The notes under the pieces were generated by a model. The model was not told the origin of the DNA, did not search any database, and was given only the letters and a program-made list of their open reading frames with translations. Made by a program: the position numbers and the translations under genes. Shown here in pieces: positions 1 to 64,000 of a stretch of 64,000 bases of DNA. Where the stretch lies: NCBI GenBank assembly GCA_005790605.1, contig SXUI01000016.1, positions 1 to 64,000 of the forward strand, given 5' to 3'. Within the stretch, counting starts at the first letter, position 1. Each line of letters begins with the position of its first letter. Source of the DNA: Planctomycetia bacterium. Its GTDB lineage: Bacteria; Planctomycetota; Phycisphaerae; Phycisphaerales; SM1A02.

Positions 1-342
1 GATCATCGCGATCTTTCCGCCGCGGATCGCCAACATCTCGCGCTCACTCATCGTCAACACATCTCTTCCTTCGAAGAGAATCGAGCCTCTGTCGAATCGA
101 CCCGGCGGTCGAGGGATGAGCTGCATTGCACTCATCGCCGTGACGCTTTTGCCGCAACCACTTTCGCCCACAACCGCCAGCGTCTGGTTCGCGTGCACCG
201 TCATCGAAACGCCCGCGACCGCTTGAATGCGCGGACCTCCAGCAGAATTCGCAAAGCTCACCGCAAGATCAGCCACTTCGAAGATCGGCTTGGAAGCGAT
301 GGTCGCTTGGTCTGTGGAGGTTGCTTGGGCTTGCAATGACAT
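1..342 (-). CDS. Peptide-type ABC transporter ATP-binding protein (DppD/OppD-like), 3' part cut by window edge
   Basis: Only the first 114 codons are present; the gene runs off the left edge. It would hydrolyse ATP at the inner membrane to power solute import through the permeases encoded just upstream. After about 20 variable residues the sequence enters the ABC fold, with the Walker A motif GESGCGKS near residue 60. The loop that follows (SAMQLIPRPPGRFDRGSILF) is typical of the oligopeptide/dipeptide/nickel family. Its ATG shares one base with the TAA of the upstream permease gene (TAATG), which implies translational coupling. The signature and Walker B motifs lie outside the window. Confidence 0.9.
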   Translation of the reverse strand, partial: MSLQAQATSTDQATIASKPIFEVADLAVSFANSAGGPRIQAVAGVSMTVHANQTLAVVGESGCGKSVTAMSAMQLIPRPPGRFDRGSILFEGRDVLTMSEREMLAIRGGKIAMI

Positions 343-1865
343 TAGTGCGCGGCCTTTCGGAGCTTTGGATCGATCGCGTCGCGCATGGCTTCGCCGAGCA
401 TGTTGTAACTGAGGACCGTGAAGAAAATTGCGAAGCCGGGGAAGATGGCGAGCCACCAAACAAAGGTGCCCGTGGTCCCCGTCGCGCTTGAGAGAAGCTT
501 GCCCCACGACGCCTGCCCGTCGGGACCGAGGCCAAGGTACGAGAGCGTTGCTTCTGCAATGATGGCCGCCGCTACGGCGAACGAGGCGTCGACGAGCACG
601 GGCGTCACGCCATTGGGCAGCATGTGTCGGAAAAGCACGGAACGCAGTGGAAGACCCGCGGCTTGCGCGCCCTGCACAAAGTCCTGCTTGCGAAGCTTGA
701 GGAATTCCGCACGTGTGAATCGTGCGGCGCCGGTCCACGACACACAACCGATGATCGCCATCATCACATAGGTGTCGCGCGGCAAGACCGCGGCCGCGAC
801 GATGAGAAGAAAGAGCACGGGAATCGCCATGAACACTTCAACGACGCGGTAGAGCAAGAGGTCAACCCACCCGCCGAAGTACCCCATCAGCGCGCCGAGG
901 GTCACGCCAATCGACACGGCGATGCCCGTCGACAGCAGACCGATGGAAATCGAAAGGCGACAAGCCCACAGCATCTGCGAGAGCACATCTTTGCCGAGCG
1001 CGTCGCTGCCGAGAATCATCGTGCGCGTTCCGATGCCGCGATCAGCGAGTGCCGGAAGTACATCGCTCACTCTCGTCATCGGCTCGAGCACATACAAGTC
1101 GCTGCGGCCGTAATCGGGAGAAAACGGAATGAGCGTGTACACCATCGAGAACTCTCCCGATGCTTCCTGCTCGTCATAGACATCGAAGTTGACGAGCCGA
1201 TCACTCCAACGCGACTGGCTCGCCCCCACCGCGACGAATGCCGTCAGCAGAACAAGCGCGATGCGCACGCCACGGCGACCCTGTGACCCGCACGAGACCA
1301 CTAAGGCTGCGCCTGCTGCAACCACTCCGATTGCGAGCGCGGCGTAGAGCGGAAAACTTGGAGAGACCGCAAGTGCGCGAATCCATGGAGCGCTCTCGAC
1401 ATCGCGACTCCACGCGCTCACCGCGAGCGATGCCACGAGCGTCACGCCGGCTTGCAAGGCGACGAGCAGGAGCAAGCCGAGCCGCGTCGATCGCTGGGGA
1501 ACCCCGCAACGCAGCGCCCACGCTTTCGGGAGATAGATCCAAGGAAGCGCGAAGACTCCAGCAGCGAGAAGCGCAAGATCTACGCTCGTCAGATTAGTCC
1601 AGAGCGGTGAATCCCACTCGCCTGACTTCGTGTTCGTGCGAAGCAGTGGATGCGCGTTCGCGATGACCGGCGCGAACACAGCAAAGAACGCGATGATCGC
1701 AATCCATCCGATCGCGACCTTTGCTCCTACGCGTACAACCACGCGATCCCACGCGTCGGCCCAAAAACCCTTCGCCTGCTGCGCGCCAACGCCGCGCATC
1801 GCTTCGATGCCCGAAATGCTCGTCGATGCGCCGTCGCGCACGCTTTCATTGGCGGCGTTACTCAT
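342..1865 (-). CDS. ABC transporter permease, DppC/OppC-like, with extra membrane segments
   Basis: Inner-membrane permease subunit of a family 5 (peptide/nickel) importer, 507 aa against about 300 for ordinary DppC. The C-terminal part has the family hallmarks: LGSDALGKDVLSQ near residue 285, an EAA-type loop (QAAGLPLRSVLFRHMLPN) and a NMLGEAMRDAIDPKLR ending. The usual first helix (about residues 50-72) is followed by an insertion of about 200 residues carrying roughly four further hydrophobic segments before the core. The start overlaps the end of the DppB-like gene by 8 bases and the stop overlaps the ATPase start, so the three are co-translated. The role of the insertion is unknown. Confidence 0.9.
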   Translation of the reverse strand: MSNAANESVRDGASTSISGIEAMRGVGAQQAKGFWADAWDRVVVRVGAKVAIGWIAIIAFFAVFAPVIANAHPLLRTNTKSGEWDSPLWTNLTSVDLALLAAGVFALPWIYLPKAWALRCGVPQRSTRLGLLLLVALQAGVTLVASLAVSAWSRDVESAPWIRALAVSPSFPLYAALAIGVVAAGAALVVSCGSQGRRGVRIALVLLTAFVAVGASQSRWSDRLVNFDVYDEQEASGEFSMVYTLIPFSPDYGRSDLYVLEPMTRVSDVLPALADRGIGTRTMILGSDALGKDVLSQMLWACRLSISIGLLSTGIAVSIGVTLGALMGYFGGWVDLLLYRVVEVFMAIPVLFLLIVAAAVLPRDTYVMMAIIGCVSWTGAARFTRAEFLKLRKQDFVQGAQAAGLPLRSVLFRHMLPNGVTPVLVDASFAVAAAIIAEATLSYLGLGPDGQASWGKLLSSATGTTGTFVWWLAIFPGFAIFFTVLSYNMLGEAMRDAIDPKLRKAAH

Positions 1866-3435
1866 AGCTCACCCGTGGATCGGCCACTGCATAGAGAATG
1901 TCAGCGAAGAGCAACGCGGAGAGATTCACACACGCGATCATGAAGGTGTTGGCGAGAATGAGCTCCCGATCACGCTGCGCGATTGCGTCGAGAATCAGAC
2001 TACCCATGCCAGGCACGCTGAAGATGCGCTCAATCACGACGGAACCTGCGAGCGTCGCTGGGAAGACCGTGACAAACATCGTGATCAGCGGGAGAAGACT
2101 GTTGCGAAACACATGGTGAATCACGACATCTTTGCGCGAGACGCCCTTCGCCTTCGCGGTGCGCACATAGTCAGCGTTGAAGTTGTCGAGCATGGCCGCG
2201 CGCGTTTGCTTCGAAAGCACGGCAAATCCGCCGTACACCAAGCAAGCGACAGGCAACACCACATGCCAGAACATGTCGAGCAGCCAACCCATTTGCCAGG
2301 ACCCATCGAACTGCACGCCGGGAAGGAATGTCCATCCATCCGCCGCTCGGTCATGCATGCCCGCGACTGGGAAGAGACCGAGATACTGCTTGTTCGAGAG
2401 GTAGCCAATCGCAAGCACGCCAGCCCAGACCGTAGGAATCGACCACAGCGCGACATACAACGCGCCCGATGCCTTATCGAACCAAGAGCCTTTGCGCGCG
2501 CTTGCGAGAACGCCTGACGGAATGGCAATGAGGTAAATGATCGGGAATGCGATGAGGTTCAAGAGCAGCGTGACTGGAAGCGCCGCAAGAATGAGACTCG
2601 ACACAGGGCGACTCTTCGAGAACGCCGTGCCGAGATCCGGAGGACCAACCCACACAGTCTCTGGAATGATCGTGAACCCCGCCTGTGGAAACGGTTGCTC
2701 CGAAAACGCGACCGCAAGCACTTCGCGCTCTGCGCGCGCCGTGGTCCAAGCCGCAAGCATCGCCTGCGCCGCTGCGTCAACCTTCGGCCACGCTGCATTG
2801 GATCGATCGGCAGTTGTCGCGGCAAGCGCGTCGAGTTTGATCTTGCCCTTTCGATCGAGCAACTCACTTCCCGCCGCGCCCTGGCCCATCGCGGTCGCGT
2901 ATGCCGCGAGCGCGCTTTCGAACATTCGCTTGGATGCGAGGTACTTCGAGCGAGCGGTCAGCGCATCGTTGGCAACCTTTCGATACTGCCGCGCGCAATC
3001 GTCGTCAGCATTCGCGACGAGGATGCGTCCACCCGAACCCTTTCGCTCCTGCACGACCGTTACTACTCGTGCGTCGACGGAAGGAAAGAAATCTGACACC
3101 CCGAGCCACGCGACCATCGGCGGCGGCGCGAGTTCCTTCGGAGGTTGCAAACGCTCCCCTGCTGGCGTGACCTGATCACGAACGCCGAACTTCAGCGGCG
3201 AAATGCGATGCAACCAACGCCCGTATTGCATCAGCACTGGATCGTTGAGTCCATATCGATCTTCAAGATACGCCTGCAACATCGCCGCCTTCGACGCATC
3301 CTGTTGCCCACCCGAAACGCTCGCGGCCGCACCAATACCGCCCGGCGACAGAGCGAGGAGGAGGAAGACAACAAAGGTGATCCCGATGATGGTCGGGAGC
3401 ATGAACAACATGCGGCGAAGGATGTAGTTCAACAT
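1858..3435 (-). CDS. ABC transporter permease, DppB/OppB-like, with a large periplasmic insertion
   Basis: Partner permease of the DppC-like protein, 525 aa against about 310 normally. It begins like a standard DppB (MLNYILRRML, helix 1 at residues 9-29, then YGLNDPVLMQYGRWL). About 180 residues with no membrane segment are then inserted (roughly 85-265) before the family sequence resumes at PDLGTAFSKSRPVSS and five C-terminal helices. The insert is alanine- and lysine/arginine-rich with a predicted helical stretch (about 145-245). The EAA loop (AKGVSRKDVVIHHVFRNSLL) is intact. The insert sits in the first periplasmic loop, facing the binding protein encoded upstream, so it may shape docking; that is inference. 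Confidence 0.9.
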   Translation of the reverse strand: MLNYILRRMLFMLPTIIGITFVVFLLLALSPGGIGAAASVSGGQQDASKAAMLQAYLEDRYGLNDPVLMQYGRWLHRISPLKFGVRDQVTPAGERLQPPKELAPPPMVAWLGVSDFFPSVDARVVTVVQERKGSGGRILVANADDDCARQYRKVANDALTARSKYLASKRMFESALAAYATAMGQGAAGSELLDRKGKIKLDALAATTADRSNAAWPKVDAAAQAMLAAWTTARAEREVLAVAFSEQPFPQAGFTIIPETVWVGPPDLGTAFSKSRPVSSLILAALPVTLLLNLIAFPIIYLIAIPSGVLASARKGSWFDKASGALYVALWSIPTVWAGVLAIGYLSNKQYLGLFPVAGMHDRAADGWTFLPGVQFDGSWQMGWLLDMFWHVVLPVACLVYGGFAVLSKQTRAAMLDNFNADYVRTAKAKGVSRKDVVIHHVFRNSLLPLITMFVTVFPATLAGSVVIERIFSVPGMGSLILDAIAQRDRELILANTFMIACVNLSALLFADILYAVADPRVSYE

Positions 3436-3501
3436 CCGTCCGTACCTCGGCAGTCTTCAGGGGTCTTGAATGAGCGCGTGCACATGCGATTCGTCTTGCG
3501 A

Positions 3502-5379
3502 TCAGTTCGCCGGCGTCGCGAGCTCGCCCATGCGGAAGAACTCCCACGGCTCAAGCGCCGTCTTATACATGTGCACATTGCCAATCGACTTCTTCACGAA
3601 TCGCAGCCATGGCGCGACGCGCACGAAGGTGTAGGGTTGCTCCGCGTGGAGTGTCGCCTCAAACTCATGCCATGCCTTCATGCGCTCGTCGTAGTCGATC
3701 GTCGTGCGAATCTTGTCGATGAGCTCGTCCGCGCGCGGGCTGTTCCACTGCGCGAAGTTGTCGCCACCTTCCTTGATCGACTCGGAGTGGAAAATCTGCT
3801 TCGGGTCACTCTCGGGCGCGGTTGCAGACCAACCCATGATGAGCGCATCAAAGTCACGCGCTTTCTGAATCTCCTGCATCACGGACCAGTCAATGACCTT
3901 GACCTCCACGCGGATTCCAACTTTGGAATATGCGTCCTTCACGAAGTTCGCGATGCGCTCCGCAATCTCGCCGCCACCCGCACGGGTGAACTCAAAGACA
4001 AAGGGCTCGCCCTTGTCGTTTTCAAGCACGCCATCACCGTCTCGGTCACGCCATCCAGCTTCATCCAGGAGCGCTTTGCCGCGCGCTTGATCAAACGGCC
4101 ATGGTTTGAGGTTGGGATCTGACGCAGGACTCTCGGGATTCACCGAGCCCTTGGCAACGATGCCGATGCCCTCCCAGATGTCCTTGATCATCCGTTCGCG
4201 ATCGAGGCAGAGCGTCATCGCGAGCCGCACGCGCACATCGCTAAACGGTGTCAGCTTCCCATTTCGCATGCCGCCATTCCATGCGATGAAGGAGTAGCCA
4301 CTTCGCATGTTGATCCATTTGAGTGACTGATTTTGTTCTTCCCAAGTCGGGTCTTTCGTCATCTTGACGAACTGCGGACTCGTCGGCAGCGTCTGATCGC
4401 CTTCGCCATTTGTATAGGCAACGAGGCGAGCAAGATCGTCCGTCACTACGCGGTAACGCAGCTTGTCGAGTGGCGAGCGTGGTCCCCAATATCGCTCGTT
4501 CCGAACGAGCACGATGTCCTGACCAGGCGCCCACTGCGCGCTCGGGTCCATGCGTTCCATGCGATATGGGCCGGAACCCATGAGCAAACCAGTCGCGCTG
4601 TTGATCTGCGCAGGCTCAAACTTCGAATAGAAGTGTTTCGGAAGGATGTAGACGCCAAGCGTGTAGGGGAGATTGAAGGACAGCGCTTTCGAGAACCTGA
4701 ACTCGACCGTGTGCGGGTCGATCACGACGACATCGGTGATTTGGTCGAGGGTTGAGCGCGCGCGCTCATTCTCAATGGACATGTTGAACACATAATCCTG
4801 AAATGTGAATCGAACATCTTCGGCCGTGAGCGGTTCGCCATCAGAGAAACAGGCGTCATCGCGAATCCGAACTCGAATCCACATGCCCGCTGGATCCTGC
4901 TGCCACGCCGACGCGAGCACGCCACGAAAGCGCAGCGTGTTGGAATCAAACGCGCCAAGCGACTCGCAAACTCGATCGCCCACGCGTGTGGCATACACAT
5001 CGCCGCCAATGATCGGCGTGAGCTTCGCAGGTTGCGCCTCGAACAGATCTGTGAACTCACCGCCCTCTTGGAACCCCGGCTCATTTCTCGGATCCGTCGC
5101 GAAAGCCCAGGGTGCTTGCCACTCAATCTCAACTCCCGGGCGCGCCCACGAAGTGTCCTGCGTCGGCGTCGCAGCCGTCGTGGGAAGGGTCGCGCGTGGC
5201 GATGCAGCGCTCACGGCGCCGTTCGCGAGGCTCTTCTCGATCGCGCTGAGTTTGGCGAGCACATCCTGCTGCAAGACTCGATCTCGATCCTGTTGGACGA
5301 GTTGCAACCATCCAAGCAAGAGGACAGCCAAGAGAAGGAGGAACTGAACGAAATCCTTGAATCCGAAGCGATTCTGCAT
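3502..5379 (-). CDS. Family 5 extracellular solute-binding protein, membrane-anchored
   Basis: Binding protein of the SBP_bac_5 (peptide/nickel) family, 625 aa. It would capture the substrate outside the inner membrane and deliver it to the permeases downstream. There is no lipobox; an N-terminal hydrophobic segment (about residues 8-27) is followed by a short helical stretch (KLSAIEKSLA), so it looks tethered by an uncleaved helix. Family features include DDACFSDGEPLTAEDVRFTF and the FSDVRVRLAMTLCLDRERM block. I chose the ATG at 5379 because GAGG lies 6 bases upstream; an in-frame start 27 bases further up (5406) is possible. Substrate cannot be read from the sequence. Confidence 0.9.
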   Translation of the reverse strand: MQNRFGFKDFVQFLLLLAVLLLGWLQLVQQDRDRVLQQDVLAKLSAIEKSLANGAVSAASPRATLPTTAATPTQDTSWARPGVEIEWQAPWAFATDPRNEPGFQEGGEFTDLFEAQPAKLTPIIGGDVYATRVGDRVCESLGAFDSNTLRFRGVLASAWQQDPAGMWIRVRIRDDACFSDGEPLTAEDVRFTFQDYVFNMSIENERARSTLDQITDVVVIDPHTVEFRFSKALSFNLPYTLGVYILPKHFYSKFEPAQINSATGLLMGSGPYRMERMDPSAQWAPGQDIVLVRNERYWGPRSPLDKLRYRVVTDDLARLVAYTNGEGDQTLPTSPQFVKMTKDPTWEEQNQSLKWINMRSGYSFIAWNGGMRNGKLTPFSDVRVRLAMTLCLDRERMIKDIWEGIGIVAKGSVNPESPASDPNLKPWPFDQARGKALLDEAGWRDRDGDGVLENDKGEPFVFEFTRAGGGEIAERIANFVKDAYSKVGIRVEVKVIDWSVMQEIQKARDFDALIMGWSATAPESDPKQIFHSESIKEGGDNFAQWNSPRADELIDKIRTTIDYDERMKAWHEFEATLHAEQPYTFVRVAPWLRFVKKSIGNVHMYKTALEPWEFFRMGELATPAN

Positions 5380-5492
5380 GCGCAACCTCAAGCGAGTTTT
5401 TCGCACGACCGAATCGTCGCACGACCGCGTGCGTCGTGAGGGACACCGCGGATCCGAAGCCTATCAGATACGGCGCGGCAACTCGGAGAGGT

Positions 5493-6572
5493 CTACCTTT
5501 TCGCGCGGATCGGATCAAACCGCGACTGCAGCTCGTCTCCGAGGAAATTGAGTGACACCAAAGTGCACGCGATCATGACACAGGGCGCAGCGAGCAACCA
5601 CCAACGGCTTTCAATGGGATTCAGTTCGGGCAATCCGTCCGAACAGAGATTGCCCCAACTCGGCAACGGCTCCTTCACGCCAATTCCAAGAAAACTCAGA
5701 AAGCCCTCGGACAGAATCGCTGCCGGGACTGCGAGCGCGGCGTAGACGGTGATGGGTCCAATCAGATTTGGCAACAGATGTCGAAAGAACTGCCGCGCAG
5801 GCGAAACTCCGATGGCTCTGCAACTCTCCATGAACGGTTGCGCGCGCAATGAGAGGACTTGCCCGCGAATCACGCGTGCCATCGTCAACCACGAAACGCC
5901 ACCGATGGCGACGAGCAGCGTCGCGAGGTTCAGTGCTTGACGCGCGAATGGTCCAAGGTCCTCGCCTCGGCGCTCGAGGAGTCCGTCCACCGCAACGGCA
6001 AGGAGCACGACAAGCAAGATCGATGGAAGCCCGAAGAGAATGTCAACGACGCGCATGAGAACCGCGTCGACCTTTCCTCCCACTGCACCAGCAAGCGCAC
6101 CATAGAGCGTGCCAATGACGACCGCGACGAGCGCCGCCGAAAGTCCCACGAGCAAACTCACCGCTCCGCCGGCAAGTAGTCGCGCAAAGACATCACGACC
6201 TAGGCGATCTGTTCCGAGCAACCGACCCGGGATGTACTGCCCCGCCTGCGTCGCAACCTCGACGCGCGCCGCGTCACTCTCATCGAGCGCATTCCAGATC
6301 GGAGGCAGCAGATTGAGCGAGAGATTCGATGCTTCGCTTCGAGCAATGCGAGCCGCCGTGCTTGCCCCGCCAACCGCGCCGAGGCTCCACGGCAGACTCA
6401 CGACGCATGCACAGACCATCGCGAGAAAAACGACAAGTCCAATGCGGCCTGTGAATCCCATGCTCCTCGCCGTGCGTCCACGCGCATGATCCCTCGCATG
6501 ATCCATCGCATGATCCATCGCATGATCCATCGGACGCGTTACATCGGAAGCAGAGGTTGAAGTCACACTCAC
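5493..6572 (-). CDS. ABC transporter permease, second DppC/OppC-like subunit
   Basis: Permease of 359 aa with normal DppC architecture: first helix at about residues 45-65, LGTDRLGRDVFARLLAG near residue 120, EAA loop (CRAIGVSPARQFFRHLLPN) and LNFLGDELQSRFDPIR at the end. It is the second C-type permease of the operon; the other is the larger one at 342-1865. The cytoplasmic N-terminus contains a tetrapeptide repeat (MDHA three times, then RDHA) encoded by a 12-base DNA repeat. The start overlaps the preceding gene by four bases (ATGA), tying the transporter to the coiled-coil protein and sigma factor genes upstream. Confidence 0.9.
   Translation of the reverse strand: MSVTSTSASDVTRPMDHAMDHAMDHARDHARGRTARSMGFTGRIGLVVFLAMVCACVVSLPWSLGAVGGASTAARIARSEASNLSLNLLPPIWNALDESDAARVEVATQAGQYIPGRLLGTDRLGRDVFARLLAGGAVSLLVGLSAALVAVVIGTLYGALAGAVGGKVDAVLMRVVDILFGLPSILLVVLLAVAVDGLLERRGEDLGPFARQALNLATLLVAIGGVSWLTMARVIRGQVLSLRAQPFMESCRAIGVSPARQFFRHLLPNLIGPITVYAALAVPAAILSEGFLSFLGIGVKEPLPSWGNLCSDGLPELNPIESRWWLLAAPCVMIACTLVSLNFLGDELQSRFDPIRAKR
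6483..6530 (-). repeat. Four tandem 12-bp units inside the permease coding sequence
   Basis: The plus-strand unit CGCATGATCCAT occurs four times in direct succession; the first copy ends in CCT instead of CAT. The units are a multiple of three, so they encode repeats of M/R-D-H-A near the N-terminus of the permease. Copy-number change would add or remove four residues without shifting the frame. Confidence 0.9.
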
Positions 6573-7312
6573 GGCGCGGAGGGTACAGCTTCCGGCTGCG
6601 ATGGGCGCTTCGGCGCGCGCGGCATCGAGAGCAGACGCTCTTGAAGCGCTGTGGAAAGCGCGTCGCGCCGAGCAACGTCCGCCTCAAGCTCACTCTTGAA
6701 TCGAGCAAGTGCATCTTCGAGCGCTTGCAATTCAGCCGCGCGTGTGGCGAGAGAGCGATCGACTTCTTCGCGCGCCGCGGCCTCAAGTTCGGCGCCTCGC
6801 GCTTCAAGCTCCTCAGCTGGAGCGTTGCGTGCGCGCGCGCGCTGTAACTCTTCGACGAGTCGCTGCGACTGCGCTGCGGCGCGAAGCTCCGCGATCTTGG
6901 CTTCAAAGACGAGTGGCGCCTTCTCTCGCAGGATGAGCATCGCTGCCATTCGTCGACCGCCGCCGCGCAGCGAACGGCGCAATTCTTCTGGATCAGCCTC
7001 AAATCGCGCCTTCAGCGCTTCGCCCCATCGAGAAGAAATCTGCCCACCAATCTCGATGATGCTCTTGAGATCAGCGTCGGTCCACTCGCGACGGCTCGTA
7101 TCGCCAACGATGGTCTCCATGAGACCGCCGCCGCCTCCAGGCGAGAGAATCGCGTGCCCTGCCGGACCAAATCCTCCCGCGCGAGGCCAATCGGGTGGCG
7201 TATGAGGCGGCGCTGCGAAAGTCGCACTCGTGACCATCAACATGCACGCCGCTGCACTCCGTCGAGCGAGTTGCGCGAACGAGCGGTGAGAAGAGTGCAG
7301 CGTGCGACACAT
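6569..7312 (-). CDS. Exported coiled-coil protein of unknown function next to sigma/anti-sigma genes
   Basis: A 247-aa protein with a signal-peptide-like N-terminus (hydrophobic residues about 18-33, ending TFAAPP). A short Pro/Gly-rich linker follows, then a long charged helical region (about residues 85-235) rich in Ala, Glu and Arg. I do not recognise a named family. Layout and position, a periplasmic helical protein beside a sigma factor and a one-helix membrane protein, resemble periplasmic stress sensors of the CnrX/Spy kind, but no metal-binding motif is evident, so this is inference only. It overlaps the downstream permease gene by four bases. Confidence 0.7.
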   Translation of the reverse strand: MCRTLHSSHRSFAQLARRSAAACMLMVTSATFAAPPHTPPDWPRAGGFGPAGHAILSPGGGGGLMETIVGDTSRREWTDADLKSIIEIGGQISSRWGEALKARFEADPEELRRSLRGGGRRMAAMLILREKAPLVFEAKIAELRAAAQSQRLVEELQRARARNAPAEELEARGAELEAAAREEVDRSLATRAAELQALEDALARFKSELEADVARRDALSTALQERLLSMPRAPKRPSQPEAVPSAP

Positions 7313-7394
7313 AGGGGGAGTCCTATCTTGGGAGTTCTAACTTCGCGAATGTCTCTGCGTGCCTGAACAGGCTCGCGGAAGCGATTCGCGCAGC

Positions 7395-8087
7395 CTAAAA
7401 GGATGAACGCTCGCCTGCAAGATCTCGCAGCTCGGCTTCAAACTCATCGAAGTGCACCGCTCGCGACGCAAGCACGGCGCCAAAGGTGCCCCCAAACTGA
7501 CCTCCGCTTGGAACGACATCAGTCGCTTCGGAGGCAATATGCAGCAGCGCCGCCTCACTCATGCCCTCACGCATGCCCTCACTCATGCCCTCACTCATTC
7601 CATCGTGCGCAGATGCATCGGAAGACACATCGCGCGCAAGTGCGCGCTCGAGGTACACAGGAAGGAGCGCAGCCTCAACCGGAAACGAATCCTGCGTTCC
7701 AGAGGACGGCGGTGTCTCGGCCACAAGTTCATTCGTGGGCGCGAACGACGAATCAGACTCGCTCGAACGAAGCATGATGAACAGTGTCGCTAAGGTCACG
7801 CCAACGACGAGCATTGCGGCAAGTGCCAAAGGCAGATGGGTCGAGATGGGGCGTGCGATAGAACCAAAGACCGTGCTACGAACCGGTCGATGCGCCATTC
7901 GGAGCGGGAGCGCGGAAGGCGCCATCGCCTGCGGCCGCGCACTTGGAAGAGACGCGGCAGACATACGCGCAATCCGCGAGATCGCTTCGGGCGAACACCG
8001 CCTTGCCTCTCGTCCAAGCACATCGAGTTCGGCGAGCAAGCGCTCGTCAAACTCATCGTGGGGTGGAAGGGGCGCGTCCTGATTCAT
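7395..8087 (-). CDS. Single-helix membrane protein, possible anti-sigma factor
   Basis: A 230-aa protein with a hydrophilic N-terminal part of about 85 residues, one membrane helix (LALAAMLVVGVTLATLFIML, about residues 87-106) and a C-terminal region of about 120 residues. The layout matches transmembrane anti-sigma factors, and it is the next gene after an ECF-type sigma gene on the same strand, though 183 bases separate them. I do not see a clear zinc-binding HxxxCxxC motif in the N-terminal part. The C-terminal region carries a four-unit GMSE/GMRE repeat. Anti-sigma function is inferred from layout and neighbourhood. Confidence 0.6.
   Translation of the reverse strand: MNQDAPLPPHDEFDERLLAELDVLGREARRCSPEAISRIARMSAASLPSARPQAMAPSALPLRMAHRPVRSTVFGSIARPISTHLPLALAAMLVVGVTLATLFIMLRSSESDSSFAPTNELVAETPPSSGTQDSFPVEAALLPVYLERALARDVSSDASAHDGMSEGMSEGMREGMSEAALLHIASEATDVVPSGGQFGGTFGAVLASRAVHFDEFEAELRDLAGERSSF
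7554..7601 (-). repeat. Four tandem 12-bp units inside the putative anti-sigma gene
   Basis: The plus-strand unit CTCACTCATGCC occurs four times, with one base changed in the second (CTCACGCATGCC) and one in the last (CTCACTCATTCC). It encodes the repeated tetrapeptide GMSE/GMRE in the predicted periplasmic domain. The unit length is the same as in the repeat 1 kb away at 6483-6530, but the unit sequence differs. Confidence 0.9.
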
Positions 8088-8270
8088 CGTGAAACTCCGT
8101 CCTGCGCCTTGGCAGGTCTACACCATCGTTCAACGCCGAATGCTCCGCAGCATTGCTCCATCGCTCGCTTCGACGCAAAAAGTGGTCTGAAATGGATCAA
8201 ATGGGAAGAGTTTTTCTCGGCCACGCCCGCATAGAGCATTGCCCTCGGACGCCGAAAGCGCGAAATGTGG

Positions 8271-8927
8271 TTACGCATCGTCCACACCGAGCCTCTCAAG
8301 GGTTCCACGGAGCTTCTTGAGGGCTCGGTGATGCCGCGCAAGGAGCGTTCCAAGTGGCTCTTCAAAGTACGCTGCCAGCTCTTTGAAACTCATGCCGCCG
8401 AAGTGGCGAAGGTCAATGACCTCTCGGTCCCCAGGCGCAAGTTGCTCGAGTGCTGTTCGAAGGCGATCCGAAGTCAGGGCGCGATCGAGCGCGCGCCCAG
8501 CCTCCTCGTCTCGCTCGGGTGCGCCAACCTTGCGCGCACCTTCGAAAAGTCCTTGGTCCATGGGCTTTGCATGACGCTTTCGGCGGCGCATCTCGTCGCG
8601 AAGCCGATTCATCGCGATCCGAAACACCCAAGGTTCAAAGCGCCCACTTTCAACATACTCCGCAAGCTTCACGGCGACGGTTGTGAATGTTGACTGCACG
8701 ATTTCCATCGCAAGGTCCGCGTCGTTCACATGTGCGCGCACAAGACCGTGAATGCGAGGCGCGAAGCTCGCGACTAATCGCTCCCAAGCACGCGCGTCCC
8801 CTCCCACGGCGTCGCGAAGCGTCCTCTCTAACTCCGCGCCTGCAAGCGCGTGATCCGACGCAGGCTCATCCGCAGCAGCGGACGAACGCGCAAGTCGGAG
8901 TGGGCGCGATTCGGAATGGGGTTCCAT
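8271..8927 (-). CDS. RNA polymerase sigma factor, ECF type
   Basis: Sigma-70 family factor of 218 aa with only regions 2 and 4. Region 2 spans about residues 38-110 (AWERLVASFAPRIHGLVRAH, then FEPWVFRIAMNRLRDEMRRR). Region 4 spans about residues 155-210 (LAPGDREVIDLRHFGGMSFK followed by a helix-turn-helix). A 35-residue N-terminal tail precedes region 2. It heads a minus-strand series leading to the putative anti-sigma gene and the ABC importer, so it may control that operon. Upstream, on the minus strand, AACC and CGTT separated by 15 bases (about 8955-8990) resemble an ECF promoter and would fit autoregulation; this is a weak call. Confidence 0.85.
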   Translation of the reverse strand: MEPHSESRPLRLARSSAAADEPASDHALAGAELERTLRDAVGGDARAWERLVASFAPRIHGLVRAHVNDADLAMEIVQSTFTTVAVKLAEYVESGRFEPWVFRIAMNRLRDEMRRRKRHAKPMDQGLFEGARKVGAPERDEEAGRALDRALTSDRLRTALEQLAPGDREVIDLRHFGGMSFKELAAYFEEPLGTLLARHHRALKKLRGTLERLGVDDA

Positions 8928-9011
8928 TAGCGTGCGGCGAGAACGGAAGCCTCGACGCGAACATAGAACGCGCTATCACGCCAAAGGTTGCAGCAGAATA
9001 GAACAAGTCGC

Positions 9012-10499
9012 TCAGCTTGAATAACGCGATGCGCTACTTCCCTCGACGCTCGAATACGCCATCGTCTTGAATCTCGTCGTGTCGCCATCCCAGACGAGAT
9101 GCACAGTGCCCGTCGGACCGTTGCGCTGCTTACAGATAATGAACTCTGCCGCGTTTTCCTTCTCAGGGTTCGCGTCAAGCCACTCCTGGTCTTGCTTGTG
9201 ATAGTAAGACTCGCGGTGAAGCATTGCGACGACATCCGCGTCCTGTTCAATCGAACCTGATTCACGAAGATCGCTCATGCGCGGGCGATGCCCTTCGCGC
9301 TGCTCCGCCGCTCGATTGAGCTGCGAAAGGCAAAGCACGGGAACCTCAAGCTCGCGCGCCATCGCCTTGATACCGCGAGAAATCTCGGAGACCTCGATCT
9401 GGCGACTCTCCACTCTCGTGCCGCTCGACATCAGCTGCAAGTAGTCAATCGCAATGAAGCCGATCCCGTATTGCTCTTTCATGCGCCTCGCCTTGGATCG
9501 CATGCCGAGCAAGGAGAGTCCCGGCGAGTCATCGATGAAAATCGGAGCTTTCGAAAGGTCGTCGCACGCGCCCATCAACCGTCGATGGTCATCGCCGCTC
9601 AGCATGTGCCGACGCATCCTCTGCCCATCGATTCCGCCACGAGAACTGAGCATGCGCTGCACCAGTTGTTGACGGCTCATTTCAAGACTGAAGAGTGCTG
9701 ACGGGACCCCAAGCAATGCGATGTTCTCGATGAGATTGAGTGCCATCGCCGTCTTTCCCATGGAAGGACGCGCGGCGAGAATGATCATCTCGCCCTTTTG
9801 CAATCCATTCGTCATCTCATCGATGGCCGCAAACCCGGTGCGAACACCCATGAATCCCTGGCTGCCGTTCAGCTCGATATCGCGCAGGGCTGCTTCCACC
9901 AGCACATCCATCCTCGCGAAACTCGCGCTCTCTCGCCGCTGCGCGATACGAAAGATTCGCTGTTCCGCGCGTTCGAGCACTTGCTGCGCTGGGTCGTGAC
10001 TCTGATGCGCTTCCGAGAGAATCTCGCCTGCGGCTTCGATGAGCTCGCGCACCGTCGCCTTCTCGCGAACGATGCGCGCGTAGTGCGGCGCGTGCACCGG
10101 GCTCGCGACCCCTTCTGCGAGCGAGACGACATAGTCGATACCGCCGACTTCCTCCTCGATCCCGCGATCACGCAAATGGTTCTGGAGTGTGACCGCGTCG
10201 ACGGACGCCGTCTTGTCATAGAGCTCGATCATCGCGTCGTACACACGCCCGTGGCGAGGCTGCGAAAAATCCGCACCGCTTCGCACGATCTGCAGCACGT
10301 CGCCAAGAACTTTCGGATCCCACAGAATCGATCCGATCAGACTCTGTTCCGCCTCCACGGCCATCGGCGGCGTCGCTGAAAAGAGATCAGCGACTTGCTG
10401 AAGCGCAACGCCATCGACAGCGGTCTTCCGCTTCCTAAAGCGCCCACGCTGCGCGGGATCTTGGCCGAAGCCACCATCTTTCGTTTCGAATGCTTCCAC
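9012..10499 (-). CDS. dnaB: Replicative DNA helicase DnaB
   Basis: Hexameric 5'-3' helicase that unwinds DNA at the replication fork and recruits primase; 495 aa, a normal length with a 40-residue N-terminal extension. The DnaB N-terminal domain starts at PPMAVEAEQSLIGSILWDP (about residues 44-62). The RecA-like C-terminal domain has Walker A ARPSMGKT (243-250), Walker B FIAIDYLQLM, and the conserved SDLRESGSIEQDADVV and KQRNGPTGTV blocks. The start is a GTG preceded by TACGGT eight bases upstream and no clear ribosome-binding site, so the mRNA may be leaderless. No intein is present. Confidence 0.97.
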   Translation of the reverse strand: MEAFETKDGGFGQDPAQRGRFRKRKTAVDGVALQQVADLFSATPPMAVEAEQSLIGSILWDPKVLGDVLQIVRSGADFSQPRHGRVYDAMIELYDKTASVDAVTLQNHLRDRGIEEEVGGIDYVVSLAEGVASPVHAPHYARIVREKATVRELIEAAGEILSEAHQSHDPAQQVLERAEQRIFRIAQRRESASFARMDVLVEAALRDIELNGSQGFMGVRTGFAAIDEMTNGLQKGEMIILAARPSMGKTAMALNLIENIALLGVPSALFSLEMSRQQLVQRMLSSRGGIDGQRMRRHMLSGDDHRRLMGACDDLSKAPIFIDDSPGLSLLGMRSKARRMKEQYGIGFIAIDYLQLMSSGTRVESRQIEVSEISRGIKAMARELEVPVLCLSQLNRAAEQREGHRPRMSDLRESGSIEQDADVVAMLHRESYYHKQDQEWLDANPEKENAAEFIICKQRNGPTGTVHLVWDGDTTRFKTMAYSSVEGSSASRYSS

Positions 10500-10507
10500 G
10501 GTAGTCC

Positions 10508-10513
10508 ACCGTA
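10508..10513 (-). promoter_or_regulatory. Putative -10 box of dnaB, leaderless spacing
   Basis: TACGGT on the minus strand ends 8 bases before the GTG start of dnaB. The spacing places the expected transcription start at or next to the start codon. No -35 element is evident. Confidence 0.4.
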
Positions 10514-10587
10514 CCCGCGAATCTCATTTCCGCCTAGCACGCGACAGCTTTTCCGCAAGAGAAACGGAAAGACCGTCTTGATGACTC

Positions 10588-10908
10588 TTAGGCTTCGACC
10601 GCAGGCGCCGTGGCGAGCTGGCCACGGGTGTCGAGCGAGTCCTGCATGAGTCGCCCTACCTTGAAGCGGACGCTCCGGCGCGGAGGCACGCTCACTCGCT
10701 CAAGTGTCTTGGGGTTCTGCGCAACGCGACCTGCGCGATCCTTAATCTCAAACACACCGAAGTCACGGAACTCCAAACGGTTTCCTGTACCAAGCTCACG
10801 GATGACCTGATCGAGAAAGGACTGAATCGCAAGCCGAACATCACCGCGTGCAAGCCCAGTCTCCTGAGCGACTCGGTCGATGAGTTCCTTTTTCGTCGTG
10901 GTGGCCAT
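10588..10908 (-). CDS. HU/IHF-family DNA-bending protein
   Basis: Nucleoid-associated protein of 106 aa. It starts MATTTKKELIDRVAQETGL and keeps the family core: RLEFRDFGVFEIKDRAGRVA, QNPKTLERVSVPPRRSVRFK, which includes the proline-bearing beta-arm used to kink DNA. A tail of about 12 residues follows the usual end. I placed the start at 10908 because GGAG lies about 9 bases upstream; the open frame extends further but shows no similarity. HU and IHF subunits cannot be separated with certainty; the arm sequence leans towards the IHF side. It lies between a lipoprotein gene and dnaB on the same strand. Confidence 0.93.
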   Translation of the reverse strand: MATTTKKELIDRVAQETGLARGDVRLAIQSFLDQVIRELGTGNRLEFRDFGVFEIKDRAGRVAQNPKTLERVSVPPRRSVRFKVGRLMQDSLDTRGQLATAPAVEA

Positions 10909-10991
10909 TCGTGTGCTCCGCCTAGAAAGGGGTTTCGATGCAGATCGCAATGCTTCACAGGGACGCCCGTGCGCAGTGCGCAGACTTGTGA

Positions 10992-11021
10992 AGTATGCAG
11001 AGTCCCCTAGGCGCAAGTCAA
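10992..11021 (-). promoter_or_regulatory. Sigma-70-type promoter of the HU/IHF gene
   Basis: On the minus strand TTGACT (11021-11016) and CATACT (10997-10992) are separated by 18 bases. The expected start would leave a leader of about 75-80 bases before the HU/IHF start codon. Confidence 0.6.
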
Positions 11022-11055
11022 GTGGCACTTTTCGAACCTCGCGACGGGAGGGCGA

Positions 11056-11439
11056 TTATCGAACGAGGTGTTCGCGCGCCGAAGTCGTGACTTGGAAATT
11101 CTGGAAGGTGCGCCCGTTCACGATCCAGTACTGATCGTACGCCCAGTAACGATTGCTCTCGCTCACTCGGATGAAGGGTTGCCGATCGGCACCGAGGCGA
11201 TCATCGTTACGTGTTGCGAGTCGCGCGTCAGCGAGCGCGGTTGCAGCGCGTGCACGAGGCGCAAAGATCAATGATGGAAGATCGCGCTGCGCGTTCGCAT
11301 CTCGGATGCTGCTCGCGCTCGGCGGTTGCTTCGCGGCAGTTGAAGACGCGCATGCGTTCAACAGCGAAGCCGTCAAAATGAAGCACGCGACACTGGCACT
11401 CAGACTGAGATTCAGGCCCGCGCAGCATTGCCTCTTCAT
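11056..11439 (-). CDS. Small lipoprotein of unknown function
   Basis: A 127-aa predicted lipoprotein. The start ATG at 11439 has GGAGA about 6 bases upstream. The N-terminus is a lipoprotein signal (MKRQCC, hydrophobic stretch, lipobox LLNAC at about residues 24-28) followed by Ser/Ala-rich spacer. The C-terminal part (RYWAYDQYWIVNGRTFQNFQ) is aromatic-rich and may form a small fold. I recognise no family. It stands alone between the hldE operon and the HU/IHF gene, all on the minus strand. Confidence 0.75.
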   Translation of the reverse strand: MKRQCCAGLNLSLSASVACFILTASLLNACASSTAAKQPPSASSIRDANAQRDLPSLIFAPRARAATALADARLATRNDDRLGADRQPFIRVSESNRYWAYDQYWIVNGRTFQNFQVTTSAREHLVR

Positions 11440-11544
11440 CGTTCTCTCCGAGCGCAAATCTGCCTCGGAATCGATGCAATGCAAATAGATTCGGGATGAA
11501 GTTGGCTTCCGGCGTCGGAAAAACAGGCTAGCCCCGATATTGCC

Positions 11545-11566
11545 CAAAAAAAGCCCTTGCGCGGCT
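11545..11566 (-). terminator. Weak terminator-like element after hldE
   Basis: Read on the minus strand, a short stem (AGCC/GGCT around a 7-base loop) is followed immediately by seven T residues just past the hldE stop. The stem is short, so the call is tentative. Confidence 0.4.
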
Positions 11567-13104
11567 CAGGAATGCGCGGAGTTTTCGGCGCACTCTGCCG
11601 CCCGAAGTCGTTCAATCACGACGCGCGACCCGAGTCCTTGCCGATGCGCAAGCGTCTTCAGGCAAATGCCCATCTCCTGAACCAACCCGAACTCCGCAAT
11701 CTCCTGCGGCTTGTAATCACCGCCCTTCACATAGAAGTCAGGATGAACCGCGCGAATGAGCTCGTGCGCGGTTGGCTCGTGGAAGACGACGAGATAGTCG
11801 ATGCTCCGACACTCGGCGAGCATCTCGAGGCGCTCCGACTCCTGAAAAATCGGACGCATCGAACCCTTCTGCCGCCGCACTTCCGCATCGCTATTGACGC
11901 CGACCACCAAGATGTCACCCAACGCTTTCGCTTCTTGGAGATACGCGATGTGTCCCGCGTGCAACACATCGAAGTTGCCGTTCGTCAGCACGATGCGCTT
12001 GCCCGAAGCGCGATGCACATCAAGATCGATGCAAAGATCATCGAGGGTTCGCACACGCCCCTGCGCGCGAGTCGTTCTCGCGAGGATGCTCTGACGAATC
12101 TTTGGGAGCGGAATCGGCTGTACCCCGAACACTTCCACCTCAAGACCAGCCGCGTGATTCGCGAAGGCGACAGCGTCTCGCAATGGAACATGGTTCGCGA
12201 TGGCAGCCGCGAGCGCTGCAAGCACCATGTCGCCAGCGCCCGTCACATCGTAGATGGTGCGCGCGATCGTTGGCACGACCACAACCTCACCACCCTTCTC
12301 AAGCAGCAATGCGCCGTGACGATCGAGTGTCAAGACGACGGCTTCAAGATCGCATGAAGCGAGGAGCTTCTGCGCGAGTGCCGCGTTGTGTGGCACACTC
12401 GCGTCGAGCGGCGTGTCCATGCCCGTTGCAAGTTCAGCTTCTGTGCGATTCGGCGTGACAAGAAATGCGCCGCTGTACTTCGCGTAACACTCGATCGCCG
12501 CTGGATCAACCAAGACGCGTTTGCCCATGGCCTTGGCCATACGCATCAACGCCGCGCAACAACGCGTTGAGCACACACCCTTGTTGTAATCCTCAAGCGC
12601 CACCACATCGCACCAACGGAGCTCGCGCTCGATCGCCGCAAGAAGCTGTGCCTCGATGGACTCCGAAAGTGGCGCATGGCTCTCAAAGTCAAGCCGAAAC
12701 ATCTTCTGTGGGTGTCGATGTTGGGCAAGACCCACGAGCGAGCGCTTCACGGTTGTTGGCCGCGACGCATCTGCAATCAACATCGACGCATCACAACCTG
12801 CACGCTCTAACGCCGCCCGCAAGCCCTTTCCTTCCGCGTCATTTCCGGTCACGCCGATGCAGCGCACCGCACCACCAAGCGCAGCGGCGCAGACCGCGAC
12901 ATTGCTCGCGCCACCAGGCGACTCCTGCACATTGCTCACGCTATCGACGCGCAAGACCGGCACTGGGGCATCAGGACTGAGGCGCTCCGCCGCACCCATG
13001 ACCATTTGATCGAGCATGAAATCGCCCACCACGAGCAATTTGAAGCCCGACCATTTCGCGAGGTGACCGAGGAGTCGTTCTTCATGCGAAGGCATTGCCT
13101 TCAT
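11566..13104 (-). CDS. hldE: Bifunctional heptose-7-phosphate kinase / heptose-1-phosphate adenylyltransferase HldE
   Basis: Cytoplasmic two-domain enzyme making ADP-D-glycero-beta-D-manno-heptose, the donor for the LPS inner core; 512 aa, close to E. coli HldE. The N-terminal PfkB-type kinase (about residues 15-325) shows VVGDFMLDQMVMGAAERLSP, SPGGASNVAVCAAALGG and the catalytic loop DVTGAGD. The C-terminal nucleotidyltransferase (about 360-500) shows VLTNGNFDVLHAGHIAYLQ, an HxGH-type site, and ending FYVKGGDYKP. The ATG at 13104 overlaps the lpxK stop as ATGA, so I prefer it to the longer open frame reaching 13245. It is the last gene of the heptose/lipid A operon, next to a GT9 heptosyltransferase gene. 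Confidence 0.96.
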   Translation of the reverse strand: MKAMPSHEERLLGHLAKWSGFKLLVVGDFMLDQMVMGAAERLSPDAPVPVLRVDSVSNVQESPGGASNVAVCAAALGGAVRCIGVTGNDAEGKGLRAALERAGCDASMLIADASRPTTVKRSLVGLAQHRHPQKMFRLDFESHAPLSESIEAQLLAAIERELRWCDVVALEDYNKGVCSTRCCAALMRMAKAMGKRVLVDPAAIECYAKYSGAFLVTPNRTEAELATGMDTPLDASVPHNAALAQKLLASCDLEAVVLTLDRHGALLLEKGGEVVVVPTIARTIYDVTGAGDMVLAALAAAIANHVPLRDAVAFANHAAGLEVEVFGVQPIPLPKIRQSILARTTRAQGRVRTLDDLCIDLDVHRASGKRIVLTNGNFDVLHAGHIAYLQEAKALGDILVVGVNSDAEVRRQKGSMRPIFQESERLEMLAECRSIDYLVVFHEPTAHELIRAVHPDFYVKGGDYKPQEIAEFGLVQEMGICLKTLAHRQGLGSRVVIERLRAAECAENSAHS

Positions 13105-14159
13105 TGTAGCGGGACGACTGCCTCGATTGCCGCGAGAAGTCGTTGCTCGTCGGACGGCGCAAACTCCAGCGACAGTTTCGGAATGACAACTGTCGCGCGC
13201 GGAAGGCGCGAGAGCTTCACGAAATCCTTCCGTGTCATCACGCAAGCCTCTCCACGCGGATCCGCACGCAATCGCTCCTCAAGGCGTGCAAGGTCGAACG
13301 CTCGATGATCAGCCTCGCGCATCTCCGCCGTCACGACAGCGCCCGCGCGCTCGACCGCTACTCGAAACTGCGCGGGGTTCCCAATGGCGCTCGCGACGAG
13401 GACACGGCGCTGCGCAAGCCACGACACCGGCTCCGTTCTTTCCACGCCATCCTCATACACCGCGAGTTCGCTCCACAGACTGCGACAAGACGCGTCCGGC
13501 GCCGCCCCTCTCGCGCGAGCGACCGCCTCGCGAGTTTTCGCGTACTGCTGCGCATCATCTGCTCTCGTCACAAGCACGAATGATGCTCGTCCAAGGGCGC
13601 GAGCGGGCTCTCGCAACCAGCCGAGCGGCAAGAGGTCGCCATCAAGTCCGTGTCGCGTTGCGTCGACAAGCACGATGTCCATCGCGCGCCCGAGCTGTCG
13701 ATGTTGAAACCCGTCATCGAGGATGACAACCGCGTCGCGAATCCAATCGCGCGTCTCTGGCTTCGAGAGCGCCTCGGTCAATCGCGCGTGCCGATTCGCT
13801 CCAACGACGACCATCGCTCCAGGAGCGGAGCGCGCGTACTCCTCTGCCTCATCGCTGCGAGTTTCGCCGTCCGCATTCGTATGCGAGCGGTATCCACGCA
13901 AAGCGATCACGGGCCGTTTCCCCGTCCGCAGCAACGCATTGGAAAGCCACGCAACGAACGGGCTCTTTCCTGTGCCGCCCGCTGTGATGTTTCCCACGGA
14001 GATGACGGGAATCCGACGACCATGCGCTTCGAGGACCTCGATGCCCTCGGCGCCATCGAAACGCTGATTTCGGAGATGCACGCCCCATCCGTAGATGCGT
14101 GCTGCGATCCAACTCAGCGGGAGGCAGAGACGCGGAAGCGGGCCATCCGCACGCGTCAT
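13101..14159 (-). CDS. lpxK: Tetraacyldisaccharide 4'-kinase LpxK
   Basis: Inner-membrane-associated kinase that phosphorylates the 4' position of the lipid A disaccharide precursor; 352 aa, a normal length. The unusual P-loop is visible (SVGNITAGGTGKSPFVAWL, about residues 55-73), as are the N-terminal helix region (LPLSWIAARIYGWGVHLRN) and ILDDGFQHRQLGRAMDIVLV, a family hallmark. It overlaps the small membrane protein gene upstream and hldE downstream by four bases each. Lipid A synthesis fits a diderm cell. Other lpx genes are not in this window. Confidence 0.95.
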   Translation of the reverse strand: MTRADGPLPRLCLPLSWIAARIYGWGVHLRNQRFDGAEGIEVLEAHGRRIPVISVGNITAGGTGKSPFVAWLSNALLRTGKRPVIALRGYRSHTNADGETRSDEAEEYARSAPGAMVVVGANRHARLTEALSKPETRDWIRDAVVILDDGFQHRQLGRAMDIVLVDATRHGLDGDLLPLGWLREPARALGRASFVLVTRADDAQQYAKTREAVARARGAAPDASCRSLWSELAVYEDGVERTEPVSWLAQRRVLVASAIGNPAQFRVAVERAGAVVTAEMREADHRAFDLARLEERLRADPRGEACVMTRKDFVKLSRLPRATVVIPKLSLEFAPSDEQRLLAAIEAVVPLQ

Positions 14160-14581
14160 GACTTCAACTCCCGCTCTTGTTTCGGCATGACTTCACGATG
14201 CAGCGCGCGCAGTTCGCGTGCCCCTCCACGACCGATGAAGACAAGATCAATCGACGCCAAGATGACTGCGACGGCGACCCCAAATCCCACTGCAGTCCAC
14301 GAGATGAGAAAACTCAGTCGGTCGGACCTGCTCGGCGAATCTGGGTCAAAGACGCAGGTGCCTAAGAACATCGCCAAACATGCGAGCCCGAGCGTCGAGA
14401 TCGAAAAGATGCGGAGCATTTTCGTATGCGCTGCAAGCTCCCCACGCAGCATGCGCCGCGCGTACCAAGTAAGTACCAACATCGCTGCGATCAATCCGAG
14501 AACCCCAAGCGGCATGGGCACGATGGTCCACGCAGCGGAGCTTGGAACATCGGACGGAACGCTTGCGAGATACCGCGTCAT
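14156..14581 (-). CDS. Small polytopic membrane protein inside the LPS operon, function unknown
   Basis: A 141-aa protein with three likely membrane helices: about residues 19-40 (WTIVPMPLGVLGLIAAMLVL), 58-78 (ISTLGLACLAMFLGT) and 88-112 (LSFLISWTAVGFGVAVAVIL), and a charged C-terminal tail. I recognise no family. Four-base overlaps with maf upstream and lpxK downstream make it an obligate part of the operon, so a role in envelope assembly is a reasonable guess, but nothing in the sequence proves it. Confidence 0.75.
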   Translation of the reverse strand: MTRYLASVPSDVPSSAAWTIVPMPLGVLGLIAAMLVLTWYARRMLRGELAAHTKMLRIFSISTLGLACLAMFLGTCVFDPDSPSRSDRLSFLISWTAVGFGVAVAVILASIDLVFIGRGGARELRALHREVMPKQERELKS

Positions 14582-15216
14582 GAAACATTCCCCTCAGCGA
14601 GGGTTCGCGCGAATGATCCACGATCCATCGCTTCTGCCAACCTCGATGAGAACCGCGCGAGCGGTAGACCGACGACGGTCTCCCACAATCCTTCGCACCG
14701 CAAGGGCCAACCTGCGGCGAGTGCCTCGGGATAGTTGTAGCCCCCTGCCTTCCCGCGCCACGCTCCGCTTGCGAGGTGCAGATCTCGCTGCACATTTGTG
14801 AGCCGCCCGAGATGCACCGTCGTGCAATCCGCGTCGAGGACTCGCGTCCCGTCTGGCGCCGCGATGCACCACGCTGTGACGACCTCGTGAGGCACTCCCT
14901 CAAAGGCGCGCAACATCGATGCCGCATGCGCCTCGTCGGAAGGCTTGCCGATCATCGCACCATCGAGCACGCACATCGTGTCTGCGCCGAGGATCACCGC
15001 GGGCTCTGCACCACGAGCGCGCCGCGCATTCTCCACACGACGCACCTTGAACAAGGCAAGCGCGAGCGTGAGTTCGCGCGGATCACTCGTCGTCAAGTTC
15101 ACCGTCGCGTCATCGATGTCCGCCGGCTCGAGCACGGGCGAAAAACCTGCTTCGCGCAGCATGCTCGCGCGGCGCGCAGACCCGCTTGCAAGAACGAGTG
15201 GCCACCGAGCAGTCAT
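14578..15216 (-). CDS. maf: Maf-family nucleoside triphosphate pyrophosphatase
   Basis: Cytoplasmic pyrophosphatase of the Maf/Ham1 structural group that hydrolyses non-canonical or methylated NTPs; 212 aa. Motifs: LASGSARRASMLREAGFSP at the N-terminus, ILGADTMCVLDGAMIGKP in the middle and GKAGGYNYPE near residue 160. In the related YhdE-type dTTP/UTP enzymes the last motif reads GKAGAYGIQ, so the subgroup is uncertain. It overlaps the GT9 gene upstream and the membrane-protein gene downstream by four bases. A housekeeping enzyme within an LPS operon is probably carried along by co-transcription. Confidence 0.93.
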   Translation of the reverse strand: MTARWPLVLASGSARRASMLREAGFSPVLEPADIDDATVNLTTSDPRELTLALALFKVRRVENARRARGAEPAVILGADTMCVLDGAMIGKPSDEAHAASMLRAFEGVPHEVVTAWCIAAPDGTRVLDADCTTVHLGRLTNVQRDLHLASGAWRGKAGGYNYPEALAAGWPLRCEGLWETVVGLPLARFSSRLAEAMDRGSFARTLAEGNVS

Positions 15217-16316
15217 ACCGCCTCCACCGCACTCTTCGTCGCGGGAGGAATTGTTGCGAGTCCCTCGAGATGCTGCCCCGCGTCAAGCGCAGCAAGCACG
15301 CTTTCCACCGAGATAGTCCTCATCAACGCATCTCCGAGACCTCGATCTCGATAGTGCCCACCTTGCGCGAGAAACGCTCGCGACGCATCACTCGTGACAA
15401 CCGATCTTGCGCGATGCAACGGCGCTGCTTCACGCGGATCGGTGGGTCCGAACAGACCCAGCAATGGGCGTTGAAGTCCTGCCGCAATATGCATCGCGGC
15501 TGAGTCATTCGCGATGACGAGTTCGCTCGCTTCGATTGCAGCCATCATGGTTCCAAGATCAATTCGTCCAGCGAGATCGATCGCGAGTTGGCGCGCGCGT
15601 CCCTGCGGCATCGCCGCCGCAACCGCCGTTCGCTCATTCGCCGTCCCCGTGTAGAGCACGCGATCGAATCCTCGTGCGATCAGCGCTTCCGCGAGTTCAC
15701 TCCATCGCTCGCGCGGCCAATCTTTGCTCGCCCATCTTGAAGTTGAAGCAAGGATCGCGATCTTTCCGCTTACACCTTCTTTGCGAGCGAAGTCATGCCA
15801 GCGCTCCTTTGAATCAGATGGCGTATAGAGACGAGCATCCGCGATCGCGGGAATGCGAGCGCCTTCGAGCAATGCCAACATTCGACCAACCGCATGCTGT
15901 GATGCGGCATCGGATGGAATGCGAATGCGTTCGTTAGAGAAGATCCAACCACCCTCACGCGCATCGCGAAATCCGACCCGCCGCCGCGCGCCCGTCGACC
16001 AGGCAAAGATGCCTGATCGGAAAAGACCCTGCGCATCGATCACGAGGTCAAATCGTCCGCGAAGTGCGCGACAATATGCAAAGCTGTCGCGCAATCCGCG
16101 CGGCGTCCACCACCGCCTCAACCGCCTCCGCGGAAATGCGACGATTTCCGAAAGGGCCGGATGCGCCCGAACGACATCCTCGAATCCCTCCGAGAGCAGC
16201 CACGCAATGTGCGCGTCCTTATATGCAGCGCGTAACGATGCGAGGACCGGAGCACTTCGCGCAACATCCCCGAGGGCGCTCGGGCGGATGAGAAGAATCC
16301 GTAACGGTGCAGTCAC
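15213..16316 (-). CDS. Glycosyltransferase family 9 (ADP-heptose:LPS heptosyltransferase type)
   Basis: Transfers heptose from ADP-heptose to the growing LPS core at the inner membrane; 367 aa, normal for WaaC/WaaF. It begins VTAPLRILLIRPSALGDVAR, the family N-terminal motif, and contains IANDSAAMHIAAGLQRPLLG and LFGPTDPREAAPL, the ADP-heptose-binding C-terminal block. I place the start at the GTG at 16316: TACCCT ends 7 bases upstream, as for several other genes here. An in-frame ATG at 16361 is the main alternative. It is first in the five-gene operon ending in hldE, which makes its donor sugar. WaaC and WaaF cannot be told apart. Confidence 0.9.
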   Translation of the reverse strand: MTAPLRILLIRPSALGDVARSAPVLASLRAAYKDAHIAWLLSEGFEDVVRAHPALSEIVAFPRRRLRRWWTPRGLRDSFAYCRALRGRFDLVIDAQGLFRSGIFAWSTGARRRVGFRDAREGGWIFSNERIRIPSDAASQHAVGRMLALLEGARIPAIADARLYTPSDSKERWHDFARKEGVSGKIAILASTSRWASKDWPRERWSELAEALIARGFDRVLYTGTANERTAVAAAMPQGRARQLAIDLAGRIDLGTMMAAIEASELVIANDSAAMHIAAGLQRPLLGLFGPTDPREAAPLHRARSVVTSDASRAFLAQGGHYRDRGLGDALMRTISVESVLAALDAGQHLEGLATIPPATKSAVEAV

Positions 16317-16323
16317 GGCGCGA

Positions 16324-16329
16324 AGGGTA
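16324..16329 (-). promoter_or_regulatory. Putative -10 box of the heptose/lipid A operon, leaderless spacing
   Basis: TACCCT on the minus strand ends 7 bases before the GTG at 16316. No Shine-Dalgarno sequence is visible at that start. Confidence 0.4.
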
Positions 16330-16444
16330 CGGGAACACGCAAAGGAGCTCTCGCGAGTCATCCTTGCGGTGCCCGTCGCGACGGTTCGCAAGAATTGGGG
16401 GAACGACTCGGATCCATGGGTGTCCGGGGGCGTATCGATCTGTG

Positions 16445-17908
16445 ATGAGCCAGCCTTTCGTCGGTTGCGAGTTGACATCTGCCGTCGATGTCAGCAACAT
16501 TGCCCCTTCCGCATGCACCCCCTTCGCTCCGAAGCGCGACGAAGGGGCGATACGACCGCCCACCATCGTGACACCGCCAGACAGCCAACCCGAGATCGGA
16601 CTTTCCGACAATGAGCCCACTCCCCCCAACGAGGGAGCGGCGGCGAAGGACGCTGCGGTCCGAAACGCAAACGAGAGCAGCCGTTCGAGTACCGGCTTTG
16701 ACACGCTCATCGGAAAAATCGTCGTGGAACGCGGTCTTGTCACGCCCGATGAACTTCAGCAGTGCACGCATGTCGCCCGAAGTCGAACGCAGGCGCACGG
16801 CGTGCCAGTCTCGATCACGGAACTCCTCGTTGAGAACGAGTATGTCACGAAGCGACAGCTTGAACGCCTGCGCACCGACCTCGAAGCGGTTCGATCGACG
16901 CAGCAGATTCCCGGCTATCAGATCATTCGAAAGCTCGGCGCCGGCGCGATGGCGACGGTGTTCCTCGCCAAACAACTGTCGCTCGACAGATTCGTCGCGA
17001 TCAAGGTACTTCCGAAGAAGTTTTCTTCGAACCAGACTTTTATCGATCGCTTCTACCGCGAAGGTCGCGCAGCAGCCAAGCTCAATGACGCCAACATCGT
17101 GGGCGCCCTCGATGTCGGTCAAGCTGGCGAGCACCACTACTTCGTGATGGAGTTCGTCGACGGCGACACGCTCCACGACCGAATTCTCGAACGGAAGCGC
17201 ATCCCTGAGCGGGAAGCGATTGGGATCATCCGGCAAGTCGCGTCTGCGCTGAAACACGCGCACGACATGGGTTTCGTCCACCGCGACATCAAGCCCAAGA
17301 ACATCATGCTCACGAAGGCGGGCGTCGCGAAACTCGCCGACCTCGGACTCGCGCGCGCGCTGAGCGATCGCGAAGCAGCAGAGGCTGAAGCTGGTCGTGC
17401 GTTCGGCACGCCTTATTACATCTCTCCAGAGCAGATCCGAGGCGCCGTCGAGATTGGCCCCCCTGCCGACATTTACGGTCTCGGCGCGACCTTCTATCAC
17501 ATGCTCACTGGCCGCGTGCCGTTTGATGGAACCACTCCATCACAAGTGATGCACAAGCATCTCAAAGTGACCGCGACGCCGCCCGACCATGTGAATCCGT
17601 CGCTCAGCGAGCCCGTCGCGCTCATCGTCGAAATGATGCTTCGGAAGGAAGCGCGCGACCGCTACCAGAGCGCTGCGGAACTGCTGACTGATCTCGATTG
17701 CGCCGCAGCCGGTCGCAGCCCCGAGTACGCGCGGCCAATCGTCGACATCGCGAAGCTTGCGACAGAAACTGCTCCGACGGGAGAAGAGGCAACCGCCGTC
17801 CGGCGCGTCGGCGCACCAGTTTCAAGCACCCAGATCGTGATCATCGCGGTCGCATGTATCAGCGTGATCCTGAACCTCGTGCTTATTGCAGTCGTGTCGA
17901 CCTACTAA
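16445..17908 (+). CDS. Membrane-tethered Ser/Thr protein kinase with T2SS-ATPase-like N-terminal domain
   Basis: Hanks-type kinase of 487 aa. Residues 1-80 are Pro/Ala-rich and probably disordered. Residues about 85-150 (LIGKIVVERGLVTPDELQQC, then ITELLVENEYVTKRQLERLR) resemble the helical N-terminal module of GspE/PilB ATPases. The kinase domain spans about 157-430: GAGAMATVFLAKQ, VAIK (Lys187), VHRDIKPKNIML, ADLGLARA (DLG instead of DFG) and GTPYYISPEQI. A single hydrophobic helix at about 462-485 ends the protein, so the kinase would be cytosolic and anchored by its tail. It is monocistronic and converges on ridA. Targets are unknown. Confidence 0.9.
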   Translation: MSQPFVGCELTSAVDVSNIAPSACTPFAPKRDEGAIRPPTIVTPPDSQPEIGLSDNEPTPPNEGAAAKDAAVRNANESSRSSTGFDTLIGKIVVERGLVTPDELQQCTHVARSRTQAHGVPVSITELLVENEYVTKRQLERLRTDLEAVRSTQQIPGYQIIRKLGAGAMATVFLAKQLSLDRFVAIKVLPKKFSSNQTFIDRFYREGRAAAKLNDANIVGALDVGQAGEHHYFVMEFVDGDTLHDRILERKRIPEREAIGIIRQVASALKHAHDMGFVHRDIKPKNIMLTKAGVAKLADLGLARALSDREAAEAEAGRAFGTPYYISPEQIRGAVEIGPPADIYGLGATFYHMLTGRVPFDGTTPSQVMHKHLKVTATPPDHVNPSLSEPVALIVEMMLRKEARDRYQSAAELLTDLDCAAAGRSPEYARPIVDIAKLATETAPTGEEATAVRRVGAPVSSTQIVIIAVACISVILNLVLIAVVSTY

Positions 17909-17928
17909 AAGGCGACCGAACGGTCGCC
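17907..17928 (-). terminator. Hairpin terminator of ridA
   Basis: Perfect 8-bp stem GGCGACCG/CGGTCGCC with a 2-base loop (17911-17928). On the minus strand it is followed by TTTT, so it serves ridA; on the plus strand it lacks a T-tract but lies just past the kinase stop. Confidence 0.65.
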
Positions 17929-17933
17929 GGCAC

Positions 17934-18419
17934 TCAGTCCACTTCGACGAGGAACTCGATTTCAACCGTTGCATGCAGCGGGAGCGCGTTCGTCCCAACC
18001 GCCGCACGGGCATGACGCCCAGCCTCTCCGAAGATCTGCACACAGAGTTCGCTCGCGCCGTTGGCGATCTTGGGCTGCTCACCGAAACCGTCGTCGGACT
18101 GCACGAAGACCCCGAGGCGCACAATCCGCCGTACCCGCTTCAGGTCGCCCCCAAGTTGGTCCGCGATCACTGCGAGCCCATTGAGGAGACACTGTTTGGC
18201 TGCCGCTTGAGCGGCTTCGATGCTCACCGCAGACGGAACCGCCCCTGTGGCAAGGAGTTGCCCATTCAAGAACGGGAGCTGCCCGGAGACAAAAAGCAGG
18301 TTTCCCGAGCGAACGGCAGGCACATATGCCGCGACAGGCTTTGGCGCGGCGGGGAGCGTAAGCCCCAATCGAGCGAGTTGTGCGTGCGGGTCGGCGATGG
18401 TGGCAGCGTCTGAAGTCAT
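17934..18419 (-). CDS. RidA-family (YjgF/UK114) protein
   Basis: A 161-aa protein of the RidA superfamily, whose best-known members deaminate reactive enamine/imine intermediates in the cytoplasm. Family sequence is clear: RSGNLLFVSGQLPFLNGQLL, EAAQAAAKQCLLNGLAVIAD, and a C-terminal VGTNALPLHATVEIEFLVEV. The Arg of the archetypal active site (IRAQVF) is not obvious; this member belongs to the longer subgroup often called endoribonuclease L-PSP-like. I used the ATG at 18419. The gene is monocistronic and convergent with the kinase gene. Confidence 0.9.
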   Translation of the reverse strand: MTSDAATIADPHAQLARLGLTLPAAPKPVAAYVPAVRSGNLLFVSGQLPFLNGQLLATGAVPSAVSIEAAQAAAKQCLLNGLAVIADQLGGDLKRVRRIVRLGVFVQSDDGFGEQPKIANGASELCVQIFGEAGRHARAAVGTNALPLHATVEIEFLVEVD

Positions 18420-18523
18420 GGCGGTTCTCACGCAATTGCGGGAAATCTCGGGTTCTCGAGAAGGCCGGGAGCATATCAAGCGGATCCGAGAAAACGGAAC
18501 TTCTCTGAATCCAATCGATTGTG

Positions 18524-18556
18524 GGAACTTGACAGAACTTCGAAACGCAATACTCT
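18524..18556 (+). promoter_or_regulatory. Strong promoter upstream of RNA candidate/pseudopilin operon
   Basis: TTGACA (18529-18534) and TACTCT (18551-18556) are 16 bases apart, a near-consensus sigma-70 layout with the TANNCT -10 box seen elsewhere in the window. The same site also reads GGAACTT, 20 bases, TACTCT, an arrangement repeated before the sigma factor gene at 39467. No start codon follows at leaderless distance. Confidence 0.65.
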
Positions 18557-18562
18557 CTGTAC

Positions 18563-18642
18563 CTGACGACTGCGGCCTATTCCGAGACTTGTTCTCAACC
18601 CGTTCTGATTGTCGGTTCGACCGACGCTCTTATCCGCCGCAG
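18563..18642 (+). ncRNA. Candidate structured RNA (three-way junction)
   Basis: The segment just downstream of the promoter can close by CTGCGGC (18570-18576) with GCCGCAG (18636-18642), 7 bp. Inside are two hairpins: GAGA/TCTC (18584-18596) and GTCGGT/ACCGAC (18611-18625). This matches no RNA family I recognise; it is not a tRNA, SRP RNA or tmRNA by eye. It could be a small RNA or a leader element of the pseudopilin genes. Compensatory changes in related genomes would be needed to prove the fold. Confidence 0.3.
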
Positions 18643-18860
18643 CCGCCGACATCCTGAATTGCCCTCCCTCAGATGTCTGGTTTGTGTTCACGCTCAGTCG
18701 CCTCACAGCGACGCTCAAAACACGACGAACCAGCTCACATGAGGTCCCCGCTGGGCTCCCGCGCTGCTGGCTGATCCCGATACAACCTGTTGATGGTTTC
18801 GGAATTCGCCGCGTCCCTCGTTCGCTGCACCAAATGGTCGCAGGCGCTTCCTTGCTCTAT

Positions 18861-18877
18861 CGCGTCAATCTGACGCG
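18861..18877. repeat. Perfect 7-bp inverted repeat
   Basis: CGCGTCA and TGACGCG flank a 3-base centre. It may be an operator or a short RNA hairpin in the pseudopilin leader. Confidence 0.5.
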
Positions 18878-19039
18878 TAGCAGGAGCCATGAGCGTAATT
18901 GGCATCGCTGCGTGCGAGCACACACTGGAAGACCGCGATCAGCGTCGGTGGGCAACGCTTTGAGCTTGGCCGCAGTAGATCGCGCGAAGCGCTTCGAGAT
19001 TCGCGCGCGGGCACTGAGCAATCCCTTCACTCATTCATG

Positions 19040-19060
19040 GGTCACTCTTATCGGGTGACC
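19040..19060. repeat. 6-bp inverted repeat upstream of first pseudopilin
   Basis: GGTCAC and GTGACC are separated by 9 bases, about 80 bases before the pseudopilin start. TATCTC follows at 19064-19069 and could be a -10 box. An operator role is speculative. Confidence 0.35.
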
Positions 19061-19140
19061 AACTATCTCGCACCGGTTCGCAGCACGCAGTTTGTATTCG
19101 TGTTTCGAACACAGCCTTAGGAAGTCAGGAGAGTCCGCAT

Positions 19141-20073
19141 ATGCGAACCAACCGTCAGAAGAACGGGTTCACCCTCGTTGAACTCCTCGTCGTGGTGGCG
19201 ATCATCGCCCTTCTCATCAGTCTGCTCCTTCCAGCTCTGAGCAAGGCTCAGCGCAACGCGAAGGCGCTCCAAGACACCTCGAACATCTCGGGTATCCACA
19301 AAGCATTCCTCACTTGGTCCAACCAGGATGACAAGGGCCGCCTCCCACTGCCAGGCCGCATCGCGCGCCTCGCAGTTCCGGGCATCGGCTTCGTCTCGGG
19401 TCAAGGTGAAGAGAATGTCGCGTTGAACAACACCGCGAATCTCTACGCGGCGATGATCCAGAAGGACTTCATCAACACGAAGCTCTGCGTCAGCCCAATC
19501 GATCCCAACCAAGTGGTGACCGAAAAGGCCGACTACAACTTCAACGCAGCGCAGCCAGGCGCGACCACCCCAACCTACTGGGATACCTCTGCGACTGCTG
19601 GCTTTAAGGCCAACATTCACCAGAACACGATTGGCGCGTGCAACACCTCGTACGCCACACTCGCGCTCGTTGGTGATCGCAAGAAGTTCAGCTGGTCCAA
19701 CAAGACTGACGGCAATCGTCCAGTCATGGGCAACCGCGGTACCTACTGCGGCGCGCTCTCCGGACCGAACTATCAGAAGGCATACTGGAACCAAGCCATC
19801 GCGCCAGATGACACTTGGGAAGGCAATGTCTGCTACGGCGACAATCACACGCAGATTGAAAAGTCCATGATTCCAGACACCGTGCAGTATGAGTGCGGTA
19901 GCGTGAATCTCCGCAAGGACAACTGCTACAAGTGGGACTTCGTCGGCAACCTCTGCAAGGGTATGGCTGAGAACGACACTTGGATGTGCATCATCATTGG
20001 TAACCCATCTGCAACATCGGCCACTGAAGCGCCAGAGCGCCTCACCGATGGCACGACGCCAACCTGCAGCTGA
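19141..20073 (+). CDS. Pseudopilin (prepilin-type N-terminal methylation domain), first of a tandem pair
   Basis: A 310-aa type II pseudopilin-like protein. After a short basic leader, the class III signal NGFTLVELLVVVAIIALLIS (residues 8-27) gives cleavage after Gly and Glu at +5 of the mature protein. A long C-terminal domain follows with GNRGTYCGAL and DDTWEGNVCYGDNHTQIEKS. AGGAG lies 11 bases before the ATG. Common codons dominate, which hints at high expression. It is paralogous to the next gene (shared GNRG, W-EG--Y-DNH pattern). It could be a surface or pseudopilus subunit processed by a prepilin peptidase not in this window. Confidence 0.88.
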   Translation: MRTNRQKNGFTLVELLVVVAIIALLISLLLPALSKAQRNAKALQDTSNISGIHKAFLTWSNQDDKGRLPLPGRIARLAVPGIGFVSGQGEENVALNNTANLYAAMIQKDFINTKLCVSPIDPNQVVTEKADYNFNAAQPGATTPTYWDTSATAGFKANIHQNTIGACNTSYATLALVGDRKKFSWSNKTDGNRPVMGNRGTYCGALSGPNYQKAYWNQAIAPDDTWEGNVCYGDNHTQIEKSMIPDTVQYECGSVNLRKDNCYKWDFVGNLCKGMAENDTWMCIIIGNPSATSATEAPERLTDGTTPTCS

Positions 20074-20123
20074 TTTCTTCAAACTTCACGCACAAACTCT
20101 TCCGTTCAGGAGTACACACTCAG

Positions 20124-20975
20124 ATGAATCAGAACAAAACACCCCGCGCTTCGAAGGGCTTCACGCTCATCGAGCTCCTCGTCGTGATGGCCATCATCGC
20201 GCTTCTCCTCGCCATCCTTCTGCCTGCGCTCAACAAGGCACGCGCCACAACTCGTCGCGTGAAGGATCAGACACAAGTGCAGCAGATCCACAAGGGTTTG
20301 CTCACGCTTGCGATTGACAGCAACGGTCTCTTTCCTACCCCTGGTATGAAGAACCGCTTCGGCACCGTTCCAGGTCGTGGCGCAGAAGATCAAACCAAGA
20401 ATGATCACGCTTCGCTTTACGCCCTGTGCATCATGGAGAACGCATTCGACGCGCAAGTGCTCATCTCTCCTTCAGAGACCAGCACCAATGTGCTCGCGAT
20501 GGCGAACTACAACTTCCAAGCCAAGAATGTCGCGCAGGACGTTTGGTGGGACACCAACCTCAAGGCTGACCTCACCGCTCTCTCCAATGTTTCGTACGGC
20601 ACGCTCCTCCTCGGCGGGACGCGCAAGACCAAGGAGTGGCGCGACACCAAGAATTCGCGTTACGCAGTGCTCGGCAACCGCGGCGTGCAAGAAGGCGACC
20701 TCACCGATGCCGTCTACAACGCATCGCGCACCCTCGGCATTCACGGTAACGACAAGTCCTGGGAAGGCGGCATCGTCTACAACGACAACCACGTCATGTA
20801 CGAAGAAGGCTTCACCCCAATCGATCACCAGAAGGCTCGCGTCAACAATCTTCCTGTCGATGACAACATCTTCAAGAAGGACGAAGGCGACATGGGTGCG
20901 GACTCTTACCTGACCGTGTGCAAGACGGTCACCGGTGGCGGCACCAGCTACACCTTCAACATCACATGGGACTAG
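20124..20975 (+). CDS. Pseudopilin, second of the tandem pair
   Basis: A 283-aa paralogue of the preceding gene. The prepilin signal KGFTLIELLVVMAIIALLLA is at residues 13-32, with Glu at mature position 5. Further shared features are ATTRRVKDQTQVQQIHKGLL after the helix, YAVLGNRGVQEGDLTDAVYN and KSWEGGIVYNDNHVMYEEGF. The pair is separated by 50 bases and ends at a very strong terminator, so they form a two-gene unit. The variable C-terminal domain is not one I recognise by name. The pair is far from the gsp cluster and may build a different structure. Confidence 0.88.
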   Translation: MNQNKTPRASKGFTLIELLVVMAIIALLLAILLPALNKARATTRRVKDQTQVQQIHKGLLTLAIDSNGLFPTPGMKNRFGTVPGRGAEDQTKNDHASLYALCIMENAFDAQVLISPSETSTNVLAMANYNFQAKNVAQDVWWDTNLKADLTALSNVSYGTLLLGGTRKTKEWRDTKNSRYAVLGNRGVQEGDLTDAVYNASRTLGIHGNDKSWEGGIVYNDNHVMYEEGFTPIDHQKARVNNLPVDDNIFKKDEGDMGADSYLTVCKTVTGGGTSYTFNITWD

Positions 20976-21055
20976 TGCTTGCGACTAGTTCTTGGGGCGA
21001 GTGCTCGGAACTCGTCTTCGAGACAGCATCATCAGACACCACAGTCTGATCAGAG

Positions 21056-21092
21056 ACCAGGGCGGCGCTTGCGCCGCCCTGGTGTTTTTTTG
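21056..21092 (+). terminator. Strong rho-independent terminator of the pseudopilin pair
   Basis: A 13-bp perfect stem (ACCAGGGCGGCGC with its complement, 2-base loop) is followed by G and eight T residues. Confidence 0.95.
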
Positions 21093-21121
21093 CCGCAAGC
21101 CTGCGCAGTTCCCGCAGCGCG

Positions 21122-21127
21122 TATCCT
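21122..21127 (+). promoter_or_regulatory. Putative -10 box of nfeD operon, leaderless spacing
   Basis: TATCCT ends 10 bases before the ATG at 21138. No Shine-Dalgarno sequence is visible. Confidence 0.4.
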
Positions 21128-21137
21128 CTCCACTTGC

Positions 21138-22751
21138 ATGGATCTGCGTCGAAACATTTCGCCGATTGGCCTTCTCCGCGCCGCGGCGTGCGTGGTTGGT
21201 CTCGCAGCCTCTGCTGTGTCTGCGATCACACCAACACAGGTCGCAGTCCCGTCCGACCGACAGGCAACACGCGTCGCGATCGTTCCGATCACCGGCGTGA
21301 TTGACGACCTCACAGTGCAATCGGTCGAGCGTCGATTGCAAGCCGTTCGAGCGCAAGGCTTCGATGCCGTCGTGATCGAACTCGACACGCCTGGTGGCGA
21401 GATCACGGCGATGCTTGATGTCATCCTTCGCATCAAGAGCGACGCGCCAGCCAACACCGTTGCATGGATTCACCCCAAGGCGTTCTCCGCCGGAACGCTG
21501 ATCGCGCTGAGTTGTCGTGAAATCGTTGTTTCGCAGGGCAGCGTGTTTGGCGATGCTGCACCGATTGCGGTTTCTGAGTTCACAGGGATTGAATCACTCT
21601 CCGAAACGGAGCGCGCGAAACTCGAATCGCCACTCCTTGAAGTTCTCGCAGAGGCTGCGCAACGGCGCGGGGACGATCCGCGTCTCCTTGATGCGTTCGT
21701 GCGCACCGGCGCGCCGCTCTGGATCATTGAGCGGACGAGCGATGGAGCGCGACGACTTGCCGACCGCAATGAACTCGCAAGATTTGGACTTGATCCGAGC
21801 ACGCCCCCTCGCAACCCGAGCGCCACCCCTTCCGCGTCGACCAAACCAATGCGCCTGACGGACGCAGACTTCGCCCAGACTGGAGCATGGCAAGTTGTTG
21901 AACCGGTGGTGGCGAGTGACGCGCTTCTCGTGATTCGCGACTCGGAAGCACTGCAATACGGACTCGCCACGGCGATCGTCGACGACGATGCGCAACTTCG
22001 CGCGTATTTCGGCGCGCAAGAGAGCGCGCGCTTCTCCGAGAGCTGGATGGAACCGGTCGTCCGATTTCTCATGAGTTGGCCGATTCGGATTCTGCTCGTC
22101 GCGGCGTTTCTCGTCTTTGTCGCCATCGAGTTTCTCCACCCTGGATTCGGTGTCTTTGGCGTACTGAGCGCGTCCTGCCTCATTCTGCTTGTCGGCGCGC
22201 CGGTGCTCATTGGCATCGCCGCGTGGTGGCATGTGCTGCTCGTCGGCGCGGGTGTACTGCTCATCCTCGGCGAGATTTTCATCGCACCAGGTATTGGATT
22301 CGCGGCGATCGCGGGAAGTGGCATGCTGATCGTGGGGTTGGTCCTCACCTTCGCCTCGACGGACCCAGAGACCGCGCCGACTCGCACCGCGCTCACAAAC
22401 GCACTGGCGATTCTCGTCGCCGGAGGCGTTGTCGGAGTGCTCGTGTTCTGGTTCTTGTCGCGCACCTTTCGCGAGTCACCTCTCTTCCGACGAGCCATGC
22501 TCGCAGCAGCGATCGGCGATCCAAGTACTGGTCCTCCGAGCGCCGCTTCGCCCCCACCGATGGTTGGGGCGAGAGGACACGCGCTCACAGACCTTCGACC
22601 TGCGGGCCGTGCTGCATTCAACGGTGCACCCGTCGATGTGCAATCCACAGGTGGATACATCGAACGCGGCGCAGCCATCGTCGTGCTCGGCATGAGTACC
22701 GGAACGATCATCGTGGGCATCGCGCCTCCAACAAGTGGCGAGGGAACATGA
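21138..22751 (+). CDS. NfeD-family protein, long form with ClpP-like serine protease domain
   Basis: Membrane protein of 537 aa. A signal-like N-terminus (LLRAAACVVGLAASAVSA) leads to a ClpP/SppA-like protease domain at about residues 48-250: VAIVPITGVIDDLTVQSVER, ELDTPGGEIT, and HPKAFSAGTLIALSCREIV with the probable nucleophile Ser in FSAG. Four to five membrane helices follow (about 300-450), then a C-terminal OB-fold-like NfeD domain (ALTDLRPAGRAAFNGAPVDV). Such proteins act on membrane proteins together with stomatin/flotillin partners. The stop overlaps the next nfeD start (ATGA), and floA follows. The open frame extends upstream into the terminator, so 21138 is the first sensible start. 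Confidence 0.92.
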   Translation: MDLRRNISPIGLLRAAACVVGLAASAVSAITPTQVAVPSDRQATRVAIVPITGVIDDLTVQSVERRLQAVRAQGFDAVVIELDTPGGEITAMLDVILRIKSDAPANTVAWIHPKAFSAGTLIALSCREIVVSQGSVFGDAAPIAVSEFTGIESLSETERAKLESPLLEVLAEAAQRRGDDPRLLDAFVRTGAPLWIIERTSDGARRLADRNELARFGLDPSTPPRNPSATPSASTKPMRLTDADFAQTGAWQVVEPVVASDALLVIRDSEALQYGLATAIVDDDAQLRAYFGAQESARFSESWMEPVVRFLMSWPIRILLVAAFLVFVAIEFLHPGFGVFGVLSASCLILLVGAPVLIGIAAWWHVLLVGAGVLLILGEIFIAPGIGFAAIAGSGMLIVGLVLTFASTDPETAPTRTALTNALAILVAGGVVGVLVFWFLSRTFRESPLFRRAMLAAAIGDPSTGPPSAASPPPMVGARGHALTDLRPAGRAAFNGAPVDVQSTGGYIERGAAIVVLGMSTGTIIVGIAPPTSGEGT

Positions 22752-23242
22752 CCCCTGATGACTCCATGCTCCCTGCGCTCGCGCTCATCCTCGGTGGAGC
22801 GGCACTCGCAATCTTCGTCATTGAGTTGTTCGTTCCAACCGGCGGTGTACTCGCGCTGTTGTGCGGTTCCCTCGGCATCGCATCGATCATCGTTGGTTTT
22901 ATCTACTCGCCGACCTTTGGCATGATCTTGCTCGCGACCTATTCGATCGCGGCGCCCATCTTGATCATGGTCGGTCTCAAGTTCTGGGCAAAGTCGCCAT
23001 TAGCCAAACGCATGATCCTCACCTCTGCCGATGTCACAAGAGAGGCGTCGACGACTGCGGTGCTTCCCGACATCGGGGAGCGGTGCGTTGCGATCACCGC
23101 GCTCCGACCGATTGGCTTTGTGGATTGGAAGGGCATGCGCCTCGATGCGACGACCGAGACTGACTTCATCGACGCTGGAGAATGGGTAGAAATCACCGCG
23201 GTACGCGAAGGCGCGTTGCGTGTGCGCAGAGCGAACGCGTGA
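22748..23242 (+). CDS. Short NfeD-family membrane protein
   Basis: A 164-aa protein with hydrophobic segments at about residues 8-30, 33-52 and 55-75, then a C-terminal NfeD beta-barrel domain (DIGERCVAITALRPIGFVDW, LDATTETDFIDAGEWVEITA). It lacks a protease domain. It overlaps the long nfeD gene by four bases and precedes floA by 48 bases. NfeD short forms are thought to partner with flotillin-like proteins in membrane microdomains, and this order supports that. Confidence 0.9.
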   Translation: MTPDDSMLPALALILGGAALAIFVIELFVPTGGVLALLCGSLGIASIIVGFIYSPTFGMILLATYSIAAPILIMVGLKFWAKSPLAKRMILTSADVTREASTTAVLPDIGERCVAITALRPIGFVDWKGMRLDATTETDFIDAGEWVEITAVREGALRVRRANA

Positions 23243-23274
23243 GTGGACGAACGATTGTTCGCCCCGACTTCCGT

Positions 23275-23280
23275 TAGGCT
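23275..23280 (+). promoter_or_regulatory. Putative -10 box of floA, leaderless spacing
   Basis: TAGGCT ends 10 bases before the ATG at 23291, which would allow floA its own leaderless transcript in addition to read-through from nfeD. Confidence 0.35.
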
Positions 23281-23290
23281 ACGCGCTTCG

Positions 23291-24379
23291 ATGGCGGAGT
23301 TCCCCATGCACACTCTCTCTTTCCCCACGACGGCTTTCTCTTCGACCCTCGCACAAGCGGGCGGCACCGCGCCCACACCAGGCGACATCGTGCTTTGGGC
23401 GGTGCTGGTCGTTCTCGCGATCTTCGGTCTGATCGTGCTGTTCATGGTGCTGCAGGTACTCAAGTTGTATGTGCAAGCACTCTTGAGCGACGCGCGCGTT
23501 GCGCTGCTTGATCTTGTGATGATGCGCTTCCGAAAAGTCCCGCCCGAACTCATCGTCATCAATCGCATCAGCGCGAAGAAGGCAGGACGCGACATCGCGA
23601 CCAACATGCTCGAAGCGCACTACCTCGCGGGTGGAAATGTCACGCGCGTCGTGCGTTCCATGATCGCCGCCGATAAGGCGCAGATCGACCTCGCCTGGGA
23701 TCGGGCAACAGCGATCGACTTGGCGGGTCGCGACATTCAAGAAGCGGTGAAGACAAGCGTTGACCCAAAGGTCATCGACTGCCCCAGCGTGCAATCGGGT
23801 CGGATGACGATCGACGCGGTCGCAAAGGACGGCATTCAACTCAAGGCTCGCGCTCGAGTGACTGTGCGAACAAACATTGCACGACTCGTTGGCGGCGCAA
23901 CAGAAGAGACGATCATTGCGCGCGTCGGCGAAGGCATCATCTCCACGATTGGTGCAGCCGACGATCACAAGAGCGTGCTTGAAAATCCAGACCGCATCTC
24001 GAAGACCGTGCTTGCGAAAGGCCTCGACAGCGGAACGGCATTCGAGATTCTCTCCATCGACATCGCCGACATCGATGTCGGTGAAAACATTGGCGCCAAT
24101 CTCCAAACCGCACAAGCCGAGGCGGATACGAAGCGATTCCAAGCGCAAGCCGAACAACGCCGCGCACTCGCAATCGCGCTCGCTGCGGAACACGACGCCG
24201 ATGCTGCAAAAAACAGGGCGCTCGTGGTGCTTGCGGATAGCGAAGTGCCCAAAGCGGTGGCCGATGCTCTTCGCGCGGGCAAGCTTGGATTGATGGACTA
24301 CTACCGCATGCAGAACTTGCAAGCCGACACCGGCATGCGAAGCTCGATCGGCGGACACCCCACCGACAAGCATTCGTAG
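23291..24379 (+). CDS. floA: Flotillin-like protein FloA
   Basis: Membrane scaffold protein of the SPFH superfamily that forms functional membrane microdomains; 362 aa. A single hydrophobic hairpin (about residues 32-57) precedes the conserved FloA body: [60 protein letters not shown] and [20 protein letters not shown], then an Ala/Gln/Glu-rich helical tail. The open frame reaches GTG at 23243, directly after the nfeD stop, but I prefer the ATG at 23291 because TAGGCT lies 10 bases upstream and the protein gains nothing recognisable from the extension. Confidence 0.95.
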
Positions 24380-24412
24380 GTTTGAATTCGGATTACCAAC
24401 GCAACTGACTTC

Positions 24413-24418
24413 TACGCT
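24413..24418 (+). promoter_or_regulatory. Putative -10 box of GT2 fusion gene, leaderless spacing
   Basis: TACGCT ends 8 bases before the GTG at 24427. Confidence 0.4.
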
Positions 24419-24426
24419 GACCTTGC

Positions 24427-26178
24427 GTGGAGTCTCCCGCGAAAACTCGCCGAATGCCCACGCTTTTCGCGATCGTTCCTGTGTACAACGAGCCTGACAC
24501 GCTCGACGAATGCATCTCGCGCGTGCTCGCGCAGAGCCCATGCGGATTTGATGTTCGCGTTGTCTTGGTGAACGATGGTTCCGATGACGCCACTCGTCGC
24601 GCGACAGAACGCATCGCGGCGTCTACTCCGCGCGTGACCCTCCTTGTGCATTCCATCAATCGCGGAAAGGGGGCCGCGATCCGCACTGGATTTGCGGAAG
24701 TGCTTGCGCGCATGGGCGAAGACGACCTCGTCGTCATTCACGATGCCGATGCGGAGTACGACCCATCCGATTGGGAGGGCGTGCTCGCGCGACAACGCGA
24801 AACGCGTGCCGGACTGACGCTCGGAAATCGATGGGCGAACGGCGTCCCCTCCTCCGCCACGCGTCAGTTGCATCGATTCGCCAACGGACTGCTCACGCTT
24901 GCAAGCAATCTCACCACGGGTGTCAAGGTGAGTGACATGGAGTGCTGCACGAAGCTCTTCACGCGCGAGGCGCTTCTGTCCATCTCGCCGGACCTCGATG
25001 AGGAACGATTCGGCATCGAGCCGCAGATCGTGAGTGCTGCGGCGCGGCACGGAATCACGGTTACCGAGGCACCGGTGTCCTACGCGCCCCGCGGATTTCA
25101 CGAGGGCAAGAAGATTCGCGCGAAAGACGCTGTCCGGGTTTTCGTTGTGCTCGGAAGGGAACGCCTTCGAACTTGGCAACGCCTCCTGCCGAGCATGACG
25201 CCTCGGCGCGCTGCGTTGCAAGTCGTTGGCTTTCTCATCGGGATCGCGCTCGTCGTCTGGTGCGCGAAAAAAGCGTTCGAGGGAGGCAACGACGGATTTA
25301 CGAAGTTGCGCAACGCTGATCCGATGCTCGTTGGCATTCTGCTCGCAAGCACGCTCGGATCAATCGCCTGCTCAGGTTTGACATTCTGGTCTGTCGTGCG
25401 TCCGATGCGGCGGTTCGGCGTGATGGAATTGCAGTCGGTCAACCTGATGGCATCGATCTTCAACTACGCGCCCATCCGGTTGGGACTTCTGCTTCGATGC
25501 ATGTACCACTGGCGCGTCGATCGCATGACGGTCGTCGACATCGGCGCATGGATCGCTGGAGTCGCCATCGTGACGCTCGGCGCGCTCGGCGCCGCGCTGC
25601 TCGCGGGACTCGTGCAGATTCCACTTGGTCGAAGCGAACTCTCGCTCGATTGGCTTTGGTTTTCAACCTATCTCGCATGCCTCGTCGCCGGCTCTGCAAT
25701 CACGATTTGCATTGGGCGAACGAAACTCCTCGTGCGCTTCCTCAAAGGTGGCGAGCGCGTGCTCACGAGTCCGCGCGCGCTCGGTGAGAGCCTTGCGTTT
25801 CGAACACTCGACCTCTCGATGTGGGCACTTCGGATGTGGGCGGCGGCAAAGATCGTCGGTGTCGAACTCCATCCTGCACAGGCAGCTCTGCTCGCAGCAG
25901 TTGCGATTCTCGGCGCAGGAAATCCACTCGGCCGTCTTGGCTGGCGCGAAGGCCTTGTCGCCATGAGTGCCCCCTACATTCTGCAAACCAATGGAACTGC
26001 CAGTGGCCCGTCAGGCGAGAGCCTTGACGCACTTACTTCACAACTTGCGCTCCTTGAGAGCGCGGGCGAAGCGATACTCACCATTCCGCTCGGACTTCTC
26101 GGCGTCCGATGGTGCGCCGCGAGATACCGAAAAGCGCGCGCCGCCCCGCAGCCTACTCAAGCGAATCAATCAGAGTGA
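24427..26178 (+). CDS. GT2-family glycosyltransferase fused to a flippase-like (LPG synthase TM) domain
   Basis: A 583-aa two-domain protein. Residues about 10-240 form a GT-A glycosyltransferase of the polyprenyl-phosphate type: FAIVPVYNEPDTLDECISRV, VNDGSDDATRR, NRGKGAAIRTGF and HDADAEYDPSD, with the DxD region HDADAE. Residues about 255-560 hold six to eight hydrophobic segments resembling the UPF0104/lysylphosphatidylglycerol synthase transmembrane domain. The same architecture is known from archaeal AglD. A likely job is charging a lipid carrier with sugar on the cytosolic face and acting in its transfer or flipping. The GTG start is preceded at 8 bases by TACGCT; an ATG at 24454 is the alternative. 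It converges on the ykgJ-type gene with a 9-base overlap. Confidence 0.85.
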   Translation: MESPAKTRRMPTLFAIVPVYNEPDTLDECISRVLAQSPCGFDVRVVLVNDGSDDATRRATERIAASTPRVTLLVHSINRGKGAAIRTGFAEVLARMGEDDLVVIHDADAEYDPSDWEGVLARQRETRAGLTLGNRWANGVPSSATRQLHRFANGLLTLASNLTTGVKVSDMECCTKLFTREALLSISPDLDEERFGIEPQIVSAAARHGITVTEAPVSYAPRGFHEGKKIRAKDAVRVFVVLGRERLRTWQRLLPSMTPRRAALQVVGFLIGIALVVWCAKKAFEGGNDGFTKLRNADPMLVGILLASTLGSIACSGLTFWSVVRPMRRFGVMELQSVNLMASIFNYAPIRLGLLLRCMYHWRVDRMTVVDIGAWIAGVAIVTLGALGAALLAGLVQIPLGRSELSLDWLWFSTYLACLVAGSAITICIGRTKLLVRFLKGGERVLTSPRALGESLAFRTLDLSMWALRMWAAAKIVGVELHPAQAALLAAVAILGAGNPLGRLGWREGLVAMSAPYILQTNGTASGPSGESLDALTSQLALLESAGEAILTIPLGLLGVRWCAARYRKARAAPQPTQANQSE

Positions 26179-27432
26179 CGCGCTGAGGATTCGCCGGAGT
26201 CCATCGTCAAGGCGGAGATACTCGAGTCGCACTCGTTCGCCAACGGCACCGAGCCACGGCGCCCGTCCGGCCGCGCGATCGATTCTGCCGAGCGCGTCCT
26301 CAACATCGCACAAGAGCGCGATGCTCCGCCCCTGATGCACAGCGCGCGCGCGAGCAACCCATGCGACGCACGCCACATTGAGCGCGAGTGCTTGCAGGCC
26401 ACGCACTGCGGGCCAACCGTAGTATCCCGCGCCCCACGCGCGACCACCAAGCACCATCGCCCTCGCGTAGCGCGACAACAGCAGATCAATCTCGTTGGCA
26501 TCTGGCGAATCTGAAAGCGGCGCGCTCGCCGCAACCACTTCGAATCGAACACCTCGAAGAAATCCCTGCGCGAGATCAGGTATCTCGCCCTTCCCCCTTG
26601 AGAACTTTGAGGAGCGCCAGAGTTGCGCAAGCACCGTGCGCAAACGCCCGCGCGCCTTCGCGTCTTGGATCTTGATGTCCTCAAGTCGCGCAAAAACACC
26701 CTGACGCAACAACTTCATCTGCCGCTTCGTCGCAGGCTCGGTGCGAAGTTGATGGACTTCTTCAGGCAAGGCAGATGCGAGCAGCTGCAGTAACTCGCGA
26801 AACCTCGTCTCGCGCACACTCTTCAGTTGGGCTCGCGCGAGCGAAGTGCAGAGCCATGCGAATCCATCCCAGCGATCTCGAAGCGTAATGTCCGTTCGCG
26901 AGAACCACAGGTCCGTCACCGACTCAATACAAGCGAGTTCCACCGCCTTCGCATGCAGCCCATCCGCGAGGAGAACTGTGTCGGTAGGTCGTCGAGTTTC
27001 TGGAATCGCGGCACTCATGCGCTCGAGTTCCGCGAGATGTGTCGAGAGTGCCGCGCCCTTGTTCTCTCGAACACTCTGGCATGCAAAGCTCAAACCCGCG
27101 CGCGTTCGTGTGGGATCTGGAACGAGAACAAAGGGAAAGAGCTGACACGCGGTCGGTTTCTCCGCAAATCCGTACTCCGCATGGATGCGGCACTTCCCGT
27201 CATCCTGAAGAAACACGCACGCGCCATCGGCGCGCTGCTTGAGCCAAGTGCGGTCTCTGAACTCAACCGTCACAGGTCCGCCCAATCGTTCTTCCCAACG
27301 CTGCGCGCGCAACTTCGCAAGATCCGCCTCGCGCAGTTGCACAGTGAAGTCCTTGCAACAGTTTCCACAGCCGTGACAGCTGTAGCGCTGCTCGCGCACC
27401 GGCAGCGTAAGGATGGGGAGCGCGTGAGTCAT
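26170..27432 (-). CDS. YkgJ-type cysteine-cluster protein
   Basis: A 420-aa protein whose N-terminus carries the zinc/iron-chelating cysteine cluster of the YkgJ family: YSCHGCGNCCKDF at about residues 17-29, then CRIHAEYGFAEKPTACQLFP and a later Cys (FACQSVR). Such clusters probably bind a metal or Fe-S centre; the reaction is unknown. The remaining 270 residues are mostly helical and lack a recognised domain, making it longer than typical YkgJ proteins (about 100-150 aa). The ATG at 27432 lies 7 bases after the rdgB stop, so the two genes are probably co-transcribed. Confidence 0.85.
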   Translation of the reverse strand: MTHALPILTLPVREQRYSCHGCGNCCKDFTVQLREADLAKLRAQRWEERLGGPVTVEFRDRTWLKQRADGACVFLQDDGKCRIHAEYGFAEKPTACQLFPFVLVPDPTRTRAGLSFACQSVRENKGAALSTHLAELERMSAAIPETRRPTDTVLLADGLHAKAVELACIESVTDLWFSRTDITLRDRWDGFAWLCTSLARAQLKSVRETRFRELLQLLASALPEEVHQLRTEPATKRQMKLLRQGVFARLEDIKIQDAKARGRLRTVLAQLWRSSKFSRGKGEIPDLAQGFLRGVRFEVVAASAPLSDSPDANEIDLLLSRYARAMVLGGRAWGAGYYGWPAVRGLQALALNVACVAWVARARAVHQGRSIALLCDVEDALGRIDRAAGRAPWLGAVGERVRLEYLRLDDGLRRILSASL

Positions 27433-27439
27433 CGATGCG

Positions 27440-28069
27440 TTACCCACAGGCGCAGAGCCCGTCTCGAATGCTGCGCGCGAGTGCCCGGAGCGCTGCGCCA
27501 CGATGGCTTCGCTCGTTCTTCTCGCTCGGCGCAAGCTCCGCACTCGTGCGACCATCCTCAAGTACGAGCAGCGGGTCGTAACCGAAACCGTTTGTCCCGC
27601 GAGGAGCGAACCCAATGATCCCGTCGAATGTGCCGCGAGCGCACGCGAGTTCACGCCCATCGGGTTCCGCGATACTCAACGCGCAGACAAATCGAGCGGT
27701 GCGCTTCTGAGAGTCGATGCCTTCGAGTGCACGCAGTAACTTCTGGTTGTTGGCTGCATCGCGTTCTTCACGGTTGCTCCCGACACCGGCGTAACGCGCG
27801 CTGAAAATGCCAGGCGCGCCGTGAAGTACATCCACCGCAAGCCCCGAGTCATCAGCGAGTGCCGTACGACCACTCTTCCGCGCGTACCAACGCGCCTTGA
27901 GCAATGCGTTGGCTTCAAAGGTCGGTTCCGTCTCCTCTGGCTCGGGAATCGCGATCGAGAGGCTTTCGAGGGACTCGCACGCGATACCGAGTGGACCAAG
28001 AACTGCGCGAATCTCCTCAAGCTTGTGAGGATTTGAAGTCGCAATGAGGAGTGGCGTTGGCATAGTCAC
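27440..28069 (-). CDS. rdgB: XTP/dITP diphosphatase (RdgB/HAM1)
   Basis: House-cleaning pyrophosphatase that removes dITP, ITP and XTP from the nucleotide pool; 209 aa, a normal length. Motifs: PLLIATSNPHKLEEIRAVLG at the N-terminus, ALADDSGLAVDVLHGAPGIF with the catalytic Asp pair and SARYAG, then GFGYDPLLVLEDGRTSAELA, where PLF is replaced by PLL, and the EKNERSHRGAALRAL ending. Start GTG at 28069 or ATG at 28063. TACTCT lies 11 bases before the GTG and may be its -10 box. It shares an intergenic region with the divergent PEP-CTERM gene. Confidence 0.96.
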   Translation of the reverse strand: MTMPTPLLIATSNPHKLEEIRAVLGPLGIACESLESLSIAIPEPEETEPTFEANALLKARWYARKSGRTALADDSGLAVDVLHGAPGIFSARYAGVGSNREERDAANNQKLLRALEGIDSQKRTARFVCALSIAEPDGRELACARGTFDGIIGFAPRGTNGFGYDPLLVLEDGRTSAELAPSEKNERSHRGAALRALARSIRDGLCACG

Positions 28070-28113
28070 GAGTCCGAGTCAGAGTAGCACGCGCTCGCGG
28101 TGTGCGATGCAGC

Positions 28114-28902
28114 ATGACGATGCCACGGTTCCTCAACATCACGCTCCTCGCTCTCGCATGCTTGACGCTTTGCGTCACTCAGCTCGCGTTCGGAGAGTTC
28201 GTCACCGTGCACGCATCGCAGAGCGCGACGCTGTACTCGGAAGATGCCAACGGAGCAAATGGAAGCGGGCAGTACCTGTTCGCGGGCAGAACGAATCAAG
28301 GATTTACGCGGCGCGCCATCGTGCGGTTCGACCTCGGCGGATTGCCTCCCGACGCGCTGTTGCTCTCCGCGCGTGTCTCTATGAATGTGGCGCAAGGCAA
28401 CGGCGGCGTTCGTCCGATGTCGTTACATCGAAGCTTGCAAGATTGGACGACGGGCGCAAGTGACCCGAGTGGCACGGAGTCTGTCGGCGTCGCAGCGACG
28501 ATGGGCGATTGCACTTGGGCATGGGCATCCTCGAATGGCGCGATGGGCGGCACGCCTTGGGCACAAGCGGGCGGGAGCTTTCAGTCCATCGCGAGCGCGA
28601 CGAGTAGCACAACGGTGATGGGCATGCAGTCGTGGATGAGCGCGAACCTGTTCGCTGATGTGGAGGCGTGGCTCGCGAACCCGAGCGAAAATTTTGGTTG
28701 GTTCCTTCTCGGTGATGAGTCGGCGGTCGGAACGACGCGACGACTCGACAGTGCGCATCCGATCGCGGGCGGCTTTCCACCGAGCCTGGAGATTGAATAC
28801 TCGATCGTTCCCGCACCAGGCGCGCTCGTCCTCCTCAGCATCGCTGGGCTCGTCATGTCGAGGCGAAAGCGACGGATGAACCTCCCCGTCCGCGAGCTCT
28901 AG
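28114..28902 (+). CDS. PEP-CTERM secreted protein of the DNRLRE type
   Basis: A 262-aa exported protein. The signal peptide (ITLLALACLTLCVTQLAFG, about residues 7-25) is followed by a beta-rich region that fits the DNRLRE family (ATLYSEDANGANGSGQYLFA, RRAIVRFDLGGLPPDALLLS, DVEAWLANPSENFGWFLLGD). The C-terminus is a sorting tag: VPAPGA, one hydrophobic helix and RRKRR. PEP-CTERM tags are recognised by exosortase, which is not in this window. Start codons at 28102 (GTG), 28114 and 28120 are possible; I used 28114. Confidence 0.88.
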   Translation: MTMPRFLNITLLALACLTLCVTQLAFGEFVTVHASQSATLYSEDANGANGSGQYLFAGRTNQGFTRRAIVRFDLGGLPPDALLLSARVSMNVAQGNGGVRPMSLHRSLQDWTTGASDPSGTESVGVAATMGDCTWAWASSNGAMGGTPWAQAGGSFQSIASATSSTTVMGMQSWMSANLFADVEAWLANPSENFGWFLLGDESAVGTTRRLDSAHPIAGGFPPSLEIEYSIVPAPGALVLLSIAGLVMSRRKRRMNLPVREL

Positions 28903-28905
28903 TTC

Positions 28906-30600
28906 TCAAGTCTGAATCACGCCTGTGCGAAAAGATGCCTCAGTGCTCAACGCGCCCGCAGGGGATTCCACGGGTGCTTGCGCAGCGACGCGCAGTGCAG
29001 TGATGAGTTCCTCGCGCGTGCGGTGCGGCTCGATGATGCGATCCACCCAGCCGCGGCTTGCGGCATATCGAATGTCCTGCTGTTCGTTGTAACTCGCACT
29101 CACTGCGGCATGCAACGCCTTTCGCGTCGCATCATCAATCTTCTCGCCACGCTTCTCGCGCGCAGAGAGATCAATCTGGAGCAGCGTCCCCGCTGCTTGC
29201 GCCGCGCCCATCACCGCGAACTTCGCACCAGGCCATGCGAGCGTGAGCAACGGATCGAACGCGCGGCCGCACATCGCGTAATTCCCGGCGCCGTAGGAAC
29301 CGCCGACCACGAGCGTGATCTTGGGCACAGAGCAATTCGACATGGCATTCACCATCTTCGCGCCCGCGCGAATGATGCCGCCCTGCTCGCTATCGCGACC
29401 GACCATGAAGCCGGTGGTGTCCGAGACGAACAGGATGGGGAGCTTCTTCTGATTGCAATCCATGATGAACCGCGCAGCCTTGTCAGCGCTGTCGTCATAG
29501 ATCACGCCAGGCATGTTCGTCGCAGTGGATGGACCCGCCTTGCCTCCTGGCATCTTTCGTTGCGTAAGCTTTTTCTGGTTCGCAACGATGCCGCACGGGA
29601 ATCCACCGATCCGCGCGTAGGCGCAGACCATGCTCATCCCATACTCGGCTCGATATTCGTCGAGAGAACCTTCGTCTGCGACGCACGCGAGCAGCGCGAG
29701 CATGTCGTACTGTTGACCTGGCTCGCTCTTAAAAATCTCGTAGATCTCAGCGGCGCTGCGCTTGGGTGCTCGTGCAGCGAACGGCGGTTCTGCAGCGGCT
29801 GGCGAACTTCGATTCGCCTCCACAACCTTGCGAAGTCGAGCGATGCACGCGACATCATCCTTCTCTCGAAAGTCAATCGTGCCTGCGATCTGCGCATGCA
29901 TCTGCGCGCCACCGAGCTCCTCGCTACTGACTTCTTGACCAATCGCGGCCTTCACGAGCGCTGGACCTGCGAGATAGAGCCCGCTGCCTTCGGTCATCAG
30001 GAGCGTGTCGCACATCACCGGTAGGTACCCGCCGCCCGCAACGCAATTCCCCATGATCGCAGCGATTTGCGGAATGCCCTTCGCGCTGATCACCGCGTTG
30101 TTTCGAAAAATCCGGCCGAAGTCATCCGTGTCGGGAAAGATGTCCTCCTGCAGCGGCAGAAACACACCCGCACTGTCCACCAAGTAGAGCAGCGGAAGCC
30201 GAGCGCGTTCCGCGATCACTTGCGCGCGAATCACCTTCTTGCAAGTCATCGGAAAAAACGCGCCCGCCTTCACGGTCGCGTCATTCGCGACAATCATGGA
30301 CAGCCGACCATCGACCTTTGCAATCACAGTGAGGACACCGGCGGCTGGCGCGCCTCCGTACTCCGCGTACATTTTTCGCGCGAAGAACAAGCCGCATTCG
30401 AATACTTCCGATCCTCGATCGACGAGTTGCGCGATCCGCTCCCGCGCGGTGAGACGCCCGTTCGCATGCTGGCGCTGAATCCCACTCGCACCACCCCCCT
30501 GTGCGACCACCGCCGCCTCTGCGAGATATTCCGCTGTCGCGGTACCAAGCGGCGTCGGTGGCAGAGTGGTCGTCGCGGGGGATTCAGGCTGAGAAGGCAT
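28906..30600 (-). CDS. Acyl-CoA carboxylase, carboxyltransferase (beta) subunit, methylcrotonyl-CoA carboxylase type
   Basis: Biotin-dependent carboxyltransferase of 564 aa. N-terminal domain: GRLTARERIAQLVDRGSEVF, IVANDATVKAGAFFPMTCKK and the oxyanion-hole region GNCVAGGGYLPVMCDTLLM. C-terminal domain: ANQKKLTQRKM, VGGSYGAGNYAMCGRAFDP and WPGAKFAVMGAAQAAGTLLQ. The DATVKAG and FPDTDDFGRIF blocks match methylcrotonyl-CoA carboxylase beta better than propionyl-CoA carboxylase beta, but the substrate is not proven. No biotin carboxylase subunit lies nearby. The ATG at 30600 is the first sensible start; the longer frame to 30768 has no similarity. A pathway to acetoacetyl-CoA would fit the CoA-transferase at 40827; this is speculative. 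Confidence 0.9.
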   Translation of the reverse strand: MPSQPESPATTTLPPTPLGTATAEYLAEAAVVAQGGGASGIQRQHANGRLTARERIAQLVDRGSEVFECGLFFARKMYAEYGGAPAAGVLTVIAKVDGRLSMIVANDATVKAGAFFPMTCKKVIRAQVIAERARLPLLYLVDSAGVFLPLQEDIFPDTDDFGRIFRNNAVISAKGIPQIAAIMGNCVAGGGYLPVMCDTLLMTEGSGLYLAGPALVKAAIGQEVSSEELGGAQMHAQIAGTIDFREKDDVACIARLRKVVEANRSSPAAAEPPFAARAPKRSAAEIYEIFKSEPGQQYDMLALLACVADEGSLDEYRAEYGMSMVCAYARIGGFPCGIVANQKKLTQRKMPGGKAGPSTATNMPGVIYDDSADKAARFIMDCNQKKLPILFVSDTTGFMVGRDSEQGGIIRAGAKMVNAMSNCSVPKITLVVGGSYGAGNYAMCGRAFDPLLTLAWPGAKFAVMGAAQAAGTLLQIDLSAREKRGEKIDDATRKALHAAVSASYNEQQDIRYAASRGWVDRIIEPHRTREELITALRVAAQAPVESPAGALSTEASFRTGVIQT

Positions 30601-30726
30601 CGTGAAAACGGGGTTCGGGGGCTCGAGAACGACGCCCCAATGGGCCCTAGGTCGCTGCGGCAGAATAACTGAAGGGGTTAGGCTCATCCGTGCCGCCAAC
30701 ATCCGAGCGAGAAAGCGCCACACTGC

Positions 30727-30755
30727 TTGCAACGGACGGTCGGAATCACTATCCT
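30727..30755 (+). promoter_or_regulatory. Promoter of rpsO
   Basis: TTGCAA (30727-30732) and TATCCT (30750-30755) are 17 bases apart. The leader would be about 50 bases, room for the S15 autoregulatory structure known in other bacteria. Confidence 0.65.
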
Positions 30756-30813
30756 CTTCGATTCGCAACCACGAGCACAGGAGCCGACGGCGGGATTGCC
30801 GTCCACCCAGTCC

Positions 30814-31083
30814 ATGACCATTTCAGCAGCAAAAAAGTCCGAAACCATCAAGACCAGCGCACGACACGGCAAGGACACAGGTTCCCCTGAAGTCCAAGTG
30901 TCGATCCTGACCGAGCGCATCACTGCGCTTCAAGACCACTTCCGCACGAACGCGAAAGATCACGCTTCGCGACGCGGATTGCTCCTGATGGTCGGCCAGC
31001 GCAATCGCCTTCTCAAGTATCTCGCGCGAACGGATCGCACGGTCTACCAAGACCTTATCAAGCGACTCGGTCTGCGTAAGTAA
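30814..31083 (+). CDS. rpsO: 30S ribosomal protein S15
   Basis: Binds the central domain of 16S rRNA early in 30S assembly. The protein is exactly 89 aa, the usual length, with the conserved [40 protein letters not shown] and a KRLGLRK end. The ATG at 30814 gives the standard N-terminus ([10 protein letters not shown]). The rpsO-pnp order is the classical bacterial one; 258 bases separate the two genes here. Confidence 0.98.
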
Positions 31084-31341
31084 TCGCGTTCTAGGTCACC
31101 CGCCGCATCAAGTTGTACGGGCGGCAGCAGGCATCGAACAGATTACGGGTGTTCGAGAGATGGCCGTGCGTTGCGCGGTTTCCAACATCCCTTTGAAAAC
31201 TGTTCCCTGCCTGCTTCCTTCCCGACGCGGCGCATCGAGCGTGAGTGGATTGATCCTCCTGATCAAGTTCATGTGAATCGCGCCCGAACCGCATCACCCT
31301 AATGCTCTCTCTGAAAGAGGAGCAGGAAGTTCAAATCAGCT

Positions 31342-33504
31342 ATGGCAGTCACAATCGTTGAAAAGCTCATCGGCGGGCGCACGCTCCGCTTCGAAACCGG
31401 CCGCGTCGCAAAACTCGCGCACGGCTCCGTCCTCGCAACCTACGCCGACACCGTGGTCCTCGCGACCGCCGTTCGAGCGAATCCTCGTTTGGGAATCGAC
31501 TTCTTCCCGCTCACTTGCGACTATCGCGAGAAGACCCCCGCAGCCGGAAAGTACCCAGGTGGCTTCCGCAAGCGAGAGGGACAGCCCTCCGAGAAGGAAG
31601 TCCTCACGATGAGAATGATGGATCGCCCGATCCGTCCGCTCTTTCCAGAAGGATTCCTCGACGAGATTCAGCTGCAGTCGATGGTCTTCAGCCACGACGG
31701 CCAGAACGATGCCGATGTGATCGCGTGCACCGCAGCGGCTGCAGCGCTCCACCTCACCGACGCACCATTCTTGGGGCCGGTTGCGACGGTTCGCGTCGGT
31801 CGCATCATCACCGAGACAGGCGAAGCGTTCGTCCTCAACCCAACACAAGCGCAGATGGATTACAGCGATCTCGACCTCGTGCTCTCCGGACACAAGGACG
31901 GGATCAACATGATCGAAGTCGGCGCTGCGGAGGTGGGAGAAGCCACGATGCTTCGCGCGATCAACTTTGGATACGAGGAAGGCATCAAGCCCATTCTCGA
32001 ACTCATGGAAGAGCTTCGCGTGAAGTCCGGCGCTCCTGAGAAGCGCATGGGCGAGCTGCAACTTCCTGCCGAGGATGTGACCAAGCTCGTCGCCGAGAAG
32101 GCGTACGACCGCATGATCGAGGCGCGCAAGATTCACAGTAAGGCTGAGCGCAACGCAGCCGTTGCGGCGCTTCGCGATGAAATCATCAAGACGCACTTCT
32201 CGATCGCAGAGGGCCTGACTTATAGCGAGCATGTGAAAGCAGAAAAGCGCCAGCGCCAAGCGAAGGAAGCATTCCAGAAGCTTGAGAAGAAGGTCACGCA
32301 CAAGCTCGTCTCGCAGTACGGCATCCGCGCGGACGGCCGCAAGCTCGACGAGATTCGTCCACTTGACATGTCCACCGCGCTCTTCCCACGCGCACACGGC
32401 TCGGCGTTCTTCCAACGCGGCGAAACGCAGAGCCTCGTGACCTGCACGCTCGGCACCAAGAAGGATGAGCAGATCATCGATGGCTTGCTCGCGGAGTACG
32501 CGAAGAAGTTTTACCTCCACTACAACTTCCCCCCCTTCTGCACCGGCGAAGCTGGACGCATTGCAGGTCCAGGTCGGCGCGAAGTCGGACACGGCGCCCT
32601 CGCGGAGCGCTCGCTTCTGGGCATTCTTCCTTCACCCGAAGACTTCCCCTACACGATTCGCGTGGTGAGCGACATCACCGAGTCCAACGGTTCGTCGAGC
32701 ATGGCAAGCGTCTGCGGCGGTTGCCTCGCGCTCATGGATGCAGGCGTGCCTATCAAGGGCACTTGCGCGGGCATCTCGGTTGGTCGGTTTACCGACACCG
32801 ACGGCAAGGTCACCCATGTCACTGACATCATTGGTGAAGAAGACTTCTTCGGTGAGATGGACTTCAAGGTCTCCGGTACTCGCGAGGGCATCACCGGCAT
32901 TCAGCTCGATCTGAAGGCCCGTGGACTCTCTGTGAAGGAGATCGAGACGATCTTCGCGCAAGCCCTGCGCGGTCGCTTGAGCATCATCGCGCTCATGGAA
33001 GCTGTCCTCCCCGCACCACGCGCGGACATCTCGCCACTCGCTCCACGCATCACGATCGTGAAGATCGATCCTGAGAAGATCGGCAAGCTCATCGGCCCTG
33101 GCGGCAAGACGATTCGCGGCATCCAAGAGTCGACTGGTGCGCAGATCGACATCGAAGAGGACGGAACGGTCTTCATCGCATGCTCGAACGCCGAGTCCGC
33201 GCTGCGGGCAAAGGCGGCGGTCGAGGCGCTCGGCGCGGAGATCCGCGTTGGCGCGGTCTACACCGGCAAGGTCGTCGCGATCAAGGAGTTCGGCTGCTTC
33301 GTCGAGCTCGCACCTGGAACGGACGGCATGTGCCATGTTTCGGAACTCGCCGACGGATTCGTCAAGAATGTCGGTGAGGTTGTGAAGCTCGGAGACTCGA
33401 TCACGGTGAAGGTTGTGCAGGTCGATGAGAACGGTCGCATCAAACTTTCTCGCAAGGCGATCCTTCGCGAGCAGAAGGCGGAAGCCGCCCCTGCCGGAGC
33501 CTAA
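31342..33504 (+). CDS. pnp: Polyribonucleotide nucleotidyltransferase (PNPase)
   Basis: Phosphorolytic 3'-5' exoribonuclease acting in mRNA turnover, 720 aa as usual. Two RNase PH-like domains are present: the first begins GRTLRFETGRVAKLAHGSVL, the second LDEIRPLDMSTALFPRAHGS and includes FCTGEAGRIAGPGRREVGHG and DAGVPIKGTCAGISVGRF. The KH domain starts near residue 574 (KIGKLIGPGGKTIRGI), and the S1 domain near 635 (GAVYTGKVVAIKEFGCFVEL). The 258-base spacer upstream holds a TTGATC/GATCAA hairpin and AGGAAG 13 bases before the start. RNase III-dependent autoregulation, known in enterobacteria, cannot be judged here. Confidence 0.98.
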   Translation: MAVTIVEKLIGGRTLRFETGRVAKLAHGSVLATYADTVVLATAVRANPRLGIDFFPLTCDYREKTPAAGKYPGGFRKREGQPSEKEVLTMRMMDRPIRPLFPEGFLDEIQLQSMVFSHDGQNDADVIACTAAAAALHLTDAPFLGPVATVRVGRIITETGEAFVLNPTQAQMDYSDLDLVLSGHKDGINMIEVGAAEVGEATMLRAINFGYEEGIKPILELMEELRVKSGAPEKRMGELQLPAEDVTKLVAEKAYDRMIEARKIHSKAERNAAVAALRDEIIKTHFSIAEGLTYSEHVKAEKRQRQAKEAFQKLEKKVTHKLVSQYGIRADGRKLDEIRPLDMSTALFPRAHGSAFFQRGETQSLVTCTLGTKKDEQIIDGLLAEYAKKFYLHYNFPPFCTGEAGRIAGPGRREVGHGALAERSLLGILPSPEDFPYTIRVVSDITESNGSSSMASVCGGCLALMDAGVPIKGTCAGISVGRFTDTDGKVTHVTDIIGEEDFFGEMDFKVSGTREGITGIQLDLKARGLSVKEIETIFAQALRGRLSIIALMEAVLPAPRADISPLAPRITIVKIDPEKIGKLIGPGGKTIRGIQESTGAQIDIEEDGTVFIACSNAESALRAKAAVEALGAEIRVGAVYTGKVVAIKEFGCFVELAPGTDGMCHVSELADGFVKNVGEVVKLGDSITVKVVQVDENGRIKLSRKAILREQKAEAAPAGA

Positions 33505-33570
33505 AGGCAGGTCTCAACGCTCCTTCTGCACAGGAAGGGCGTGCGGAGTCGGCAATAAGTGCACCCCCAC

Positions 33571-33606
33571 GCGGGCCGAGGTTGAAATCCTCGGCCCGCT
33601 TTGCTT
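33571..33606 (+). terminator. Rho-independent terminator after pnp
   Basis: An 11-bp perfect stem (GCGGGCCGAGG with its complement, 7-base loop ttgaaat) followed by TTTGCTT. Confidence 0.85.
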
Positions 33607-33633
33607 GCACATGCCCCGTTTTCGGCGCACAAT
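33605..33633 (+). promoter_or_regulatory. Possible promoter of the cold-shock-domain gene
   Basis: TTGCAC (33605-33610) and CACAAT (33628-33633) are 17 bases apart, leaving a leader of about 65 bases before the start at 33705. Confidence 0.4.
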
Positions 33634-33704
33634 CAGCATTGCTGACTGGGTACTGAGGAGTCCCCTAGGGCTTGTGGCAAGACCTCTTTTGGGAGCGTGG
33701 TGTG

Positions 33705-34025
33705 ATGGCAAATGGCCAATCGTCCGGCGGCAACCAGGATTCCTCTTCTCCAATTGTAGAAATGGAAGGCGTCGTGAAGTGGTTCGATCCCCGCAAGGGA
33801 TTCGGATTCATTACTGGTCCACAGAACCAAGACATCTTTCTGCACTTCACCGTGATTGAACAGTCGGAAGGCTTCCGAACCGTTCGCGATGGCGAGCGAG
33901 TCGTGTACTCCGCACATGAATCGGAAAAGGGTTGGTCGGCGACGATGGTTCGTTCGCTCGGCTCACGCGTGCCTCGCGCAGAGCGCACGAATCCCTCGGG
34001 CGCGAAGGGTACGACCGAAGTCTGA
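33705..34025 (+). CDS. Cold-shock-domain protein with extended tails
   Basis: A 106-aa protein with a single cold-shock OB-fold at about residues 18-80: EGVVKWFDPRKGFGFITG (RNP1-like KGFGFI) and DIFLHFTVI (RNP2-like). It probably binds single-stranded RNA or DNA. Typical Csp proteins are about 70 aa; here a Gly/Ser-rich N-terminal tail and a basic C-terminal tail are added. The ATG at 33705 has GGGAG 9 bases upstream; an upstream in-frame GTG at 33672 is less likely. The ordinary FVH of RNP2 reads LHF here. Confidence 0.9.
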   Translation: MANGQSSGGNQDSSSPIVEMEGVVKWFDPRKGFGFITGPQNQDIFLHFTVIEQSEGFRTVRDGERVVYSAHESEKGWSATMVRSLGSRVPRAERTNPSGAKGTTEV

Positions 34026-34050
34026 GTGACTCGGTCAACCGCTGCGCTGC

Positions 34051-34079
34051 GTGACTCACAGATGCGCGCGTCCTAGGCT
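34051..34079 (+). promoter_or_regulatory. Putative promoter of the histidine kinase, leaderless spacing
   Basis: GTGACT (34051-34056) and TAGGCT (34074-34079) are 17 bases apart, and TAGGCT ends 8 bases before the ATG at 34088. This is one of the few TANNCT sites here with a plausible -35. Confidence 0.45.
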
Positions 34080-34087
34080 CCTCTCCC

Positions 34088-35044
34088 ATGGACCCCTTCT
34101 ACCTCGGTCTCGCTATCGGGGTCATCATCACCTTGAGCGCTGCCGCCGTGATTGTGCGACGGCGGTTTCGTCGACTGCGTCATGCGGAAGATCGCGCGCG
34201 ACGACAAGAACGACTCGCCGAACTTGGCTCGATGACAGGCGGACTCGCGCACGAGATCAAGAACCCGCTGTCGACAATTCAGCTCAATGTGCAACTCGCA
34301 CTCGAAGCCATTGACTTCGCTGCTCTACCACCCGAAGACCGGGAGCAACTCTCGCGCAAGGTTTCGACCGTGGGGCGCGAAGCGGCGCGACTCCAGCACA
34401 TTCTTGAGGACTTCTTGAAGTTCGCAGGACGCATCCACCTCGCTCCACTCCCGACGAATCTCTCTGGAACCCTGCAGGATCTCGCGGAGTTCTTCCGCCC
34501 TCAAGCGGAGCGAAGCGGCGTCGTGCTCCGCGTTTCCGTACCGAGTGCGCCCCTCGAAGCCAATGTCGACGAGCAACTCCTCAAGCAAGCACTGCTCAAC
34601 CTCATGATCAACGCGCTCCATGCGCTCTCGACCATGCCGGCGGAATCGAATCGCGAACTCCTCCTCTTGCTCGATGGATTCGGTGCTGCGACGCCCTCGC
34701 AGTTTGCGGTACTCCATGTCGTCGACACCGGTCCTGGGATCGCCGCGAGTCGACAAACTGAAATTTTTCGGCCGTATGTAGGCAGTCGCAAGGGAGGCGG
34801 ATCGGGACTCGGACTCGCGGTCACCCGACGCATTGTCGAAGAGCACGGCGGCAGCATCGAGCTGTCGAGTGAGTTGGGAAAAGGGAGCGACTTCTGCATC
34901 CGGCTCCCCCGCTCAGGTCCGCCTGCAACGAAAGCGCCGAGCGAAGAGGATCACGCGCGCCGCGGCATCTTGGACACGCTCTTGCGACGCGCAGAGCCGA
35001 ATGCCCCACGCGCTTCGCTCAATCAATCCAGTCGCGTGCCTTGA
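34088..35044 (+). CDS. Orphan sensor histidine kinase
   Basis: A 318-aa histidine kinase. One N-terminal helix (about residues 3-23) anchors it; there is essentially no periplasmic sensor domain. HisKA contains the phospho-acceptor His in GGLAHEIKNPLSTIQLNVQL (about residues 54-73). The HATPase domain has the N box (ALLNLMINALHAL), HVVDTGPGIAASR (G1), GGGSGLGLAVTRRIVEEHGG (G2) and GKGSDFCIRLPRSGP. No response regulator gene adjoins it. The 3' end overlaps the convergent topoisomerase VI A gene by 26 bases. Confidence 0.93.
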   Translation: MDPFYLGLAIGVIITLSAAAVIVRRRFRRLRHAEDRARRQERLAELGSMTGGLAHEIKNPLSTIQLNVQLALEAIDFAALPPEDREQLSRKVSTVGREAARLQHILEDFLKFAGRIHLAPLPTNLSGTLQDLAEFFRPQAERSGVVLRVSVPSAPLEANVDEQLLKQALLNLMINALHALSTMPAESNRELLLLLDGFGAATPSQFAVLHVVDTGPGIAASRQTEIFRPYVGSRKGGGSGLGLAVTRRIVEEHGGSIELSSELGKGSDFCIRLPRSGPPATKAPSEEDHARRGILDTLLRRAEPNAPRASLNQSSRVP

Positions 35045-36170
35045 GCCGTTCAGGCACATAGGTGTCGGTCACGTAGGAAATGTCCTTCGTGATCAGCGAC
35101 TCCACTTCCATCTTGAATCCGTTCTTCAAGAGTTGCCCAATCTCACGCTGCCAACCCTTGTGATGCTCAAACCACGGGTACGCGGCGATCTCGCCCGCGC
35201 GCTTGATGTCGTTTTCGGTCAGGTCGATCTTCACCGCATCATCAAGGTCACATGCTTGAAAATCCTTGGCACGGATCCCGAGGAACTTCGCTTCTGGAAT
35301 CGCAAGCCGCGAACTTTCGAAGGCAAGCGAAATCGACCCCTGCTTGATCACGCTGTAGATGTAGTGCCCCCATGGATCACAATCGAGCACGCAAATGAGA
35401 GGCAACTTGAGCTCTTGGGTCATGCGCTGGAGTAATCGGCGACACCCTCGCGGCGGCTGCCCAGCGCCGTGCGTCAAGATGCAATTGTTCTTCTCCCAGA
35501 AGCGATCCTCATTGAACCGATTCCACACTGTGCCCTTCTCGACATGGAGAATGAACTTGGCTTCGCACTTCTTGAACTGAATAATGTCGGGTTCGACGAT
35601 CGATGGAAGTGCGTAACCCCCTGAACCCATCTTGCGACAGTTGATCTCGTCACCTCGGTCCACGATCGTGATGTTGCCCACCATGGAGCCGCGGTTTTCC
35701 GCGAAGACATGCAGTTCTTCGCGAAGTGCGCCGAGTGCGACTTCGAGATCCTCAAGAATCGGATCGGACTCATCCTGACCATCGAAGGTGTTCTCGCGCG
35801 TTCCTGCGACCGTGTGTTTGGCTTTGTAAAACACACCGCGGAGGCTGCTGGTCTTCCCCGCGGCGATCAAGTCGTTGATCGTGTTGGAGTGCAGCATCGT
35901 CTGCATGAATTGCTTCGCGGTCTTGAGGTCGAACAAGGGGCGCGCAGCGGTTGCGTTCCCCATCTCAAGAATGCCGCGCTTCTTGTTCCAAATGGTGTTG
36001 GACTTCGCACGCGTGGGAATCTGAATGACTGGATCCTGTCCGCCAAGCGCACGACGCACCATTTCCTCCGCGAGTTCCATGATCTTCTTGGTCGTGCGCA
36101 CATCGCGGTCCTTCAGTCGCCCGGTGGCAGGTTGCGCGGATGATGGGGATGGTGATTTCTTCGCAGCCAT
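35019..36170 (-). CDS. top6A: DNA topoisomerase VI subunit A (Spo11-like)
   Basis: Catalytic subunit of a type IIB topoisomerase, which cuts both DNA strands through a tyrosyl linkage; 383 aa, normal for archaeal Top6A. The winged-helix (CAP-like) domain carries the likely active Tyr115 in SSLRGVFYKAKHT. The Toprim domain has its metal-binding Glu (HVEKGTVW, Glu211) and Asp residues (VLDCDPWGHYIYS, Asp263 and Asp265). All key residues appear intact. The ATG at 36170 is preceded by AGGAG at 10 bases; an in-frame TTG lies 9 bases further up. It follows subunit B by 33 bases on the same strand. Topo VI is widespread in archaea and plants and sporadic in bacteria. Confidence 0.95.
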   Translation of the reverse strand: MAAKKSPSPSSAQPATGRLKDRDVRTTKKIMELAEEMVRRALGGQDPVIQIPTRAKSNTIWNKKRGILEMGNATAARPLFDLKTAKQFMQTMLHSNTINDLIAAGKTSSLRGVFYKAKHTVAGTRENTFDGQDESDPILEDLEVALGALREELHVFAENRGSMVGNITIVDRGDEINCRKMGSGGYALPSIVEPDIIQFKKCEAKFILHVEKGTVWNRFNEDRFWEKNNCILTHGAGQPPRGCRRLLQRMTQELKLPLICVLDCDPWGHYIYSVIKQGSISLAFESSRLAIPEAKFLGIRAKDFQACDLDDAVKIDLTENDIKRAGEIAAYPWFEHHKGWQREIGQLLKNGFKMEVESLITKDISYVTDTYVPERLKARDWID

Positions 36171-36203
36171 AGGAATCAAACTCCTGCGGAATCGGGTCGT
36201 GCA

Positions 36204-38252
36204 TCAAAACAAACTTGGAGTGTCAGCAACGCTTCGCTTCGCTGGCTTCTTCGGTGGCGCGTGAGCGACCGGTGCAGCCGGAGCGACAGCTTTCTTCGGT
36301 GCACGCGCGGGCTCTTTCGTGACTGGCTCGTCAAACTGCACCGGCGCCGCTTGTTTCGCAGGCGTTGAGGACAGCGCTGGAATCGCGCCCTCGACGATAA
36401 TGACACCATCGTCGTCCTCCTCTTCGACGGCGTCTGCGCTCGGCTTGCGCACACGGCCATCTTCATCGAGTTCAACATCAGCAACGGCCGTCTTCGCGCG
36501 CGCTTGCAGCAGGAGCGCGTCATAAATCGGCTTGGGATTCTTGCCTGTGATCTGATGCAGCGCCTTGGCGATCTCACCGATGTAGCGCTCGAAGACATCG
36601 CGTCGATCGCTCTCGCGCTTCATCTTGAGCCGCTTGCGCAAGTAGGTTCCCAACTTGCGGCCGCACTCCATGAGTGCGAGTTTCATTTCCTTGCGAATCT
36701 CGTCGTAGTCGGCGATCGCTTCCTTCGACTCGCTCGTGAACGGGACCCACACGCTGGCCATGTGGATCATGACCACCAACGGACCGACCGGAACATTCCC
36801 GCGTGGCTGCTGCAGGCCGTAGTTCTTCCAAGCCGTCTCGGCGATGGCTTTGAAAGAACTGCACGCGGATTGCTGAAACAGCAACGGAACACGATTTGCA
36901 AATCGAATCACGCGCGCAGACTCATCACACGGAAGATCGCCACCGAACGCAATCGCTGCTTCGATCTGGAATGGCCGTCCGCGATACACCGCAGCATCTC
37001 GACTTGAAGCCGCGTAGAACTCCGCGCGTACTCCCTTCAACATGCCCGCGAGCATTTGCCGGACACCGATCGGCGCGAGGCAGTCCGTTGGGGGCGGAGC
37101 AAGCTTTGTCGTCTCAAACTCTTTGAACAACTTTTCCGCGACAGGTGGATCGATATCGCCAGCCCGAGTCCGGGTTGTTGCGCCCACCTTCTTACACATC
37201 GCGGCCGCAGTTACCGCTGAAACGCGGCAAAAACGCTCTTGTAAGAAGTTGAACAGCGACCCCTTCTCCGTCGCTTCGTAGTCCTTCAACATCTGCAGGA
37301 GAATGCCGAGTTCGATGCCCTTCGGATGTGGCTGAATCTCTTGCGTCTCGCGCGGTAGGTCCTGCACTCCACGCGGAAAGATGATCACGCCGTGCGTGTC
37401 AGTCGTTGTGGTTGCACTCGACGCCGCACTCGCTGCGCCTTGCGTCACGAGGGGGACATCGTCCTCCTCCGTCGCGCTCTCGCGCGAAGGCGGCACGAAC
37501 ACGAACTTCGCATGCGGATTCGCGATGGCCGTCAGTTCGAGAAACTCATCGACCGACCCGCGACCGCGCTGGTATCGACCCTCAAGTTCGATCGAAACAC
37601 TCGTGCCAGTTGGGAACTCAATGGCATCTAGGAAACCCTTTTCACTCGCAAGGGCGCGGGCGCCGAGCGTTACCCCACGCAAGCGCTCCGGTGGGAAGTC
37701 CTGCGTTTCGACATCGGTGATCACCTCCGCGCGATTCGTCTTGGTGTTCATCGCGAGTTCGATGCAATGCGCGAGCGCATTCGCTTTCGGTCGCGTCACA
37801 ATCGTCATCGGTCGGCCAGTCGTGATCAGTCCGTACATGCCGGCGGCCGAGATACCAATGCCTTGTTGCCCTCGCGACATCTTCAATCGATGAAACTTGG
37901 AGCCATAGAGCAAGCGCCCAAAGATGTTCTCCACTTGCTTGCGCACGATCCCAGGACCGTTGTCTACGATCGTGACCCGATAGCGCGAACTCTTCACTGT
38001 CGCCGCGCGATCCGGTTGAAGATCCTCGATGACGATCGCGAGCTCCGGGAGAATGCCGCCCTCTTCGCAAGCATCGAGCGAATTGTCGACGGCTTCTTTC
38101 ACCGTCGTCAGAAGCGCCTTTCGCGGATTGTCGAACCCGAGCAAATGTCGATTCTTCGCGAAGAACTCACTTACCGAGATGTCGCGCTGCCGCGCGCCCA
38201 TCTCCTCAGCGTTTGCACCTCGTCGCTTCACATCCTTGGCTGCACTAGTCAT
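36204..38252 (-). CDS. top6B: DNA topoisomerase VI subunit B
   Basis: ATP-binding subunit of topoisomerase VI, 682 aa. The GHKL ATPase domain shows the N box (VKEAVDNSLDACEE, residues 51-64), DNGPGI (97-102) and the glycine loop RGQQGIGISAAGMYG (127-141). Helix-two-turn-helix and transducer domains follow (CLAPIGVRQMLAGMLKGVRA, RFANRVPLLFQQSACSSFKA). The last 120 residues are a low-complexity acidic then Ala/Pro/Lys-rich tail not seen in minimal archaeal forms. An insertion of about 30 Ser/Thr/Ala residues lies near residue 275. It precedes subunit A and diverges from ndk with 137 bases between starts. I saw no Shine-Dalgarno sequence. Confidence 0.95.
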   Translation of the reverse strand: MTSAAKDVKRRGANAEEMGARQRDISVSEFFAKNRHLLGFDNPRKALLTTVKEAVDNSLDACEEGGILPELAIVIEDLQPDRAATVKSSRYRVTIVDNGPGIVRKQVENIFGRLLYGSKFHRLKMSRGQQGIGISAAGMYGLITTGRPMTIVTRPKANALAHCIELAMNTKTNRAEVITDVETQDFPPERLRGVTLGARALASEKGFLDAIEFPTGTSVSIELEGRYQRGRGSVDEFLELTAIANPHAKFVFVPPSRESATEEDDVPLVTQGAASAASSATTTTDTHGVIIFPRGVQDLPRETQEIQPHPKGIELGILLQMLKDYEATEKGSLFNFLQERFCRVSAVTAAAMCKKVGATTRTRAGDIDPPVAEKLFKEFETTKLAPPPTDCLAPIGVRQMLAGMLKGVRAEFYAASSRDAAVYRGRPFQIEAAIAFGGDLPCDESARVIRFANRVPLLFQQSACSSFKAIAETAWKNYGLQQPRGNVPVGPLVVMIHMASVWVPFTSESKEAIADYDEIRKEMKLALMECGRKLGTYLRKRLKMKRESDRRDVFERYIGEIAKALHQITGKNPKPIYDALLLQARAKTAVADVELDEDGRVRKPSADAVEEEDDDGVIIVEGAIPALSSTPAKQAAPVQFDEPVTKEPARAPKKAVAPAAPVAHAPPKKPAKRSVADTPSLF

Positions 38253-38357
38253 ATCAAGTGTGGCGCTCCATCGCCGTTGCTCATCGCGAGGAGAACATAG
38301 CCGAGACGCTGCACGATGGTGGCGAGTTCTCTCAGAGATCTTCGGCTTCCTACGGGC

Positions 38358-38363
38358 TATACT
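38358..38363 (+). promoter_or_regulatory. Putative -10 box of ndk
   Basis: TATACT ends 26 bases before the ATG at 38390. No good -35 is visible. Confidence 0.4.
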
Positions 38364-38389
38364 GTCCGCCCTCGCAAACGAGAACCACT

Positions 38390-38860
38390 ATGGAAACCAC
38401 GCTCCTCATTCTCAAGCCAGACGCAGTCCAACGCGGCCTCATGGGCCGCATCATCACTCGCTTCGAAGAGAAGGGACTGCAGATCGTGGGCGCCAAGCTC
38501 ACCATGATCTCTCCCGAAACCGCAGCCACGCACTACAAGGATCACCAAGGCAAGGGCTTCTACGCCGGCTTGGTTGGATTCATGACGAGCGCGCCCGTTC
38601 TCATTCTCGCTGTGAGAGGCATTGGCGCGATCACCATTTGCCGGAACCTCATGGGCGCCACCTTCGGATCGAAGGCTGCCGCAGGAACGATTCGCGGCGA
38701 CTTTGGTGTCTCGAACTCCTTCAATCTGATCCATGGGTCCGATAGCGCTGAGGCGGCGGTTCGCGAGCTCGGGATCTTCTTCGCTGCAGGCGAAGTCCTC
38801 GACTATGCACGCGCGGGTGATCGATGGGTCTACGACAGCTCCTCTGGGAAGCCTGAGTAA
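38390..38860 (+). CDS. ndk: Nucleoside diphosphate kinase
   Basis: Cytoplasmic enzyme that transfers the gamma phosphate from ATP to NDPs through a phospho-histidine; 156 aa, slightly longer than the usual 140-150. Motifs: ETTLLILKPDAVQRGLMGRI at the N-terminus, YKDHQGKGFYAGLVGFM, and the active-site block NLIHGSDSAEAAVRE with the catalytic His. The usual RxxMGxT region reads CRNLMGATFG. The start was set at METTLL; upstream codons in the frame show no similarity. A terminator follows at 38899. Confidence 0.96.
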   Translation: METTLLILKPDAVQRGLMGRIITRFEEKGLQIVGAKLTMISPETAATHYKDHQGKGFYAGLVGFMTSAPVLILAVRGIGAITICRNLMGATFGSKAAAGTIRGDFGVSNSFNLIHGSDSAEAAVRELGIFFAAGEVLDYARAGDRWVYDSSSGKPE

Positions 38861-38898
38861 TCTTTTTCGAACTTCGGCTGATAAAATCATCGTTTTGA

Positions 38899-38929
38899 GA
38901 ATCCTGCGCCTTCGCAGGATTCTTTTTTT
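38899..38929 (+). terminator. Rho-independent terminator of ndk
   Basis: A 10-bp perfect stem (GAATCCTGCG with its complement, loop CCTT) followed by seven T residues. Confidence 0.92.
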
Positions 38930-39390
38930 GGAATTTTGAAGATTTATAGTCCGAATAACATGGTTTTTGCCATCATTGAGCCGTGTATACGGAGAGACAT
39001 CTTTTTGCCACCCGCGAATTGATGTCCTTCACACAGTTCCGACCAGCTTGGCCAACCGCGTAGGAAGGCCTAGGAATGCGTCGGATGCAGGCAAGTCCCC
39101 CTCGGCTTGCCGTGCACGAGTGAAAACTAGGACGGGATGCGATGGCGCGTTGCTATCGCTCTCCCATTCAGATGGATTTGGGGGTGGATTGGGTTCTTTG
39201 AGCGTGCGGCGCTGCTGTTCTGAAATGCGCGCCACAGTCGTCGCGTCTGTCTGAAATGTGCAGTGCGTGAAGCAACAGCGACTGGGTTCGCCGGTTGAAG
39301 CGGAATGCACTGCGCGATGGCGCTTGGCGGAAGCCGTAAGCGTCAGTTTGAGCAAGTGATAGGTATCACGTCTCTGCCTCCTTCTTTGTT

Positions 39391-39423
39391 GGAACTTTCA
39401 CCGCGATCCTGCGGAAATACTCT
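39391..39423 (+). promoter_or_regulatory. Putative promoter of the sigma factor gene
   Basis: GGAACTT (39391-39397), 20 bases, TACTCT (39418-39423), the same arrangement as at 18524-18556. The GGAACTT half resembles ECF -35 boxes; the TACTCT half fits the -10 boxes in this window. It ends 43 bases before the start codon. Confidence 0.4.
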
Positions 39424-39466
39424 CCTCCTCCTCTTACGCGAACGCATTCGCAAAAGGGCTCCCGCC

Positions 39467-40663
39467 ATGGCACGATCACTCCAACCTGCTGCAGATGCTG
39501 CGCACACTCGTGCTCAGAAATCTACCCCCGTTGCTGCGAAGTCTCGGCTCGATGCAGTCCACGCTCCGAACCCAGTTCGAGCGCGCGAAGGGTCGTTACG
39601 CGGTCAGGCTGCACGGAAGGGAGCGCTCAAGAAGGCGCCCGCCAAACTCGCAACCCCAACCGCGCTCATTCCGCACGCGCCTGTCAGCAAGTCGCACGGC
39701 CTGTCGATCGGCGAGAAGGCGCGCTTGGCACAAATCATCACGCAGATCAGTGTGAAGGCAATGGACTTCATGGCAAGCTCCGAGTTCGAACTCGAAGGCG
39801 CGCAACGACGAATCTTGGAAGATGCGCCGACGATCGAGCAGCCTGATGTCACTTGGTATCGCCCGCTCATGGACGATTTCATCAGCGCTCGTCACCGACG
39901 CGCGCGCACTGCAAACTCGCAGAACTCGATCCTCCTCACCGGCGCGCAGGAGCGCGTGCTCTTCCTGAAATACAACTACGCGCGTTGGCGTGTGCGCCTC
40001 CTCCAAGACGCGCTGACGGATGAGTCGGGAGTGCTCGGCAAACCCAGCGTTTCGCAAGCACGCGAGATGATCAAGTTCTTCGACCTCGCGGAACGCTTTC
40101 GAGAGCAAATCGCTCAGATCAATCTCGCGCTCGTGCTCGCGATGGCGAAGCGCGTGCGCAACATCGATGTTGACCTGAGTGACTTGATTGGCGAAGGCAA
40201 CATGGCCCTGATGCGCAGCGTGGACAAGTTTGACTGCATGCGCGGTTTCAAGTTCAGCACCTACGCGTGCCGTGCGATCCTCAAGGCCTTCAGCCGTTAC
40301 TCCATGAAGGTCGCGAAGGACCGTTCCAAGATCGTCGCCGAGTTTGATCCAAACATGGAGCGATCGAAGCACCTTGAGACCGTGCGCGCGACGGTTGAAC
40401 GCGACTCAGCGCGGGAAGTTCGGCACCTTGTCGAGACAGACTGCGCCGACCTGACCGACCTTGAGAAGCAGGTCATCACTTCTCGCTTCGGGCTCGAAAA
40501 AGCACCTGGAACGCCCCAAGCAACGCTTGAGCAGGTTGGACAGGAGATCGGGCTGACGAAGGAGCGCGTCCGACAGATCCAAAACCGCGCACTTGAGAAG
40601 CTCAAGACCGCGTTCGAAGTTCGTCAGAAGTTCGCTCCGGCAGTGGCCGCGAACGACAACTGA
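39467..40663 (+). CDS. Sigma-70 family RNA polymerase sigma factor, divergent primary type
   Basis: A 398-aa sigma factor. Residues 1-85 are low complexity (Ala/Lys/Pro). Region 1.2-like and non-conserved helices follow, then region 2 (LALVLAMAKRVRNIDVDLSD, LIGEGNMALMRSVDKFDCMR, GFKFSTYACRAILKAFSRYS) and region 4 (DLTDLEKQVITSRFGLEKAP, GLTKERVRQIQNRALEKLKT). Region 2 resembles RpoD, but the melting/-10 segment has ACRAILKAFSRY where RpoD has ATWWIRQAITR. Only about 55 residues join regions 2 and 4, too few for a standard region 3. AAGGG lies about 9 bases before the ATG. It is monocistronic with its own terminator. Confidence 0.88.
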   Translation: MARSLQPAADAAHTRAQKSTPVAAKSRLDAVHAPNPVRAREGSLRGQAARKGALKKAPAKLATPTALIPHAPVSKSHGLSIGEKARLAQIITQISVKAMDFMASSEFELEGAQRRILEDAPTIEQPDVTWYRPLMDDFISARHRRARTANSQNSILLTGAQERVLFLKYNYARWRVRLLQDALTDESGVLGKPSVSQAREMIKFFDLAERFREQIAQINLALVLAMAKRVRNIDVDLSDLIGEGNMALMRSVDKFDCMRGFKFSTYACRAILKAFSRYSMKVAKDRSKIVAEFDPNMERSKHLETVRATVERDSAREVRHLVETDCADLTDLEKQVITSRFGLEKAPGTPQATLEQVGQEIGLTKERVRQIQNRALEKLKTAFEVRQKFAPAVAANDN

Positions 40664-40694
40664 ACCAGACTCAATGGACTCCTAGATTTCCCGA

Positions 40695-40727
40695 AGGGCC
40701 GAGCCGCAATGCTCGGCTCTTCGCTTT
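40695..40727 (+). terminator. Terminator after the sigma factor gene
   Basis: A 10-bp stem with one G-T pair (AGGGCCGAGC against GCTCGGCTCT, 6-base loop) followed by TCGCTTT. Confidence 0.7.
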
Positions 40728-40793
40728 GCAGCAGCCCATCAGTGGACGTGAGCGCCGCGCACCCTGAGAACCGCGCGAACTGAGTGGCTCCTC

Positions 40794-40799
40794 TACAAT
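40794..40799 (+). promoter_or_regulatory. Putative -10 box of the CoA-transferase gene
   Basis: TACAAT ends 27 bases before the ATG at 40827; CGGAG lies about 10 bases before that ATG. The -35 is unclear. Confidence 0.45.
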
Positions 40800-40826
40800 C
40801 TCCCCTTCCCTCGGAGTACTCGGTCC

Positions 40827-41525
40827 ATGCTGAATAAGGTCTACCCGTCGCCTGCCGCCGCCTTGGATGGTCTCCTTCACGATGGCATGACTATCGCAGT
40901 GGGCGGATTCGGGCTGTGCGGCATTCCGGAGCAACTCATCATCGCATTGCGCGACTCTGGGACGAAAGGAATCACGGCAATCAGCAATAATGCCGGTGTC
41001 GATGAATGGGGGCTTGGACTCCTTCTGAAAACCCGCCAGATCCGCCGGATGATTTCGAGCTATGTCGGCGAGAATGCTGAGTTCGAGCGGCAGTACATGG
41101 CTGGCGAACTTGAGCTTGAGTTCAACCCACAAGGAACGCTCGCGGAACGCCTCCGCGCTGGCGGCGCGGGTATCGCTGGCTTCTTCACGAAGACGGGCGT
41201 TGGCACGATCGTCGCTGATGGAAAGGAAGTTCGCGAGTTCGATGGCGAGTCGTATGTGTTTGAACGAGGCATCCGGACCGACCTGTCGCTCGTGAAAGCA
41301 TGGCGCGCGGATACGAGTGGGAATCTCGTCTTCCGAAAGACCGCTCGAAACTTCAACCCGATGGTCGCGACTGCAGGAAAGCGTTGCGTCGCGGAAGTTG
41401 AGGAGATCGTGGCGATTGGTCAACTCGACCCCGATCAGATCCACACCCCAGGCATTTTCGTCGATCGAGTCGTGAAGACCGTCTCCGAGAAGCGCATCGA
41501 GCAGCGCACGATTCGTCAGGCTTGA
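40827..41525 (+). CDS. scoA: 3-oxoacid CoA-transferase subunit A
   Basis: Subunit A of a class I CoA-transferase (succinyl-CoA:3-ketoacid type), 232 aa as usual. Motifs: [20 protein letters not shown] near the N-terminus, [40 protein letters not shown] with PAFFT-like [10 protein letters not shown], and [20 protein letters not shown]. The catalytic Glu sits on subunit B, which should follow but does not; the next gene is an unrelated secreted protein. The subunit B gene must lie elsewhere for the enzyme to work. Confidence 0.93.
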
Positions 41526-41745
41526 TGCGAAGTTATGGGACAACGTACCGCGAATCGACCCAAGGTCGCACGCGGCTCCGATCCGAGTCGGCATTCTCAC
41601 GAATCAAGCAGTGAACCGATACACCTCTGCAGATGTCCGCCCGATACTGATTTCTACGCATTCTAAAGTGAACATCATCGTTCTTCCGCGCCACTGGTAG
41701 ACAGTCGACCGCGTCATCGTCCCCGCTTGCTCAAAGGAAGTTGTC

Positions 41746-43152
41746 ATGATCTATCGCCTGCAACCCCTCCGCTCCACGCTCCTCGTCGGATTCACCGCCA
41801 TCGCGCTCGCCTTTGGTTTCACGCCGACCGCGCAGGCGCAATTCGGAGGCCGCAGTTCGCTGGCGAACTCGTTCGTCCCAGACTTCACGCCCCGAGACCT
41901 CGTGGTCTTCATCGACTCGCTTGGGCTTGAGGAGTGGCAACGACCGGTGATCGAGGTCCTGCTCGACGATTACACGACGGGTTTCAACAACGGCGTTGAA
42001 AGCGTTCGCGCGGAGATGGCAACGCTGAAGGACAAGGTCGCCGGCGTCGACGCGAATGCGGTGATGTCGCTCATCACCGGACCGATGGAAAAGTGGCAGA
42101 CGCAGAAGCATGTCCTTCGCGAAGACTTCCTCACCAATCTCAAGAGCCAGCTCAGCGACCAACAGCTTGAGCAATGGCCACGCCTTGAACGCGCCCTCCG
42201 CCGCGAGAAGTCACTCCCGATGGCAGAGTTGAGCGGCGAAGCGGTCAATCTCTTCGGCATCGTTCGCGATCTCCAACTCGCGCCGCTCCAAATGGACGGC
42301 ATTCAACCCATGCTCGATCAATACGAGCTCGCGCTCGACGCAGCGCTCGCCGCGCGCGATGCAGCGATCGAGTCAGCATCGAAGGAACTCATGCAGGCCA
42401 TGAGTGCCAACGATCCTGAACGCGGGATCTCTGCGCAAGAAGGCATCATGGTCAAGCGCGTCGCCGTCCGTACGGTGCAGGAGAACACAACCGCGCAGAT
42501 CAAGGACGGACTTGGTGGAGATCTTGGCGCGCAATTCGAAATGAAGGTGCTCGAGCGCGCATTCCCACAGGTCTTCCGTCCAGACCCGGTCACGCCGCTG
42601 TTTGAGTCGGCGCTTGCGATCCCAGATCTTGCGCCCGACAAGAAGGCCTTGATCGACTCACTCTTCCTCGAGTATGTCCCGCAGAACTTCGGCGCGAACA
42701 TGACGCTGATGCAAGCGATGCGGCTCTCTGAACCACAAGAACCGCGCCGACGAACGGAAGCGATTCAAGCTCGGAAGCAAGGCGGCGCCGTCGTGCGTTC
42801 TCCAGAAGCGGAAGGCGTTGCAGCAGCGCGCGATGCGCGTGAAGCCGTGTGGGAGAAGTACCGCAACAAGTTGTATGCGCTGCTCAATGACGAAGAACGC
42901 GAGAACCTGCCTGGCATTGGGAAGCCCGATCAAGCAGAAGCTGCTGGCAAGTCGCAAAGCGGCCGCTCATCGAGCACCGCGTCGAGTTTGAGCGCGACGG
43001 AACGAACCGTTTCACCAAAGAGTGGCAATCCGAGCATGGCTGGTAAGGATGGCAAGGAAACTTTGGGCGAGAAGGCATCTCGCTCGACAGGATCCGATCG
43101 CGGCGGAAGTCGCGGCGTCCCGAGCGGAGCACCGCGCCAAACCGCCGATTGA
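41746..43152 (+). CDS. Secreted protein of unknown function leading the T2SS cluster
   Basis: A 468-aa exported protein. The signal peptide ends TPTAQAQFGG (about residue 32). The mature protein is largely helical, rich in Ala, Glu, Arg and Leu, with features such as DLVVFIDSLGLEEWQRPVIE and LSDQQLEQWPRLERALRREK that recall LTXXQ-like helical repeats, and a Ser/Gly/Lys-rich tail of about 75 residues. No family is recognised. AAAGGA precedes the ATG. The stop is six bases before the gspE start, so it is probably the first gene of the T2SS operon. Confidence 0.8.
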   Translation: MIYRLQPLRSTLLVGFTAIALAFGFTPTAQAQFGGRSSLANSFVPDFTPRDLVVFIDSLGLEEWQRPVIEVLLDDYTTGFNNGVESVRAEMATLKDKVAGVDANAVMSLITGPMEKWQTQKHVLREDFLTNLKSQLSDQQLEQWPRLERALRREKSLPMAELSGEAVNLFGIVRDLQLAPLQMDGIQPMLDQYELALDAALAARDAAIESASKELMQAMSANDPERGISAQEGIMVKRVAVRTVQENTTAQIKDGLGGDLGAQFEMKVLERAFPQVFRPDPVTPLFESALAIPDLAPDKKALIDSLFLEYVPQNFGANMTLMQAMRLSEPQEPRRRTEAIQARKQGGAVVRSPEAEGVAAARDAREAVWEKYRNKLYALLNDEERENLPGIGKPDQAEAAGKSQSGRSSSTASSLSATERTVSPKSGNPSMAGKDGKETLGEKASRSTGSDRGGSRGVPSGAPRQTAD

Positions 43153-43158
43153 TGCAGC

Positions 43159-44826
43159 GTGACACGAGTGCATGATGAGCAGATTTGCCGCAGCAAGGAA
43201 GCCGAAGTGGCCGCAACAACGATGAGTGTTTCAACTGAGATCAAAGCGCCGAATCCTGAGAATGCAATGCGGGAACGCTGTGCCATTCTGGGGATCGAGT
43301 GGTTTGAGCAGTTTCCGAATGCAGATCCGAAAGTAGGCGAGCTGCTTGCACCGGAAGTCGCCGTTCGACTCGGCGTCGTGCCAGTCGCTCTCGACGGCGC
43401 GCGGCTTGTCCTCGCGATGCTCAATCCGCTCGACACCGCTGCCCTCGACGAAGTCGCGGCATTGACTGGGAAGCCCGTGCAGCGTGTCGGACTCGAGCCT
43501 GCAGCGTTCCGTGATCTCATGCGGGATCGGTTCGGGACGACCGCCGCACGAATGGCGGAGTCGCTCGCCGCAGATTCGCTTGGTGGAACGCCGGACGCGG
43601 AGCACAATCTCGATGCGATCGAGGCTGACGATGTGCATCGGATGGCGGAACAGCCAACGCTCATCAACCTCGTGAACCTTCTGCTCCTCGAGGCGATTCA
43701 AGGGCGCGCAAGCGATGTGCACATCGAGCCATTCGAGAACGACCTCAAGGTCAAGTATCGAATTGACGGCGTCCTCGTCGAACAACCCCAGCCACCCAAG
43801 CATCTCCAAGCCGCGCTCATCGGTCGTGTCAAAATCATGGCCTCGATGAACATCGCCGAGCGGTACATCCCGCAAGACGGCCACATCACGCTCCGATTTG
43901 AAGGTCGCAAAGTGGACATTCGCGTGTCCACTGTCCCCACGCTCTACGGCGAGTCCGTGGTCATGCGCATTCTCGACAAGAGCAGCCTCCCGCTCGATCT
44001 TGCGGCGCTGGGCATGAGTGAACCGCATCGCGCGATCGTCGATCGCATGATTACGAAGCCGCACGGGCTCGTGCTCGTGACCGGTCCGACCGGATCAGGA
44101 AAGACGACGACGCTGTACGCATCACTCTCGAAGTTGTATGACCCACGGAAGAAGATCATCACGATCGAAGATCCCGTTGAATACGAACTTTCTGGCATCA
44201 ACCAGATTCCCGTGAATCCGAAGCGAGGCTTGACCTTCGCAACCGGACTGCGCTCGATTCTTCGTCAAGATCCCGACATCATCTTCGTCGGCGAAGTGCG
44301 CGACGCTGAAACCGTGGACATCGCGATTCGTTCAGCGCTCACGGGTCACTTGATCTTCTCAACACTCCACACCAACGACGCGATCAGTTCGATCGGCCGC
44401 ATGGTGGACATGGGTGCCGAACCCTATCTCGTCGCGAGCGTCATTGAAGGCCTCATTGCGCAGCGCCTCGGCAGACGCAACTGCACGCATTGCAGCTCAC
44501 AACAGCCGATCTCAGAGGAAACCGATCACCGCCTCTCACCGGAGGAACGCGAGCGATTCAAGGGAAAGCAGGTCGTCGGACGCGGATGCGAGAAGTGCGC
44601 CAACAGTGGATTCCGGGGGCGCTTGGGCTTCTACGAAATCGTCAAGGTCACCGGCGCGCTGCGGAATGCCATCAGCCAGAATCGCCCCGTGCACGAACTG
44701 CGCAAACTCTTCGATAGTGACTTCATCAACATGCGAGAGGACGGCATGCGTAAGGCGCTTGATGGCATCACCACCATCGAAGAAGTGCTGCGCGCAACCC
44801 AGGATGTCGATGACTTCAGCGCCTGA
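43159..44826 (+). CDS. gspE: Type II secretion system ATPase GspE
   Basis: Cytoplasmic secretion ATPase of 555 aa that drives pseudopilus assembly. The N-terminal MshEN-like region (about residues 40-115) leads into the ATPase core: SDVHIEPFENDLKVKYRIDG, Walker A GPTGSGKTTTLYASL, Asp box ITIEDPVEYEL, Walker B DPDIIFVGEVRDAET and His box LTGHLIFSTLHTNDA. The tetracysteine zinc motif is present (CTHC, then CEKC). The frame starts at GTG 43159, six bases after the preceding stop; ATG 43222 (MSVSTEIK) is an alternative. It is followed directly by gspF. Confidence 0.96.
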   Translation: MTRVHDEQICRSKEAEVAATTMSVSTEIKAPNPENAMRERCAILGIEWFEQFPNADPKVGELLAPEVAVRLGVVPVALDGARLVLAMLNPLDTAALDEVAALTGKPVQRVGLEPAAFRDLMRDRFGTTAARMAESLAADSLGGTPDAEHNLDAIEADDVHRMAEQPTLINLVNLLLLEAIQGRASDVHIEPFENDLKVKYRIDGVLVEQPQPPKHLQAALIGRVKIMASMNIAERYIPQDGHITLRFEGRKVDIRVSTVPTLYGESVVMRILDKSSLPLDLAALGMSEPHRAIVDRMITKPHGLVLVTGPTGSGKTTTLYASLSKLYDPRKKIITIEDPVEYELSGINQIPVNPKRGLTFATGLRSILRQDPDIIFVGEVRDAETVDIAIRSALTGHLIFSTLHTNDAISSIGRMVDMGAEPYLVASVIEGLIAQRLGRRNCTHCSSQQPISEETDHRLSPEERERFKGKQVVGRGCEKCANSGFRGRLGFYEIVKVTGALRNAISQNRPVHELRKLFDSDFINMREDGMRKALDGITTIEEVLRATQDVDDFSA

Positions 44827-44863
44827 CCGCGATCTGTGACTTTCCGTCCGCTTCTGAGAACCG

Positions 44864-46075
44864 ATGCCTACTTTCCGATACCAGTCCATCGGCGCCGATG
44901 GCGCAGTGACCTCCGGCACACTGACCGCGAACGACCGCGCGGGTGCGGTCCGTACGCTTACGCAGCGGGGTGAAACCGCGCTCACGATGCAGATGACTGA
45001 TGGGCTTGAAGTTGGCCTCGGCCGCGCGAAGCGGCGCCCGACCATTACACGCCCGGAACTTGCCGACTTCATCCGTGAGTTAGCGACGGCGCTTGAAGCG
45101 GGACTGCCGCTCATGAATGCGTTGCGCGTGGTGCACAAGCAAGCGGGCACCCCGAAACTACGCGCGATTCTCGATTTCCTCATCGAACGCGTCGAAGCGG
45201 GTGTTCCGCTCTATCAGGCCGCTAAAGAGTACGGCGCGCCGTTTGACGACATGACTGTCGGCATGCTTCGAGCTGCTGACGCGTCTGGCCGCACGAGTGA
45301 AGTGCTGCATCAACTCGCCGACCTTCTCGAACGATCTGTGGAACTGCGCCGCGAAGTCGTTGGCGCCGTGATTTACCCCGCCATGGTTGCGGGGCTCATC
45401 GCAGTCAGCGTCGTCATCATGATCGTGTTCGTGCTTCCACGCATCATGGCACCCATTCTCGCGAGCAATCGGCCGATGCCACTGCCAACGGAAATCTTGC
45501 TCGCGATGAGCGGGTTCATCATGCATTGGTGGTACCTCATCGCCGCGACGGGCATCCTCGCTTGGTACGCAGCCAGAGCCTGGTACGCACATCCAGACAA
45601 TCGCCTTCGATTTGATGCGACGATTTTGCGCTTCCCCGTCGTCGGCCGACTCTTCCGCGACATCGCGGTTGCACGCTTCACCCGAACACTCGGCACACTC
45701 GTGTCCGCAGGCATCCCCATTCTCTCAGCACTGCGAATCGTGCGCGATACGCTCGGCAATCACGCGCTCATGCACGCGATCGATCAGGTCACTGAGAAAG
45801 TCACGACTGGCCAGTCGCTCGCGGATCCGCTCGAGCGCTGCGGCCTTTTCCCGCCGCTTCTCGTGCAAATCGTCAACATTGGAGAGCGGTCTGGCCGCCT
45901 CGAGCAGATGCTCATGCATGCCGCAGGCTCCTTCGATCGTCAGGTGAATAACTCACTCAAGTTGTTCACCCGGATTCTGCCGACCTTCTTGCTTGTCATC
46001 ATGGCGGTCGTCGCCGTCTTCGTGCTGTCCGCCATTCTTCTCCCGATTCTTGAACTGCAGCAGTCTGTCGGGTGA
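44864..46075 (+). CDS. gspF: Type II secretion inner-membrane platform protein GspF
   Basis: Polytopic inner-membrane protein of 403 aa at the base of the secretion machine, where it contacts GspE and GspL. Two repeated T2SF cytoplasmic domains are visible: TRPELADFIRELATALEAGL to about residue 190, and FTRTLGTLVSAGIPILSALR from about residue 270. Three hydrophobic helices lie at about 172-195, 220-240 and 375-398. Hallmarks include GMLRAADASGRTSEVLHQLA and NIGERSGRLEQMLMHAAGSF. Length and layout are normal. Confidence 0.96.
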   Translation: MPTFRYQSIGADGAVTSGTLTANDRAGAVRTLTQRGETALTMQMTDGLEVGLGRAKRRPTITRPELADFIRELATALEAGLPLMNALRVVHKQAGTPKLRAILDFLIERVEAGVPLYQAAKEYGAPFDDMTVGMLRAADASGRTSEVLHQLADLLERSVELRREVVGAVIYPAMVAGLIAVSVVIMIVFVLPRIMAPILASNRPMPLPTEILLAMSGFIMHWWYLIAATGILAWYAARAWYAHPDNRLRFDATILRFPVVGRLFRDIAVARFTRTLGTLVSAGIPILSALRIVRDTLGNHALMHAIDQVTEKVTTGQSLADPLERCGLFPPLLVQIVNIGERSGRLEQMLMHAAGSFDRQVNNSLKLFTRILPTFLLVIMAVVAVFVLSAILLPILELQQSVG

Positions 46076-46119
46076 TCCTTCTGCCGATTCATCCGTAGAA
46101 CATTGAGGAATCTCCACCT

Positions 46120-46539
46120 ATGCGCAAGCCCGCTCGCCCAACCACTCACCGCCGCGCTCGCCGTGGTTTCAGCCTTCTCGAAGTCATCGTCGCCGTGACG
46201 ATCATCGCGCTCTTCGCAGCCATCATCGGCCCGAATCTGTGGGCACGACTCGGCTACGCGAAGAAGGCAAAGGCAATCACGGAAACGAACGCCCTTGCCC
46301 AGCAAGTGCGCCTGTACATGACGGAAAAGAATGTCTCGGGTCTCACGCAGGACTTTGAACTTGAAATGCTTGTCCCCGACTACCTCGAGAGCGTCGACGG
46401 TCTCACGGATCCCTGGGGTCATCTCTATGTGATTCGAATGCCCGGCGACGGTCGCGACTTTGACATCATGAGCTTCGGTGAAGATGGCGTGGAAGGCGGC
46501 GAAGACGCCAACGCGGACATTGTCCACGGAAAGAAGTAA
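46120..46539 (+). CDS. gspG: Major pseudopilin GspG
   Basis: Main subunit of the periplasmic pseudopilus, 139 aa. The prepilin signal RGFSLLEVIVAVTIIALFAA (residues 15-34) has Glu at mature position 5. The C-terminal block is diagnostic for GspG: DPWGHLYVIRMPG and FDIMSFGEDGVEGGEDANAD, which includes the calcium-binding loop. It lies between gspF and gspH in the usual order. Confidence 0.96.
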   Translation: MRKPARPTTHRRARRGFSLLEVIVAVTIIALFAAIIGPNLWARLGYAKKAKAITETNALAQQVRLYMTEKNVSGLTQDFELEMLVPDYLESVDGLTDPWGHLYVIRMPGDGRDFDIMSFGEDGVEGGEDANADIVHGKK

Positions 46540-46554
46540 TCCTTGCAACGACGG

Positions 46555-47139
46555 ATGTCTCCTATCACAAGCAACCGAAGCCGCGCAGGAGCCATGCGCG
46601 GCTTCTCGCTGCTTGAAGTGATGGTGGTCGCCGCAATTCTCGCGCTCCTTGCGGCAATGATCATTCCGCGCATGGCTTCAGTTCATCGACAACGGGATGA
46701 AACCGGCATCGACTCCATCGCTGATCTCCTTCGCATGTTCGCGTTTCGCAATGGATCGATGACGCAAGAAATCGCACTCTGGCACGATGCCGAGTCAGGC
46801 GTCGTTTCACTTTGGATCAAGGACATTGACCCCTCGAATCCTGAAGGCGCGCGCATCTGGCAAGAGGATCGGTTGAGCATGCCCGTGAACCTTCCTGAAG
46901 GCATGGAGATCCAAGATGCACTCGCGGATGGCGCGCCCGTCTCACAAAATCCTTGGACCATCGCGACGCGCCCAGATGGCTCGCGGCCACGCATCGAACT
47001 TCGCGTCGTCGGTGAGACGAAACAGACGACGATTGTTCTTGAGCCTTGGGCGACAGGCCCGATTCGAATGGACCTCGGCGAAGCCACTCGGACGAGCATG
47101 GACCTCGATCGCGAAGGTCGGGGGTTCGAGAGATGGTGA
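46555..47139 (+). CDS. gspH: Minor pseudopilin GspH-like
   Basis: A 194-aa pseudopilin with the signal MRGFSLLEVMVVAAILALLA (about residues 13-32; Glu at mature position 5). The C-terminal domain is beta-rich (EIALWHDAESGVVSLWIKDI). Position between gspG and gspI supports GspH. The ATG at 46555 is used; the frame is open to a TTG at 46543, four bases past the gspG stop. The 3' end overlaps gspI by 7 bases. Confidence 0.88.
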   Translation: MSPITSNRSRAGAMRGFSLLEVMVVAAILALLAAMIIPRMASVHRQRDETGIDSIADLLRMFAFRNGSMTQEIALWHDAESGVVSLWIKDIDPSNPEGARIWQEDRLSMPVNLPEGMEIQDALADGAPVSQNPWTIATRPDGSRPRIELRVVGETKQTTIVLEPWATGPIRMDLGEATRTSMDLDREGRGFERW

Positions 47140-47630
47140 ACGCTTACAAACAAGACCGCCCCACGACGGCGCGATCTCGCAGGGGATTCGCCCTCATCGA
47201 CGCGGTCATCGCAGGCGTCATTCTCGCCATCGGCCTCTCCGCGATCCTCTCGATTGCGGGGCGCGCCCTTACGATGGAACAGAAGGGCGAGATAGAGATT
47301 CGTGCTGCAAGTGCGCTTGACGAGCTACTTTCTTCGGTTGTGACCGAGGGAGTAGAGGTTTTTTCCGAGATTCAGCCCACAAGCGGTCGTTTTGAGGCAG
47401 ACTCACCGTATGCCGACTTTGAGTTCGACATCTTGATCGAGGCTGGCGATGTGGGTGTCCCCGCACGCGTCGTCGCAACGGTCATGCATGACTCTGGCAA
47501 GAAGTACACGATCGAAACCCATGTCGCGTTGAAACGCGGCGAGGAGCCCGATCCCGTTCGCTATCCGACAAGCCCGATTGACAGGGAAGCTCGCTATGAA
47601 GAAGAACGCGCGAAACTCGAAGGCAACTAA
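47133..47630 (+). CDS. gspI: Minor pseudopilin GspI-like with Asp at position 5
   Basis: A 165-aa minor pseudopilin. The signal is RRGFALIDAVIAGVILAIGL (about residues 16-35). Mature position 5, normally Glu, is Asp. In other systems Glu5 is needed for ordered assembly, so this is a notable, conservative change. The rest shows EIEIRAASALDELLSSVVTE and a beta-rich end, consistent with the tip-complex subunit GspI, as does its position. The start overlaps gspH by 7 bases and the end overlaps gspJ by 35 bases. Confidence 0.85.
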   Translation: MVNAYKQDRPTTARSRRGFALIDAVIAGVILAIGLSAILSIAGRALTMEQKGEIEIRAASALDELLSSVVTEGVEVFSEIQPTSGRFEADSPYADFEFDILIEAGDVGVPARVVATVMHDSGKKYTIETHVALKRGEEPDPVRYPTSPIDREARYEEERAKLEGN

Positions 47631-48714
47631 CCCAGCATCGACGCGGCGCGCTGTCGTGCACGATCGCCAACGGCGTGGCTTCACCGTCATCGAACTCGTT
47701 GTCGCGACGATGATCACCGCGCTTGTGGTTGGCACGATCACGCTCAGCACTTCTCAACTCTCGCGCGGTCGAAGCATCACCAAACTTCGACTTGAGGCAA
47801 CCACGCGCGCGCAGGGCGCACTTGATGCAGTGCGACGAGACATCGTGGCCACGATTCGCGACGAAGATCTCTTCCGCTCGCGCGTCGTGATTTACGACGG
47901 CGAAGCATTTAGCCCCTACGGCGTTGTCGATCGCGACGAACTTGTGATCTTCAACAATCGCATGCGACCCATCAAGGGAGATCGCTACAGCGGCGAGGGC
48001 GGCGAGTATGAGACGCAGTACCGCGTTGAAGACGACTACGCCGGCAGCGCACTTTGGCAGCGACGCGACGCCGTGCCGGACGACAACCCAGAAGGCGGCG
48101 GAACGGTCACTCCCCTTGTCGATGGCATCATTGGTCTCAAGGTTGAAGCCTACGACGGCGAGTCTTGGTACCCCGATTGGGACAGCGACTTCGATGGACT
48201 TCCCTGGGCGCTCCGGATTACCGTCGCGGCCACTGGCGATCCAGCCGGAAGTGAACCCTCGGACGCGCAGAAGTCGACCATTGTTCTGCGCACCCAGATT
48301 CCGATCGACCGCATCGTGCCCCCACTCGATGAGGAAGCCGAAGCCGAATCGAAGGACGAGGCTGCGGCTGAAGGTGAGGCCGACGGTGCAGGCGCGAATG
48401 GCGAAGGCGCAATCGACCCAGCAACTGGAAAACCGATCGACGGCGGCAGTTCCGGCGGTGCGGGCGGTGCGGGCGGTGGAGGCGACGGCTCTGGCGCCCT
48501 GCCAGGTGGCGGGAATGGACCTGTAGGCGGCAATGGCGGCGGTGACTTTGGGCAGCCTGGTGGCGGCGGTCCTGGGATGGGTACCGGCGGCGGCGCGACG
48601 GTCCGGCAACCTGGAAGACCAGCCTTCAACAGCGGCTCTGGCCGGGGCAGAGGCGCGACGATTGGTCGTCCTGGTGGGCCTGGAAGCGGCGTCCGTGGAA
48701 ACCGCGGAGGCTAG
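47596..48714 (+). CDS. gspJ: Minor pseudopilin GspJ-like with a long Gly-rich tail
   Basis: A 372-aa pseudopilin, longer than the usual 200-230 aa. The signal RRGFTVIELVVATMITALVV (about residues 26-45) has Glu at mature position 5. The GspJ-like domain (about 60-240) includes QGALDAVRRDIVATIRDEDL. After residue 250 the protein becomes acidic and then extremely Gly-rich with Pro and Arg, a low-complexity tail of over 100 residues. The ATG at 47596 has GGGAAG 7 bases upstream. A terminator-like hairpin follows before gspK. Confidence 0.87.
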   Translation: MKKNARNSKATNPASTRRAVVHDRQRRGFTVIELVVATMITALVVGTITLSTSQLSRGRSITKLRLEATTRAQGALDAVRRDIVATIRDEDLFRSRVVIYDGEAFSPYGVVDRDELVIFNNRMRPIKGDRYSGEGGEYETQYRVEDDYAGSALWQRRDAVPDDNPEGGGTVTPLVDGIIGLKVEAYDGESWYPDWDSDFDGLPWALRITVAATGDPAGSEPSDAQKSTIVLRTQIPIDRIVPPLDEEAEAESKDEAAAEGEADGAGANGEGAIDPATGKPIDGGSSGGAGGAGGGGDGSGALPGGGNGPVGGNGGGDFGQPGGGGPGMGTGGGATVRQPGRPAFNSGSGRGRGATIGRPGGPGSGVRGNRGG

Positions 48715-48831
48715 GTTTTCGCATTGCAAACCCGCGAGGGTTGCATTCGAGTGCCCCCTTCGCACTTCCCGTGCGGAACTGTGGTTCGGAGTTGCATCGA
48801 TCGACCCGTTTCCGCATCGTTTTCCTACGCT

Positions 48832-48880
48832 AGGGGTAACGCTTCCTGCGGATTCTTCCGCAGCGTCACCCCTTTTCCTT
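48832..48880 (+). terminator. Terminator-like hairpin between gspJ and gspK
   Basis: Outer stem AGGGGT/ACCCCT plus ACG/CGT, inner stem CTGCGG/CCGCAG with 6-base loop, then TTTTCCTTT. TACGCT (48826-48831) immediately precedes it. It could stop or attenuate transcription in the middle of the T2SS cluster. Confidence 0.6.
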
Positions 48881-48943
48881 TGACTTCGAGAGAGCGCGCC
48901 CGACTTGCAGCATTGCGCTCCAATAAAGCCGATAGCAGCACTC

Positions 48944-50341
48944 ATGATTCGCTGCCCTCCAACCCGCCATCGCTCCGCTTCGCGCGGTTCAGCGATCGTG
49001 ATCGTGATCTGGGCGGTCGCGATTGCGGCGGTGATTGTTGCAGGTGCGCAAATGCTCGCGTTCCGACAGGCGACGCTCGGTCGGGAGGCGCTCGCGAAGG
49101 TTGAGGCGCGATGGGCCGCCAGAGCAGGACTCGAAGAGACAATTGCGGTCCTCGAGTACCACACCGAGAAGCCGGAAGCGGACGACGCTCGGCAGATTTT
49201 CCGCGATCTCGAGACGGTCGCCGATGGCTCGCTTGAGTCTGGTGAATGGAGCATCCGCCACAGCGAAGACGGTTTCGAGAAGAAGGGTCCGCAAGACGAG
49301 TCTTCGAAGATCAATCTCAACACGATCTCAAAGGCGCAACTCGGTCAGCTGTCTGGGATGAGTTTGGATGTCTCGGATGCGATCGTCGACTTCCGTGATG
49401 TGGACAATTCACCCGGAATGATGGGGGCAGAGAATGAGTTCTACAAGAATCGCGGCCTGACCTACGGTCCCCGCAACGCAGACTTTCGTAGCGTCGCCGA
49501 ACTCGAACTCGTGCTCGGCGCATTTCCTGAGAGCGTGCGCGGCGAGGATGCGAATTTGAATGGCCGGCTCGATCCCAACGAGAATGATCGCAGTGAATCC
49601 GAGCCCGCCGACGACGCCGACGGAATGCTCGATGCCGGATGGAGTGGATATGTCACGGCGCGCAGTCACTCGTTGCAAGTCGGCGCGAGCGGCGAACCGA
49701 AGCTCTACCTGAAGGATGCAAGTCCCGAGGAGATGGTGGAACGCCTCACGATTTCCGCAGAGCAAGCGGGCCTCATCAAGGCATGGGCGACGAACTCAAC
49801 CGCGCGTATGGAGCAGTTGCTCAGCGGGAATGTGGGAAACCTCAGCGCGCAGTCCCAGCCGCAGAATCAGCGCGGTGGTTCAAGTGCGGGCCGGAGCGGA
49901 CGAAGTTCACAGGGAAGCGCCGGCGGAAATCAGCGCACTTCGAATGTGCCCAACCTCGACCAAAACCAGTTGCGACGGGTCTTTCAGGAAGCCACGCTTG
50001 ATGATCCAACGAAACCAGCGCCTGGCAGAATCAATGTCAACACCGCATTGCCGTCGGTCCTTCGGATCATCTTCGTTGACGATCCGATTACCGCAGATGC
50101 GATCATGACGCTGCGAAACTCGAAGCCTGGCGGCGTGCTCGCACTCTCTGACCTCTTTCAGTCAAGTAGAGTCTCCCCCGACACGCTCTCGCGCCTAGGT
50201 GGAATCCTGGACACGCAAAGTGCAGTGTTCACGGTCACCAGTCGCGGTCGATCTGCCTCGACTGGGCTGGAGGTTGAAATCACCGCGGTTGTCGATCGTT
50301 CTACCTTGCCTGCCCGCATTTTGGAGTACCGAGAGCAGTGA
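48944..50341 (+). CDS. gspK: Minor pseudopilin GspK-like
   Basis: A 465-aa protein whose N-terminus resembles GspK: SRGSAIVIVIWAVAIAAVIV (about residues 13-32), with no Glu at position 5, as is normal for GspK. Two helix-hairpin-helix-like segments typical of the family are present: SKINLNTISKAQLGQLSGMS and RINVNTALPSVLRIIFVDDP. Between them lie an acidic loop with a DANLNGRLDPNENDRSE calcium-loop-like sequence and a Gly/Ser/Gln-rich linker (about 305-340). Start ATG 48944; an in-frame TTG lies at 48905. The stop overlaps the next start (GTGA). Confidence 0.88.
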   Translation: MIRCPPTRHRSASRGSAIVIVIWAVAIAAVIVAGAQMLAFRQATLGREALAKVEARWAARAGLEETIAVLEYHTEKPEADDARQIFRDLETVADGSLESGEWSIRHSEDGFEKKGPQDESSKINLNTISKAQLGQLSGMSLDVSDAIVDFRDVDNSPGMMGAENEFYKNRGLTYGPRNADFRSVAELELVLGAFPESVRGEDANLNGRLDPNENDRSESEPADDADGMLDAGWSGYVTARSHSLQVGASGEPKLYLKDASPEEMVERLTISAEQAGLIKAWATNSTARMEQLLSGNVGNLSAQSQPQNQRGGSSAGRSGRSSQGSAGGNQRTSNVPNLDQNQLRRVFQEATLDDPTKPAPGRINVNTALPSVLRIIFVDDPITADAIMTLRNSKPGGVLALSDLFQSSRVSPDTLSRLGGILDTQSAVFTVTSRGRSASTGLEVEITAVVDRSTLPARILEYREQ

Positions 50342-52269
50342 ATCCTCGCCTTTCGAAGCCAAGTGAAACTCCCACGATCGACCGATCAATCATCGGCGTG
50401 GTCGCACCACATCGAGGGGCGTGGAACCTCCTGCTTGTTCGGCACGAAGACGCGGGTGCACGAGTGCTTTCCGCGTCGACACATACGAATGTTTCTGATG
50501 CAGCCCGCGCACTGCACGAAGCGGGCGGCGGTGACCTTCGTGTGCTCCATCCAACGAGCGCGACGATTGTGAAGATCGTGCACCTTCCAATGATTGCTGC
50601 GTCTCAAATGGGGCAAGCATTGAAGCTCCAAGCCGAAGGCATGTTGCTTGGCGCAACGCCGGCGTGCCGAGTCGGCCTCGCCCCAATTCCTGAAACACAA
50701 AGCGGAACTGATCGCCAAGGGTTGATTCTCGTATGGCCCGAGTCATCACTTGGAATTGTTGACAAGAACATTCCGAGCGATGCGCAGTTCATTCCTGAAC
50801 CCGCGGCACTACTGCCATTTCTCTCGAGCACCGCTCCGAGTTTCATCGCGGATCGCGCCAGCGGAACGGTCTTGCTTGGCCTTCGAGGAGAAAGCGGCCT
50901 CATCCTCAGGTCTACCCGCGAGGACGCGACGGACGAAACTTCCTGGCGCGCTGGAGTCCGTCGCTCGCTCGTTGAGAGTTTCATGAATGGCGGGCGCGCG
51001 CCAGCCGACGCGGTGGCCGAAGCGGAGCGCGTGCTCGCGAGCGCGGTGGAAACTGAGGATGGCCTGCGCGAGATCCCACAGAGCGCGATTGCAGCAGCGA
51101 GCGCCAAACTTCGATTCGCGGACAACATTCCAGTCCAAGATCAGCGCTGGTGGAACACTTGGGCACTTCTCGTCGGCGCAGCAATCGCGACCAAGGGCGA
51201 CTTTGAAGGCCTCACCCAACTTCGCCGCGAAGTTGAACACGATGCGCCAACACTGACTGATCGATTCATTCAACGATTCTCCAATCGCCGCCGCGCGGTC
51301 AAACTCACGCTCGCCGTCGCGCTCTTGCTTGGGCTTGCGCCGGTGCTCTTCGGTTGGATGCGCGTGATGATTCTGGAGTGGAAGTTACCGTCAGAGCTCA
51401 GCGCGTTTGAACGACAGCAACGCACAGTCGACCGCCGCGTTGCGATCTACCGCGAACTCTCCGACGAAGGCATGCCGGTCGCGAAAATGCTCGGAGATCT
51501 CGCGTGCTGCACGACCGATGGCGTTGAGCTCATCTCTATTCAACTGTCGAAGAATCAGGGACTCGTCCTGCGAGGTACAGCTCGCACGCAGTCAGACGCA
51601 GCGGGCAGCGACCTCGTCGCGCGGATGGTCTCGCAACTCCGCGACTCGAAGATTTTTGATGCCGTCACGGTGAGCTTTGCCCCGCCGGATGCGCGTGGAA
51701 TCTATGTCTTTACGCTGAATGCAGACATCGAAACACCCACGACGACCGCACGCATTCCTGAAGAGCGTGACTGGGCGGTGAAGTCGTTCTCCGAGCGCAA
51801 GTGGGGCAAGGTTGGTGATGAGGACAGCGAGGACACTGCGGCTGCGCCGAGCGCGACGACTCCAACTTCAACTCCGACGCCACCTTCGACGGTTGCACTC
51901 GCCGCTCCGACAGCGTCGGCACCGGATTCAGCAGGTACAACTCCACCCACTGCACCAGACACGCCGAGCGCATCGCCGAGCTCCACGCCAAGTCGCGGTA
52001 TCGGTCGAAGGACCGAAACTCCGACTGGCGAAGGTGATACAGCAACGAATGGCGGAGCCACCGCCGGTCCAGCAACAACTGCAGTGGCTGTGCAACTTCC
52101 AGCAGAGTTCACCGACGAAGAGTTGAAGGGCATGAGCAAGGAGCAAGCTCGCGGGCTCATTGGCGAGATCGCGCAAGCGCGCAAACAGCCGGGACTTGAA
52201 CCGGAAGTGCTCGCCCGACTCAACAAGGATTGGAAGCGACTGCTCGACTTCCTGAAGTCTGCTTCGTGA
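50338..52269 (+). CDS. GspL-like assembly protein (PilM/PilN-type fusion)
   Basis: A 643-aa protein. The N-terminal 290 residues look like a GspL/PilM actin-like cytoplasmic domain (IIGVVAPHRGAWNLLLVRHE, FIPEPAALLPFLSSTAPSFI). One membrane helix (about residues 321-342: VKLTLAVALLLGLAPVLFGW) is followed by a coiled segment and a PilN/GspL ferredoxin-like domain (CTTDGVELISIQLSKNQGLV). After residue 490 comes a Thr/Pro/Ala/Ser-rich linker of over 100 residues and a short helical tail. It would link GspE to the periplasmic parts. The GTG start overlaps the gspK stop. Confidence 0.8.
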   Translation: MNPRLSKPSETPTIDRSIIGVVAPHRGAWNLLLVRHEDAGARVLSASTHTNVSDAARALHEAGGGDLRVLHPTSATIVKIVHLPMIAASQMGQALKLQAEGMLLGATPACRVGLAPIPETQSGTDRQGLILVWPESSLGIVDKNIPSDAQFIPEPAALLPFLSSTAPSFIADRASGTVLLGLRGESGLILRSTREDATDETSWRAGVRRSLVESFMNGGRAPADAVAEAERVLASAVETEDGLREIPQSAIAAASAKLRFADNIPVQDQRWWNTWALLVGAAIATKGDFEGLTQLRREVEHDAPTLTDRFIQRFSNRRRAVKLTLAVALLLGLAPVLFGWMRVMILEWKLPSELSAFERQQRTVDRRVAIYRELSDEGMPVAKMLGDLACCTTDGVELISIQLSKNQGLVLRGTARTQSDAAGSDLVARMVSQLRDSKIFDAVTVSFAPPDARGIYVFTLNADIETPTTTARIPEERDWAVKSFSERKWGKVGDEDSEDTAAAPSATTPTSTPTPPSTVALAAPTASAPDSAGTTPPTAPDTPSASPSSTPSRGIGRRTETPTGEGDTATNGGATAGPATTAVAVQLPAEFTDEELKGMSKEQARGLIGEIAQARKQPGLEPEVLARLNKDWKRLLDFLKSAS

Positions 52270-52282
52270 TGAAAGCGTACCG

Positions 52283-52897
52283 ATGAAGTTCTTCCAGTCA
52301 CTCAACTCTACCTTCGACGCGCAACTCGATCGCGCACTTGCATGGTTCGACTTGCAGGAACGCGCGATCAAGTGGGCGGCGATCGCGATTCCCGTGCTCG
52401 TCGCGTATCTCATTCTCGACTACGGCTTCTGGCAAGTCTCATCCAACCTCGCGATTCGCGGCGATCGCATCGAGCGTGTCATCGCAGCCTCGAAGAAGCG
52501 CAGCGCGAGCATTGAGGGCTCGGTGGAGAGCGCGGTGCGCGCATTCGGCCCCGTTGATGCTCCGGCATCAAAGGATGACGGCGCCGACGCACTTTCGACT
52601 TCGATTGCTGCAATCTTCAAACAGAACAACACGAACTACGGCCTTGGTATCCGTGAACAGCGCATTAGTTCGCGGAGCTTAGAAAGCGCGGTTGGAAGCA
52701 AGATTGAGAAGGTTGTTGCGGAGATTCGTTTTGAAGCCACGCCGGATGCCGCGAGTGCGATCATTGCGCAACTCGAAGCGGCACCGGAGATCGATTCGAT
52801 TTCTGACCTGAAACTGAACTACCAGCCACAGACCCGCCGAGTGACCGTGCAACTGAGCGCCGAGGCATGGACTCTTGAGCGAGGAGGATCCGCGTGA
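52283..52897 (+). CDS. GspM/PilO-like inner-membrane assembly protein
   Basis: A 204-aa bitopic membrane protein: cytoplasmic N-terminus of about 30 residues, one helix (about 31-52, WAAIAIPVLVAYLILDYGFW) and a periplasmic coiled/ferredoxin-like domain (KIEKVVAEIRFEATPDAASA, LKLNYQPQTRRVTVQLSAEA). Sequence identity with named families is not obvious by eye; the call rests on topology, fold pattern and its position after the GspL-like gene. Confidence 0.75.
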   Translation: MKFFQSLNSTFDAQLDRALAWFDLQERAIKWAAIAIPVLVAYLILDYGFWQVSSNLAIRGDRIERVIAASKKRSASIEGSVESAVRAFGPVDAPASKDDGADALSTSIAAIFKQNNTNYGLGIREQRISSRSLESAVGSKIEKVVAEIRFEATPDAASAIIAQLEAAPEIDSISDLKLNYQPQTRRVTVQLSAEAWTLERGGSA

Positions 52898-54087
52898 GCG
52901 AACGACTTCGTATCTCTGAACTTGTCCGTGGTGGCTTCCGACCAACTGCGCCGCTCATCGTGTCAGGTGTGGCAGCGACCATCGCGCTCATCGCTGTAGG
53001 ACTTGGACTTCGCGACCTCGCGAGCGCGGCGCTCTCTTCAAGTGTGAGCGAGGCGGACGCAGATCCGTTGGTTCCGCTCACGGAGGAGAGCGCAAAGTCG
53101 CTCGCTGATGCGCGCAAACGATTTGATGGAAGAAGTGTGTTCGTGATGCCGAGCGCTCCTGTGCGCCGACCGAAAGCTCCACCCGCTCCGCTCACTCCAC
53201 CGACACCACCACCTGATCCAGGTCCCCCACCGCCACCTTCAAGCTACACCGGACCGATGCCGACGAGCATTCTCGGTGACATCGTGTTCTTTGCATCGAA
53301 TGTGCAGATCCGCAAGGGTCAGACAATCAATGGCGTGACGGTGATTGAGACGCACGCGCCGTGGGATGTGAAACTCGGCCACATGCGCGGCGAGTACACG
53401 GTGCCAATTTGGGGGAAGGGCGGAACTTCCTTCTTTACGACGAACCCCTACCCGCTCACGAGTTCCGGCGGCTTCCTTCCGAGTGGAGCAGGAGCATCAT
53501 CGAGCACCGGCTCGAGCACGCGATCAGGCTCGACTGGATCGAGCGGTTCGGCGCCCGCGTCTGGAAGTGGATCCACACGACCTGATGGAACGCCGATCGC
53601 AAGCGGTGCAGCAAACGGCGCGTTGGGCGCGAGCGGGAGCGCTGGAAATGCGACTGCTTCGGGTAGCGCAAGTAATGCAGCGTCGCAAGCGAGCGCCGCG
53701 AACGCGAGCGCCAACCAAAATGCAACTCGAGGCGGACCTCCGCTCGTCGCTCCGGGTGATGAACCGGGTGCGGATCAACCGCAAGGCCCGGGGCCAGGCG
53801 AGGAACCGACAGCAGTGCCGTCACCTGCGATGGAGCCACTGCATCTTCCAGAGCCTCCGCCGGAGCCACCGTCAGACTCGAACTTCGTTGACCCAGCAAC
53901 CCTTCCGCCCCCTGTCTCGGATCAGCAGATCGCCGGGATGGACATGGAAGCTGCACGCAACGCGCTTGCGGCGATCGACGGCACAAACAGTCTTCACATC
54001 GATCCAACGAGTCGCGACCGACTGAACAACGAACGCACGCACCTGCTCGCACGCATCGAGGCGCTGCAAGGCGGAAGCAATCCATAA
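52894..54087 (+). CDS. GspC/PilP-like inner-membrane linker protein
   Basis: A 397-aa protein with one N-terminal helix (about residues 18-46), a Pro-rich segment (about 90-120), and a small beta domain (about 125-185: ILGDIVFFASNVQIRKGQTI, HAPWDVKLGHMRGEYTVPIW) of the kind that in GspC or PilP contacts the secretin. After residue 190 it is Ser/Gly/Ala-rich, then Pro/Glu-rich, for nearly 200 residues. GTG start with a strong GGAGG 6 bases upstream, overlapping the previous stop. Position just before the secretin gene supports the role. Confidence 0.72.
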   Translation: MSERLRISELVRGGFRPTAPLIVSGVAATIALIAVGLGLRDLASAALSSSVSEADADPLVPLTEESAKSLADARKRFDGRSVFVMPSAPVRRPKAPPAPLTPPTPPPDPGPPPPPSSYTGPMPTSILGDIVFFASNVQIRKGQTINGVTVIETHAPWDVKLGHMRGEYTVPIWGKGGTSFFTTNPYPLTSSGGFLPSGAGASSSTGSSTRSGSTGSSGSAPASGSGSTRPDGTPIASGAANGALGASGSAGNATASGSASNAASQASAANASANQNATRGGPPLVAPGDEPGADQPQGPGPGEEPTAVPSPAMEPLHLPEPPPEPPSDSNFVDPATLPPPVSDQQIAGMDMEAARNALAAIDGTNSLHIDPTSRDRLNNERTHLLARIEALQGGSNP

Positions 54088-54200
54088 GCCAGATTCCAGT
54101 ATCCGACCGCTTTCACATATGACGCTTGGTTGAAGCCGAATCGGCGCATCCGCAAGCAGCCATCAAGCCGAAATAGTCCTTTGCCATCCGGAGTCCACAT

Positions 54201-57050
54201 TTGCGCAATCTGAAGATCTCACTTCTCTCGTCTAGCCCCCTTCGAGGTTCGCGCTGCGGACGGACCAACCTGCTTGGCGTCACCATTGCATCGCTCTCGC
54301 TTGCGACGAGCACGCTCCAAGGCGTCGCGCCCCTGACGGAAGAACCGCAACGCCCTGCGCCGCAGGAGCAACCGCTTGCAACTCCAAGCGCACCACAAGA
54401 AACGCCAGCAGCGGTCACGCCGGTCGCGCCAAGCCGTGGCGACGATCGCGCGGCGCCGAGCGCGCAACCCAATGCCACTCGCCCCAACGCTGAAGGCGCA
54501 GCGCCATCGGCTGCAGCGCTTCAACGCGATGATCTCGTGAAGGGCGGTCGGCGCGTCATGGATGACGAAATGGTGAAGCTCGGCTTCAAGGAAACGCCGA
54601 TCGAAGAGATCGTCCCGACCATCATCGCTTGGACGGGCAAGGTTGTGATGTTTCAGAAGACGGATATCGGCAACGCGAAGATCACGCTCGTCAATGACAC
54701 GCTGATTTCGAAAGAGCGCGCGCTCGATTACATGTTTGAAGCGTTCCGCCTCAACGGCATGGGTGTTGTGGAGACACCAGACACGATCATCATCGAGACC
54801 CTCACGGATCTCTCCAAGGTGCAGCCGCTCGTCGTCCTTGGACCAGACGATGACATCTCGGATCTCTCTGAGAACGGGAACATCGTCATCAAACTCTTCC
54901 AGATCAAGCGTGCGAAGGCCGCCGATCTCCATGAACGCATCGCCGCGCTTATTCCCGATGATTACGCGAAGTTCGAGGCCGATGCGAACTCGAATCAACT
55001 CCTTCTGCAAGGCGACATCGGCCTCGCGAAGAAGGTGCAAGCGCTCGTGCTTGCCCTTGATGTCGAAACATGGGCTGACCATGTGACGAAGACATTCCGC
55101 CTTGAGTATCAGGACGCGCAGACCATCGCCGACCTCGTTTATGAGCTCTTCCCAGATTCGAGTGGGCAATCGGGCCGCTCGAACGCGAGCCGCAACCAGA
55201 GTCAGCGCGGCCAGAATCGCCAACAAAATATTCCAGGCGCGCCACAAGCACCAGGCGGTGGCGGCGGCAGCGGCACACTGATTGTGACCGTGCTTCCAAC
55301 GCTGAACTCGCTCACGGTTCGCACGACACCTGACAACCTCGCACAGATTGAGCGCCTCGTTCGTGAAGCATGGGACTTGCCGCCGAACGCCGGCGGATCC
55401 ATCTTCCGTACCTACGACCTTGAGTACGCTGATCCGAGCAAGATCAAGGGATTGCTTTCCAATCTCTTAAATCCCGGCTCTGCCACGCAGTCACAGGGAA
55501 ATCGTGCCGTCGCAGGCGGTCGAATGCCGCAAGGTGGCGGAGAAAGCGGTGCGGGCGTTGCCGTCGCGAACATCTTCCAGATCGAGTCGTATCCGGAATC
55601 AAATCGACTCGTCGTCATCTCGAAGACCCCAGAGAATTTCGAGTGGCTCGACCGATGGATCAAAGAACTGGATCAACCGTTCACCACCGGCGTGCCCGTC
55701 AACATTCCGCTGAAGTACGCGAGCGCGATCAAACTCTCTGAGATCCTCAACACGCTGCTCGCCCAATCGGGCGCACAGACCACCCTCACACTTCCTGAAG
55801 AGGGACTGACCGGAATCGCTGACGCGTTTGCGCAGGACGGCTCGACGCTCGCTGGTGGCGCGTCAACGCCGCAAACACCGCAGGCGCAGAACCAAGTGCA
55901 GTTCCCTTGGCAAGGCGGCGTAGGCCGCGGCGGCGCCAACGCCGCAGATGAAGGCGAGACAAGTGGGCTCATCGGTCGAGCGCGCGTCGTTCCCAATGCA
56001 GGGCAGAACTCCCTCCTCGTGCTCGCTCCGCCAGAGGTGCAGAAAAAGCTTGAAGAGATCATCGTTGATCTCGATCGACCCGGCAAGCAAGTGATGATCA
56101 CCGCGGTCCTCGCAGAGGTTTCGCTCGGTGATGGCTTCAGCTTTGGTACCGCGATTGGGCGACTCGATGACTTTGCGGCGCCGCTCAATGGCGGGACCAA
56201 CTCGCTCACCGGAAACATCGGCCTCACGCTCGATAAGGGCGGCGTTGGTGATACCAGCGGGAATTTCGCATGGCCATGGGGATTCGATGAATCAAACCTC
56301 AACATCACGACCTCCGATCAGACTGCGGTCTTCATGCAGGCTCTGTCAACGGATTCCGATGTGCGCATCCTTCAGCAGCCGCGCATCGTGACGAGCGACA
56401 ACAAGGAAGCGAAGTTCTTCGCTGGTCGCGATGTGTCGCTGCTTTCAGGCGAGACATCAGGCTTCGGCACGACCGGAACGACTGCGTCCTATGACCAAAC
56501 TCCGGTCGGCATCGGCTTGAATGTGCGCCCGCGCATTACGCAAGACAACAATGTGAACATGGAGATCGAGATCTTGCTCTCGAACCTCTCCGCGGCGGTC
56601 GTCAATTCGAACCCGATCATTGATCGACGACAGACCAACACCGAAGTGACGCTGAAGAATGGGCAGACCATCATCATCTCCGGCATTCGCCGCGAACAAG
56701 AGACGAAGAAGAATCGCCGCATTCCATTCCTCGGCGACATCCCGATCATCGGCGCTGCGTTTGCGTTGAATGAGTTGCAAAACGAAGTCGTCGAACTCGT
56801 GGTCTTCCTCACGCCAGTGGTGATCGAGAATCCAGACGCGAACGACAACAACTACAACGTTAACGAGCGACTTCGCCTCCGCGAGTTGTCGGAGCCGCTC
56901 GACAAATCCTCAGAGTCGCTCATCAAGGGAAGTAAGTTCTTCGAAGATCTCAAGAACGGCGCCGACCTCATCACGCCTGTTCCTGACCTTGGTGAAGTCC
57001 CCGGCGCTGCGCCGCTCGATGATGCGAAATCGCCGACGAAGAATCCTTGA
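54201..57050 (+). CDS. gspD: Type II secretion secretin GspD
   Basis: Outer-membrane channel of the T2SS, 949 aa (longer than the usual 650-750). A signal-like N-terminus (LLGVTIASLSLATSTLQGVA) and Pro/Ala-rich spacer are followed by N domains (VQPLVVLGPDDDISDLSENG, SVQ-type repeats such as RLEYQDAQTIADLVYELFPD, YDLEYADPSKIKGLLSNLLN) with Gly/Gln-rich loops between them. The secretin core lies at about 650-880: VMITAVLAEVSLGDGFSFGT, SDVRILQQPRIVTSDNKEAK and GIRREQETKKNRRIPFLGDI, then IIGAAFALNELQNEVVELVV. The start is TTG with GGAG 7 bases upstream; no ATG lies near. Confidence 0.95.
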   Translation: MRNLKISLLSSSPLRGSRCGRTNLLGVTIASLSLATSTLQGVAPLTEEPQRPAPQEQPLATPSAPQETPAAVTPVAPSRGDDRAAPSAQPNATRPNAEGAAPSAAALQRDDLVKGGRRVMDDEMVKLGFKETPIEEIVPTIIAWTGKVVMFQKTDIGNAKITLVNDTLISKERALDYMFEAFRLNGMGVVETPDTIIIETLTDLSKVQPLVVLGPDDDISDLSENGNIVIKLFQIKRAKAADLHERIAALIPDDYAKFEADANSNQLLLQGDIGLAKKVQALVLALDVETWADHVTKTFRLEYQDAQTIADLVYELFPDSSGQSGRSNASRNQSQRGQNRQQNIPGAPQAPGGGGGSGTLIVTVLPTLNSLTVRTTPDNLAQIERLVREAWDLPPNAGGSIFRTYDLEYADPSKIKGLLSNLLNPGSATQSQGNRAVAGGRMPQGGGESGAGVAVANIFQIESYPESNRLVVISKTPENFEWLDRWIKELDQPFTTGVPVNIPLKYASAIKLSEILNTLLAQSGAQTTLTLPEEGLTGIADAFAQDGSTLAGGASTPQTPQAQNQVQFPWQGGVGRGGANAADEGETSGLIGRARVVPNAGQNSLLVLAPPEVQKKLEEIIVDLDRPGKQVMITAVLAEVSLGDGFSFGTAIGRLDDFAAPLNGGTNSLTGNIGLTLDKGGVGDTSGNFAWPWGFDESNLNITTSDQTAVFMQALSTDSDVRILQQPRIVTSDNKEAKFFAGRDVSLLSGETSGFGTTGTTASYDQTPVGIGLNVRPRITQDNNVNMEIEILLSNLSAAVVNSNPIIDRRQTNTEVTLKNGQTIIISGIRREQETKKNRRIPFLGDIPIIGAAFALNELQNEVVELVVFLTPVVIENPDANDNNYNVNERLRLRELSEPLDKSSESLIKGSKFFEDLKNGADLITPVPDLGEVPGAAPLDDAKSPTKNP

Positions 57051-58191
57051 GCAAACGATCGTTGCAGTCGTCGGATTCGCGTCCTGCGTGAGTTGCACCG
57101 CGAACCCGAAGAAACAGGGCGTCCTGCGCGATGCTCTCACGACGACCCCGCCCCAAGCGACGGGATCCGCGCTTGCTTCCACGGGAGTTCGCGGAGCCGT
57201 CCAACCTCTTGGCAGCATCCCGTACGACGGATTCACACTGCCTGTCATCGCGCCCGATGGGCGGCACTTTGCCGTGCAGGGGACGGGCGGCGCAACAATC
57301 TCGGCGCGGCTCGCTTCGCCTCAAGCGCCCCTGCCACGGTCGCAGATCACGCAATACCGCATTGAAGCGAACGGACTCCTCAAGGTTGCCGAGAGCGAGC
57401 CGGGCTTACTGCTCGGGCGCGGCGCGAGTTTTGCGGGGTGCTTATGCGAAGGTCCGAGACCAGGCGGAGGTCGAGCGATCGGAGTCCTGCCCTGGGGAGA
57501 GAACGAAGTCGAGTGGATTGTCGATGACGGACGCGCGAATGCGTTCGCGTCGCTCGCTCCCGATGCGACGCTCGCGTGGTGCGCACGAGATGCGGTTGGC
57601 GGAGCGTGGAGCCTGGCCATTCGAATGGAGTCCGCGAGCGACGATCTCGTGATCCCACCCCCTGAGGGGGGATCATGGCTCTACCCCGTCGCGGTGAGTC
57701 GGCACTGTGTTTGCGCACTCTTGTTGCGCGATGGCGTTGCGTCGTTCGCACAGTTTGATCCGAGCGACGCGCCATCCACGCGTCGAACTCCAACGCTCTC
57801 CCAAGTCTCCGACCGAATGGATATCCAACTCGCATCACAGATGTTCGCGCCGCAGCAGGGCCTTGACGCCCTAACACCAGGGGGAGAAGTGCTCTACTTC
57901 AATCCGGCAACGCGCGCAATTGCCGCGTGGAATCCCAAGGATGGGAATCGAGTGTCGTTTCCTGGCCAACCAATCGCGATCTGCTTCTTCGACCGCGCGC
58001 GCATCGCGGCTCTCTCTGGAGATGAAGTGCGACTTCGAAGTGTGGACAATGACCACGAGCCTGGCGTACGACTCATCGATGGCGTGGCCGTTCCACGGCG
58101 TCTACCTGGGACAGATGGTCGGCAAGGCATCTTGTTTGTCGCGCCAGAAGCGCAGTCGCTCCGACTGTCGATTCTTCGCCCCTCGTCCTGA
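57019..58191 (+). CDS. Lipoprotein of unknown function overlapping the end of gspD
   Basis: A 390-aa predicted lipoprotein: basic N-terminus, hydrophobic stretch and lipobox-like CVSCT at about residues 23-27. The rest is beta-rich with short repeats that suggest a propeller (TLPVIAPDGRHFAVQGTGGA, LDALTPGGEVLYFNPATRAI). No named family. The start (ATG 57019 or 57022) lies 32 bases inside gspD in another frame, so it is translated from the gspD message. An outer-membrane lipoprotein paired with a secretin could act as a pilotin or accessory factor; this is a guess. Confidence 0.72.
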   Translation: MMRNRRRRILEQTIVAVVGFASCVSCTANPKKQGVLRDALTTTPPQATGSALASTGVRGAVQPLGSIPYDGFTLPVIAPDGRHFAVQGTGGATISARLASPQAPLPRSQITQYRIEANGLLKVAESEPGLLLGRGASFAGCLCEGPRPGGGRAIGVLPWGENEVEWIVDDGRANAFASLAPDATLAWCARDAVGGAWSLAIRMESASDDLVIPPPEGGSWLYPVAVSRHCVCALLLRDGVASFAQFDPSDAPSTRRTPTLSQVSDRMDIQLASQMFAPQQGLDALTPGGEVLYFNPATRAIAAWNPKDGNRVSFPGQPIAICFFDRARIAALSGDEVRLRSVDNDHEPGVRLIDGVAVPRRLPGTDGRQGILFVAPEAQSLRLSILRPSS

Positions 58192-58291
58192 GCAAATCGC
58201 TGCGCGTGCCACGGAAGAAATCGACTCCCGCGCAAGCAGGGGTCGATCGTTCGTACCAAGAGTGTGAGGCGAGGTCAGTCGCCAGCGCCGC

Positions 58292-58675
58292 TCATTCGTC
58301 GTCGTCATCCTCATCATCGTCGCTGTCGGCGTCGTCTTCCGACGACTCTTCGTCCGTCGAGTCGGCGTCCTCGGAGTCATCGGACTTCTCGTCCTCTTCT
58401 TCCTCTTCCTCGTCATCGTCGAAGTCGTCGCCGAAGTCATCGTCGTCTTCTTCTTCTTCCTCCTCCTCATCATCTTCTTTGCTCTCATCGTCCTCGTACT
58501 CGTCCTCGCCGAACTCATCGTCATCCTCAAGGAAGTTGAGATCGGTCTCTTCTTCATCGTCGCCGCTCGCGACGAACTCAAACGAAGTGAAACCGCGAGG
58601 AGACTTGGCCGAACTGGCGCGCGCCATCGACTTCGAATGCGTGGCGTGGTTCAGCGAATGATTCAACATATGCAT
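58292..58675 (-). CDS. Small protein with an extreme acidic C-terminal tail
   Basis: A 127-aa protein. The first 40 residues are basic/neutral (HSLNHATHSKSMARASSAKS), then SPRGFTSFEFVASGDDEEET and about 75 residues made almost only of Asp, Glu and Ser. The tail is encoded by GAN-rich codons. TACGCT on the minus strand lies 13 bases before the ATG at 58675; 58669 is an alternative start, and the open frame runs further up to 59149 without plausible protein. No family recognised. Acidic tails of this kind occur on proteins that bind basic partners or cations. Confidence 0.65.
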   Translation of the reverse strand: MHMLNHSLNHATHSKSMARASSAKSPRGFTSFEFVASGDDEEETDLNFLEDDDEFGEDEYEDDESKEDDEEEEEEEDDDDFGDDFDDDEEEEEEDEKSDDSEDADSTDEESSEDDADSDDDEDDDDE

Positions 58676-58820
58676 GGGCGTGATCATGAGCGTAGGAGAG
58701 AGACTTCTAACCAGTCGCGCCCCGTTCGCCGGGCCTTCCGCGCGGGCGCAGTATCGGCAGGCTGAGTCTTCGCACTCCACTACCTGCGGGGCGAAGTTGT
58801 CGCGCCCCACCGACCGTCTG

Positions 58821-61800
58821 TCAACCCTCGTTCGGGGGCTGATTTTCGATTTTTTTCGAAAATCCCACAGCGAGCGTCCTGCTGTCATTAGAGAGAAGAA
58901 CCCATCCATCCACCCCGATCGCTCGGCTGAAACGCTGGTTCGTGGAATGCACTTCGAGGGTGGGCCCCGAGATCCGTAGTCCTTGCGCAGGGTCGAGCGT
59001 GTTGAGGAAGTAGACATACTCCGAGACAAGCGCGGTACGCGTGGCGTTGGGTGTTTGTCGGGCCCCAACTCCATTGACCAAGACGATGCGATCTTCTCCG
59101 AGAATTGCAGCGATGAAGTTGGGTTCGCCAACCGTTCCATCCCGACCAATCAAACGCCCATGTGCATCAATGAGCGCAATGCGCGAATCGGCGTGCGCGA
59201 CAACCCCTGTTCCAAATCGGGAGATCGTCCGAACCACGCGCGCAAAGTCCGCTGCGCCGTCACCGAAGCCAACTTCAAGCACGGCTCCGCTCCAAGCATC
59301 CATCGAGAACAACCGTCCGTTGCGATCAAGCGCAAAGAGTCGGTTTTCGCACCACAGTGGTGAGGTGGAGTCCCAAGTCCGTGCGTCCGCAACACCCATC
59401 TGAAAGCGCGCGTCAAGTCCGTTGGGCGCCGCGTCGAGCGTCCACATTTCAACACCCGCCGTGGTTCCAACCGCGATCAAGCCGCTGCTTGACCGACGGA
59501 TCCAACGCACATCACCGCCTGATGCAGTTGCAAACGACGCGACGGGTTTGAGTGTCACAGGATCACAAAGCAACACTGCAGACTGCCCCTGCTGCTCCGC
59601 TCCAAGCCGTCCTCCCAATGCCAGAAGTTCAGCATCACCAGCGGTCATGAACACCTGTGCAAGAAGGTGCGAGGCAACGACTGAACTCCCATCCCGAAGC
59701 GCAATACTCGCCGCACAACCATCACGACGCACGAGATTCAGCTTGCCGCCTGCCATCATCGGCAGTACTTGACCCGGAAAGAAAGGCGCACCCTCGGGAA
59801 GCGTTCGCATTCCATTCGGATCCGCGTCGGCCGCAGCGAGAGGCCCAAGAAGTTCGTTGAAATCGGAGGTTCGCCAGAGCTCGAGACCTGTGACCGCGTC
59901 AACGGCGAAGTAACTCTCACTGCGACCCTTCCCGATCTCCGTGAGGACCAACACTGCCCCGTCGTCGAGCAACACTGGATCACGGTCGTGGACGCCGCAT
60001 CGCCAAATCTCCTTGAATTCTCCAGCGCTTCGCGCGACGAGATCGAAGTCCTCCATGAAGTACACGACCTCATGCGCGCCTGACTCAAGCGCCGCGAATG
60101 CTCGGCGTACTAATCGCCCAGGAATCTCAGTGACCACAAGCGCTGGCTCGCCAAACGCAGGCCACGCCGTCGCGGGGGTAGGCATCCCCCGCGTCGTGTG
60201 AAGCAAGGTTGCAATGTCCTCGCGCATCGGCGGCGCTTGCGCTTCGCGAAGAACCGCGTCGAGAAGTGCGGCTGCCGAGAGCGAGGTTCCTCGCGCGTCG
60301 AAGAGAGCTGCGCCTGCGCGCGCAGCGTCTGCGGCCGCGCGCGACCGTGGGAACTCTCTCACTTGCGCGATACATGCTTCCAAACTCAAGGGAACCGGCG
60401 CGGCGCGCAGCGCGCTCAGCGCTCGCTCCTCATATTCCTCCGCGACGGACCGATGCTCCGACCGTGACATGAACTCCGCGAGATGCGAAATCGCAATGGC
60501 GCGTGTGGCGCGTACTTCTCCCGTCGGCGAGAGCATGACTTCGTCCCCGTGAAGCGAAGCAATCTCGCGCCACGCTTCGACGGCAAGGGAAGCATCACCG
60601 CGTCGCGCAAACCACTCGGCACGGGCAAATGCGAGTCGAACTCGCGACTGCGCGTCGTCCACCATCTCTGCGGCGACCGCGAGAAAGCGAGCTCCGAGGG
60701 CGCCAGCTTTCGGAGCATGTTCGACAAGTCGATCGGCAAGCATGCCCCGCAAAGGGTCTCCACTTCGCGTCTTCAGAATCGATGATGCTCGCTCCGCTGC
60801 ATCAAGCGCCAGCGCGAGGTCGTCCCCCTCGACCGCGAGATCGAAGAGTGCGAGCGCCGCAGACGCGTCCTGCGCGAGATCGAGGCGACCGCGCAGGACT
60901 CGCACGGCGTCAACGCCTGACATGTAGACATCAAGGTGATCTACCCCAAGAGCGACGACACGATCCTCGGCGAGCACCGCGTTCACCGGTTCGTTCGTCT
61001 CAATGCTCGCGATGCGGCGTCCGCTCGCAAGATCGACGAACCAGAGTGCTTGCGTGCCCGGAACGAGCACGACGTTCCCCGCGATACTCACGCGGCCTCG
61101 AATCCCGCCGCGATTGTCCAAACCACCGCGGGCTTCCCAAAGCGTCGCTTCGCTCTCGCTCAGTTTCCATCGAGGAGTTGCGAGTTGCAACGGATCGAAT
61201 GCGATGACATCACTGCCAACAGCCAAAAGCGATCCTCCGCCGACGACGAGTAATCGAGGGCTTCCCCACGCGGTACCCGGCCCAATCACTGCAACCGCCA
61301 GTGTCGCGCCGGTGCTCGCGTCGAGTGCAACGACTTCCGATTCATCCGGCGCAACACTAAATACGCGACCGGCGAGCACGGCAGGCCGTGCGAACTCCCA
61401 AGCCTCACCAGAGAAACGCGGCTCGCGTAGCGGCACGCGGAAACGCCGTAACCACTCGAGCGCACCATCACGCAATCGAACCCGGGCAACCGCTCCGAGC
61501 GGAGTCGCGACATAAAGCGCTCCTGCATCAAGCGTCATGCCCGGAGACCGACGCACAGAAACAGCGCGAGTTCCTCCAGCCGCCGCGACGAGTGTGAGCC
61601 ACCGAATGCGACCATCACTTCGACCAAGCGCAAGGACGGAATCTGCTTGCTCCAATCGAGTGGACGGACGGCGGACTGTCACGAGCACAAGGTCGCCAAC
61701 CAAGATCGGCGATCCAATCGCAAACGCGCCCGCAAGTTCCGGCCGCCCTTCGAGCCCATCGACCGAAAGACTCCACTTCTGCGTTCCATCACGAACATCG

Positions 61801-62975
61801 ACGAGGAAGACTCGACCACCATCAGTGCGGGCATTCGAAAAACCGTTGCCGGCGATGACCGCAGCATCGAAGCCACTCACCGCAACACTTGAGAGATCCA
61901 CCGCGACGCCAGTCTCGCGGCCAATTCCAGCGATCGCGAGATCGATGCTCCAGCGTTCCTGCGCCGTCGTTGCGTCGAACGCGCGCAGGGCGCGACCCTC
62001 GCTCACATAGACCGTGTCATTGGACACGGTCGGTTCTGCGGTGAGCCAAGATGCGTCTGCTCGCGCGCGCAACGCGGCATCTTCCGGAAGTCGCGCGAGG
62101 GCTTCCGCGCCGTAGTAGCGATGAAAGAGCGAGTCACCGAGTGCCTCAGAAAAGATACGCCTCCACGAAGCGTCGGGCAGTGTGCCATGCGCTCCACCCG
62201 TCACGCTACTCAGCGCCAACGCGACGCGTGGCGGTGCCACGAAGTGAACCGCTGCGTCGCGAGCGACGATCACCGTGGTGTCCGCGGGAAACTCCTCAGC
62301 GAATCGCTCAAGCGATCGAATCGCGGCCGTGGCGCCTGCTTCATCACCCCGCGCTCGCTGCGCCATCGCCAGCAGCGCAAAGTACTCCGCACACCGATCA
62401 ACCGCCTTCGGATCAGCTTGAGCAGCGCCAGTCAACATTGGGTGACGCTGCACGCGCTCAAGGAGCGCGACCACCGCGTCGAACTGCCCCGATCGCATCG
62501 CCGATTGCGCAAGGAGCAGTGAAGCGGTCAGCCCCGCCGGAGTCCAGCGGCGACGCGACGCGATTGACGCTGGACCCCTTTCAACAAGCAACCGCTCCGC
62601 CGCATCACTCTCACTTCGCAAGAACTTCGCAAGCACATCAGGCGCGCTCAGCAGCATCGATTCAACTTCCTCTGCGACGGAGTTGAAGTGACCATCCTCA
62701 GCGGGACCGACTTGCACGATGCGATCACCGAACTCATCAAGGAGTCGGCGCGCAAGATGCGCTGCTTCAGCGGGATTCGCGACGGACTGCGCGCGCGCTT
62801 GCTCCATCAGCGATTGAGCTGTCGGTGAGTCAGCAACAGCGGGAATGACGCTGTCTTGATGGGGAGACGCGACAGTGACCCTCACGGAGATGCCGCAAGC
62901 CGCAACGAGCATCAGTCCGCTCCATCGCCTTGCGAAGGGCAGTCTGCGCGGGCGAGGAAAGCCAGCAAATCGCAT
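58821..62975 (-). CDS. Giant exported PQQ-type beta-propeller protein
   Basis: A 1384-aa protein. A signal-like N-terminus (WSGLMLVAACGISVRVTVAS, about residues 17-36) leads to a helical tetratricopeptide-like region (about 45-330). An eight-bladed PQQ-binding-like propeller then begins near residue 345 (DTVYVSEGRALRAFDATTAQ, RVFLVDVRDGTQKWSLSVDG, GALYVATPLGAVARVRLRDG). A second helical region (about 750-950) and another propeller-like C-terminal part (YFAVDAVTGLELWRT, LFALDRNGRLFSMDAWSGAV) follow. The motifs suggest a structural or BamB-like role more than a quinoprotein enzyme. The ATG at 62975 has TACGCT 9 bases upstream; the frame is open to 63119. Confidence 0.88.
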   Translation of the reverse strand: MRFAGFPRPRRLPFARRWSGLMLVAACGISVRVTVASPHQDSVIPAVADSPTAQSLMEQARAQSVANPAEAAHLARRLLDEFGDRIVQVGPAEDGHFNSVAEEVESMLLSAPDVLAKFLRSESDAAERLLVERGPASIASRRRWTPAGLTASLLLAQSAMRSGQFDAVVALLERVQRHPMLTGAAQADPKAVDRCAEYFALLAMAQRARGDEAGATAAIRSLERFAEEFPADTTVIVARDAAVHFVAPPRVALALSSVTGGAHGTLPDASWRRIFSEALGDSLFHRYYGAEALARLPEDAALRARADASWLTAEPTVSNDTVYVSEGRALRAFDATTAQERWSIDLAIAGIGRETGVAVDLSSVAVSGFDAAVIAGNGFSNARTDGGRVFLVDVRDGTQKWSLSVDGLEGRPELAGAFAIGSPILVGDLVLVTVRRPSTRLEQADSVLALGRSDGRIRWLTLVAAAGGTRAVSVRRSPGMTLDAGALYVATPLGAVARVRLRDGALEWLRRFRVPLREPRFSGEAWEFARPAVLAGRVFSVAPDESEVVALDASTGATLAVAVIGPGTAWGSPRLLVVGGGSLLAVGSDVIAFDPLQLATPRWKLSESEATLWEARGGLDNRGGIRGRVSIAGNVVLVPGTQALWFVDLASGRRIASIETNEPVNAVLAEDRVVALGVDHLDVYMSGVDAVRVLRGRLDLAQDASAALALFDLAVEGDDLALALDAAERASSILKTRSGDPLRGMLADRLVEHAPKAGALGARFLAVAAEMVDDAQSRVRLAFARAEWFARRGDASLAVEAWREIASLHGDEVMLSPTGEVRATRAIAISHLAEFMSRSEHRSVAEEYEERALSALRAAPVPLSLEACIAQVREFPRSRAAADAARAGAALFDARGTSLSAAALLDAVLREAQAPPMREDIATLLHTTRGMPTPATAWPAFGEPALVVTEIPGRLVRRAFAALESGAHEVVYFMEDFDLVARSAGEFKEIWRCGVHDRDPVLLDDGAVLVLTEIGKGRSESYFAVDAVTGLELWRTSDFNELLGPLAAADADPNGMRTLPEGAPFFPGQVLPMMAGGKLNLVRRDGCAASIALRDGSSVVASHLLAQVFMTAGDAELLALGGRLGAEQQGQSAVLLCDPVTLKPVASFATASGGDVRWIRRSSSGLIAVGTTAGVEMWTLDAAPNGLDARFQMGVADARTWDSTSPLWCENRLFALDRNGRLFSMDAWSGAVLEVGFGDGAADFARVVRTISRFGTGVVAHADSRIALIDAHGRLIGRDGTVGEPNFIAAILGEDRIVLVNGVGARQTPNATRTALVSEYVYFLNTLDPAQGLRISGPTLEVHSTNQRFSRAIGVDGWVLLSNDSRTLAVGFSKKIENQPPNEG

Positions 62976-62984
62976 CACGGTGCA

Positions 62985-62990
62985 AGCGTA
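62985..62990 (-). promoter_or_regulatory. Putative -10 box of the propeller gene, leaderless spacing
   Basis: TACGCT on the minus strand ends 9 bases before the ATG at 62975; a mirror-image TACGCT for the divergent gene lies 32 bases away. Confidence 0.45.
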
Positions 62991-63022
62991 GCTTCTCTGT
63001 CCTGCCTTGCGTGCCCTTCGGT

Positions 63023-63028
63023 TACGCT
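63023..63028 (+). promoter_or_regulatory. Putative -10 box of the LEA14-like lipoprotein gene, leaderless spacing
   Basis: TACGCT ends 9 bases before the ATG at 63038. Confidence 0.45.
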
Positions 63029-63037
63029 GCGCTGCGC

Positions 63038-63577
63038 ATGCGCACTTCCTCTCGCATTTTCTCGAGCGCCATCGTTGTGGCCGCGACGACCCTCGCGAGC
63101 TGCACGATTGCACCTCCACAAGTCACGCTGACCTCGATTCGCCGCTCTGCATCGAGTCCGCAGGCCAACGCATATGAGTTTGAGTTTGCGCTTCGCAATA
63201 CGCATCCCGCTCCAGTCGAACTTGAGACTTGGTCGTACAGCGTGACCGCGGCGGACGGTTCCACCTATGGAGGATCGTGGGCGGCGCTCGCGGTCATTCC
63301 TGCGGAGTCGTCGAAATCACTCGTCATTCCAGCAGTGCTCGACGCGACCGCCCAAACGGGCATCGGCGCGACGCTCGCGGTCTCCGGTGAACTCGGGTAC
63401 CGAGATCCTGGAAACCTCGCCCGATTGCTTCGGCAAATGGGATTACTGAAGTCGAGAAGCACCTTTGCAGGAAGTGCAACCATTCAAGTGGCGGCGAGTA
63501 GCGCGGCGGCGACGACGCCGACGGTCGAAGGTGGATCTGTGCCGGTTGCGCCGCCTGCGCCCGCCAAGCCCGATTGA
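63038..63577 (+). CDS. LEA14-like lipoprotein
   Basis: A 179-aa predicted lipoprotein with signal RTSSRIFSSAIVVAATT and lipobox LASC (about residues 19-22). The mature part (about 28-140) fits the LEA type 2/WHy beta-sandwich: ANAYEFEFALRNTHPAPVEL, ETWSYSVTAADGSTYGGSWA, followed by a Gly/Asp loop and an Ala/Pro-rich tail. Such domains occur in small stress- or envelope-related lipoproteins. It is divergent from the propeller gene (62 bases between starts) and precedes pilT by 158 bases. Confidence 0.75.
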   Translation: MRTSSRIFSSAIVVAATTLASCTIAPPQVTLTSIRRSASSPQANAYEFEFALRNTHPAPVELETWSYSVTAADGSTYGGSWAALAVIPAESSKSLVIPAVLDATAQTGIGATLAVSGELGYRDPGNLARLLRQMGLLKSRSTFAGSATIQVAASSAAATTPTVEGGSVPVAPPAPAKPD

Positions 63578-63735
63578 ACGGAACATCTCGCGCGAGCCTC
63601 GGCGTTCCTTGGGAACGATCGTGTTCCTCGAAGGGCTGCGTAAATGTTGCGCGCGATCGCGTCGATCCTTTCTCTGCCCAGAGTTCGCACTGAAGCTCGT
63701 CCGCCTCAGTTCGTTCTCTCATGCCGAGGGAATCG

Positions 63736-64000
63736 ATGCTCAATGACATTCTTCGCAAGGCGCATGAACTTGACGCCTCGGACATTCACCTCGTTGCGGG
63801 AAATCCACCCACAGCGCGCATCAACACAGTCGTCACGCCCATGGATCTGCCTCCGCTGAGCGCAGAAGACACACGACGCATCATCGCGGATGTGATGACC
63901 GCGGAACAGTCGGAACAGTTCGCACGGGCGAGAGACCTCGACTTCTCCTACGAGATCGCTGGGTTCAAGCGCTACCGTGTGAACGCGCACATGCAGCGCG
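63736..64000 (+). CDS. pilT: PilT-type twitching-motility ATPase, N-terminal part (cut by window edge)
   Basis: Only the first 88 codons are present. The sequence MLNDILRKAHELDASDIHLV and AGNPPTARINTVVTPMDLPP is the PAS-like N-terminal domain of PilT, the ATPase that retracts type IV pili. GAGGG lies 5 bases before the ATG at 63736; an in-frame ATG at 63721 is possible. The Walker motifs are beyond the edge, so PilT versus PilU or another secretion ATPase cannot be fully settled. Confidence 0.85.
   Translation, partial: MLNDILRKAHELDASDIHLVAGNPPTARINTVVTPMDLPPLSAEDTRRIIADVMTAEQSEQFARARDLDFSYEIAGFKRYRVNAHMQR

Follow-up and report, generated by a model that had tools for sequence, protein, structure and literature searches.

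A new predicted structured RNA upstream of pseudopilin genes in planctomycetes of the order Phycisphaerales

Results

Organization of the pseudopilin locus

We analysed a 64,000-nucleotide stretch of DNA (hereafter the window) from a Planctomycetia bacterium (GenBank assembly GCA_005790605.1, contig SXUI01000016.1, positions 1 to 64,000), which belongs to a 3.03-Mb genome in 80 contigs. On the forward strand, two consecutive genes encode pseudopilins of 310 aa (19141-20073) and 283 aa (20124-20975). Both proteins match the prepilin N-methylation motif (Pfam N_methyl PF07963; TIGR02532). They score only 35.7 and 36.0 bits against the type II secretion major pseudopilin GspG (TIGR01710), below its curated cut-off of 88.85 bits, and only the prepilin domain TIGR02532 passes its cut-off among the listed families. 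The first gene is preceded by a ribosome-binding-site-like AGGAGAG (19127-19133), and a terminator-like hairpin at 21056-21090, with a 12-pair stem followed by a run of 7 T (terminator-like site 21056-21083), probably marks the end of the transcript. Three further prepilin-like motifs lie on the forward strand at 46164-47700, probably a type II secretion or pilus minor-pseudopilin cluster. No tRNA or tmRNA was found in the window.

A first-pass annotation had proposed that a near-consensus promoter upstream of this pair drives a structured RNA made of a 7-bp closing stem enclosing two hairpins and followed by another stem-loop, which may be a small RNA or a long regulatory leader. We confirmed the promoter-like sequence, which comprises GGAACTTGACA (18524-18534) with the TTGACA box at 18529-18534, 16 bases, and TACTCT at 18551-18556, the next gene starting 585 bases after this -10 box. 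The closing stem pairs CTGCGGC (18570-18576) with GCCGCAG (18636-18642), and the two enclosed hairpins are formed by 18584-18587 with 18593-18596 and by 18610-18616 with 18620-18626. Taken alone, these features are only mildly better than chance. Indeed, the folding z-scores are -1.64, -2.44 and -1.88 for three different cuts, and a generic promoter scan did not list the promoter, since TACTCT matches TATAAT at 3 of 6 positions and the scan asks for 4. Over 60 members of the family described below the mean z is -1.71, while the neighbouring spacer also gives -1.03.

The promoter and the RNA are conserved in the genus

We therefore turned to sequence comparison. Three other genomes of the genus carry the pilin orthologue, at 86, 88 and 94% identity, and we aligned the upstream regions of the four members. 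We observed that the promoter plus RNA region (18509-18664) is conserved while the sequence just downstream is not: 32 of 48 positions are identical in 18509-18556 and 76 of 99 in 18566-18664, against 26 of 86 before (18420-18505), 4 of 56 in 18665-18720 and 4 of 130 in 18721-18850. The spacer as a whole (18670-19030) is not conserved, with 4 of 56, 4 of 130, 13 of 150 and 2 of 30 identical positions in successive stretches. The additional stem-loop placed near 18689 by the first-pass annotation (by our reading about 18697-18712) lies in this diverged stretch and is not conserved.

A second conserved island precedes the pilin start, with 19 of 30 identical positions in 19031-19060, 14 of 45 in 19061-19105 and 23 of 35 in 19106-19140. 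It contains a hairpin at 19040-19060, about 80-100 nt before the pilin start, which is aligned in all four genomes and followed by a run of T in two of four, as a transcription attenuator would have. This role is tentative. The hairpin folds in this genome (-12.9 kcal/mol, z -2.94) and also in two of the other three genus members, but with weak z values (-1.50 and -0.76).

Covariance models reveal a wider RNA family

To determine whether the RNA exists outside the genus, we built a covariance model, R1, from the four genus sequences only, and ran it on 181 genomes of the family. With this model, 21 genomes matched at E up to 0.1, 17 of them outside the genus. Of these 17, 14 stand before a pseudopilin on the same strand (one of them, L053, with the AFTLVEL form of the motif; L numbers designate individual loci), L051 meets a contig end 346 nt on, and L055 and L056 are weak and look like coding DNA by eye. 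Model R2, built from 19 members, matched 75 of 181 genomes of the family at E up to 0.1 and 71 of 400 genomes sampled from the order at E up to 0.05. Model R3, built from 66 members, matched 116 of the 400 at E up to 0.01, of which 111 belong to the window's own family (f1), 4 to family f4 (genus g37) and 1 to family f2, while 20 genomes of f1 gave no match in this search. In a phylum-wide draw R3 matched only 5 of 372 genomes, all in f1 or f4 and in the same order. These E-values are rough because the calibration was short, and the large searches used stricter filters. In the genome of the window a single match was obtained at E up to 1, and the models gave no match near the prepilin-like motifs at 46164-47700. 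A pattern scan of a collection of genome contigs gave 16 stretches, 14 from planctomycete-type or unnamed environmental genomes and two from actinobacteria, taken as chance.

The domain matched by the models spans 18560-18669, and the inferred transcript start is expected at about 18562-18565. It comprises the closing stem P1 (18564-18576 with 18636-18648), the hairpin P2 (18584-18596, GAGA-CTTGT-TCTC), a joining strand (18597-18609) with, by our reading, the family consensus CNGYCCUCAUU, the hairpin P3 (18610-18626, TGTCGGT-TCG-ACCGACG) and a conserved tail, CCGACATCCTGA (18646-18657), in which GACA is identical in 64 of 64 aligned members.

To test the structure, we measured covariation on a MAFFT alignment of 19 sequences that was not fitted to the structure. 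In this alignment 95.0% of cells pair (shuffles 89.9%), 9 of 20 pairs change on both sides (shuffles 2.8), 19 cells do so (4.5) and the covariation score is 0.218 (0.132); none of 500 shuffles reached any of these values. A fifth measure, further pair types, is not beyond shuffles (139 of 500). Slid controls reach at most 65.1%, 6 pairs and 0.130, although the structure was derived from this same alignment, which favours it in the slid comparison. On an alignment of 66 members, fitted to the model and so leaning towards it, 19 of 20 pairs are changed on both sides. P1 and P3 are well supported, with, in the alignment of 19 sequences, 4 of 6 pairs of P3 changed on both sides and 99.1% of its cells paired, whereas P2, which is variable and longer in genus g59, is the least supported stem (1 of 4 pairs, 86.8% of cells paired). 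An alternative pairing of the P3 5' strand with CCGACA of the tail is possible by eye in the window's genus and in g59, but P3 changes in other genera while the tail does not, and it was not retained; neither was a kink-turn at the base of P1, considered by eye, for want of an outer stem.

The RNA lies upstream of pseudopilin genes on the same strand

We then examined the genes downstream of the RNA. In one set of 82 hits, 74 have a prepilin motif 190-1029 nt (median 312) downstream on the same strand, and 64 of these 74 have a second one about 1 kb further. In another set, 54 of 59 loci of R3 matches have one within 1,100 nt, and 8 of these 59 repeat places of the first set. Altogether, 120 of 133 distinct hits have a pseudopilin downstream, whereas a random point and strand of the window has a prepilin motif within 1,100 nt downstream in 3.7%. 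The 13 others are three contig ends (L051, L158, L179), four copies before beta-helix genes (L092, L165, L169, L172) and six weak hits taken as chance (L123, L117, L125, L126, L127 and a second L106 hit), of which L125 and the L106 hit have under 900 nt of sequence after them. Seven further weak hits (L238-L244) show no comparable arrangement by eye. About a dozen loci of the first set were initially fetched because of their pilin and R3 was trained on many of the others; the R1 result, 14 of 17, is the least biased. In addition, in 26 loci chosen by pilin protein alone, R2 run without filters gave 19 matches at E up to 0.02, of which 18 lie upstream of the pilin on its strand and one (a second L017 match) inside the gene.

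Second copies of the RNA were found in four genomes that also have the pilin copy, G006 (L092:3028-3134), G098 (L169:374-485), G099 (L165:1511-1620) and G102 (L172:1837-1947). These copies lie about 420, 515, 95 and 95 nt, respectively, before genes on the same strand whose proteins match Pfam Beta_helix and/or Chlam_PMP, two of them also Dockerin_1; start codons and signal-like N-termini were judged by eye. A weaker third copy in G102 (L237:460-574, E 0.003) lies about 100 nt before a gene with beta-propeller (SBBP) and NHL matches. These genes are possible further members of a regulon. Genome G123 has two diverged copies (L089:3876-4014 and L089:5660-5783), each about 400 nt before a pseudopilin, and the leader seems to be duplicated with its gene.

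Promoter-like sequences are enriched before the RNA

To investigate where transcription could start, we looked for TTGACA/TATAAT-like pairs in 71 loci, after removal of 11 of the 82 hits (the six weak hits, L051, L092, L012, which is only 51 nt long, and the near-duplicates L065 and L068). In the 100 nt before the RNA, the best pair scores 9 of 12 or more in 48 loci (shuffles about 5%) and 8 or more in 64 (shuffles 20%). In the spacer from the RNA to the nearest pilin ATG, the corresponding numbers are 2 of 71 (shuffles 7%) and 15 of 71 (shuffles 35%), and the outcome was the same when the spacer ended at the furthest in-frame ATG. The only enriched sigma-70-like promoter is thus before the RNA, although another promoter type near the pilin start is not excluded. 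TTGAC lies within 110 nt upstream in 68 of 75 hits and GGAACTTGAC, which in the window overlaps the -35 box (18524-18534), in 26 of 75. GGAAC stays in two beta-helix copies that lack TTGAC (L165 and L169), and GGAACTTGAC may be an activator site or an ECF-type -35 element.

Terminator-like sites are few in the spacers (8 of 71, 4% expected), and a C-over-G bias of the spacer (49 of 70, against 27 of 71 upstream stretches) is mild. We also observed an exact 10-base complement between the joining strand (18597-18606) and the start of the first pilin gene (19160-19169), but it is not kept whole in G001 and G002, and pairing between the RNA and the pilin mRNA start is not better in own than in swapped pairs (fraction of permutations as low 0.08). 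Such base pairing is not supported, although the test is weak because whole RNAs were used.

Discussion

Conservation, covariation, the absence of a conserved reading frame and the absence of an Rfam match strongly support a new structured RNA. Of the two options raised by the first-pass annotation, the leader is favoured, given the constant position and orientation before the pilin pair, the promoter-like sequence before the RNA with none enriched after it, and the extra copies before other genes for secreted-type proteins. In our best reading, which we consider probable in the absence of transcript data, the RNA represents a new family of cis-acting 5' leader: a promoter at 18529-18556 would start a transcript beginning with a folded domain of about 110 nt and running through a long unconserved spacer into the two pseudopilin genes, probably to end near 21056-21090. 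That the RNA and the pilins share one transcript is inferred, as is the idea that the domain senses something, a small molecule or a protein, and so sets pseudopilin expression by transcription attenuation, processing or mRNA stability. The length of the spacer is unusual for a riboswitch with its switch close by, and terminator-like sites are not general in the spacers.

A separate small-RNA gene, ending soon after 18669 and acting in trans by base pairing on pilin or other mRNAs, is less likely. It would fit with the promoter-like sequence of its own, the unpaired conserved strands, the 10-base complement to the first pilin gene and the immediate divergence after the RNA. However, no promoter for the pilins is enriched after the RNA among the sigma-70-like sequences tested, no general terminator was found, and pairing with the pilin mRNA start is not better in own than in swapped pairs, although these two tests are inconclusive. 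Moreover, the copies before beta-helix genes move with their genes, which a leader would need to do but a trans-acting RNA would not. It is equally unlikely, though possible, that the fold is a mere 5' stabiliser that protects a long pilin mRNA from decay and senses nothing. P1 indeed begins at the expected transcript start, and pilin mRNAs may often be abundant, but the invariant unpaired GACA and the conserved joining strand are more than a protective stem needs. Finally, despite the high identity within the genus, a conserved protein-coding stretch or a pure DNA (operator) element is very improbable. One-base indels occur inside the conserved block, the distance between the joining strand and the tail is spread evenly mod 3 (23, 22 and 19 of 64), so that no protein frame is kept, and P1 and P3 show compensatory pair changes.

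We found no described RNA of this kind in Rfam 15 or in a literature search that did not cover most subscription papers. No Rfam model matched at gathering score in the window or in 16 member loci, and a relaxed search of 18400-19200 gave only one unrelated hit at E 6.2. This holds for the c-di-GMP riboswitches, which are known before the type IV pilin genes of C. difficile (cited in PMC6916266) and likewise are structured leader RNAs. The PilR antisense RNA of Synechocystis (PMC5924778) is also linked to prepilin genes, but it is encoded on the opposite strand of pilA11, whereas the RNA described here is upstream and on the same strand. The Rhodopirellula-1 motif (PMC2864571), listed for Proteobacteria and Planctomycetes without an Rfam number in the table passage, is another candidate structured RNA reported partly from Planctomycetes, with which no direct comparison could be made.

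The RNA occurs in at least 111 of the 181 genomes examined for its family. Since the same element stands, in a few relatives, before genes for beta-helix or beta-propeller proteins of secreted type, it may tie pilus or secretion parts to surface proteins. A freshwater Phycisphaerae clade (CL500-3, Nemodlikiaceae) is described as abundant, particle-colonising and carrying cohesin/dockerin proteins (PMC6461901, which names plancto70 among lake MAGs without saying outright that it belongs to that clade), and the genus of the window likely belongs to this clade, although this was not shown. It is tempting, but only tentative, to propose a new sensor RNA of Phycisphaerales, either a riboswitch or a protein-responsive leader, that couples one cellular signal to the making of a pseudopilus and of secreted beta-helix, dockerin-bearing or beta-propeller proteins, and so to attachment to and use of particles; the link to that way of life is our inference. 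The RNA gives a concrete handle on how pseudopilins are controlled in planctomycetes and, if it is a riboswitch, its ligand would name the signal directly.
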